The notes beneath the pieces are model-generated. The model searched no databases. It saw only the letters and a list, made by a program, of their open reading frames with translations, and was not told where the DNA came from. Of a stretch of 33,919 bases of DNA, positions 1 to 33,919 are shown piece by piece (positions within the stretch are counted from its first letter, which is position 1; each line of letters starts with the position of its first letter). The DNA is from Caldifarciminota bacterium (lineage in GTDB: Bacteria; Hydrothermota; Hydrothermia; B15-G9). A program made the translations under genes and the position numbers. The stretch spans positions 1-33,919 of the forward strand of contig WGAI01000049.1 in the NCBI GenBank assembly GCA_015489175.1. Direction: 5' to 3'.

Positions 1-660
1 ATTCTGACAAGAGACTGAAATAGGCCAATAATGATAGTCATTATCTCCAAATGGATTTCCTATTAAATTAGCAGGACAACATGCTTGATAAAAATTACCA
101 TTTGGAATACATGCACTATAACCTAACCATAAATAAAATTGAGTAAAGTAATCATAGATACAATAATTTGGAAAATTAGGTTTATAGCAACTTGAATATG
201 GCTTACATTTTTCTTCTGAGTCATCCCAATAATAACCTTTAGGGCAACAATGGGGTTTTACTGGATTGCCATATTTATTAAAATGAGAGCAATACATTGG
301 ATAAGTTATACCTTGTGGGTCAACAGATGTTGGACAGCAATCATCATTTGTCAAACATTGTTGGCCGTATTGATTGCAAGTTGGTTTGCATTTTAAAACA
401 AGATTAGGTTTAGCTTGAGTTTCATCTGTTGTACAATTGTTGAAATGGCTATTAAAAGGGAAGAACATTCCCATTACACAGATTGAACCAGGGATAATTT
501 CACTTGAAACAACACTACAATTAAAACTTCCATTAACTTCAACAGGAAAAGTGAAATTACTCTCATTTTGATTTAAAGCATAACATTCAAAACTACCTTT
601 AACTAAATAAGGATAATCATCGTTGCCTATCTGGTGATTTGTCGATAAAATATCCCGCAC
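1..660 (-). CDS. Cysteine-rich secreted-type protein, internal fragment (partial)
   Basis: I do not recognise the family. The minus strand is open without a stop from about 672 down to base 1, about 220 codons, and runs off the window edge. The product is rich in Cys, Asn, Tyr, Pro and Gly, with many CC and CxxxC spacings (for example CLTNDDCCPTS and PHCCPKGYYWDD), as in extracellular disulfide-stabilised domains. There is no signal peptide at the upstream end. The only nearby start is a GTG at 660-658 with no ribosome site, so this is probably the middle of a longer protein cut at its N-terminal side. Codons are strongly A/T-ending (AAT, TAT, TTA, CCA), unlike every neighbouring gene. Surface proteins of this style are common in DPANN archaea; that attribution is inference. 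It could be horizontally acquired or belong to another genome joined by misassembly near 600-625. Confidence 0.6.
   Translation of the reverse strand, partial: MRDILSTNHQIGNDDYPYLVKGSFECYALNQNESNFTFPVEVNGSFNCSVVSSEIIPGSICVMGMFFPFNSHFNNCTTDETQAKPNLVLKCKPTCNQYGQQCLTNDDCCPTSVDPQGITYPMYCSHFNKYGNPVKPHCCPKGYYWDDSEEKCKPYSSCYKPNFPNYCIYDYFTQFYLWLGYSACIPNGNFYQACCPANLIGNPFGDNDYHYWPISVSCQN
623..651 (+). promoter_or_regulatory. Candidate sigma70-type promoter of asnS
   Basis: TTGCCT at 623-628 and TAAAAT at 646-651 are separated by 17 bases. The -10 box ends 10 bases before the asnS ATG and there is no Shine-Dalgarno sequence in between, so the transcript would have almost no leader. The promoter also suggests that the native chromosome begins at or before 623. 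Confidence 0.45.
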
Positions 661-661
661 T

Positions 662-1954
662 ATGAAATGGATTTACATCGAAGATGCCGGTAAGCATGTT
701 GGTGAAGAGGTCGAGATAAGAGGATGGCTTTTCAACAAAAGGTCATCGGGCAAGATTCACTTCCTGATCGTTCGCGATGGGACCGGGTTCATGCAGGCTG
801 TGGTTGTCAAAAGTGAGGTTTCGGATGAGGTCTTTGATCTCTACGACGAGCTGACGCAGGAGTCATCGATAATCGTTCAGGGTGTTGTCAGGGCGGACAA
901 ACGCGCTCCCGGCGGGTATGAGCTCACGGTCCGAAATATCCAGCTTGTTCACCGCGCCATAGACTATCCGATCACGAAGAAAGAGCATGGCATCGGGTTT
1001 CTGCTTCCGAGACGCCATCTCTGGCTCCGTTCGCGCAAACAGTGGGCGTTGATGCGGCTGAGGAACGAGGTTGAGCTGGCAATTGAGGATTTCTTTCAGA
1101 ATGAGAAGTTTGTCCGCGTAGATGCGCCGATTTTGACGCCATCTGCCTGCGAGGGGACCACAACGCTTTTTAAAACGGATTACTTCGGTGAGCCTGCATA
1201 CCTGTCGCAGTCAGGCCAGCTTTACATGGAAGCGGCTGCTATGGCTCTGGGCAAAGTGTATTGTTTCGGTCCGGCGTTCAGGGCTGAGAAATCGAAGACG
1301 CGCCGTCACCTGATGGAGTTCTGGCAAGCTGAGCCCGAGGTCGCATGGGCGACGCTCGACGACATCATGGACCTCGCCGAGAACCTGATAGCTTACATCG
1401 TCGAACGGGTGCTTGATACCAGGCAGGAGGAACTCAAGCTCTTAGAAAGGGATGTTTCAAAACTTGAAGCTGTCCAAAAGCCTTTTTACCGCATAACTTA
1501 CACGGAAGCGGTTGAGATAGTCAACAGGGCTGGCCTCAAGATGGAGTGGGGTGAGGATTTCGGCGGCGATGAGGAGACGGTTTTGGCTCAGCAGTTCGAT
1601 AAACCTATACTCGTCCACCGTTATCCGGCGAAGGTCAAGCCGTTTTACATGAAGCGAGATCCCGAAAACCCAGACCTTGCGCTTTGCGTCGATGTGCTTG
1701 CGCCTGAAGGATATGGCGAGATAGTCGGCGGCGGACAGCGTGAGGACGATTACGAGACACTCTACAACCGCATGGTCGAGGAAAACATGCCTATCGAGGA
1801 TTACGAATGGTATCTCGATCTCAGGAAATACGGGTCAGTGCCTCACTCCGGCTTTGGAATAGGACTTGAACGCACCCTGAGATGGATTGCTGGGATACAT
1901 CACATCAGGGAAGCGATACCGTTCCCGAGACTGCTTGAAAAGATTTATCCATAG
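662..1954 (+). CDS. asnS: Asparaginyl-tRNA synthetase
   Basis: Cytosolic class IIb enzyme that charges tRNA-Asn with asparagine. Residues 1 to about 98 form the N-terminal OB-fold that binds the anticodon (RGWLFNKRSSGKIHFLIVRD). The class II catalytic core follows, with the AsnRS-type segment PSACEGTTTLF near 158-168, motif 2 (FRAEKSKTRRHLMEFWQAEPE) near 207-227, and motif 3 (GFGIGLERTLRWIAG) near the C-terminus, ending in HIREAIPFPR. The SACEG.TTLF segment and the HLMEFW form favour AsnRS over AspRS. Length (430 aa) is normal. The ATG has no ribosome site; the promoter box lies 10 bases upstream, so translation may start on a leaderless message. The gene stands alone and is followed by a strong hairpin terminator. 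Identity is secure; Asn rather than Asp specificity is very likely. Confidence 0.95.
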   Translation: MKWIYIEDAGKHVGEEVEIRGWLFNKRSSGKIHFLIVRDGTGFMQAVVVKSEVSDEVFDLYDELTQESSIIVQGVVRADKRAPGGYELTVRNIQLVHRAIDYPITKKEHGIGFLLPRRHLWLRSRKQWALMRLRNEVELAIEDFFQNEKFVRVDAPILTPSACEGTTTLFKTDYFGEPAYLSQSGQLYMEAAAMALGKVYCFGPAFRAEKSKTRRHLMEFWQAEPEVAWATLDDIMDLAENLIAYIVERVLDTRQEELKLLERDVSKLEAVQKPFYRITYTEAVEIVNRAGLKMEWGEDFGGDEETVLAQQFDKPILVHRYPAKVKPFYMKRDPENPDLALCVDVLAPEGYGEIVGGGQREDDYETLYNRMVEENMPIEDYEWYLDLRKYGSVPHSGFGIGLERTLRWIAGIHHIREAIPFPRLLEKIYP

Positions 1955-1982
1955 TGCGGATTCGAGGTTGGAAAACGAAAAA

Positions 1983-2013
1983 GGGGCGGCGCTTCGCGCC
2001 GCCCCGAATTTTT
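1983..2013 (+). terminator. Intrinsic terminator after asnS, probably bidirectional
   Basis: A 10-bp GC-only stem (1983-1992 with 1996-2005) closes a TTC loop and is followed by GAATTTTTAT. On the minus strand the same stem is followed by T-rich sequence (CCTTTTTCGTTTTCC), so it can also end the beta-barrel gene that converges on it from 2030. Confidence 0.85.
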
Positions 2014-2029
2014 ATCGGTATCAAAACGC

Positions 2030-2962
2030 TCAGAACATGATCTGCATGAGGGTCGATATGTAGGAATCTGGCGAAAAGGTCGTGTCAGCATAGGTGGTCT
2101 TACCGTAAAACAGCTGGAATTTGAACGGTCCTTTGTAGAGGTTAAGGCCAAGCTCCATGTTTGTTACCTCATCATTTTGGACGCTCTTATCATAGTCCAG
2201 ATGGCTGAATTTGAGCACGGGCTGGAAGTCCACGCCAGCGATGTCACTGATTTTGTATGCCGCTGTGACCTGGAATCCACCACCTTTGATCGTGGTTGTC
2301 GAATCCACTTTGTTGGAGCCCATCAGGTATTCGGCAATTATGCTGGCGCCCAGGAAATTGCCCGTCAGTCCGAGATTGATGTCCTGGACATCGTTATCGC
2401 CAATGTAGAAACTCGGCACAAAGGTCAAATTCCCGACTGGCAGAGGCGGTGTGACCTCCAATCTGCTCACCATCGAGTATCCCTTATCGTTTGTGGAGCC
2501 GTTGTAGATGCCAAACGCATACTTGACGAACGGCAGCTTGCCGTGGATCGAAGCGCCGATGTCTATGCCGTTGATCTGATAATTTCCGAAGAAGGTGGCA
2601 AGGGACACAAGCGAGTAGTTCGGGGTCAGAAGGTTAAATGGAGGTGTGTAGAGCTCTATGCCGAACGGGACGACCATCTTTCCATAGCTCAGGTTGAAGG
2701 CATCGGAGAACTTGATGTTCATCAACGCCCAGGTGAGGAAGTTAGAGCTGAGGTCGGTCTCGACGAACACGGAGAACATGTCGTTTATGTTGCCCATGAA
2801 ATCGATGGCCACATTCTTGAAGTAGAAGTTGGACACATAGGTGCTGTCCGACAAGCTGATATCATACGCATTCCTCAGATACCCGCTGACTTTGATATTT
2901 TGTTGCGCATATACGCTGCCGCTCAATATGGCAGCAACCACCATCATCTTGATATACCTCAT
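2030..2962 (-). CDS. Outer-membrane beta-barrel (porin-like) protein
   Basis: Predicted secreted outer-membrane protein of 310 aa. Residues 1 to about 20 (MRYIKMMVVAAILSGSVYAQ) form a cleavable signal peptide ending VYA-Q. The mature part is alternating hydrophobic/polar strands with aromatic girdle residues and turns rich in Gly, Asp and Asn (for example LGLNLYKGPFKFQLFYGKTTY), and it ends in Phe, as is usual for proteins folded by the BAM machinery. Families with this look include phosphate-selective porin and short-chain outer-membrane channels; I cannot choose among them. AGGAGG lies 8 bases before the ATG. It is transcribed alone from a TTGACA promoter upstream and converges on asnS. Its presence is the main sign of a diderm envelope. 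The channel's substrate is unknown. Confidence 0.75.
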   Translation of the reverse strand: MRYIKMMVVAAILSGSVYAQQNIKVSGYLRNAYDISLSDSTYVSNFYFKNVAIDFMGNINDMFSVFVETDLSSNFLTWALMNIKFSDAFNLSYGKMVVPFGIELYTPPFNLLTPNYSLVSLATFFGNYQINGIDIGASIHGKLPFVKYAFGIYNGSTNDKGYSMVSRLEVTPPLPVGNLTFVPSFYIGDNDVQDINLGLTGNFLGASIIAEYLMGSNKVDSTTTIKGGGFQVTAAYKISDIAGVDFQPVLKFSHLDYDKSVQNDEVTNMELGLNLYKGPFKFQLFYGKTTYADTTFSPDSYISTLMQIMF

Positions 2963-3067
2963 GACACAATCCTCCTTTTAAGGTTTAGGATTTCAAAGGG
3001 GAACACATCACGAAGGCGGTAGGCTGAATTTTGAGCTGTGATATCGAGCTCCATTTTCACGGCCAAT

Positions 3068-3096
3068 ATTTAAAAGGGACAATTTTTTGATGTCAA
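3068..3096 (-). promoter_or_regulatory. Promoter of the beta-barrel protein gene
   Basis: Read on the minus strand: TTGACA (3096-3091), 17-base spacer, TTAAAT (3073-3068). This leaves an untranslated leader of about 100 bases before the ATG at 2962. The -35 box is a perfect consensus; the -10 matches 4 of 6. Confidence 0.55.
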
Positions 3097-3115
3097 TGCA
3101 CCCTATCACCATTTG

Positions 3116-3144
3116 TTGCAGGTATTTAGGATAACGCATAAAAT
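3116..3144 (+). promoter_or_regulatory. Candidate promoter of cas2
   Basis: TTGCAG at 3116-3121 and TAAAAT at 3139-3144 are 17 bases apart. The -10 ends 6 bases before the cas2 ATG and no ribosome site is present, so the message would start at or next to the ATG. Confidence 0.4.
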
Positions 3145-3150
3145 AAGGCC

Positions 3151-3414
3151 ATGTTTGTCATAATGGTTTACGATGTCAAAGAGGAGCGTGTGGCCAGAGC
3201 GCTCAAGGTATCGAGGAAATACCTCAACTGGGTGCAAAACTCTGTTTTTGAGGGCGAACTCACGGTTTCGCAGCTTGAACGGCTTAAGGCGGAGCTGCGC
3301 GATGTGCTAAATCCCGACGAGGATTCGGTCATTTTCTACAAGTTCAGGACCCGTGCATACTTCGAGCGGGAGGTTCTGGGAATTGAGAAAGGTGGAGAGG
3401 AGGTGTTTCTGTGA
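3151..3414 (+). CDS. cas2: CRISPR-associated protein Cas2 (solitary)
   Basis: Cas2 is the dimeric partner of Cas1 in spacer acquisition and has a ferredoxin-like fold. This 87-residue protein shows the family pattern throughout: beta-strand 1 ending in the conserved Asp (MFVIMVYDV, D8), then KVSRKYLNWVQNSVFEGELT, then the second half with DSVIFYKF. Length is typical. What is odd is the setting: no cas1, no other cas gene, and no repeat-spacer array is visible beside it or anywhere in the window. It sits between a porin-like gene and a glucan branching enzyme. It could be a remnant of a lost locus, could act in trans with a Cas1 elsewhere, or could be a Cas2-family nuclease with another job (VapD-like proteins share the fold). 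The sequence resembles true Cas2 more than VapD. Confidence 0.92.
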   Translation: MFVIMVYDVKEERVARALKVSRKYLNWVQNSVFEGELTVSQLERLKAELRDVLNPDEDSVIFYKFRTRAYFEREVLGIEKGGEEVFL

Positions 3415-3430
3415 TTTCGCCGTTGTTTGA

Positions 3431-3452
3431 TGGCTAAATTCGGCCTTAGCCA
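3431..3452 (+). terminator. Weak hairpin between cas2 and the GH57 gene
   Basis: A 7-bp stem (3431-3437 with 3446-3452) with an 8-base loop lies 17 bases after the cas2 stop. There is no T run after it, so it may be a weak or non-intrinsic terminator, or only a structured spacer. Confidence 0.3.
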
Positions 3453-3483
3453 ATAAAATATAGGCTTAAAAGGAGTTTGTGGA

Positions 3484-5145
3484 ATGGATAAAAAGGCGTT
3501 TGGCCTGGTCCTTCACTCGCACCTCCCGTGGGTGCTATCTCATGGAGTGTGGCCGCACGGCGCAGAATGGCTGTTCGAGGCCGCTTCCGAGACATACATC
3601 CCCCTGATAAGAGTCTTTAAAAGGCTTATGTCCGAAGGGATTAAGCCCAATGTCACAGTGGGATTGACGCCTGTCCTCGTCGAACAGCTGAGCGATGACG
3701 AGTTCAAGGCCGAATTTCCGAATTATCTGGTATCCAAGGCCGAATCCGCGCGCGCTGACCTGCTCGAATTCGAGAAAGCGGGTCTGAACAACCGTGCCAA
3801 GGTCGCAAGGATGTGGATCGAGTTCTACGAGGGCGCGATGGCCTATTTCGATGAGATAAATCGGGACATCGTCAGCGAATTCAAGCAACTTCAGGACGAA
3901 GGTGCTATCGAGATCATCACATCTGCGGCAACTCACGGCTATCTGCCCTTGCTCGGTCTGGACGAAGCGGTTAGGGCTCAGGTCGAGGTCGGCGTCAGGA
4001 ACTACATTCGGGTCTTCGGCAAAAAACCGATTGGTATATGGCCACCTGAGCTCGCTTACAGGCCGGCTTACCGCTGGAAAGCTCCTGTCGGAGATTATCC
4101 TGAGATCGACAGGAGGGGCGTTGAAGAGTTTTATCATGATTCCGGCATCCGATACTTCATCGTCGATAAACATCTGTTGATGGGCGGCGAGGTTATCGGC
4201 ACATACCTTTCCCTGTTTGAAGGGCTTAAGGCCCTGTGGGAAAGGTCGCGCGAGGCCGCTCAGTTCCGTTCGAGAAAACTGAGCCCTCACAAACCTTATT
4301 ACGCCGCATCGGGGAATTCGTCCAAGCCGGTGGCATTCTTCACCCGTGACCCTGAAACCGCCTCAAGGGTCTGGTCGCGTGATCTAGGCTATCCCGGCGA
4401 TCCGGCTTATCTTGAGTTTCACAAGCGTCATTTCCCCGGTGGCCACAAATACTGGAGGGTGACGGATTCAAAACTCGACCTTGCGGACAAGGGGGAATAC
4501 ATACCGGAGATGGTCGAGGCGCCGCTCGAAGCGCAATCCTCCCATTTCGTGCAGCTTGTGAACGAGATCGCCGTTCGCGAAGATGGCATCGTTGTGGCAC
4601 CGTTCGACACGGAGCTTTTCGGCCACTGGTGGTTTGAAGGCCCGGAATGGCTCTATCGTGTGATCAAGAAGCTTTATTCCGATAAATCCGATGTCAGGCC
4701 TGTTAAGCTCGGCGAATACCTTGACGCATTCCCGCCCGACGAGGTCGTCAATCTGCCCGAAGGCTCATGGGGCGAAGGCGGGTTCCACTGGGTGTGGCTG
4801 AACGACTGGACCAGATGGACATGGGAAAAGATTTACGAGATGGAACACAGGGTCGTCGCGCTTTTGAAGTCCGACAGGCAGATTAACCCCTTGCTGATGC
4901 AGCAGATACTCAAGCAGCTCCTGCTTCTTGAGTCTTCCGACTGGCAATTCCTCATAACAACATGGAGCGCAAGGGATTACGCTGAAAACCGGTTCTCCGA
5001 ACATTACGAGGTCCTGAAAAAATTGCTTGATATGGCTGAGACTGGGCTTACAGAGGAGGATATGGCGTTCGTCAAAACCGTTGCATCGAAGGACAGGCTG
5101 TTCAACTCCATTGTGTCACCTGAATTCTGGAAACTCAAAGGTTAA
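3484..5145 (+). CDS. GH57 1,4-alpha-glucan branching enzyme
   Basis: Makes alpha-1,6 branches in glycogen-like storage polysaccharide. The N-terminal GH57 (beta/alpha)7 barrel starts at once (LVLHSHLPWVLSHGVWPHG). The expected nucleophile is E189 in GIWPPELAYRP and the acid/base is D375 in FDTELFGHWWFEG; both are present. After about residue 420 comes the helical C-terminal domain (DUF1957 type) with WLNDWTRWTWEKIYEMEHR. Length (553 aa) fits GH57 branching enzymes of Thermus and Thermococcus type rather than GH13 GlgB. AGGAG lies 8 bases before the ATG. No other glycogen gene is nearby; cas2 precedes it on the same strand but with its own promoter. Family assignment is firm; branching rather than amylase activity is inferred from the motif context. 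Confidence 0.9.
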   Translation: MDKKAFGLVLHSHLPWVLSHGVWPHGAEWLFEAASETYIPLIRVFKRLMSEGIKPNVTVGLTPVLVEQLSDDEFKAEFPNYLVSKAESARADLLEFEKAGLNNRAKVARMWIEFYEGAMAYFDEINRDIVSEFKQLQDEGAIEIITSAATHGYLPLLGLDEAVRAQVEVGVRNYIRVFGKKPIGIWPPELAYRPAYRWKAPVGDYPEIDRRGVEEFYHDSGIRYFIVDKHLLMGGEVIGTYLSLFEGLKALWERSREAAQFRSRKLSPHKPYYAASGNSSKPVAFFTRDPETASRVWSRDLGYPGDPAYLEFHKRHFPGGHKYWRVTDSKLDLADKGEYIPEMVEAPLEAQSSHFVQLVNEIAVREDGIVVAPFDTELFGHWWFEGPEWLYRVIKKLYSDKSDVRPVKLGEYLDAFPPDEVVNLPEGSWGEGGFHWVWLNDWTRWTWEKIYEMEHRVVALLKSDRQINPLLMQQILKQLLLLESSDWQFLITTWSARDYAENRFSEHYEVLKKLLDMAETGLTEEDMAFVKTVASKDRLFNSIVSPEFWKLKG

Positions 5146-5478
5146 ATCGAATGGCGCCCTCATTTTGACGGCTGCGCACCGAAGATCAGCTTGCCGATTT
5201 CGTCGTCTTCAGGAAGAATTGGCGATACGCCTCGATTTCTCATCGAAATTCAGATCGGAGTCTGAAACTGTGTCTTTCAGGCGGTCAGTTCTTTAACTCT
5301 GAAAGTTAAATCATCAGCCCCAATTCAGGTTTTGCGTCCGTAAGCACGCCTCAAAATCTCAGGTTTTTCCACGCCGCACGGCCGATATTTGCCCGTAATT
5401 GGTAAACTCTCTGCCAATCTGATACATAGAGGATTAATGTTTTATCGTTCCTTATTCCAATGAATTCGCAGATGCATG
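5146..5478. other. Intergenic stretch without a recognisable gene
   Basis: About 330 bases after the GH57 gene. Short inverted repeats occur (for example TTTAAC and GTTAAA around 5292-5308) but none carries a T run. A 67-codon minus-strand frame (5351-5554) crosses it, but its start codon lies in the IS relic at 5479-5584, so I do not call it a gene. Confidence 0.5.
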
Positions 5479-5584
5479 TTAAGTCAAATGAAGGAAAGTG
5501 GATTCTCTTTCCGGTGAGCTCATAGGTAGCTTTTGTGGCATGGATGGCCTCCATTTTGGTAACATTTTAAATGAGTGATAACGG
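5479..5584 (-). mobile_element. Decayed left end of an IS element with transposase remnant
   Basis: Read on the minus strand, 5584-5553 matches 33734-33765 near the right end of the window with 2 mismatches in 32 bases. The 18 bases at 5534-5517 are identical to 33818-33835. In both copies the second block encodes the start of the same protein: here MPQKLPMSSPER (ATG at 5541), then it drifts and stops after 20 codons; in the other copy MHKKLPMSFSER. The right half of the element is missing. This is therefore a truncated relic. Its outer edge, 5584, is only 5 bases from the -35 box of the Roadblock operon. Confidence 0.7.
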
Positions 5585-5588
5585 TTAT

Positions 5589-5617
5589 TTGAGAAAGTTT
5601 GGCAAATACCTTAATAT
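5589..5617 (+). promoter_or_regulatory. Candidate promoter of the Roadblock operon
   Basis: TTGAGA (5589-5594), 17-base spacer, TAATAT (5612-5617). The leader to the ATG at 5671 is about 45 bases and contains the ribosome site GGAGGG. The promoter directly abuts the IS relic. Confidence 0.45.
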
Positions 5618-5670
5618 TTTTAAACCAATAATCATCGAGGTGAAGTAGAAAGCTTAACGGAGGGTTAATT

Positions 5671-6048
5671 ATGGCTATTTTAGGAGAGGTCAAATCAATA
5701 ATAGCTGATATCAGGAAGGAGATACCTGATATCAAAGCTATTACTCTGGCAAGCAAGGATGGGGTGTCAATATATAGCGATATCGGATTTGCCCTTGGAG
5801 AAGCAATAGATGAAGAGACCATCAGTGCATTGGGTGTGTTGATATACTCCACAGCGAGAAAGCTTAATACCTCATTCCAGAACGGCGATCTTGAAGGTTT
5901 GACTGTCTCAGGTTCCGCTGGATTGACCGTTGTTTACGATGTAGGTGCAGACGCAATCCTCATTCTGGTGCTTCCGAAAGAGGCGAACATCGGTCTTGTT
6001 CGAATAGTGGCTCGTCAAGCTGCTGATAAGTTAAAGAAACTTTTCTAA
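5671..6048 (+). CDS. Roadblock/LC7 domain protein (MglB-like)
   Basis: A 125-residue single-domain protein with the Roadblock/LC7 alpha-beta fold: an N-terminal helix (MAILGEVKSIIADIRKEIP), then the strand-turn IKAITLASKDGVSIYS, a long helix with EAIDEETISALGVLIYSTARKLNTSF, then GDLEGLTVSGSAGLTVVYDVGADAILILVLPKEANIGLVRI. In the family such proteins form homodimers that bind or activate small Ras-like GTPases (MglA and relatives) in polarity, motility or gliding control, or act as scaffolds. No GTPase gene is present nearby. GGAGGG lies 7 bases before the ATG. It is followed 25 bases later by an unknown gene on the same strand, probably a functional partner. Confidence 0.8.
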   Translation: MAILGEVKSIIADIRKEIPDIKAITLASKDGVSIYSDIGFALGEAIDEETISALGVLIYSTARKLNTSFQNGDLEGLTVSGSAGLTVVYDVGADAILILVLPKEANIGLVRIVARQAADKLKKLF

Positions 6049-6073
6049 ACAATGGCAGAGAGGGGGAGGGGCC

Positions 6074-6517
6074 ATGGAGGATATCATCATGAAGATAGAT
6101 CACATAGTTATATACGCCCTGACAAAGGGCGCATGGGACCTGCTTGAAAATGGGGCCCTGCCCATAGCCGCAACGGCGGGGAAGGAACTGTTGGCACTCA
6201 TGGAACAAGAAGGGCTGAAGGTTGAGGGAGAAAGCTATGAGCAACTTTTGCAAAATCTGAACGATATTTACCAAAAAGTTGGGCTTGCTGAAGGAGTTGA
6301 GTCTCTGAACGGCGATGATATCCTGAAATTAAAAATAAATAAACCTTACGATATTAACATAATGAAGCAACTTGATGCTGAAGGGATAAAACCTTATATG
6401 TCTCCCGTTGTGCTAATTGAAATAGCAGCACTTAGAAAGATAGGCACAAAATCCATACTCAAAGATATAGAGATAGACGGCGATTCGGTAGTGATCACTT
6501 TCAAAGTGATACATTAA
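6074..6517 (+). CDS. Unknown protein co-encoded with the Roadblock protein
   Basis: I do not recognise the family. 147 residues, no signal peptide or membrane segment, so probably cytosolic. The N-terminal half looks helical (HIVIYALTKGAWDLLENGALPIAATAGKELLALMEQEG); the C-terminal half is short strands ending in DIEIDGDSVVITFKVIH. The upstream purine-rich GAGAGGGGGAGGGG supports the ATG at 6074, though the second ATG at 6089 (MKIDHIVIY) would also fit the homology-free sequence. It lies 25 bases after the Roadblock gene and is followed by a terminator, so the two form a two-gene operon. A role as ligand-binding or scaffold partner of the Roadblock dimer is possible but rests only on position. 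Confidence 0.7.
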   Translation: MEDIIMKIDHIVIYALTKGAWDLLENGALPIAATAGKELLALMEQEGLKVEGESYEQLLQNLNDIYQKVGLAEGVESLNGDDILKLKINKPYDINIMKQLDAEGIKPYMSPVVLIEIAALRKIGTKSILKDIEIDGDSVVITFKVIH

Positions 6518-6528
6518 AATTGCTGGAT

Positions 6529-6572
6529 GCGGGCTAAAGGTGGTCTAAATCTGCCTATAGCCCGCTTTCAGT
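6529..6572 (+). terminator. Bidirectional terminator between the Roadblock operon and ispDF
   Basis: GCGGGCTA (6529-6536) pairs with TAGCCCGC (6558-6565) across a loop of about 21 bases, followed by TTTCAGTTTT on the plus strand. On the minus strand it is followed by AATTTTAATG. It separates two convergent operons. Confidence 0.65.
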
Positions 6573-6573
6573 T

Positions 6574-7749
6574 TTAGGTATTTAACATCCCGACAAGCGA
6601 GACTGTGTGAACTTCAATAGCCTCTGAGCGTCCGACAGGGCCGATGCCTTCGCCGGTCTTCCCTTTGATTGAGATGAGTTCGGGGCTGATGTTCAGGGCT
6701 TCCGCTATTTTGTTTCGCATTGCATCCACCGCAGGACCTATCTTTGGCTTCTGGAGCAGCACTGTCGCGTCAATGTTGAGTATCACGCAGCCGCTTTTAC
6801 GGAGCAGGTCACCCGTGCGTTCCAAAAGTGTCAGGCTCGAGATGTCCCTGTATTCGGGATCTGTGTCGGGAAAAAGTTTGCCGATGTCACCGAGCCCACA
6901 CGGGGCCAATAGCGAGTCTATAGTCGCATGAATAAGAGCATCTCCGTCCGAATGTCCGAGCGGCCCGAAATCAACCCCTTCGAACATTACCCCGCCGAGT
7001 ATGAAAGGACGCCCCTTTACAAGGCGATGCAAATCATAGCCATGTCCGACACGGAGTGCGCTCAATGACAGCTTTTTGAACATCTCGATGTCCTCCCGAT
7101 AGGTTATTTTGAAGTTGGATGGGTCACCATCAACAAGTCTGGATTTTATCCCCAGAGTCACCTCAACGAGGGTTGAATCGTCGGTTGCCGAAAACCCCCT
7201 TTCGAGCGCTATGCGGTAGGCCCTTTCTATAATGTCCCTGCGGAAGCATTGAGGAGTCTGGATCTGGAGGGCATTCCTCCTGTCTATGAGGCCTTCAACG
7301 GCTCCCTCTTTGGTCTTACGCTTCAAGGTGTCCCGAACGGGGATCGCGACCGTCGCTGCAAGATGCCCGTCTTCAATCGTCCTTATGCAGTCGATTATCG
7401 TTTTCGGTGAAACCAGCGGCCTTGCCCCGTCGTGGATCGCCAGTATCTCACCGTTTGAGGCTGTTATGCCGTTCCATACGGAATCGCTACGCTCCCTCCC
7501 GCCTGAAACGATGCGAATCCTGCCGTCTATTTTTGATATGCGATTGACCTGAGGGGCATCGACGAAATCGGATGGCACCACGACGATGATCTCATCTACT
7601 TCATCCACAACCACGAACTTGTTGACGGTGTATTCGAGAAGTGGATGGCCGAAGACATCGACGAACTGCTTTGGCTCGCCGAAACGTGTTCCTCGACCGC
7701 CTGCCACTATCACAGCCGATACTTTCACATTCCGATCAGTCGTTGACAT
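6574..7749 (-). CDS. ispDF: Bifunctional IspD-IspF isoprenoid enzyme
   Basis: Fused enzyme for two steps of the MEP pathway: 2-C-methylerythritol 4-phosphate cytidylyltransferase (residues about 8-230) and 2,4-cyclodiphosphate synthase (about 232-391). The IspD part shows VIVAGGRGTRFGEPKQF, the EILAIHDGARPLV segment and ATDDSTLVE. The IspF part starts RVGHGYDLHRL, with metal ligands D239 and H241, then GHSDGDALIHATIDSLLA with H274, and FPDTDPEY. The intermediate IspE activity must come from elsewhere. The ATG at 7749 overlaps the preceding lipoprotein gene by 14 bases; a GGAG lies 14 bases upstream, which is long, and a GTG at codon 8 is an alternative start. It is the last gene of the long minus-strand run. 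Confidence 0.95.
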   Translation of the reverse strand: MSTTDRNVKVSAVIVAGGRGTRFGEPKQFVDVFGHPLLEYTVNKFVVVDEVDEIIVVVPSDFVDAPQVNRISKIDGRIRIVSGGRERSDSVWNGITASNGEILAIHDGARPLVSPKTIIDCIRTIEDGHLAATVAIPVRDTLKRKTKEGAVEGLIDRRNALQIQTPQCFRRDIIERAYRIALERGFSATDDSTLVEVTLGIKSRLVDGDPSNFKITYREDIEMFKKLSLSALRVGHGYDLHRLVKGRPFILGGVMFEGVDFGPLGHSDGDALIHATIDSLLAPCGLGDIGKLFPDTDPEYRDISSLTLLERTGDLLRKSGCVILNIDATVLLQKPKIGPAVDAMRNKIAEALNISPELISIKGKTGEGIGPVGRSEAIEVHTVSLVGMLNT

Positions 7750-8158
7750 AGAAGTAAAGGCTTCTCCTGAATTCGTTATCGAGATATACCTGCGCCTCCC
7801 ACTCTCCCCTCTCAGATACCTGCGAGAGATGGATCATGAAATAGGTCACCTTCAAGCCATCTCCACTGGTCATGATCGAATCCTGAACGAATATGCTGCC
7901 GGACGGTTTGAGCCACACAACATTGACCTGATGGTATTCTCTGTAATTGTCCCACAAAATCCACAGGTAAACATCGCCTCCGGGATAAAACTCATCTGTT
8001 ATTCCAATCGGGAATCCATCATCGTTGATGCCAGAGGCAAGCACAGATTCGACGATGTAAGGGCCTTCTATCTCGCCGGTGCCAGAACTGTGGATCGGAA
8101 TCTCACAGGCCGAGAACAGGAAAATGGCGGATACGAGAACTAATAGCTTTTTCCACAT
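7736..8158 (-). CDS. Small predicted lipoprotein, unknown function
   Basis: I do not recognise the family. 140 residues with a lipoprotein signal (MWKKLLVLVSAIFLFSAC; lipobox LFSAC, Cys18). The mature part is mostly beta with aromatic residues (DVYLWILWDNYREYHQVNVVWLKPSG), resembling an immunoglobulin-like or beta-sandwich fold. The residue after the lipid-modified Cys is Glu, which in enterobacterial rules favours the outer membrane, though that rule may not apply here. AGGAGG lies 7 bases before the ATG. It follows mutS2 by 67 bases and overlaps ispDF by 14 bases, so it is part of the operon, but the neighbours give no clue to its role. Confidence 0.75.
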   Translation of the reverse strand: MWKKLLVLVSAIFLFSACEIPIHSSGTGEIEGPYIVESVLASGINDDGFPIGITDEFYPGGDVYLWILWDNYREYHQVNVVWLKPSGSIFVQDSIMTSGDGLKVTYFMIHLSQVSERGEWEAQVYLDNEFRRSLYFYVND

Positions 8159-8225
8159 AACTTACCTCCTTTTTCGATTAACCAGCCGAATATTATAACC
8201 AAAATTAGTTTTGAAACCGTCGGGG

Positions 8226-10205
8226 TCAGATCTCGAAAAGGGATTCGAGCGGCACCTCGATGCGCTGTTTGCCCACCTTCAAAACTGCCGTTTTGCCTTT
8301 CAGTTCGATCAGTTCACCCGTGAACCCCAGCGGCTTAACCCGATACTGCTGCCCGATTACAGGGTTGACCGCTTTCCGTTTGTAAAGGTCAACGAAATCC
8401 TCCGATTTCCTCTTGAGTTCATCCCGTGTAGCGCGCGCCTCCTTGAGTTTGTCCTCAAGTCGCCTCTGTTGTTTAAGCTCCTTACGAAGCTGTTTGATCA
8501 TCTCCTCGACTTCACCTCTCGCCTCCTCGACAATTCTCTTAGCTTTGAGCCGTGCCTCCCGCGTCATTTTCTCCTTTTCGCGCCTGAATTTCTCCTCTAA
8601 CTCGTTAACCTCTGCAAGTTTCTTTTCGAGGATGGATTCCTTCTCCCTCAATTTCCGTGTGAGTTCCCGCAGCTCCTGCTCAAGCCCCGAAAGAACGCCC
8701 TCAGCCTCAGTGACGATCTCATCGGGGATCCCGACGCGGCGCGCTATGTCGAGCGCATAGCTGGAGCCGATCTCGCCTATCTTCAACCTGTAAGTGGGCT
8801 TTTTCGTGACGGGATCGAATATCACCGTTGCGTTGACCATGCCGCTTTCCCGTTCCACCATGAGCTTGAGCGGGGTCAGATGCGTGTTGGCGATGACAAG
8901 ATGGCCTCTGTGCTGCAGGTATCTGAGGATGGCGAACGCCAGTGCGGCGCCCTCGTTTGGGTCGGTCGATGCGATAAACTCGTCGAGCAATACCAATGCC
9001 GTGTCGCCGTCGAACTCAATGACATCCTTGAGCTCGTGCAGGATGGCTGTGAAGCTTGACTCGCCCTGCTCGATGTCCTGGATGTCCTCAAATCCAACCG
9101 CAAATATCTCGGATGGCAGAAAAATGTCGGCTTCGGCTGCGGTGACCGGTATCCCCATTCCTGCCATCATGGTCAGGAGGCCGACAGTTTTGAGAATCAC
9201 GGTTTTGCCACCGGCGTTTGGGCCGGAAATGAGTAGGACGGACGGATCCGGGCCGACCTGAAGGTCGAGCGGGACGACATTTTCGTAGCCTTTGGCCTGA
9301 ATTAACAGCGGATGGCGTGCGGCTTTGAGGGAGATGCGCTTTTCCCTGTTCACTTTCGGCACGATGCCGCCGTAGTCGAGGCCAAAAGAGGCCTTTGCGT
9401 ATATGAGTTCCAGCTTGCCGATCGCTTCCCACAGCGCTTTGATAGTGTCGCTCATGCTGTGTGCGTGAGCTGTGAGGTCGCGCACAATACGCTCGGCTTC
9501 CTCGCGCTCGCTTTCCTCGATCCTGACAAGCCGGTTCTGTGCCTCGATGGATTCAAACGGCTCAACATAGATCGTTTCTTCAGTCTTTGAAAAGCCGTGA
9601 ACGACGCCTCTCGGTTTCACATGCGAATAGAACGGGAGGACAAACCTGCCGTTGCGTATGGTTATAAGCCTATCGCGCAGAAGCCCATCGCGGTAATACT
9701 TTTCCATCAGTGCATTCATCAACCTGACGACTTCCTGGCGGCTCCTGCGCTTTTCGGCCCTCAAACGGGCGAGTTCCGGCGTTGCGGTGTCCTTCACCTC
9801 GCCCTCATCGTCTATGCTGCGCCTGATTTCACGGACGAGCGGCCTCAGGAACGATGGATCGGGCATGATGAACTGTAGCTCGGTGTCCACGATCCTGTCG
9901 TAGATCTCATCGCTGACCTCGATAAACTGAGCTAACAGGTTCAACTCTTTGCCGGTGAGGTAAAGTCCAGTCCCGATGCGTTCCATAAGCTGGCCGATTT
10001 CGGGAATAGCGGCAAAGTCGAACATGGTATTTGATTGGAGCAGGCGGGTCATTTCGGCAGTTTCTCTGTAAAGCCTTTCTACTTCCTGGGGGTCAAAAAT
10101 AACCCGAAGCCGGGCCAGCTGGTTCCGACCCGGCTCTGATGAGATGTATCGAGAAAGCAGGTCAAGGAGGGCAGGTAATTCGAGCCTCCTTGCGGAGTTC
10201 CTCAT
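8226..10205 (-). CDS. mutS2: MutS2-family ATPase lacking the Smr domain
   Basis: MutS2 proteins bind branched DNA or collided ribosomes; they are not the mismatch repair MutS. The N-terminal MutS2 core/lever region is complete (ELPALLDLLSRYISSEPGR onward). The ATPase has Walker A GPNAGGKT at 328-335, ESSFTAILHEL near 382-392, and Walker B/D-loop LVLLDEFIASTDPNEG at 404-419; the usual form is LDELGAGTDP, so this is a slight variant. A long coiled coil (about 515-615) follows, then a small KOW-like beta domain ending IEVPLESLFEI. Family members of about 780 aa end with an Smr nuclease domain; here the protein stops at 659 aa before it, and no Smr gene follows. The start overlaps the rpsU stop as ATGA. 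The family is certain; loss of the Smr activity is inferred from length and motif absence. Confidence 0.93.
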   Translation of the reverse strand: MRNSARRLELPALLDLLSRYISSEPGRNQLARLRVIFDPQEVERLYRETAEMTRLLQSNTMFDFAAIPEIGQLMERIGTGLYLTGKELNLLAQFIEVSDEIYDRIVDTELQFIMPDPSFLRPLVREIRRSIDDEGEVKDTATPELARLRAEKRRSRQEVVRLMNALMEKYYRDGLLRDRLITIRNGRFVLPFYSHVKPRGVVHGFSKTEETIYVEPFESIEAQNRLVRIEESEREEAERIVRDLTAHAHSMSDTIKALWEAIGKLELIYAKASFGLDYGGIVPKVNREKRISLKAARHPLLIQAKGYENVVPLDLQVGPDPSVLLISGPNAGGKTVILKTVGLLTMMAGMGIPVTAAEADIFLPSEIFAVGFEDIQDIEQGESSFTAILHELKDVIEFDGDTALVLLDEFIASTDPNEGAALAFAILRYLQHRGHLVIANTHLTPLKLMVERESGMVNATVIFDPVTKKPTYRLKIGEIGSSYALDIARRVGIPDEIVTEAEGVLSGLEQELRELTRKLREKESILEKKLAEVNELEEKFRREKEKMTREARLKAKRIVEEARGEVEEMIKQLRKELKQQRRLEDKLKEARATRDELKRKSEDFVDLYKRKAVNPVIGQQYRVKPLGFTGELIELKGKTAVLKVGKQRIEVPLESLFEI

Positions 10206-10396
10206 CCTTCCCTCTTCATCTTGCGCAGCAACCTGCGTCTTGCAGCGAGCAATTCCTTCTTCCGCCTTTCAGATGGTTTCTCGTAAAACTGAACCCTCTT
10301 CACATCCTGCAGGATACCATCTTTGGCAAGAACCTTTCTGAACCTTTTCATGAGGCTATCGAAGGATTCGCCCTCTCTGAGCCGAACTCCCGACAT
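10202..10396 (-). CDS. rpsU: 30S ribosomal protein bS21
   Basis: Small basic protein of the 30S platform near the 3' end of 16S rRNA, involved in initiation. The sequence MSGVRLREGESFDSLMKRFRKVL, followed by KPSERRKKELLAARRRLLRKMK, is typical of bS21. I chose the ATG at 10396 (64 aa) because AGGAGG lies 8 bases before it; a GTG three codons further upstream overlaps that ribosome site and is unlikely. It lies downstream of rsmE, and its stop overlaps the mutS2 ATG (ATGA), so it is translationally coupled to mutS2. Confidence 0.93.
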   Translation of the reverse strand: MSGVRLREGESFDSLMKRFRKVLAKDGILQDVKRVQFYEKPSERRKKELLAARRRLLRKMKREG

Positions 10397-10436
10397 CCCA
10401 TTCACCTCCTTGACTTGTTTTTTAAGTGGTTAGTTT

Positions 10437-11150
10437 TCAGAGCTCACCAAGCCCATTCAGAAAAATAGTTAAGGCGACGATAGCTGCGGTCTCAACTCGC
10501 AGTATCCGTCGCCCAAGTATAAATCTGTGGAATTTCCAGTTGTCCAGCATCTCAATCTCTGTATCGGTAAAGCCTCCTTCAGGACCAACAGCTATCACCG
10601 CCTTACGGCGGAGATTATAACCGAGAAGCGGCTTACCATCAAGCAAATCGGCCATATATCGCCCGTCGTAATCGGCAAAATGTTCAATCGCGGCATGGAG
10701 CTGCATAGGCTTATGAATTTCGGGCAAACGGGCGCGGCCGCACTGTTTCATGGCTGAGATGGCAATTCGACGCCACCTCGTGACCTTTCCCTCAAGGATG
10801 CGCGGACTCCGCTCGTAAATTATCGGAAAGATAGAATGAACCCCTATCTCGACCGCCTTTTCGATGAGAAAATCCATCCTCTGAGGTCGTGGAACTGCAA
10901 CCATGAGTGCGATTTCAGCCTTCGGGTCGGTCGAATCCGCCCTTTCCTGAATGTCAACCGTCAGGCTATCTGGAGGCGTGATGCGTGCGATTTTACCGAT
11001 AAACGCATTTCCCATTCCGTCAACAATTCTCACGATGTCCCTAACTCTGAGCCTCAAGACGCGGAGTGCGTGGTGCGCTTCCTCCCCTTTGATGACCACG
11101 CGCTCGTCGTCGATGAAGTTTTCAGGAGGGGTGTAAAATGTGCGAATCAT
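10437..11150 (-). CDS. rsmE: 16S rRNA (uracil1498-N3)-methyltransferase RsmE
   Basis: SPOUT-class methyltransferase that makes m3U1498 in 16S rRNA near the decoding centre. The N-terminal PUA-like domain holds HALRVLRLRVRDIVRIVDGMG; the C-terminal knotted domain holds MDFLIEKAVEIGVHSIFPI, then the SAM-binding AVGPEGGFTDTEIEML and ending FILGRRILRVETAAIVAL. Length (237 aa) is typical. The ATG overlaps the hprK stop (ATGA at 11150-11147). It forms a ribosome-associated block with rpsU and hpf around hprK. Confidence 0.94.
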   Translation of the reverse strand: MIRTFYTPPENFIDDERVVIKGEEAHHALRVLRLRVRDIVRIVDGMGNAFIGKIARITPPDSLTVDIQERADSTDPKAEIALMVAVPRPQRMDFLIEKAVEIGVHSIFPIIYERSPRILEGKVTRWRRIAISAMKQCGRARLPEIHKPMQLHAAIEHFADYDGRYMADLLDGKPLLGYNLRRKAVIAVGPEGGFTDTEIEMLDNWKFHRFILGRRILRVETAAIVALTIFLNGLGEL

Positions 11151-12142
11151 CTCTGACCGCTTTGCCTTTTGAAGATCTCCTCGACTTCCTCAAGTGCATC
11201 CCTGCCCTCAAGTTTCATGATGTGGTTAAGGGCAATTACTTCGATCAAAGTGGCCGCATTCTTCTTGGGATCGACGATGATCTGAAACTTCGGGATCTTG
11301 ACACCGAGTATCTCCGTGCCGCCCGCTTCAAAACCTTCGATACCCACAAAACCGTTCTTATTCCTGAGAACCTCATCGTCATTAAACCTGATAAGCTCGA
11401 TATACACATCTATCGGAGATTCCGTGCGGATCGCGCGGATGCCGAACAGGTTAAAGACATCCACGAGCCCCACGCCGCGCACATGGAGCATGTTGCGAAT
11501 TTCCATAGCCTCAGGCCTGACGGCGCTCAGGCCAAGCAACCTGCCCGGAGGATACTGAATGATCCTGACAATGTCGTCGGCTATAAGCGCGTGGCCCCTG
11601 TAAATGAGATCGAGGGCCGTTTCGCTCTTTCCGACGCCGCTCTTGCCGCCTATGAGCACCCCAACTCCATACACATTCAGCAGATCCGCATGCATGGTGA
11701 CACTTATGGCGAGCCTGCGCCACAGGTAGTCTGACATGAAGTGTTCAAGAAGTGTGGTGGCGAGTTTGCTGGAAATTAACGGGATATCCTTCTCGTCAGC
11801 AAGTTTTATCATGAGCTCAAACGGCTTGAGCTCCTTCGCAATGATAATGGCAGGGATCTCGCTGTATTTGAAAAGCCGGGTGATTGCATCTTTCCGCTTC
11901 TCAGGATCGAGATGGTTGAGGTAACTCCATTCCGCCATCCCGATTATCTGGATCCTGTTTCTTGCAAAATGCTCCTCATAGCCGGCAAACAGAAGGCCGG
12001 GGCGACACAGTTCGTTTGTCTTTATACCCCGGCCCGTTCCGTTCTCACCGGCAATAAGTTTTAGTTGCCATACATCACCCTTCTCATTCAGAAGTTCGCG
12101 AACGGTAAGCTCTTCCGAAGGATTGGAAGGGTTGGGGCGCAT
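11147..12142 (-). CDS. hprK: HPr kinase/phosphorylase
   Basis: Hexameric cytosolic enzyme that phosphorylates or dephosphorylates a serine of HPr in carbon regulation. The N-terminal MurF-like domain (about 1-135) contains GYEEHFARNRIQIIGMAEWSYL. The kinase domain has the P-loop GGKSGVGKS at 165-173, followed by HALIADDIVRI, and the second family signature ILGVKIPKFQIIVDPKKNAATLIEV. Length (331 aa) is normal. AAGGTG lies 6 bases before the ATG and only 4 bases separate it from hpf. No HPr or PTS gene is visible here. In many diderms with hprK the PTS is incomplete and the kinase has another regulatory use; whether that applies here cannot be seen. Confidence 0.95.
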   Translation of the reverse strand: MRPNPSNPSEELTVRELLNEKGDVWQLKLIAGENGTGRGIKTNELCRPGLLFAGYEEHFARNRIQIIGMAEWSYLNHLDPEKRKDAITRLFKYSEIPAIIIAKELKPFELMIKLADEKDIPLISSKLATTLLEHFMSDYLWRRLAISVTMHADLLNVYGVGVLIGGKSGVGKSETALDLIYRGHALIADDIVRIIQYPPGRLLGLSAVRPEAMEIRNMLHVRGVGLVDVFNLFGIRAIRTESPIDVYIELIRFNDDEVLRNKNGFVGIEGFEAGGTEILGVKIPKFQIIVDPKKNAATLIEVIALNHIMKLEGRDALEEVEEIFKRQSGQR

Positions 12143-12146
12143 AAAA

Positions 12147-12446
12147 TCACCTTCTCGATTTCATCTTGTCTTCGTAGCGGTTGAGCTGGACTTTGATCTT
12201 GTCCTTAAGCTCATCGATGACATCAAGCGGCGATTTCCCCTGGGCTTTGGCCGTGAGCTGGCCACCTTTTACATTCAAAATCATCTCGCCGATAAATCGG
12301 CCTCTCTCCTCATCGAGGATAAATTCGCCATCTATGATATGGCTTGAATATTTTTCGAATGTGGAAAATTTCTTCTCCAGATGTTGTCGAATGCTATCAA
12401 GGATCGGCATATCCTTCACTTTGGATGTTATCCTTATGTTGAACAT
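12147..12446 (-). CDS. hpf: Short ribosome hibernation promoting factor (HPF/RaiA family)
   Basis: Binds the 30S decoding region of idle ribosomes. The 99-residue protein has the beta-alpha-beta-beta-beta-alpha pattern of the family: MFNIRITSKVKDMPILDSIRQHLEKKFSTFEKY, then GEFILDEERGRFIGEMILNVKGGQLTAKAQGKSPLDVIDELKDKIKVQLNRYEDK. It is the short form; the C-terminal dimerisation domain of long HPF is absent. GGGAGG lies 7 bases before the ATG. It precedes hprK by 4 bases, an arrangement (hpf near hprK and, elsewhere, rpoN) seen in many bacteria. Confidence 0.92.
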   Translation of the reverse strand: MFNIRITSKVKDMPILDSIRQHLEKKFSTFEKYSSHIIDGEFILDEERGRFIGEMILNVKGGQLTAKAQGKSPLDVIDELKDKIKVQLNRYEDKMKSRR

Positions 12447-12498
12447 TCCTTACCTCCCGTTTGAAAAGTTTTTTCCTGATTTTTTTCATTTTTTCAAG

Positions 12499-13299
12499 TT
12501 AAAGCCATCCAAGAATGTGTGTCAAGGCAACGATGGCCAATGTGTAAAGCCCTGCAAGCAGGTCGTCAGCCATTATCCCAATGCCTCCGGGTAAATCCTG
12601 AAGCTTGTTTATTCCCAGAGGTTTAAAGATGTCAAAAATTCGGAAAACCACAAAGGCCGCAACAAGGACGGGCAAAGTTTTGGGCATGAACATGACGCCC
12701 ACGAGCGCACCGACCGCCTCGTCAACGACGATAAACGGTGGATCATCATCTCCGTGAAGTTCGGCGACATAATGCGATGCCCAGAGTCCGAGAACGAGCA
12801 TCGCCGGAACCGCAAAGTTCAGGAACGACCAGCTGATCGGGGCGGCGTAGTAAATGCCGAGCGCCAGCGCCGCCGTTATTGTGCCGGGCGCAATCGGGAT
12901 GTAGCCCACGAACCCGACCGTTGCGATAGCTTCCATGATGTAGCGAAACATGAAATTCGGCGTGAGGCCGGCGGTTATGGCCCCGATCGCATCCCATAGA
13001 AAATCGTAATAATCCTTGCTTCGCCATGGGAGAAAGCCCTGCAATATCTCAATGGATGCGCCAAATGCCAGCGCAATGGCCAGTGTCACGAGCCGCCCTT
13101 TCAGGCTCCATTTGTAAGATGCTATCATGAAGAATGTGAAGAAGTAGAAGCCGACGAAATGCGCAAATTTATCGAAGTATGTGACTTTGTCGAAGGCTTT
13201 ACCGGTCGGGACAACGGCAAGGAGCAGGAAGATAGCGCCGAAACAGTAGGCAGCGATGCGGAAATCGTCTAAGATGTTCTTTAGCCGGTTATAACGCAT
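12499..13299 (-). CDS. pgpA: Fusion of VanZ-like membrane domain and phosphatidylglycerophosphatase A
   Basis: Integral inner-membrane protein with two domains. Residues 1 to about 112 match the VanZ-like family: several membrane helices with [17 protein letters not shown] and [33 protein letters not shown]. Residues about 116-266 are PgpA, which dephosphorylates phosphatidylglycerophosphate to phosphatidylglycerol: [79 protein letters not shown]. The acidic residues of the PgpA active site are kept. The two parts are in one uninterrupted frame. The start overlaps the comM stop by 11 bases. VanZ-like domains are tied to envelope or glycopeptide phenotypes, but their activity is unclear; the fusion hints at a lipid-linked role. 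Confidence 0.88.
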
Positions 13300-14857
13300 C
13301 TCTCAGCACTTTCGGTGCAGTAAACCAGTCGCTTTTGTCGAGCGCTCTGTATTCGATGGCTTCCGCTATGTGGTGTGGCTGGATGTTCTCGGAATTCTCA
13401 AGATCCGCTATGGTTCTGGCAACTTTCAGTATGCGATGGTAAGCGCGTGCCGAGAAGCCAAACCTCTCGATTGCAGATTTCAAAAGCATCTCGGATTCTC
13501 CTCCTATCTGACAGAATTCCTTGATTTCTCTGGCTCCCATGTGGGCGTTAAAGTATATACCCTTTCGACCTGCAAATCTTTTGAGCTGCACCTCCCGTGC
13601 GCGCTGCACACGCTGGCGTATCGATTCTGAAGGCTCGCCCGAAGTTTTCTTCCTGAGCTCCTCGTATCTCAATGCCGGAACCTCGATGTGAATGTCAATT
13701 CGGTCGAGAAGCGGCCCCGATATTTTGCTGTGGTAGCGCTGAATTTGGGCTGGCGTGCATGTGCATTCATGATATGGGTCGGTCAGGTATCCGCAGGGGC
13801 ATGGGTTCATCGCTGCGACGAGCATGAACCGTGCGGGGTATGTCACCGATGTCTTGGCTCTTGAGATCGTTACGACGCCGTCTTCCAGCGGCTGTCTGAG
13901 CACTTCAAGCACATTTCGGTTGAATTCAGGCAGCTCGTCGAGGAAAAGGACGCCGTTGTGAGCGAGGCTAACCTCACCGGGGCGCGGCACAGCGCCGCCA
14001 CCTATCAGCCCGGCGTCGGAGATGGTGTGATGTGGCGAACGGAACGGCCTCGTCGCCACAAGGCCTATGCCTTCGGGGATAAGTCCCGCCACTGAATGGA
14101 TTTTGGTTGTCTCGAGCGCCTCGTCGAGCGTCATGCGAGGCAGGATGGTCGGAATCCTGCGCGCAAGCATGGTCTTGCCTGAGCCCGGCGGGCCGATCAT
14201 GAGCACATTGTGGCCCCCGGCGGCAGCAACCTCCAGAGCCCGCTTGGCATGCTCCTGTCCCTTGACCTCGGAAAAATCCACCATATAGCTGGATGCTCGC
14301 TCGAAAATGCTTTCCCGATCCACTTTCAACGGGTCCACGACCTCATTTCCGATGAGGAAATTCACGGCCTGAAGCAGATTTTCGACGGGATACACATCGA
14401 TGCCATCAACAATTGCCGCCTCTGCACCGTTGCCCGACGGCAGGATTATCCCCTTATACCCCATCCTCTTAGCTGTGAGCGCCATCGGCAGCACGCCTTT
14501 TACCCGACGCAGGCCTCCGTCGAGCGAAAGTTCGCCAACTATCAGGTGATCCGTGAGGTAGCCATCAGACGGGATGACACCGGCCGCAGCGAGCATGCCG
14601 ACCGCTATCGGCAGGTCGAAAGCGGAGCCTTCCTTTCTGACATCGGCTGGAGCAAGGTTAACGGTTATCTTCTGCCTGATCGGCCCGAGCGCGGAGTTTT
14701 TCAAAGCTGACAGGACGCGCTCTTTAGATTCACGCACGGCACTATCCGGAAGCCCAACTATGGAGAAAGCCGGCACCCCCGGCGTCAGATCTATCTCTAC
14801 TTCTACGATAAACCCCTCCACCCCCATGATGGAGGCCGAGATAACCCTTGCAAACAC
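13289..14857 (-). CDS. comM: YifB/ComM family AAA+ ATPase (Mg-chelatase-like)
   Basis: ComM is a hexameric branch-migration helicase that helps integrate incoming DNA in natural transformation. The N-terminal Lon-protease-like fold (about 1-165: [33 protein letters not shown]) is followed by the AAA+ module with Walker A GPPGSGKT at 222-229, Walker [12 protein letters not shown], and the Cys cluster [15 protein letters not shown] typical of this group, then the C-terminal helical domain. Length (522 aa) is normal. The start is GTG at 14857, with AAGAAGGTG 6 bases upstream. It overlaps the following vanZ-pgpA gene and follows slipin by 43 bases. No other competence genes are present. Confidence 0.94.
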
Positions 14858-14883
14858 TTAAATCACCTTCTTTTATAAGATTT

Positions 14884-14903
14884 GCGCTCTACCGATTGCG
14901 CTA
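14884..14903 (-). other. tRNA D-arm-like sequence at the slipin stop codon
   Basis: Read on the minus strand these 20 bases are TAGCGCAATCGGTAGAGCGC, which looks exactly like bases 8-27 of a bacterial tRNA (D stem GCGC/GCGC with GG in the loop). The slipin stop codon TAG is its first three bases. No anticodon arm, T arm or acceptor follows, so it is not a tRNA gene. It may be chance or a relic of recombination at a tRNA. Confidence 0.35.
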
Positions 14904-15665
14904 CTTGTTCTCTTCGGTTTTGGATTTGTTCTCAGGAACGCCCTGGAAAAGCTTCAGGAATTCGATGGGTATCGGGAAAACGACGGTCGCTGTGTTTTCA
15001 GCTGCGATCTCGGTCAATGTCTGGAGGTATCTAAGCTGGATTGTTATCGGATTTGTTGCGAGCACCTGAGCGGCTTTTGCAAGTTTTTCGGATGCCTGAA
15101 GCTCACCCTCAGCCGATATGATCTTAGCGCGCCTCTCACGCTCCGCCTCAGCCTGCCGCGCCATTGCGCGCTGCATCTCCTGAGGCAGATCCACATGCTT
15201 GACCTCGACGGCCGTGACCTTAACGCCCCACGGATCAGTCTGCTCATCGATTATCTTCTGTAGCCTCTGGTTAAGCTTCTCACGGTGAGAAAGTAGCTCA
15301 TCCAACTCCACCTCGCCGAGCACGCTCCTCAGCGTGGTTTGCGCTATCTGTGATGTGGCCATCAGGTAGTTTTGCACCTCAACGATTGCTTTGGCCGGAT
15401 CCATCACGCGGAAATAGACAACAGCATTAACTTTAACGGACACATTGTCTTTTGTGATGACATCCTGAGGCGGAACATCCAGGACGATCGTCCTCAGGGA
15501 AACCTTGACCATCTTATCGATGAACGGAATGAGCAGTATCAAACCAGGCCCTTTCACACCCGCAAGCCTACCAAGACGAAAGACAACACCCCTTTCATAT
15601 TCCCTCAAGACCTTTATCGCGGCACTGAGTATGATGATAGCCAACACAAGGATAACCCAGAACAT
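14901..15665 (-). CDS. Slipin / stomatin-like SPFH (Band 7) membrane protein
   Basis: Membrane-anchored scaffold protein of the SPFH superfamily. One N-terminal membrane helix ([20 protein letters not shown]) is followed by the Band 7 domain: [86 protein letters not shown] charged coiled coil follows ([24 protein letters not shown]), then a conserved [20 protein letters not shown]. Slipins organise membrane microdomains and are usually encoded next to an NfeD protein; none is present here. AGGGAGG lies 8 bases before the ATG. The upstream neighbour is fbpC (73-base gap), the downstream one comM. Confidence 0.92.
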
Positions 15666-15738
15666 TTCTCAACCTCCCTTTTGCGTTTTGAAGTGTAAAA
15701 CATTTAAGTGACAAAGTCGAGCGTGTGGCTTAAGCAGG

Positions 15739-16464
15739 TTATGCGTCATCTATCTCGCTGTAAAGTCGGCTGAAGTATGCCTCAGCGTCGTCGGCGCTGC
15801 CGACCATAGCGATGCGCCCGTTTCTCATAATGACAATTCGGGTTCCGATGTCGTAAGCTTCTTCTCTGTCGTGTGTTACATAGATAAGTGTGAAGCCGAT
15901 ACGGTTCTGGAGCCTGATGATCTGGCGCCTTAACCTCAAATTTAGCTCAAAATCGAGGTTTGAGAGGGGTTCGTCCATGAGCAGGATACGAGGGTGGGAT
16001 ATGAGAGCCCTCGCGAGTGCAACACGCTGTTGTTGACCGCCGGACAGCCTTGTGGGTTTGACATAAGCAAATTCCTCCATACTGACGAGCGACAGCATTT
16101 CGGATATGCGGCGTTCACGCTCGGATCGCGGCACGCCCTTCGCTTTCAGCACAAATTCGAGATTGCCTTTGACCGTGAGATGCGGCCACAGGGCAAGGTC
16201 CTGAAACACCATGCCGATGTGGCGGCTTTCCGGTTGCATCAGGACTTTTCCGTCTGTCGAGGCGAGTTCGCCGTAAAGGTAAATGCTGCCTGAATAAGGC
16301 GCCATGAGTCCGGCCATCAGCCTCAAAACCGTTGTCTTGCCGCATCCGGATGGTCCCAACAGCACGACACGCTCGCCTTCATCAATGTGAAGTGTGAAGT
16401 CAACGACCGCCAACCTTTTCCCGTAACGCTTTGACACATTTTTAAGCTCGATAAAAGCCATCAT
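15739..16464 (-). CDS. fbpC: ABC transporter ATPase, ferric-iron type
   Basis: Cytoplasmic ATPase of a binding-protein-dependent importer. Walker A GPSGCGKTT at 37-45, Q-loop in GMVFQDLALWPHL, signature LSGGQQQR at 140-147, Walker B ILLMDEP at 160-166, and the switch His in LIYVTHDREEA. At 241 aa it ends soon after the NBD and lacks the C-terminal TOBE-type regulatory domain of classical FbpC (about 350 aa). I chose the ATG at 16464: GGAGG is directly upstream and the permease stop overlaps it. ATG at 16461 is one codon later and equally possible. It forms an operon with the permease and binding protein upstream. Substrate iron is inferred from the operon. Confidence 0.88.
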   Translation of the reverse strand: MMAFIELKNVSKRYGKRLAVVDFTLHIDEGERVVLLGPSGCGKTTVLRLMAGLMAPYSGSIYLYGELASTDGKVLMQPESRHIGMVFQDLALWPHLTVKGNLEFVLKAKGVPRSERERRISEMLSLVSMEEFAYVKPTRLSGGQQQRVALARALISHPRILLMDEPLSNLDFELNLRLRRQIIRLQNRIGFTLIYVTHDREEAYDIGTRIVIMRNGRIAMVGSADDAEAYFSRLYSEIDDA

Positions 16465-18044
16465 TTCCTCCGCAAGATGTGGACCGCTGCCCATCCCGTA
16501 CCCATCACAATGATAACTGCTGCAACCATCATCACCGAGAGCGCAGCGATGAGCTGCGGCGACCCGTTGGCCATCAAAGTGAATGTCCTGACAGTGAATG
16601 TGTCATGTCCGGGTGGATACACCATGATGGTGATGCCGAGATCGCGAAGACAGAAGATGAAGCCGACTATCCATGCGACAAGGATGCCCGGTTTAGAAAG
16701 TGGGACAACGACTTGCATGATGCGGTTCAGCCAGCTGACACCTGCCAATCTGGCCGATTCCTCCATCGACGGCGGTATCTGAACCAGCGTCGAGACTGTT
16801 ATTCGGCTTGTGAGAGCAGTGTATTTCGCAAGATAGCCCATCAGAATTATGACTGGCGTGGTGTATATGAGGTCTGTAGATGGCCTGTTCCACAGGCCTA
16901 TCAACCCAACCCCGATCACAGTGCCTGGAAGCGCAAACAGGAAGATACTCAGGAGATCAAGCGCTCTCCAAAGGCTAAATTCCCTTTTGTGTATGAAATA
17001 GCCTAACAGAAAACCTATCCCCACCAGCAGGGTGGCACCGATGATAGCATAGACAATGCTCCTTAAGAGGCTGTCATGCGCGATGCTTAGCGCTTCTCTG
17101 TATGCGTTCGGCGTCATTGAGCGCGTCACCAGCACAGTTAGCGGAAAAATCACCGTTGTGAATGCAAAGATGAGTATGACGATGAAGATCGGGTGCCTCC
17201 ATCTTTTCAATTCGATGCGCAGGAATCCGCTGTCCGATGCGGTTTTTAGACGATATGTCCTTTCCCGAGCGAATATCCATTCCAACGAGATCAGGATGGC
17301 CGTTATGACTGCGAGCGGCACAGCGGCGGCTGTCGCGGCTCCGAAATTGTAGAAGGCAGAAAACTGGGTAAAGCTCTCGACTGGAAAGACATCGTATCTG
17401 AGAAAAGACGGCACTCCGAACTCACCCATTGCCAGAAGGAACACGAGCATAGCGGCGAGGCTTATCCCCGGCAAAATCATGGGCACCGTTATGCGCGCAA
17501 GCACAGTCGTCCATCTCGAAAACAATCGCCCAACCTCCTCAAGCTCAGGGTTTATCGTCCCAAGATACGCCATGGTCAGCAGCATGACCACGGGCATGAA
17601 TGTGATTGTGAGGACGAAGGTGCTGCCTCCGAGCCCGAAATACAACTCCGATGTGATGTTCGACACAGCGCTTCCCACGAGTTTGGCGATAACCCCGTCC
17701 CTGCCGAGTATGTAGAACCATGACAACGCATTGATGTAAGGCGGGATTAGAAGCGGCAGCGTGAGGGTCACGGCAAGCGCTTTTCTGAATGGCAGATCCG
17801 TCTTAGCGAGCAATATGCCGAGCGGGATGCCGATCAAAGTCGATGAGATCGTTGTCAGCGTGGCAAGCGCGATGCTGTGTGCGAGTAGTGCCCATGTTCT
17901 GTCGGAAGACAGGAGCGAGATGTAGTAGCTCAGCGAGAGATGCCCGTCAATCCAAACACTGCGCCACAACATGTAGAGGATGGGCAGAAGTCCAGCAGCG
18001 GACAACACGGCCACAACCAACCAGAACGCTAGCCGTTTGCCCAT
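16461..18044 (-). CDS. fbpB: ABC transporter permease, fused two-half FbpB type
   Basis: Inner-membrane permease of about 527 aa with two homologous halves, each with about six membrane helices and an EAA loop (LEEVGRLFSRWTTVLARITVPMILPG in the first half, MEESARLAGVSWLNRIMQVVVPLSKPG in the second). Such a fused permease is typical of ferric iron (FbpB, SfuB, AfuB) and thiamine (ThiP) importers. The N-terminus carries a membrane helix (KRLAFWLVVAVLSAAGLLPILYML). The ATG at 18044 overlaps the binding-protein stop (TGATG), which suggests translational coupling; an in-frame GTG at 18059 is a less likely start. Next gene is the ATPase, also overlapping. Confidence 0.9.
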   Translation of the reverse strand: MGKRLAFWLVVAVLSAAGLLPILYMLWRSVWIDGHLSLSYYISLLSSDRTWALLAHSIALATLTTISSTLIGIPLGILLAKTDLPFRKALAVTLTLPLLIPPYINALSWFYILGRDGVIAKLVGSAVSNITSELYFGLGGSTFVLTITFMPVVMLLTMAYLGTINPELEEVGRLFSRWTTVLARITVPMILPGISLAAMLVFLLAMGEFGVPSFLRYDVFPVESFTQFSAFYNFGAATAAAVPLAVITAILISLEWIFARERTYRLKTASDSGFLRIELKRWRHPIFIVILIFAFTTVIFPLTVLVTRSMTPNAYREALSIAHDSLLRSIVYAIIGATLLVGIGFLLGYFIHKREFSLWRALDLLSIFLFALPGTVIGVGLIGLWNRPSTDLIYTTPVIILMGYLAKYTALTSRITVSTLVQIPPSMEESARLAGVSWLNRIMQVVVPLSKPGILVAWIVGFIFCLRDLGITIMVYPPGHDTFTVRTFTLMANGSPQLIAALSVMMVAAVIIVMGTGWAAVHILRRK

Positions 18045-19063
18045 CAATAGCCTACCCACTCCTTCAAAAATGGCTGAATTTCAACAAGTTTCTTTGCAAC
18101 AGCCGGGTAATCGATCTCCATCGTTTTGATCTGACTGATGTCCTTTAATTCTGGCGGCATCTCCACGCCGGGATGCAGAGGAATTTGGGCGCAATCGGCG
18201 AAGGCGAGTTTCCGTTCCGCCTCCTTTGAAAGCAGGTAATCTATCAGTTTTTTGCCGTTTGACGGATGAGGTGCGCCTTTGATGAGCATCACGGCATTGG
18301 GGAGCAACAGACATCCGATGCCATTTTCGCCCTGATCAGGAAATACCATTTTCACAGGCTGCCCCTGTCTCATGCGGTTGACGGCGTCATCGTTGTCCAC
18401 AAGGCTGAAATCGAATTCGCCTGATGCCACAAGGTCAGCGCTTTCACCGTTGCTGGTCGAGGTCTTAACGCCGTTCTCTTTCATGGCCTCCATGAACTTC
18501 TTTGCGCTGTCATCGCCCCAGAGGACGAAAAGGGCTGCTATATGGACGGTGGTAGTGCCAAACAGCGGGTTGGCAATAACGGCTTTGCCCTTCCATTGCG
18601 GATCTACGAATGCCATGATGGATGATGGCATATCATGCACTCTGGTATTCACAATCAGGACGCGTGCACGGGCGGAAAAGCCTGTCCAGTATCCCTGAGG
18701 ATCCTTAAATACATCGGGTATCCCGTCAGCATTGGGCGAAATGTAAGGAGTTGTTATGCCTTTCTGCTTCAAGACCTCTGCCCTGATCGGCTCGTTTGCC
18801 CAATAGACATCGGCCTGAGGGTTGTCTTTTTCGGCGATCAGTCGGTTCATTACTCCGGTGCTTTTAGCCTCCTCGGTATCGTAGATGGCTTTGACCTTTA
18901 TGCCTGTCTCACGCTCGAAATCCCTGAGTATGGGCTCCGAGAAAACCCTATCCTCTGAGACATACACGACGACCACATTTTCGCCACGCCCGCCGTAGAA
19001 ACGCCAGAGCAAAAATGCACCAACCACGACGACCAGAATCAGAACCCATATCCATTTTTTCAT
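18044..19063 (-). CDS. fbpA: Iron-type periplasmic binding protein of an ABC importer
   Basis: Captures the substrate outside the inner membrane. An N-terminal hydrophobic segment (KKWIWVLILVVVVGAFLLWRF) is not followed by an obvious cleavage site or lipobox Cys, so the protein may stay membrane-anchored. The rest is a periplasmic-binding-protein fold of the family 1 extracellular type: VVYVSEDRVFSEPILRDFERETGIKVKAIYDTEEAKS, NPQADVYWANEP, YWTGFSARARVLIVNT, DFSLVDNDDAVNRM. The Tyr residues expected for ferric ion ligation in FbpA (paired Tyr in the C-terminal half) are not clearly seen here, so iron is likely but not proven; thiamine or phosphonate binding would also fit the fold. It overlaps the upstream lipoprotein gene (ATGA at 19063-19060). 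Confidence 0.82.
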   Translation of the reverse strand: MKKWIWVLILVVVVGAFLLWRFYGGRGENVVVVYVSEDRVFSEPILRDFERETGIKVKAIYDTEEAKSTGVMNRLIAEKDNPQADVYWANEPIRAEVLKQKGITTPYISPNADGIPDVFKDPQGYWTGFSARARVLIVNTRVHDMPSSIMAFVDPQWKGKAVIANPLFGTTTVHIAALFVLWGDDSAKKFMEAMKENGVKTSTSNGESADLVASGEFDFSLVDNDDAVNRMRQGQPVKMVFPDQGENGIGCLLLPNAVMLIKGAPHPSNGKKLIDYLLSKEAERKLAFADCAQIPLHPGVEMPPELKDISQIKTMEIDYPAVAKKLVEIQPFLKEWVGY

Positions 19064-19839
19064 TGGTCTGCCTCCGATGAGTCGAATTTCGCAACCTCAA
19101 GTTTGACTGTGAAACCGTCGAACTCCGTCACGGCATCCGCCTTTGTCCACAATCCAACTCCTCCTTGCATCGGGAAATGGTCATCTGTGCCTTCCAGCAG
19201 CTTCTGACCGTTGAGATAGCACTCGAACCTGTTTCCACGCTGCACGATTTTGAGAGTATGCCATTGATCGGCAGGGAGTTTCACATTTGCGGTAGCCAGC
19301 ATTTTACGATGGCCGTCTTTGACATAATACATGCGGAAATTATCTTCAAGTGGATTGAACCGTGCAACATAGTAGTTGCCGTTATCCTGAACACGCCACA
19401 TAATGCCTCCGCCCTGATCGATGCGGCCTGTTAGGGCTTTAAGTTTCACCTCGATCTCGCCGTCCTGAAACGGCACCGAATCCGTCCAGCACAGATTGAA
19501 TGTGCCGGCTGACCTATGGTTGGGATGCGACATGGCCAACACTTTGCTGCCGTTCGGAGCGGTTGTGTCTTCAACGACCTGCCATGTCGGCAGAGGCTTG
19601 CCCGGCCCTGTGACGCCGATCACCCAGCCATGAGGCAGTTCGCCGATTGGCACATCCTCGAAATCCCATGAAAACACATCGTTCCGTTCATCAGAAAGGG
19701 AAACCTTTTGTGCGGTGTCCGGGACTGCGTTCTGCGAGGCCGCCTCCTGTTTCCCACCTTTCGATTTGCATCCCTCTGCGACCCATAAGACTGCACCCAC
19801 CAGAATTACAATTGCGATTATGCGTTTAAGACCATTCAT
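19060..19839 (-). CDS. Lipoprotein with concanavalin A-like (DUF1080/LamG type) domain
   Basis: First gene of the importer operon. Residues 1-24 form a lipoprotein signal (IAIVILVGAVLWVAEGC, lipobox VAEGC), then a disordered linker (KSKGGKQEAASQNAVPDTAQ). From about residue 55 comes a beta-sandwich: FSWDFEDVPIGELPHGWVI, GEIEVKLKALTGRIDQGGGIMWRV, NYYVARFNPLEDNFRMYYV, LPADQWHTLKIVQRGNRFECYLNGQKLLEGTD, GGVGLWTKADAVTEFDGFTV. This is the pattern of DUF1080 / 3-keto-glycoside hydrolase-like and LamG folds, used for glycan binding or cleavage. I see no definite catalytic set. AGGAGG lies 6 bases before the ATG. Its coupling to fbpA is unusual and suggests it helps capture the ligand or a carrier of it. 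Confidence 0.78.
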   Translation of the reverse strand: MNGLKRIIAIVILVGAVLWVAEGCKSKGGKQEAASQNAVPDTAQKVSLSDERNDVFSWDFEDVPIGELPHGWVIGVTGPGKPLPTWQVVEDTTAPNGSKVLAMSHPNHRSAGTFNLCWTDSVPFQDGEIEVKLKALTGRIDQGGGIMWRVQDNGNYYVARFNPLEDNFRMYYVKDGHRKMLATANVKLPADQWHTLKIVQRGNRFECYLNGQKLLEGTDDHFPMQGGVGLWTKADAVTEFDGFTVKLEVAKFDSSEADQ

Positions 19840-19891
19840 GACATCCTCCTTGAGTGCATAATTATACCTTCAAATCAAAACGGAGGTCGCA

Positions 19892-20923
19892 ATGAGTGAG
19901 CTCAGGTCGATAGAATGGGACGGCAGATGCGCCGTGATAATCAATCAGGCTAAGTTGCCCGGCCTTTTTGAAAGGGTCAGATTATGCGGGCTCAACGAGT
20001 TCGAGGACGCCATAAAGTCGATGAAGGTGCGAGGCGCGCCACTAATCGGCATAACGGCCGCTTATGGAGTCGTTGCCCACATCAAATCGTCGGCCGTGCA
20101 GTCGTTCGATGACCTGAAGATGGAGGTGGAGCGCGCGGTTGAGGTGCTGAGGCGAACCCGTCCGACGGCCGTAAACCTGTTCAAGGCTCTGGAACGCATA
20201 AAAAACTCGCTCGAAGAAGGGCTTACAGTCGAGGAAAACATCAGGAAGTTAGAGAAGATCGCCATCGAAATCGACCGTGAAGAGGAGGAGATGTGCAGGT
20301 TGATGGGGCAAAACGGCGCAGAGGTGATAAAAAAGGCGGACGCGCGGGTTATGACCATCTGCAATACGGGATTCCTTGCAACAAGCGGCATAGGCACAGC
20401 TCTCGGCGTGATTTACACCGCAAACGAGATGGGCATGATAAAGGAAGTCTATGCGCTCGAGACGCGTCCGGTTCTTCAGGGTGCAAGGTTGACGATGTGG
20501 GAGCTAACTCAGAAAGGAATCCCGTCATACCTCATAACCGACAATGCGGCGGCAATTGTAATGGAGAGGATCGGCATCGATTACATCTTCGTTGGGGCGG
20601 ATAGGATTGCTATTAACGGCGACACGGCCAACAAGATAGGCACATTCATGCTGGCGATCATAGCCAGAAGGTTCGGCGTTCCGTTCTATGTAGTAGCTCC
20701 GAGCTCAACGATCGATCCGAATTGCCCTGATGGTCAGCACATCCCGATTGAGATGCGTGACAAAGAGGAGGTTCTGAATGTGTTCGGGTGCCAGATTGCG
20801 CCACGCGATGCTAATGCGCTCAACTACGCCTTCGATGTGACGCCATCTGAGCTCATAACCGGAATAATAACCGAGAGAGGGGTTTTCAAGCCGCACGAGA
20901 TCAAAAAAGCTATCTCAGATTGA
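19892..20923 (+). CDS. mtnA: Methylthioribose-1-phosphate isomerase
   Basis: Converts 5-methylthioribose 1-phosphate to the ribulose form in methionine salvage. N-terminal segment RSIEWDGRCAVIINQAKLP and MKVRGAPLIGITAAYGVV are typical. The catalytic pair is C157 (TICNTGFLATSGIGTALG) and D237 (FVGADRIAINGD), both present, as is NKIGTFMLAIIARRFGVPFYVVAPSSTID. Length (343 aa) is normal. This family is related to eIF2B-alpha, but the TICN.G.LAT motif points to MtnA. GGAGG lies 5 bases before the ATG. It is alone on the plus strand, divergent from the lipoprotein gene and overlapping the end of ubiA by 14 bases tail to tail. Other salvage genes are not nearby. Confidence 0.94.
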   Translation: MSELRSIEWDGRCAVIINQAKLPGLFERVRLCGLNEFEDAIKSMKVRGAPLIGITAAYGVVAHIKSSAVQSFDDLKMEVERAVEVLRRTRPTAVNLFKALERIKNSLEEGLTVEENIRKLEKIAIEIDREEEEMCRLMGQNGAEVIKKADARVMTICNTGFLATSGIGTALGVIYTANEMGMIKEVYALETRPVLQGARLTMWELTQKGIPSYLITDNAAAIVMERIGIDYIFVGADRIAINGDTANKIGTFMLAIIARRFGVPFYVVAPSSTIDPNCPDGQHIPIEMRDKEEVLNVFGCQIAPRDANALNYAFDVTPSELITGIITERGVFKPHEIKKAISD

Positions 20924-21737
20924 CGATTGCCAGCAGCGTCATCAACATGGCAAGTTTGAGCCTGTTTTGAGCATGATTGACCCTGTGCCTGTCGTCATCC
21001 GGCCTAAGCGTGAATGTTCCTGACAGCACGAGATAATCGGTTATCGCCATAAACAGCGTGTAGAGCACCGTTCCGGCTTTGAAGTTGAAAAGAGGAAGAA
21101 GTGAAAGCAGAGCAAACGCGAGCCCGAACGTCCTTGCGATCCATATCGATGCGGACGGCCCAAGAAGCGTCGGCAGCGAGCTGCGCCCTGCCGCTCTGTC
21201 GCCCTCGATGTCTTCGATGTCTTTGATGATCTCACGCGCCATGTTCAGGAAAAAGGCAAGCCCTGCTGGAAAGAGCATGTATTTGAAGCCATCGACAGAC
21301 GCACCTGCGATCAAGAATGCCATCGATGTGGAGACAGAAACGGCGATGTTGCCGAGTAACGGAACGCCGCGAAGCCATAGGTCATACAGAACCACGATGA
21401 AAATGGTCACAAGAACGAGTATGAACGATAACAGGTTAAGGTTGAACGCAAGAATGATGGCTATCGAGAACAGGACGATGCTCAATTTCAAAGCGTCGTT
21501 TCTTGTCATGCGTCTTGACGGGATTGGCCTATCGGGATGTGCGATGAGATCCACTTCGGCGTCTGCCCAATCGTTCAGGACATTGCCCGCAGCACAAATC
21601 AGCGGCACAACAATTAACACCCATGTGTTCCATGAGCCGAGAATTATGAAACTGACCGCCACAACCAGCAGGGTTATCAAAACATTGAGTGGCCTTACTA
21701 TCTCAAAATACACCCCGGGTTTACCTGCAAAATCCAT
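20910..21737 (-). CDS. UbiA-family prenyltransferase (geranylgeranylglycerol-phosphate-synthase-like)
   Basis: Polytopic membrane enzyme of about 275 aa that transfers a prenyl chain to an acceptor. First Asp-rich motif NDWADAEVD at 55-63, second motif DIEDIEGD followed by RAAGRSSLPTLLG, with about eight membrane helices. The motif style (NDWADAEVD..AHPDRPIPS) is like archaeal digeranylgeranylglyceryl phosphate synthase and related bacterial enzymes, but the acceptor (menaquinone, glycerol phosphate or other) cannot be decided. I chose the ATG at 21737: GGGAG is 8 bases upstream and the preceding gene stops at 21752; the frame continues upstream to 21830 only through that gene. It ends 14 bases inside mtnA, convergent. 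Confidence 0.88.
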   Translation of the reverse strand: MDFAGKPGVYFEIVRPLNVLITLLVVAVSFIILGSWNTWVLIVVPLICAAGNVLNDWADAEVDLIAHPDRPIPSRRMTRNDALKLSIVLFSIAIILAFNLNLLSFILVLVTIFIVVLYDLWLRGVPLLGNIAVSVSTSMAFLIAGASVDGFKYMLFPAGLAFFLNMAREIIKDIEDIEGDRAAGRSSLPTLLGPSASIWIARTFGLAFALLSLLPLFNFKAGTVLYTLFMAITDYLVLSGTFTLRPDDDRHRVNHAQNRLKLAMLMTLLAIVNLR

Positions 21738-21751
21738 AAAATCTCCCTTTA

Positions 21752-22000
21752 TCAGACAAAACTGAACCGAATTACGCTGAAGTATGCCGCAAATGCTGAG
21801 ACCAGAATCACCAGCAGAATTTGGAGCCATGCGTATTTTTCAGGGATGATGAGGTCCAGCCCCCACACGACGAAAAGAAGAGGCCAGCTGTTCAGGAACG
21901 CTTTGAGCTGGAACCTGTTGAGGAACCCAAGGTTGTAAGCAAGCAGATAAACGCCGACAAATATCGTTACAATACCCCAGCTTATCCTTCCTTTATGCAT
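21752..22000 (-). CDS. Small membrane protein, LiaF/DUF5668-like
   Basis: 82 residues with three hydrophobic segments: GIVTIFVGVYLLAYNLGFL, SWPLLFVVWGLDLII and LQILLVILVSAFAAYFSVI. The pattern SWGIVTIFVGVYLLAYNLGFLN..SWPLLFVVWGLDLII is that of the N-terminal membrane region of LiaF/LiaI-type cell-envelope stress proteins. AGGAGG lies 9 bases before the ATG; the start overlaps the pspC gene end by 8 bases. It is probably co-expressed with PspC and senses or tunes membrane stress. Confidence 0.72.
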   Translation of the reverse strand: MHKGRISWGIVTIFVGVYLLAYNLGFLNRFQLKAFLNSWPLLFVVWGLDLIIPEKYAWLQILLVILVSAFAAYFSVIRFSFV

Positions 22001-22433
22001 TTTTCTCGCCTCCTGATGCTATGAGGTAAATCCCAACGGCGATGAGTATCAGTGGCCACAACACATCCCATGTCAACCATGCGATGTAGTTGTCTAACAG
22101 GAAGATGATGCCAAGCACGACAAGGATAACACCTGCCCAAAAACGCGAATTAGAGCTCCAATCGTGCCCCACAACCCGCTGATCTTCGGGCAATTCCTGC
22201 TCTTCTCCCTCCTCCACAACAACTTGATTGCCTGAGCCTTTATGACGCGGCTCAAGTGGCATCACAAGCCATGCAACGATGTAGAACAGGAATCCGATGC
22301 CGTGTGCAAACGCCAGCAAAACCATGATAAGGCGAACAAGTGCCGGATCGACATCAAAATACTTTGCCAGCCCGGCACAAACGCCGGCTATCACTCTATC
22401 ATCTCTTGCCCTGTAAAGTCGTTTGTTCTTCAT
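21993..22433 (-). CDS. PspC domain protein with C-terminal LiaF-like segments
   Basis: Inner-membrane protein of the phage-shock/envelope-stress group. Residues 1 to about 62 are a PspC domain: KNKRLYRARDDRVIAGVCAGLAKYFDVDPALVRLIMVLLAFAHGIGFLFYIVAWLVMP. A charged linker rich in Glu follows, then two membrane segments (FWAGVILVVLGIIFLLDNYIAWL and VLWPLILIAVGIYLIASGG) of the LiaF/DUF5668 type. The C-terminal part resembles the next gene product, which suggests duplication. No PspA or other Psp gene is nearby. There is no clear ribosome site before the ATG, and a TAAAAT box sits a few bases upstream. First gene of a three-gene run ending in ubiA. Confidence 0.85.
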   Translation of the reverse strand: MKNKRLYRARDDRVIAGVCAGLAKYFDVDPALVRLIMVLLAFAHGIGFLFYIVAWLVMPLEPRHKGSGNQVVVEEGEEQELPEDQRVVGHDWSSNSRFWAGVILVVLGIIFLLDNYIAWLTWDVLWPLILIAVGIYLIASGGEKNA

Positions 22434-22909
22434 GCCATTTTAGATAAGGCAATAACTGAAATAATGCAACAAAATGTCACTGTCTGCCGTTTCGTTCGTT
22501 TAAAACCTTCCATACAGGGGCAGCGAAAGCAGCGAGGTGTCACAAAAGGTATGCGGATTGGAAAGACCACAAATTTAAGAAAATTAAAATGGTTACCCCC
22601 AATCCCCAATGCAAAAAGAATTTACTTCCAGACCCCATGAGGAAGAAGATCTAACTTATTAGAGGAGGGCTGAGGCTGTTCAAAAAACGGCCTTACCCCG
22701 AATTTGACGGCCATCAGCTGGTGTAAAGGTAAAGAATAGTTACTTTTTCGCCCCACTGCGTCTTTTGAAGGTAATGGTCAGGGATAGCTTTGAAATGTGG
22801 ATCGAGTGGCGAGTGTTCTTTCCTTCTTATCCCCATTGTTTCTCCCTCCTCTTTTTTATTTTACACAATTTTTCGCTATACCCCTCACATCTATGCGAAG
22901 CGAGAAGAC
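22434..22909. other. Divergent intergenic region, no gene recognised
   Basis: About 475 bases between pspC (leftward) and the small open frame at 22910. It is AT-rich with no recognisable protein, RNA or repeat-spacer array. Plus-strand frames here are short and lack ribosome sites. Confidence 0.5.
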
Positions 22910-23071
22910 ATGGCGAGGAAGGAGGCTCTTGCCAGAATGATATTGTGGAGCATTTACATATTTAGAGAGATTGAGAAATGGGGATATTTTTTCTTTTTGC
23001 CTTTTCTTGCTTTATTTACTAAAAAGTATCAAAAACAGGCTCAAGTGATTGGAGAGAGAATGAGGTATTGA
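22910..23071 (+). CDS. Possible small membrane protein, 53 aa
   Basis: I do not recognise the family. A 53-codon frame reads MARKEALARMILWSIYIFREIEKWGYFFFLPFLALF, then a Lys/Gln-rich tail ending RMRY. One membrane helix (YFFFLPFLALF) flanked by basic residues is plausible for a small membrane peptide. The ribosome site before the first ATG is weak (GAGAAG); an AGGAGG sits 11 bases before the internal ATG at 22937, which would give 44 aa. The frame extends upstream to 22790 but the extra part is low-complexity. It lies upstream of glyQ. Only moderately likely to be real. Confidence 0.35.
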   Translation: MARKEALARMILWSIYIFREIEKWGYFFFLPFLALFTKKYQKQAQVIGERMRY

Positions 23072-23152
23072 GGGGCAGGTATGCTACCATGGATCACACA
23101 TGGCAATTTTTTCATTAAAAAATGTCATTTTTCTAACACCCTTTCCTCGATA

Positions 23153-23181
23153 TTGAGCTAAAAGGGAACTCAATTTATACT
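23153..23181 (+). promoter_or_regulatory. Promoter of glyQ, predicted leaderless start
   Basis: TTGAGC (23153-23158), 17-base spacer, TATACT (23176-23181). The ATG of glyQ begins 8 bases after the -10, at the place where transcription should start, and no ribosome site lies between. Confidence 0.55.
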
Positions 23182-23188
23182 CAAAACC

Positions 23189-24049
23189 ATGTTGACCTTC
23201 GGAGAACTTATCTTAAGACTTCAACGATATTGGGCTGATCAGGGCTGCGTGATCCTGCAGCCTTACAATTCAGAGGTTGGAGCAGGGACATTCAACCCAG
23301 CGACCTTTTTGCGTGTTCTTGGTCCCCTGCCCTGGAAAGCTGCCTATGTAGAGCCTTCAAGACGGCCGAAAGACGGGCGATACGCCGAAAACCCCAATCG
23401 CGTCCAGCAGTTCCATCAGTATCAGGTTATCCTGAAACCAGCCCCTGAAAATGTGCAGGAGATATACCTCAACTCATTGAAAGTGCTCGGTATAGACATC
23501 GAAAAGCACGATATACGGTTTGTCGAAGATGACTGGGAATCGCCGACACTCGGAGCGTGGGGGCTCGGCTGGGAGGTGTGGCTGGACGGCCTTGAGATCA
23601 CACAGTTTACATATTTCCAGCAGACAGGTGGTGTGGATCTTGACCTCATTCCAGCCGAAATCACATACGGCCTCGAACGAATAGCGATGTATGTGCAGGA
23701 TGTTGACTCCATTTTCGACATCGTATGGGCAGAAGGAATCACATGGGGCGACATCTACCGTCAATTTGAGTATGAGTTCTCGGTTTATAATTACGAGGAG
23801 GCCGATGTTAACTTCTACTTCGAGCTTTTCAAAAAATATGAGGAAGAAGCGCACAGGCTGTTGGACAAAGGCCTCCTGTATCCGGGATACGACTTCGTCA
23901 TAAAGCAATCCCATGCCTTCAACATCTTGGACGCGCGTGGCGCGCTGTCGGTGTCAGAAAGGGCTGCCTACATTGGAAGGGTGCGTCGCACCGCAAGAAA
24001 GGCAGCGCTCCTATTTGTCAAACAATTCCGCGAGGAGGATGCACAATGA
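23189..24049 (+). CDS. glyQ: Glycyl-tRNA synthetase alpha subunit
   Basis: Class II synthetase subunit that carries the catalytic core of the alpha2beta2 enzyme. Nearly every stretch is family-typical: [120 protein letters not shown] and [17 protein letters not shown]. Length (286 aa) is normal. The beta subunit gene glyS usually follows directly, but here pyrR follows with an ATGA overlap, so glyS must be elsewhere. No ribosome site is seen; the promoter places the start at the ATG. Confidence 0.96.
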
Positions 24050-24594
24050 GCAACCTTAAGCTCGATTACATTCTTATGGGAGAGGATGCAATCAGGAAGT
24101 CCATCGACAGGCTGGCAATGGAAATAATTGAGCACGAAAATCTTGACGGGCTGGTTCTTGTTGGTATTATGAGGCGGGGTGTGCCGATCGCAGAACGACT
24201 CGCGCGTAAGATCAAGGAAATCACAGGCATCGATGTTGAGATCGGATCAATGGAAATAAAGTTCTACACAGATGACCTGCAACTCGTGTCCGAACGGCCT
24301 ATCGTGAAGCAATTTCAGCTCCCCGAAGACATCAACGGCAAGGTTATCGTCCTCGTTGACGATGTGATATACACGGGCAAAACCACCTGGGCCGCTATTG
24401 AAAAACTGCTTGAGATGGGCGAGCCGTCGGCCATCAGACTGCTCAACCTCGTGGATCGCGGACATCGCGCACTTCCGATGTTGTCCAACTATAACGGACG
24501 GGTGATCACCACGACCGATAATCAGGTCGTAAAGGTTCAACTTAAAGAAATCGACGGGGTCGATCAGGTCCAGGTTCTGAAAAAAAAGGATTAA
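24046..24594 (+). CDS. pyrR: PyrR: pyrimidine operon regulator / uracil phosphoribosyltransferase
   Basis: Bifunctional type I phosphoribosyltransferase; in many bacteria it binds pyr mRNA leaders to attenuate transcription and also makes UMP from uracil and [21 protein letters not shown] near 40-55 and the PRPP loop [20 protein letters not shown] at 103-122 are diagnostic, together with [14 protein letters not shown]. Length (182 aa) is normal. GGAGG lies 6 bases before the ATG, which overlaps the glyQ stop (ATGA). No pyr biosynthesis gene follows; the next gene is convergent thyX 8 bases away. Whether it regulates anything locally is not visible. Confidence 0.95.
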
Positions 24595-24602
24595 CCCCGA
24601 AT

Positions 24603-25469
24603 TTACAGCTCCAGAAGCTCAAGCAACCCCTTATTTTTCATGTAAGTGGATGCCGTTACAGGCACCACTTTGAGCAGGATTCTGGCGACAGTCTTGGCTA
24701 TCTCCCTCGTTTCCCATTGTGCCGCTTTCTGAAGCCTCAGATCGAGGAAGTTAAACAACGACCGCATGTTTATCGTCCAATAAAACTCGGTTCTGAGACC
24801 CCATGGCAAAACCGTCCTTGCAGCCTCTTTCCTCAAACCCATGCTCCTGAGCCGCTCGTAGAGCTCGAACCCTCTTCTCACATGCTCAAATATCGATTTT
24901 TCAAGTTCTTTAAGCTCCTGCTCACTTGCCTTGAACCGCCCGCTTTTCTTTATTCCGAGAAGCTCCGGCGGGATGTGCATGAAACTGTTTAATTCTTCGA
25001 GAGACGCATCATTCTGAAGAGTGGCATCCGGCCGCGTGTATCTGAAGGAGCGTTTCAGGGGGCTGGCTATGCGATGTCTGAGTATTTGCTCTCCGACATA
25101 CATCGGCACGCCGCACAGACAGAACCTAAAGACCTGTTGCTCAAACGGGGAATAGTGGCCGAGGTCTAAAAGCGTGTTAAGCAACTTACGGTCGAGTTCC
25201 TCCATTCTCCCTTTTATCCGTTGAATTTCCGCCTTTTGTGCCTCGACCTGCTCCGCCGTGACACAGCCTTTGCGTAGCTTTTTGACCATGTCCATCAGGT
25301 TCGCTTCAAGGTCGTTCAACCGTTCGACAAGCCTGCCGTATTCACCTGCGTAACCGTAGGATATGCGAGCGACGCGCGCTGGCGTAAGGTCATCGCCCAG
25401 CATTTCCTCAAGAATTACTTTGCCACCACCACGGACATGTTCGACAACCGGAAATTTGATCTCTTCCAT
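24603..25469 (-). CDS. thyX: Flavin-dependent thymidylate synthase ThyX, variant motif
   Basis: Makes dTMP from dUMP with FAD, NADPH and methylene-tetrahydrofolate. ThyX features: ARVARISYG near 31-38, LGHYSPFEQQVFRF near 103-116, and the RHR-x7-S motif at 131-141 (RHRIASPLKRS). The usual form is RHR..S.NE.S.R; the Asn-Glu pair is replaced by Leu-Lys. The C-terminal half has LPWGLRTEFYWTINMRSLFNFLDLR and AAQWETREIAK. At 288 aa it is longer than typical ThyX (about 220-250), with a charged helical insertion around 57-97. The start at 25469 lies 2 bases after the upstream gene's stop; the reading frame extends further upstream only inside that gene. An AGGTTG precedes it. The neighbour glyA makes its folate substrate. 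Confidence 0.9.
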   Translation of the reverse strand: MEEIKFPVVEHVRGGGKVILEEMLGDDLTPARVARISYGYAGEYGRLVERLNDLEANLMDMVKKLRKGCVTAEQVEAQKAEIQRIKGRMEELDRKLLNTLLDLGHYSPFEQQVFRFCLCGVPMYVGEQILRHRIASPLKRSFRYTRPDATLQNDASLEELNSFMHIPPELLGIKKSGRFKASEQELKELEKSIFEHVRRGFELYERLRSMGLRKEAARTVLPWGLRTEFYWTINMRSLFNFLDLRLQKAAQWETREIAKTVARILLKVVPVTASTYMKNKGLLELLEL

Positions 25470-25471
25470 AA

Positions 25472-26164
25472 TCAACCTGTGGCGTTGCCAGCGTTGTGTC
25501 CTGCATTTGCGTATTTGCCCAGAACTGCAACAAACAGTTTCCACACCAGCCATACCGAGTAAGTGACGAGCAAGGTTTTCTCTTTCTTCGAGTTCCCTTT
25601 GACCGCCATTCCCACGCCGATGATGTAAACCGACCAGATGGCGAATAGGTCGAGCTGAGCCAGAAAACGCCCAATGAATGTCCTCGATACCTCATCATGC
25701 GGCAGAAATACTGCCAATGAAAAGGTTATGAAAACATTGTTTGTGAGAGCAACAAGCGAAACTTTCAGAAATTGCGCTATCACCGTGATCACGGACGAGT
25801 AAACGACCACTTGAAACATGTCCATGTAACTCAGCTCGGCGTCGGCAAGCGGAGCAAAGATATAGTAAACAAGCGCTTCAAGGAAGAGCATCAGCGGGAA
25901 GGCAATAAGCCCGGTTATGAACGCCCGAACATAGAAAAATGTGATGTTCATCTGTGGCATATTCTCCATGTGAGCCGCTTCCGCCTGAAATAGCTTCATG
26001 TAGATGGGCGCAGCAGCCAGCGAGATGAAGGTGCTGAATACCATGAGCACCACCAGCATGAGCCATGGAGACCTGAGATCCTTTTCTTTCAAATGCTCAA
26101 AAGTCTTTTGTGGCGAATAGATTATGTCCACACCTGCCTTTAGATATTCAGTAATAGCGTTCAT
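25472..26164 (-). CDS. Yip1-family membrane protein
   Basis: 230-residue inner-membrane protein of the Yip1 domain family. After an amphipathic start (MNAITEYLKAGVDIIYSPQKTFEHLKEKD, the Yip1-typical Yxx.P...F..L) there are about five membrane helices: SPWLMLVVLMVFSTFISLAA, VRAFITGLIAFPLMLFLEALVYYIF, FQVVVYSSVITVIAQFLKVSLVAL, LDLFAIWSVYIIGVGMAV and TYSVWLVWKLFVAVLG. Function in bacteria is unknown. I chose the ATG at 26164 because GGAGG is 5 bases before it; an upstream ATG at 26191 would place the site inside the gene. thyX follows after 2 bases, so they share a transcript. Confidence 0.82.
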   Translation of the reverse strand: MNAITEYLKAGVDIIYSPQKTFEHLKEKDLRSPWLMLVVLMVFSTFISLAAAPIYMKLFQAEAAHMENMPQMNITFFYVRAFITGLIAFPLMLFLEALVYYIFAPLADAELSYMDMFQVVVYSSVITVIAQFLKVSLVALTNNVFITFSLAVFLPHDEVSRTFIGRFLAQLDLFAIWSVYIIGVGMAVKGNSKKEKTLLVTYSVWLVWKLFVAVLGKYANAGHNAGNATG

Positions 26165-26388
26165 GCCATCCTCCATGTTTGGGTTTGCCATGCAAGGTAA
26201 ACTAAAAGATGGCGAGTTTCAAGGGATGCCGTTCGCAATTCCACACAACTTGCAGAGCCTCCAGCTGATAGCGGATCCATGCAGTTTTCTACCTGCTCAC
26301 AAGCGGGCAAGGCTGCGCAGCTTAGATTATGGGCTCAAAGTTGCCAGCGAACTTGAGCAATTGCGCGGATGCTATTAAAATTTTAATT

Positions 26389-26396
26389 GTTATAAT
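26389..26396 (+). promoter_or_regulatory. Extended -10 promoter of the small unknown gene
   Basis: TG-T-TATAAT: perfect TATAAT at 26391-26396 with the upstream TG of an extended -10. No good -35 is seen. The leader to the ATG at 26423 is about 20 bases and contains AAGGAGG. Confidence 0.6.
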
Positions 26397-26422
26397 GCAA
26401 ATTTGTGCAAGGAGGCTAAGAA

Positions 26423-26740
26423 ATGGTATGGCTCACAGGGTTCAGGCGTGAGGGCGAGACTGAGATCTACACATTTACCGACGGCACGACGGTCAGGTTC
26501 AATGTAGCTACATCCAAGACTGTTGTGAAGCGCGGAGGTGAAAAGGTCTGGGAGGGGGATCTTGCGAAAGACAGAGATCTTGTTGAATTCAGGCGCATGT
26601 TCGACGATGTGATCAAGACGATTTACATGCAATTTGAAAATCCTGAGGCGACAGGCTTTCGCAAAGCAGTTGGTAGAGTGGTAAAAAGCTTTGTAGCCAT
26701 GTTGCTTAAAGGGTGTGATTGTGGAGGAGAAGCATCCTGA
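26423..26740 (+). CDS. Unknown protein, 105 aa
   Basis: I do not recognise the family. Soluble, no signal peptide. The N-terminal half is beta-rich (TEIYTFTDGTTVRFNVATSKTVVKRGGEKVWEG); the C-terminal half looks helical (FRRMFDDVIKTIYMQF, GFRKAVGRVVKSFVAMLLKG) and ends in CDCGGEAS, a Cys pair near the C-terminus. AAGGAGG lies 8 bases before the ATG and a TATAAT box lies upstream, so it is probably expressed. It is followed by a perfect palindromic terminator shared with convergent glyA. Confidence 0.7.
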   Translation: MVWLTGFRREGETEIYTFTDGTTVRFNVATSKTVVKRGGEKVWEGDLAKDRDLVEFRRMFDDVIKTIYMQFENPEATGFRKAVGRVVKSFVAMLLKGCDCGGEAS

Positions 26741-26747
26741 GGTTATG

Positions 26748-26773
26748 TGCGGCCGCCCTTAAGGGCGGCCGCA
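26748..26773. terminator. Perfect 26-bp palindrome, shared terminator
   Basis: Two 13-base arms (26748-26760 and 26761-26773) are exact reverse complements with no spacer, centred on CTTAAG and flanked by GCGGCCGC. It lies between the stops of two convergent genes, 7 bases after one and 7 before the other, so it can end both. A weak T-rich stretch (GAAATTATTTC) follows on the plus strand. Confidence 0.65.
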
Positions 26774-26780
26774 CCCGAAA

Positions 26781-28061
26781 TTATTTCAGTCCAAGCAATT
26801 TCTCGTAAACCTCCAGCCTTTCGGCGTAGAGCGGGAACTCCTGCACCAGCTCCTGGACCTCGCCCCTGACCTCTTTCAAAACCGACTCGTCGTCAGGCGC
26901 TTTCAGCACTTTTGAGATCATGGCGGCTATCTTCTTCATCTCCGCCTCTTTCATCCCCCGTGTCGTCACGGCGGGCACACCAATCCTTATGCCGCTCGTC
27001 ACCGTCGGCTTCTGCGGGTCGAAAGGAATGGTATTCTTGTTCACCGTTATGCCAGCCTTACCAAGTGCTTCCTCGGCCACTTTGCCAGTGATGCCGATCG
27101 ACCTGAGATCTACAAGCATGAGATGGTTGTCCGTGCCGCCTGCAACAAGCCTGAATCCATGTTCTTTGAGCGCTTCTGCGAGCGCCTTAGCGTTCGCCAC
27201 AATCTGCTTCTGATATTCGTGGAACTCAGGAGATTCGGCCTCTTTGAACGCAACAGCTTTGGCGGCAATGACATGCATGAGCGGGCCACCCTGAATGCCG
27301 GGGAAGATTGCCTTGTCGATTTTCTTAGCGAACTCCTTGCGCGTCAAAATCATGCCGCCGCGTGGGCCTCTCAGCGTCTTGTGGGTGGTTGTGGTGACAA
27401 ATTCCGCATACTCAACAGGATTTGGATGAAGCCCAGCCACAACAAGGCCAGCTATGTGCGCTATGTCGGCCATGAGGTAGGCGCCGACCTCGTCCGCTAT
27501 CTCTCTGAATTTCCAGAACTCGATCGTGCGCGGATAGGCAGAGTAGCCCGTGACTATCACGCGCGGCTTGTGTTCCCTCGCCAGTCTTGCAACAAGGTCG
27601 AAATCGATGGTCTCAGTCTCAGGATTGACTCCGTAATGCACGACATTGTAGAGTTTGCCTGAGAACGAGACCGGACTGCCGTGAGATAGATGGCCGCCAT
27701 GAGACAGCTCCATCGACAGTATAGTCTCGCCGGGCTTCATCACAGCGAAGTAAACGGCCATATTGGCCTGCGAACCGGAATGAGGCTGGACATTCGCATG
27801 TTCCGCTCCGAAAAGCTTTTTCGCCCTTTCGCGGGCAAGGTTTTCAGCGATGTCAACGACCTCGCAGCCGCCGTAATACCGCTTTCCGGGATAGCCCTCA
27901 GCATACTTGTTGGTTAGCGTCGAACCGAGCGCCTCGAGAACGGCATCGGAAACAAAGTTTTCCGAAGCGATGAGCTCAAGTCCATCCGCTTCGCGCTTCG
28001 TTTCCCTGTATAGCACTTCAAATATCTCAGGATCAACTTCTTTCAATTTTTCAACGAACAC
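26781..28061 (-). CDS. glyA: Serine hydroxymethyltransferase
   Basis: PLP enzyme that interconverts serine and glycine and supplies methylene-tetrahydrofolate. Family motifs: [57 protein letters not shown], and the cofactor lysine K228 in [14 protein letters not shown]. Length (426 aa) is normal. The start is GTG at 28061 with AGGAGG 7 bases upstream. It converges on the small unknown gene at a palindromic terminator. degT lies 45 bases upstream on the same strand. Confidence 0.96.
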
Positions 28062-28105
28062 TTCACAGCCTCCTTTTTGTGTAAGTTTACTTCTAAAGCG
28101 AAATT

Positions 28106-29272
28106 TTATTGGCTTTCAAGTAGTTCGATGCTCCTTGCAAGGGCATCGACCACGAATTCCACATCGGAATTTTTCATCGACGGATAGAGCGGCAATGTGA
28201 GCTCACGCCGCCCAAACGCCTCGGTCAAAGGCAGTTCCTGCTCGCCAAATACATCCCTAAAATAGGTAAATCTGTGAACAGGGCGGTAATGCACGCTTGT
28301 CTGAACCCCGTATTTCGCCATCTCAATGGCTACGGCATTACGGTCAATATCTTCCCCCAGAACAATCGGCATAATGTAGTGGGATGTGGTCTCCGACGGC
28401 TCAAATGGGGCATCGACTGCGCCCTCAAGCCTGCGTTTCAGAAGTTCCCTGTAAACTCCGACGAGTTCCCTGCGGCGCTGGTTGTTTCGAGGCAGCTTCT
28501 TGAGCTGCACAAGGCCAAGTGCGGCATGAAGTTCGCTCATCCGATAGTTAAATCCCGGAAATTTGATGTCGTAGTTGGCCGGCGGCCCGACAGATGAAAA
28601 CCTGTCCCACGAAAGCGATGTCATGCCGTGAGACCTGAGCAACCTCGCCTTCTCCGCCATATCGTTGTCCGATGTCGTGACCATGCCGCCTTCACCAACC
28701 GCAAGGCTCTTGTTGGCGTAGAAACTGAATGCGGCGATATGCCCGATCGAGCCCGCTTTAAGTCCATCTGCATCAGATCCATGAGCATGGGCGGCATCTT
28801 CGATCATCAAGATGTCGTTTTCGTCACAAAACTTCCTGATCTCAAGCGCATTATCGGTGTAACCAGCATAATGCAGGAAAACTACCGCTTTTGTTTTCTC
28901 GGTTACCAGTCCCTTTACCGTTGAAACCGATATGTTTGGCCTCGAAAGGGACTGGATATCAGCAAGTATCGGGCGAGCACCGACATGCAAAATCATGGAA
29001 ACTGTTGCGATAAATGTGTTGGACGGGACGATGACTTCATCGCCTGGGCCTATCCCGGCAGCAAGGTAAGCTATGTGGAGGGCGGCTGAACCGCTGGAAA
29101 CGGCTATGGCGTGCTTGACACCGATGAAATCGGCGAATTTCCGCTCAAATTCCTTAACTTTCGGACCTGTTGAAACCCATTTCGACTTCACAACCTCAGA
29201 AACAGCCTCCACTTCCCTGTCGTCATAATCGAGATCGAAGAGAGGAATTCTGAAAGCGCCACGCCCATTCAT
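28106..29272 (-). CDS. DegT/DnrJ/EryC1 family sugar aminotransferase
   Basis: PLP-dependent enzyme that usually aminates nucleotide-linked keto-sugars for surface glycans. [33 protein letters not shown] at the N-terminus, [35 protein letters not shown]159 in [11 protein letters not shown] and the cofactor lysine K188 in [16 protein letters not shown] are all present. Length (388 aa) is normal. The exact sugar cannot be told, and no other sugar-nucleotide gene is next to it. No ribosome site precedes the ATG; a TAAAAT box ends 7 bases before it, so a leaderless start is possible. glyA is 45 bases downstream. Confidence 0.92.
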
Positions 29273-29279
29273 GAAAATA

Positions 29280-29285
29280 ATTTTA
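29280..29285 (-). promoter_or_regulatory. Candidate -10 box of degT
   Basis: TAAAAT on the minus strand, with 7 bases between it and the degT ATG. No convincing -35 is seen. The spacing matches glyQ and cas2, where transcripts would be leaderless. Confidence 0.35.
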
Positions 29286-29376
29286 AGGCATTGAGGCTTT
29301 ACATGCAGAATATGTCCTATTTCTTTGGCCGATGTGAGTTGTGGCTTTATCTTTATTTCTCAAAACGGAGGTTAAA

Positions 29377-30324
29377 ATGGGAGCTTTGATGCTGATCTTT
29401 GCCGTTATGGCTGCCGACACTCAAGACACTGCGAGGATCGCTGAGCTTTTCAGGTCGGCTTCAAAATGGCGGGTCGGAGAAGCCATCGGCGAGGTCGATT
29501 CCGCGAGAAAAGAGCTCATCGGCATGGGGAAAATTGCGCTCGACTACATCTTTTCACAGAAGATGGCCACAACGAGCACGCTTGAGTATCGAGCCATCAA
29601 AAGCGTGGTTAAGGGGCTGCGTCAGGATGCAAAGCTGTACATTCAGAACTGCCTGCGATCGGACAACGACACGGTGCTTGTGAACTGCCTACGGCTGATA
29701 GGTGACATCAAGGATACCGCTTTCGGCGGAGATGTGGAGCGGTTTCTGGATGAGAGTTACAGCGGTCGTGTCAGGCGAACGGCCGCCTTTGCGCTCGGTC
29801 GGCTCAAGTATCGCGATGCGTTCCCGAGACTCGCGAGGTGTGTCCACGACACATCGTTTCGCATGAGGCTTGTTGCCGTTCCAGCTGCCGCTGAGACAGG
29901 TGGGAAGGACGCTGTGCCGCTCCTCACAGATGTTGCGTTGAACGATGAGTTTTTCCTGATAAGGATGGAGGCCGCTCACGCGCTTGCAAAATCGGCACCT
30001 GACGATGGGCTGAAGGCCGCACTCGATGCCATCGACACGACCCATGACCACGATGCAAGAGTCAGGTCGCTCCAGATGGTGGATGTGTTTCTGCGGAAAA
30101 ACCGCTATGGCGGAGCCTTGTTGAGGCGTGCCAGACACATCCTCATTGAGCTTTCAAACGATGATGACCCCGTAGTTCGGGGTTATGCAGTTCGGGCACT
30201 CGGTAACATCATGGACGGGAATGTGAGGACAGCGCTTTCGGTTATGCTGGCCGGTGAAGAAAACCTCTTTGTCGTATCGCAACTTGAAGAAGCGCTTGCG
30301 GATAGCTGTGACAGCAAACGGTGA
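29377..30324 (+). CDS. HEAT-repeat protein, probably exported
   Basis: 315-residue protein made of about six to eight helical HEAT-like (PBS-lyase type) repeats, for example FLDESYSGRVRRTAAFALGRLKYRDAFPRLARC, DTSFRMRLVAVPAAAETGGKDAVPLLTDVAL, DEFFLIRMEAAHALAKSAPDDGLKAALD and DDDPVVRGYAVRALGNIMDGN. Such repeats are protein-binding scaffolds. The start MGALMLIFAVMAADTQ looks like a short signal peptide with a cleavage near AMA or AAD, so it may act in the periplasm. I chose the ATG at 29377 because GGAGG is 6 bases upstream; the frame extends 12 codons further without a ribosome site. It is divergent from degT. Partner and role unknown. Confidence 0.82.
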   Translation: MGALMLIFAVMAADTQDTARIAELFRSASKWRVGEAIGEVDSARKELIGMGKIALDYIFSQKMATTSTLEYRAIKSVVKGLRQDAKLYIQNCLRSDNDTVLVNCLRLIGDIKDTAFGGDVERFLDESYSGRVRRTAAFALGRLKYRDAFPRLARCVHDTSFRMRLVAVPAAAETGGKDAVPLLTDVALNDEFFLIRMEAAHALAKSAPDDGLKAALDAIDTTHDHDARVRSLQMVDVFLRKNRYGGALLRRARHILIELSNDDDPVVRGYAVRALGNIMDGNVRTALSVMLAGEENLFVVSQLEEALADSCDSKR

Positions 30325-30673
30325 TCGTGACATTGATATGCCATCATTAAAATGACCATTGAAATTTTAACCCTTCACCCCTCATTTTCTAATTTACGAC
30401 ATCCCAAATCTCCTAATAAGCGTAACAGCTCTCTAAGCTGGTTTCGGGATTTGCTCATTCGGACAGCTATTTATGGTACGATTCACATTCTGGCAATCAT
30501 GAAAGATCGTGAGATAAATTTTTTTATCCTGGCATTGGTTTCCCTCGGAGAACATGCCTGTTATCTCTTTTTGAAAATACACCGATCTTACAGAGCCAAA
30601 TGGGATTGTTCAAATCCCGACCGACAACGGCAATTCGTGAAAGACTATCCATTTTATAACATCCGATTATGAC
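30325..30673. other. AT-rich intergenic stretch, no confident gene
   Basis: About 350 bases after the HEAT-repeat gene. A 106-codon plus-strand frame (30352-30672) crosses it but has no ribosome site and no family resemblance, so I do not call it. Confidence 0.4.
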
Positions 30674-30702
30674 TTGACACGGGTAGGATGAAAGCGTGGA
30701 AT
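30674..30702 (+). promoter_or_regulatory. Promoter of a candidate small RNA
   Basis: Perfect TTGACA (30674-30679), 17-base spacer, TGGAAT (30697-30702, 4 of 6). Transcription would begin near 30709 and there is no open reading frame downstream before the terminator at 30771. Confidence 0.5.
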
Positions 30703-30708
30703 TTCGGG

Positions 30709-30805
30709 AGTACCAAGAAGTTAGCGATAAACCACTGAAATACAATTAAATAGTGAGAAATCCCTTAAAGCGGGGAACGGTGAGAATATCGTTCCCTGTT
30801 TTTTT
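30709..30805 (+). ncRNA. Candidate intergenic small RNA, about 95 nt
   Basis: Bounded by a TTGACA promoter and a strong intrinsic terminator. Within it CACT (30732-30735) can pair with AGTG (30752-30755) to form one hairpin before the terminator stem. It contains no open frame of meaningful length. No known RNA family is recognised. The alternative is a short untranslated remnant of a former gene. Confidence 0.4.
30771..30805 (+). terminator. Intrinsic terminator of the candidate small RNA
   Basis: CGGGGAACG (30771-30779) pairs with CGTTCCCTG (30790-30798), 9 bp including one G-T, across a 10-base loop, followed by seven Ts. Confidence 0.85.
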
Positions 30806-30887
30806 GTCCGGATTGCCCAAGAGAGTGATGCTCAAACCCCGGTGAATTTAGCGGTGAAATTTTCAGGCTATTAATAAAACTTAAGTG

Positions 30888-30933
30888 ACGGAAATCGTTC
30901 CTTGCCCAATCACGGAATATCGTTTGTCCCAAT
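30888..30933. repeat. Two imperfect tandem direct repeats
   Basis: Units 30888-30910 and 30912-30933 share ACGGAA, ATCGTT and CCCAAT in order. They are flanked on both sides by ACTTAA (30879-30884 and 30935-30940). A related AATATCGTTCCC core also lies in the small RNA terminator (30786-30796). They lie between two operons and could be protein binding sites. Confidence 0.5.
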
Positions 30934-30972
30934 GACTTAACTGTCCCATGATTTAGACATGTTCGACTTAAA

Positions 30973-30989
30973 CCCTTCTATCGGAAGGG
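30973..30989 (-). terminator. Weak hairpin after the M20 peptidase gene
   Basis: CCCTTC/GAAGGG 6-bp stem with a 5-base loop, followed on the minus strand by TTTAAG. The T run is short, so termination may be partial. Confidence 0.4.
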
Positions 30990-31011
30990 GGCTATTCGAG
31001 GGCAAAATGGC

Positions 31012-32352
31012 TCAACTCACAAATCGGCTCACAGACTCCCAGAGGACGCTCGTGGCAAACCTTAAATTCTCGATGGATACCCGTTCGTCAACGCCATGAA
31101 TTAGTTTCAAAATCGGCAGTTCCGGCTTCTGAATGTGTGGGATAAAGCCATAGACCTTAACGCCTTTAGGAACGACGAAGCGGCCATCTGTTACGCCTGC
31201 CACCATCATGGGCACCAGAACAGCATTGGCGTAATGCTCTTTGAGCACCTGGTTAAACACCTCAAACAACGGACTTTTATAGTCTATCTGGTATCCCTGA
31301 CTGGATTTGACCAGTTCGATCTCGATGTCATCACCGACAATCCTGCGGACTTCTCGGATGAAATTATCAGGGGTTTGACCGGGCAGTATTCGCCCATCGA
31401 TGGTAGCTTCTGCGGTGGCAGGGATAACATTTTCTTTCTGGCCGGCTCTGAGCATTGTAGGAGTGGCTGTGTTCCTCTGGATGGCATAAAGCAGAGCTGC
31501 AAGCGTAACCTGTCCCGATTTCTTCAAAAACTTCAGACCGAAATTGGTCTTAAGCAGGATATTGGCAAGCCATGTGGGATATGGCGAAAGGCGGGCGAGT
31601 TCATCGATAAATCTTTCGGCAGCTTCAACTTTATGGCGAGGCAGATGTGAAGAACCGAGCTTTGCGACAGCGCGACTCAGCTCTACTACCGCATTTTTAC
31701 CCGTCGGTGCACTCCCATGTCCAGGATTGCCTCTGGCTTTGAGGGTGAGCCATGCAATTCCTTTTTCAGCAATTTGACATGTGAATACCAGGCGGTCGCC
31801 CATGGCAATACCTACACCACCGCCCTCATTTATCGCGTATTCCGCTTTGATCATGTCCCAGTGATTATCGACAAGCCATTTCATGCCGTAAGTTGAGCCC
31901 ATCTCCTCGTCAGCGGTGGCGGCGAATACGACATCTCGCTTGAGTTTCAGACCTCTGCGCTTAAGTTCGAGCATGATAACCATCTCAATTGCGGTCATAT
32001 CCTTCATGTCGAGCGCGCCTCTCCCCCAGACAAAGCCATCGGCTATCTCGCCGCTGAAAGGATGATGCGTCCATTCGTCTGGATTTGCTGGAACGACATC
32101 CGTATGCGACATCAGAAGGATTGGACCAGCATCGTCCGCCCCACTTTTGAGCCTTGCGACCACATTCGCCCGTTTGGGCGCCGATTTAAGTATTGTGGCA
32201 TCAATGCCTTCATCGGCGAAAACATCGTGGATGTATTCCGCAGCTGGCAGTTCATTCCCCGGCGGATTTGATGTGTCTATCCTGATCAGGGCCTGCAGGT
32301 GTTTGACAACCTCATCTGTCAACCTGTCAAGCTCTTCTTTTGTCAAAGGCAT
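31012..32352 (-). CDS. M20 family metallopeptidase / deacylase
   Basis: Cytosolic di-zinc hydrolase of the ArgE/DapE/carboxypeptidase Ss1 group. First metal ligand H83 with D85 in LLMSHTDVVP, bridging D115 in WGRGALDMKDMTAIE, general base E149 with E150 in ATADEEMGS, and a further Glu in EYAINEGGG near 175; the dimerisation domain begins near LTLKARGNPGHGSAPTGKNAV. Length 446 aa. It resembles broad-specificity aminoacylase or dipeptidase enzymes more than DapE, but substrate cannot be fixed. AGGAGG lies 8 bases before the ATG. It stands alone; the next gene upstream is the CARF gene on the same strand, 327 bases away. Confidence 0.93.
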   Translation of the reverse strand: MPLTKEELDRLTDEVVKHLQALIRIDTSNPPGNELPAAEYIHDVFADEGIDATILKSAPKRANVVARLKSGADDAGPILLMSHTDVVPANPDEWTHHPFSGEIADGFVWGRGALDMKDMTAIEMVIMLELKRRGLKLKRDVVFAATADEEMGSTYGMKWLVDNHWDMIKAEYAINEGGGVGIAMGDRLVFTCQIAEKGIAWLTLKARGNPGHGSAPTGKNAVVELSRAVAKLGSSHLPRHKVEAAERFIDELARLSPYPTWLANILLKTNFGLKFLKKSGQVTLAALLYAIQRNTATPTMLRAGQKENVIPATAEATIDGRILPGQTPDNFIREVRRIVGDDIEIELVKSSQGYQIDYKSPLFEVFNQVLKEHYANAVLVPMMVAGVTDGRFVVPKGVKVYGFIPHIQKPELPILKLIHGVDERVSIENLRFATSVLWESVSRFVS

Positions 32353-32679
32353 CTCGAACCTCCTTCGGTTTCCTTGGGATTTTACGGATTTTGGAATAGA
32401 ATGGAAGGGGGAGGTAAGCTTCTATGGCGTTCATTTGGGAACTCTCGGCAACATCAAACTATAACACAACCTGATTGCATTTACCTGTGTGCCATAATGT
32501 AGAATTCGACGATGAAGATGTGTCAGTTGTTAGATGTTCTCTCTTTGCCGCTTATTGGGAGACGCCCGAGTAGCATCGAACGAAGCTACAATTAGAGCCG
32601 TTAGAGACTATTAAAAATCAATCTATTTGTTGATAAGGACTTCTAAGAATGTGGAGTTTTAATTAAGGTCAGAATTGTT
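32353..32679. other. Intergenic region between the CARF gene and the M20 peptidase gene
   Basis: About 327 AT-rich bases with no gene. An imperfect hairpin (8 bp with one mismatch) lies near 32573-32592, downstream of the CARF gene. No repeat-spacer structure is present. Confidence 0.5.
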
Positions 32680-33633
32680 CTACGAATGAGCAAGTGGCAC
32701 CTCTTCATCAAAGACGTCATTGAGCAATAGCGGTGTTTCAAGAGGTTCTTTGTAAACTAAGGCTTTGATTATCTCTTCGTCGATCAACTTTAGGAAGCGG
32801 TGTCCTGCTTGTGATAGCCGATTCCGATTACCCTCTCTCTCAATTAGCCAACCGTCGAGTTTGTTAAGATAATTCCTTCTAAAATCCTCTTCTGTAAGAT
32901 CACTTAATTGCAAGCGGTATCGTTTTACTTGACTGAGTAAATTTTTTGCTTCTATCCAACCCTTTTGCTTTTTCAAGATTCGCAATATAGCTTCATAGTT
33001 TCGATCAAAGTCTACTTTAAGGACCGGTATATCACACCAAAACTCGTCTTCATTAGCAGGCTGTAGCAAGCGAGTATCTCGTGTATAGGTGTAATATGCC
33101 CGCCCTGTCACACCACTCATTACAGTTATAAGCAGGGTGGCAATGTTCATTACATTTGACCCCCCGGTTAGGTTAACCCAAATCTCCCGTCCGGTAGTAC
33201 CTGGGGGGCTGAGAACGTAGAAGGCGCGTGCTACCTGTCGTAGGTTGAATTCCAGATCCCGGTAGTCGGCTTTCAGCCAGTAAACTTTGCCTCGCTCTTT
33301 CTCCAGCATTTGGCGAAATTCTTTTCTGATGAAATGCAGAACAATTTCAAAAGTGTTTAGTTTGCCTTTGCCATCACTGAGGGAGATTTCCTTACCCTTA
33401 TCAGAGTTATATGGGTTGTCTATGCATGTTTTGCCTTTTGCGGACAGCTGGCCGTGACGCACTTCTGGGGTAGTAAAGATAACAATACCGCTGACTTTCT
33501 TGGCTTTAGCCCGGCCACTGTCACTCCCAAAGAAGTCAATATCATTCTGCTCATAGCGTTTCTTGATATAAGATAAAGCCGCTGTAACCGCGCCGGGCGA
33601 TTCTCCGAGCGACATAAAGTGCCAAACTCCCAT
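32680..33633 (-). CDS. CARF-domain protein with winged-helix C-terminus (CRISPR-associated)
   Basis: 317 residues. The N-terminal domain (1 to about 205) has the CARF/Rossmann-like pattern: MGVWHFMSLGESPGAVTAALSYIKKRY at the first strand and loop, a middle strand VSGIVIFTTPEV, and the ligand-loop motif VNLTGGSNVMNIATLLI at 153-169, comparable to the TGGTK loop that binds cyclic oligoadenylate in CARF proteins. Residues about 213-290 form a winged helix (YEAILRILKKQKGWIEAKNLLSQVKRY, then KLDGWLIEREGNRNRLSQAGHRFLKLID). No HEPN RxxxxH or PD-D/ExK nuclease motif is clear, so it may be a ligand-responsive regulator (Csa3-like arrangement). GGAGAG precedes the ATG. It is AT-richer than its neighbours and lies next to an IS, which suggests transfer. 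Cas effector genes may lie beyond the window. Confidence 0.75.
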   Translation of the reverse strand: MGVWHFMSLGESPGAVTAALSYIKKRYEQNDIDFFGSDSGRAKAKKVSGIVIFTTPEVRHGQLSAKGKTCIDNPYNSDKGKEISLSDGKGKLNTFEIVLHFIRKEFRQMLEKERGKVYWLKADYRDLEFNLRQVARAFYVLSPPGTTGREIWVNLTGGSNVMNIATLLITVMSGVTGRAYYTYTRDTRLLQPANEDEFWCDIPVLKVDFDRNYEAILRILKKQKGWIEAKNLLSQVKRYRLQLSDLTEEDFRRNYLNKLDGWLIEREGNRNRLSQAGHRFLKLIDEEIIKALVYKEPLETPLLLNDVFDEEVPLAHS

Positions 33634-33733
33634 AACACTCTCTCCTTTTTAATAAAGTTCTTCTATTCATTCTTGGTAGATGAAATCCATGCAAAATAAT
33701 GGAGCCTTAGTGAGGGGGTTGTCAATACGCATG

Positions 33734-33919
33734 CCGTTATCACTCATTAAAAATGTTACCGAAATAAAACCGCTCACCAAATGATAATGTTACCAAAACG
33801 GGGGCAAAGTATGCATAAAAAGCTACCTATGAGCTTCTCTGAAAGGCGCAAATATTTGCTACTGATGAAACCTCGCTATAAAAAGCCTCTAAGAAAGAAA
33901 ATCATATAATCCTCGATGA
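33734..33919 (+). mobile_element. Left end of an IS element (continues past the window)
   Basis: The block starting at 33734 matches the relic at 5584-5517 in a non-coding part and in the first codons of the transposase, so its outer edge is near 33734. It carries two copies of ATGTTACC (33753-33760 and 33787-33794), probably part of the terminal recognition sequence, followed by the transposase start at 33811. The right half lies beyond the window. Confidence 0.7.
33811..33919 (+). pseudogene. Transposase N-terminus with a -1 frameshift
   Basis: ATG at 33811 reads MHKKLPMSFSERRKYLLLMK, then PRYKK, and stops at 33907. At the five-A-plus-G run 33880-33885 the frame changes: read in the -1 frame it continues ASKKENHIILDE to the window end. 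The joined product (..SERRKYLLLMKPRYKK-ASKKE..ILDE) matches the start of a large group of integrase-type (DDE) transposases with the pattern YL..I..RY.KAS+KEK..ILDEF. It could be a broken gene by loss of one base, a sequencing error in the A run, or a programmed -1 shift. The other copy at 5541 is also dead. Confidence 0.65.

Follow-up and report, generated by a model that had tools for sequence, protein, structure and literature searches.

An AT-rich gene fragment upstream of asnS in a WOR-3 genome, probable edge of a strain-specific insertion

The first 618 bp of a contig from a WOR-3 (Caldifarciminota) genome are probably the right-hand edge of a strain-specific AT-rich insertion, whose other edge would be found on a second contig (C52:1-2024). 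The window that we analysed is the whole of the first contig (C49, 33.9 kb), and the genome (G000) comprises 77 contigs and 2.06 Mb, with 95.6% completeness and 0.75% contamination. The insertion would lie between a FemAB/GNAT-type acetyltransferase gene and asnS; its left edge would carry an IS256/Mutator relic and a gene, P0003, the second half of which is AT-rich in like manner. The gene fragment at the start of the window, P0001, and P0003 would converge across the unassembled gap. The congener used for comparison, at 92% DNA identity, is 'candidate division WOR-3 bacterium isolate T10_metabat1_scaf2bin.031' (G001), a name that NCBI taxonomy now assigns to Caldifarciminota.

A sequence-only reading had drawn attention to a stop-free minus-strand frame, rich in Cys, Asn and Tyr and in AT-ending codons, and both the frame and its character stand. 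This frame is open throughout 1-618 with 10-31 stops in each of the other five, and its 206 codons compare with a median of 63 and a maximum of 151 codons for the longest open frame, in any frame, of 2000 dinucleotide shuffles. The GC content of the segment is 0.31 (GC1/2/3 = 0.38/0.40/0.16), against 0.53 and a GC3 of 0.62 for the sampled host genes. The translation contains, in 207 residues, 21 Asn, 19 Cys, 19 Tyr, 19 Pro and no Arg, with five N-x-S/T sites. The proposed loss of its N-terminal end is also borne out, since no ATG, GTG or TTG occurs near the 5' end of the AT-rich part. We considered GTG 660 as a functional start and rejected it, as it would fall in the asnS promoter and yield no signal peptide; the frame reaches this codon by chance only, the asnS upstream DNA at 619-661 happening to be open. 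P0001 is best read as what is left of an extracellular, disulfide-rich protein whose gene was cut at the edge, either by the insertion itself or, as may be, by later recombination. As it has neither start nor signal peptide it is probably not expressed as such, and it is most likely a dead remnant that has lost its function.

The abrupt end of the fragment against asnS had been placed near 660. The abruptness is confirmed but the position is not: the congener is collinear with the window from base 619 onward and shares the upstream DNA at 619-661, so that the true breakpoint lies at about 618/619. A TAAAAT motif or a close variant recurs near the same distance from the ATG in most of the listed relatives (congeners and members of the order and class), and it is therefore probably the -10 element of a leaderless asnS promoter, predicted at 623-651, with the asnS ATG 10 bp past it. 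The AT-rich DNA ends 4 bp upstream of the apparent -35 element and leaves this apparent promoter whole. The asnS protein is 99% identical to that of the congener and 95% identical to that of a further genome, G002; with its apparent promoter kept, the gene is probably unaffected.

When we compared the region upstream of asnS with that of the congener, we observed that the 5 kb preceding asnS in the latter correspond to C52:2024-7000 (minus strand) in G000, with 94 bp of congener sequence unmatched in between. C52:1-2024 is absent from that site in the congener. The orthologous site thus holds 94 bp in one genome, and C52:1-2024, a gap and window positions 1-618 in the other. No contig bridges C52:1 and window position 1, and P0001 and P0003 face opposite directions. 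The transposase relic on C52 belongs to a dispersed family, of which the copy on contig C16 matches PF00872 (5e-14); a 5'-end relic of the same IS256/Mutator-family element is also seen in the window, at 22726-22880. The features of both edges are listed in Table 1.

Table 1. Features at the two proposed edges and in the congener (positions without a contig name are those of the window)
Feature	Position	Strand	Basis or remark
P0001, Cys/Asn/Tyr-rich extracellular-type protein fragment (candidate), 206 codons	1..618	-	Open frame, codon usage; 5'-truncated, 3'-open at contig end
Right-hand junction, proposed AT-rich insertion/native sequence	618..619	.	G001 homology begins at 619
Native asnS upstream region	619..661	+	Apparent -35 TTGCCT 623-628, 17-bp spacer, apparent -10 TAAAAT 646-651
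asnS, archaeal-type asparaginyl-tRNA synthetase, 430 aa, native	662..1954	+	Homologues in G001, G002
IS256/Mutator transposase relic, gene head	C52:1869-1987		90-95% identity to C34, C16 and C15 copies
P0003, secreted T9SS-like protein gene, 563-aa open-ended frame	C52:1690 to 2	-	Runs off contig end towards asnS
G001 homologue of P0003	L047:697-2742 (G001:C96)		Blockwise codon mosaic

The end of C52 that faces the window in the congener layout is AT-rich and has similar codon habits, and the two ends are apparently the edges of one strain-specific insertion that was broken in assembly; we regard this as the most likely arrangement. The composition was surveyed in 130 contig ends and 1879 frames of at least 150 codons, with about a quarter of the genome, including four small masked contigs, lying outside this sample. 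Among the contig ends (mean GC 0.487, sd 0.054) the three lowest values are those of the starts of C62 (0.300), C52 (0.312) and C49 (0.317), and one of the other two extremes would face the window by luck with a probability of about 2 in 129. Among the frames, P0003 ranks first and P0001 third for the lowest GC3 over 100 codons. Per codon, P0001 fits the AT part of P0003 (-0.783) and the AT-rich gene of C62 (-0.780) far better than the host (-1.298); as it fits an unrelated gene equally, codon likelihood reflects AT-richness more than a common donor. The codon usage of 1-618 is foreign in style, and its tie to P0003 comes from position. What links P0001 to P0003 is composition and position, P0001 having been found in no relative. 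The AT-rich end of C62 was tried as a bridging piece and rejected because it holds a full AAA_15 (OLD-like) ATPase gene (L118:33-1928, G000:C62; GC 0.31), possibly a defence gene.

The locus resembles the composition-deviant genomic islets in which surface-protein genes lie beside IS relics. Like them it is strain-specific and AT-rich, with deviant codon usage, is missing at the orthologous site in the congener, and has a mobility-gene relic (IS256/Mutator) at one edge, here the left one only, and a broken gene at the other. Unlike them, it shows no integrase, no tRNA target and no flanking direct repeat: the two edges share no 10-mer, neither a direct repeat nor an integrase was seen there, and no tRNA gene occurs in the window or in C52:1-20000. 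Its middle, moreover, is unassembled. Flanking direct repeats and a tRNA target are not obligatory for small insertions.

P0003 begins with a hydrophobic, signal-like stretch and matches the T9SS type A sorting domain (TIGR04183) weakly (E=8e-4, residues 104-164). It differs from proteins of that class in that its domain lies near the N-terminus and scores 19.4 against a curated cut-off of 23 bits, and P0001 has no such domain; P0003 was therefore not retained as type IX cargo by the criterion of a C-terminal match above the cut-off. The genome itself contains 79 matches to this domain, 73 of them above the cut-off, and none of the open-access papers examined connects WOR-3 with type IX secretion.

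The homologue of P0003 in the congener is 73% identical over all 563 residues, the AT part included (JALVZN010000096.1). It lies on an unbroken, independent contig, flanked by yebC and a transglutaminase-like gene; G000 has no such gene at that place, and the AT-richness of P0003 is thus probably no artefact. In these genes GC3 falls from 0.6-0.8 to 0.0-0.2, in the congener within about 25 codons, and the switch sits at about codon 250 in P0003 but at about codon 420 in the congener, where a GC-rich patch (about 567-612) follows it. Where both genes are AT-rich, every 25-codon block except one shows 88-93% DNA identity, whereas in the blocks where only P0003 is AT-rich just 18-36% of the identical residues are encoded by the same codon. 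The simplest explanation of the mosaic, suggested by the different places of the switches, is that a GC-rich allele recombined with an AT-rich one. Long words common to both alleles are few at the switches, and the reading frame is kept across them, which makes an origin in assembly unlikely. The homologues of P0003 that were seen all belong to one WOR-3 order, that of G000, and a third, related AT-rich 3' end occurs in another genus of this order.

Several other observations were made at these genes. In the congener, a 311-bp direct repeat (97.7%; L047:558-868 and 3506-3816) covers the upstream region and the first 57 codons of the P0003 homologue, with a nucleotidyltransferase-domain (MNT-like) gene between the two copies, and a 14-bp tandem duplication near L047:2727-2755 causes a frameshift in the first copy. 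In addition, two contig ends, L037:1-20 (G000:C52) and L057:9595-9614 (G009:C25), coincide in the homologous gene (TTTTTAGRAATATTAATC) and adjoin a GC switch in the congener, perhaps marking a hotspot of recombination or of assembly breaks.

We searched widely for relatives of P0001. None was found in genomes of the phylum, 60 at first and then 147, the best match being short, with E 0.016, and containing a stop. There was no match in Pfam, NCBIfam, PHROGs, PDB, phages, plasmids or, by pattern, IMG/VR viral contigs, nor was any obtained when patterns were scanned against a single genome for each GTDB r220 species, an approach that reveals close relatives only. The Cys spacing is like that of knottin-like domains (Pfam PF07740, Toxin_12) over 17 residues, but the score of 13.1 against a curated cut-off of 21 bits (E=0.15) is at chance level and this assignment was rejected. 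AlphaFold models built without alignment, of P0001 (pLDDT 39.5) and of the AT-rich region of the congener homologue of P0003 (43.5), were unusable.

Between the two explanations offered by the sequence-only reading, a transferred surface-protein gene or a misassembly, the former now appears the better. An assembly chimera, in which the assembler fused the asnS contig to 1-618 from another AT-rich organism in the sample, is a doubtful though not negligible alternative. It would account for a fragment that sits at a contig end, stops mid-gene exactly where native sequence begins and has no relative in the 147 genomes of the phylum. The adjacency of both halves in a relative, which had been named as evidence against a chimera, is not seen for the fragment, as the congener lacks 1-618. 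What weakens the chimera is that the facing C52 end matches 1-618 in AT-richness, resembles it in codon usage and continues a gene present in a second genome too, while the other contig ends of the bin are not commonly AT-rich; moreover, a random join would hardly end just 4 bp short of the apparent promoter and leave it whole. The AT-rich piece is thus most likely a broken edge of foreign surface-protein DNA rather than a random assembly error.

As to the origin of this DNA, its Cys-, Asn- and Tyr-rich, sequon-bearing extracellular character and AT-rich codons would suit a DPANN archaeon, and the insertion would then record a transfer from archaeon to bacterium. We consider this very unlikely: no homologue of the fragment was found, the scan across GTDB species reaching close relatives only; the partner gene P0003 is bacterial in style with relatives only in WOR-3; and AT-rich bacteria, plasmids or viruses would fit equally well. 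Nothing found points specifically to an archaeon as donor. That the segment is native WOR-3 DNA, an AT-rich and fast-evolving surface gene lost by relatives, is hardly credible; three genomes of the order, one of them with about 42% GC, do have AT-rich homologues of the partner gene, but the differing codon switches argue for recombination with a separate AT-rich allele, and none of the 147 genomes of the phylum yielded a homologue of P0001. In the explanation that we prefer, an acquired insertion, the donor of the DNA would have had about 31-32% GC. Recombination of this DNA with native alleles would then account for the differing positions of the codon switch in the C52 gene and the congener homologue. 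A broader and rather unlikely proposal is that a mobile AT-rich secreted-protein locus moves among WOR-3 bacteria and a partner lineage, AT-rich and as yet unsampled, that may be a symbiotic archaeon; the locus would recombine within genes with native alleles, leaving alternating GC-rich and AT-rich codon blocks in one protein's gene at sites that differ by species, and would carry an orphan Cys-rich family.

If the insertion reading is true, the fragment should not be thrown out as contamination. Gene exchange is little studied in this uncultured phylum, and the fragment would then mark one border of an acquired locus for secreted proteins; P0001 would be the first-seen member of an orphan family of Cys-rich extracellular proteins. 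The codon mosaic of P0003 would in that case let one read off the tracts recombined between GC-rich and AT-rich alleles and help to trace the donor.

Follow-up and report, generated by a model that had tools for sequence, protein, structure and literature searches.

Does the gap between two convergent genes in this genome, a 2.06-Mb assembly of 77 contigs (G000), harbor a short RNA gene of its own? The window analyzed is one whole contig of it (C49, 33,919 nt). A preliminary description of this DNA had proposed such a gene from a promoter sequence followed by a hairpin with a T run, the features collected in Table 1. Of 38 convergent gaps sampled in the source genome, none is larger; the HEAT-repeat gene upstream of the gap is a possible source of read-through transcription. 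Among named genomes, a scan with the HEAT-repeat gene found one relative, a MAG of candidate division WOR-3, and a scan with the M20 gene confirmed none. No tRNA or tmRNA genes were found in the window, and since blastn searches of phage and plasmid collections (E up to 0.01) gave no match to the gap, its origin from either was rejected. As an own-genome baseline we used the window and 18 further stretches (263,575 nt), in total 297,494 nt of the 2.06 Mb. There, a simple longest-frame rule served to call genes in place of a gene finder; tRNA searches covered all 18 stretches, and Rfam searches covered seven of them.

Table 1. Features of the convergent gap and its flanks (window positions)
Feature	Position	Strand	Basis or remark
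HEAT-repeat protein gene	29341..30324	+	Pfam HEAT_2, E 1e-27; ortholog in G001 89% identical; upstream of gap
Gap between convergent genes, 687 nt	30325..31011	.	Left edge is a breakpoint relative to G001
Degenerate copy of dispersed ~110-nt repeat	30342..30440	+	Just inside left gap edge
106-aa open frame, probably not a gene	30352..30672	+	Ends one base short of the -35-like hexamer
-35-like hexamer TTGACA, 6/6	30674..30679	+	Direct reading
-10-like hexamer TGGAAT, 4/6, no A at position 2	30697..30702	+	Direct reading; spacer 17 nt
Candidate short RNA, ~95 nt	30709..30805	+	Start inferred from -10 position
Intrinsic terminator: long stem, 4-nt loop, seven Ts	30767..30805	+	RNAfold and own hairpin scan
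M20-family peptidase gene	31012..32352	-	Pfam Peptidase_M20, E 1.8e-30; convergent, far side of gap

Terminator and promoter-like site

Sequence statistics support a plus-strand intrinsic terminator, which is the sole statistically solid part of the candidate. The segment 30767-30806 folds at -20.6 kcal/mol (z -5.73), with none of 200 shuffles equally stable. Instead of the 9-bp stem described earlier, the minimum-energy structure has 16 pairs, some of them made with the T run, around a 4-nt loop; the seven Ts that had been reported after the stem are there (30799-30805, read directly), and both the pairing and the T run are intact. The distance of about 70 bases given between promoter and stem holds for the G+C-rich core, while the full stem begins 64 nt past the -10 hexamer. 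The opposite strand of the same DNA folds more weakly (-10.5 kcal/mol) and lacks a long run of Ts behind the stem; the element is thus, by appearance, a terminator of the plus strand, although what it ends is unclear. In our own scan it is the only plus-strand terminator of the gap, whereas the stem is absent from the output of a standard terminator scan, by whose written rule it should apparently qualify.

Terminator-like hairpins with a score of at least 20 are concentrated between genes: the intergenic sequence, 42,308 nt in all, contains 27, whereas the 255,186 nt within called genes contain four. The strands are counted separately, and three hairpins enter the 27 on both of them. Four runs of simulated intergenic sequence yielded 0, 0, 0, and 1 such hairpins; these were first-order Markov sequences, as in our frame and promoter simulations, and intergenic pieces of up to 60 nt were excluded from the simulation but kept in the observed count. 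Fold stability and the enrichment of this class between genes both count in favor of a short transcription unit. Fifteen of the 27 terminators lie 5-47 nt past the end of a same-strand gene and one more lies at 112 nt; the candidate, 444 nt beyond the HEAT-repeat gene, is among the 11 with no known same-strand gene end within 150 nt. Compared with the usual distance, these 444 nt indicate that the terminator may end something other than the HEAT-repeat mRNA. The same 11 cases show, however, that an orphan terminator is not rare, which counts against the short RNA.

The promoter pair is present as had been described, TTGACA and TGGAAT with a 17-nt spacer, but to call it a consensus promoter was an overstatement, as the -10 hexamer matches at four positions of six and lacks the A at position 2. 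The standard promoter scan requires this A and therefore did not list the pair; that neither the promoter nor the terminator was listed by the standard scans is a further point against the short RNA. A plus-strand site with at least as many matches (10/12) occurred by chance in 17.8% of simulated 687-nt gaps (n=3000) and in 4.7% of simulated 200-nt stretches. Among 5000 gap-like simulated 150-nt stretches, 156 (~3%) contained an equally good site, as did 69 (1.4%) of 5000 windows of this length drawn at random from the genome sample, and these low chances of such a site before a given terminator count for the short RNA. In the 102 upstream regions of the baseline there are 19 sites with 10/12 or better, whereas the simulations average 3.5, and the source genome thus seems to use sigma-70-type promoters; the same regions in antisense contain 11, however, and the enrichment over antisense is therefore only modest. 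The -10 hexamer has both the A at position 2 and the final T at position 6 in 16 of the 19 upstream sites, whereas the candidate has no such A, which argues against the short RNA. A 10/12 site lies within 150 nt upstream of four of the 27 terminators, the candidate included. Overall, the promoter-like site is weak and near chance level, and we consider it suggestive, not established.

Two other hairpins of the baseline are also preceded by promoter-like sequences. At L061:9789-9814 (minus strand), a terminator-like hairpin, preceded by a 10/12 promoter-like site, is separated by 31 nt from the called start of the same-strand 388-aa gene that follows it and is possibly a leader attenuator; no Rfam match was found at this hairpin. 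At L068:11185-11207 (plus strand), a terminator-like hairpin is located 162 nt past a gene and before the next same-strand gene, with TTGACA-containing promoter-like sites upstream.

The predicted RNA and its conservation

Were the promoter-like site active, a weak sigma-70-type promoter would let RNA polymerase initiate near 30709, and transcription would halt at the terminator, yielding a plus-strand RNA of ~95 nt with the terminator hairpin as its only stable element. The segment 30700-30806 as a whole has a z of -3.02; the part before the stem has z from -0.03 to +0.47, and the 64 nt preceding the stem (+0.47) are no better than shuffles, so that the value of the whole is owed to the terminator. 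Hence, of the stable ~95-nt RNA proposed earlier, the terminator holds firmly, whereas the promoter is near chance level and the body is unstructured; this absence of structure beyond the terminator counts against a short RNA. The proposal that no known family accounts for the segment agrees with the Rfam search, in which nothing in the window reached the gathering threshold. A permissive search returned three matches, to U11 and to two lncRNA families. One of the three, to ZFAT-AS1_1, covers 30708-30788 on the strand of the candidate (15.5 bits versus a threshold of 80, E 1.2); all three lie far under the Rfam threshold and were rejected as chance.

A lack of conservation in close relatives had been named beforehand as grounds for refuting the proposal, and such a lack was observed in the genomes searched, which included just two others of the same genus. 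At the DNA level, the segment 30670-30812 was found in none of 39 other genomes, and the whole gap matched one of 59, solely at 30342-30392. The covariance search that had been proposed, with a model built from one sequence only, that of the window, entered in duplicate, covered 40 other genomes; at E up to 1 it yielded five matches, spread over four of these genomes, none of them credible (best E 0.036). The match in G019 shares GGGAGTACCAA by eye, yet it lies antisense inside an 813-aa frame. In G011 the match covers the end of a frame, the following gap, and the called start of the next frame, and in G007 there are two matches with identical alignments, one of which overlaps a 70-aa frame at its end, together with the next called start. 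Matches in G011, G024, and G007 center on the terminator hairpin. All were rejected as homologs; the three whose surroundings were read are gene ends with terminators or antisense within a frame. In G002, which has a diverged C-terminal fragment of the M20 gene, the sequence beyond the fragment does not match the gap, and the contig of G003 stops within the M20 gene; consequently, synteny could be checked in few relatives. The missing conservation counts against the short RNA, but it is not decisive against a young, lineage-specific one.

What the terminator may end

Our best reading of the locus is a lineage-specific non-coding transcript with a real terminator, either the ~95-nt RNA or a long 3' end of the HEAT-repeat mRNA. 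We tentatively put first a separate short non-coding transcription unit starting near 30709, with somewhat less than even confidence, and its RNA may equally be a by-product transcript with no role.

That the terminator ends the HEAT-repeat mRNA, with a 3' untranslated stretch of ~440 nt and a promoter-like site that is there by chance, is a serious, if doubtful, possibility, and one that takes account of how the gap arose. In the nearest relative, which is of the same genus (G001), DNA homology to the window stops exactly at the HEAT stop codon (30324/30325), and a permease-like gene follows on the same strand 58 nt past the HEAT-repeat gene; the ortholog of this permease in the source genome, 99% identical, is located on another contig (C1:34803-35603). 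The left edge of the gap is therefore a rearrangement breakpoint or, possibly, the result of a misassembly in one genome of the pair, and either of the two may be the derived one. A rearrangement and the repeat copy directly after the HEAT-repeat gene would then have separated the gene end from its stop signal, in agreement with the exact end of homology, the near-chance promoter, and the lack of any other plus-strand terminator in the gap. The distance, however, is atypical beside the 15 of 27 terminators at no more than 47 nt, and with the same-strand permease so close, no such terminator is seen after the HEAT-repeat gene of G001.

The repeat copy belongs to a dispersed, degenerate family of ~110 nt in the genus, with further copies at G000:C67:20991-21080 and G001:C116:8279-8408, the latter at a contig end. 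The window copy shares 83% identity with that of G001 across 52 nt, or 70% when 112 nt are compared; the G001 copy matches that on C67 at 84% (E 2.1e-22), and the window copy matches C67 directly at 76% over 50 nt. A weak additional copy, consisting of two short matches, was detected at G000:C54:17762-17842.

Less likely than the HEAT-repeat mRNA or a separate short RNA is a relic, that is, a promoter-like site and a terminator left from the state before the rearrangement, with no meaningful transcript today. The size of the gap, the breakpoint at its edge, the degenerate repeat within it, and the failure to find conservation (of the gap in 59 and the segment in 39 other genomes) would all fit such remains, which we nevertheless regard as unlikely, as the terminator has kept its pairing and T run intact.

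The claim that no open frame lies between the two signals is true of the plus strand with one exception, a 30-aa GTG frame beginning at 30753, the only plus-strand frame of at least 20 aa overlapping 30709-30805, and a 73-aa minus-strand frame extends across to 30745. The 106-aa and 73-aa frames have codon scores of -0.365 and -0.389 bits per codon, respectively, both lower than the 1st percentile, -0.126, among 563 chunks read in the true frame of real genes; they therefore look non-coding, which counts for the short RNA. No Pfam match was found for either frame. At E up to 1, the 106-aa protein has only weak matches, in nine of the 59 other genomes searched, and the best of these (E 0.002) is part of a 340-aa frame; in addition, window positions 30559-30600 match L041 of G050 over 42 nt (76%, E 0.009 in a small set, L041 having been chosen by its similarity to this frame). 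On codon usage and the lack of relatives the frame was rejected as a gene, and an mRNA for a small protein of 106 aa is quite improbable as the transcript that the terminator ends: the end of the frame 94 nt ahead of the stem, hydrophobic stretches seen by eye in the translation, and the occurrence of a frame of at least this length in just 141 of 2000 simulated gaps speak for it, whereas a non-coding codon score (even if codon usage might deviate in an acquired gene), the absence of a Pfam match, and the want of any solid relative speak against it.

Comparison with known systems

Genes of intergenic trans-acting sRNAs in bacteria have a sigma-70 promoter and a Rho-independent terminator, and orphan promoter-terminator pairs are common predictions. 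If the ~95-nt RNA is functional, it would most likely act like these sRNAs, its unstructured 5' 60 nt pairing with target mRNAs. The fuller proposal, a recently arisen, species-specific regulatory RNA of candidate division WOR-3, born in a rearrangement gap and acting by base pairing, is improbable in our estimate. A narrow literature test found no paper on a small RNA with a terminator in WOR-3; the locus, if transcribed, would be a candidate small RNA of an uncultured phylum, although alone it tells little, as the conservation that would point to a role was not found in the genomes searched.

The candidate resembles the trans-acting sRNA genes in its size, its own terminator, its apparently non-coding sequence, and its intergenic location, and differs from them in having a weak promoter, no conservation found, and no known target, being a prediction from sequence. 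Its hairpin, in turn, has the stem, short loop, and T run of the other intergenic intrinsic terminators of the source genome, and is set apart from them by its position, 444 nt past the nearest same-strand gene end, versus 5-47 nt in 15 of the 27.
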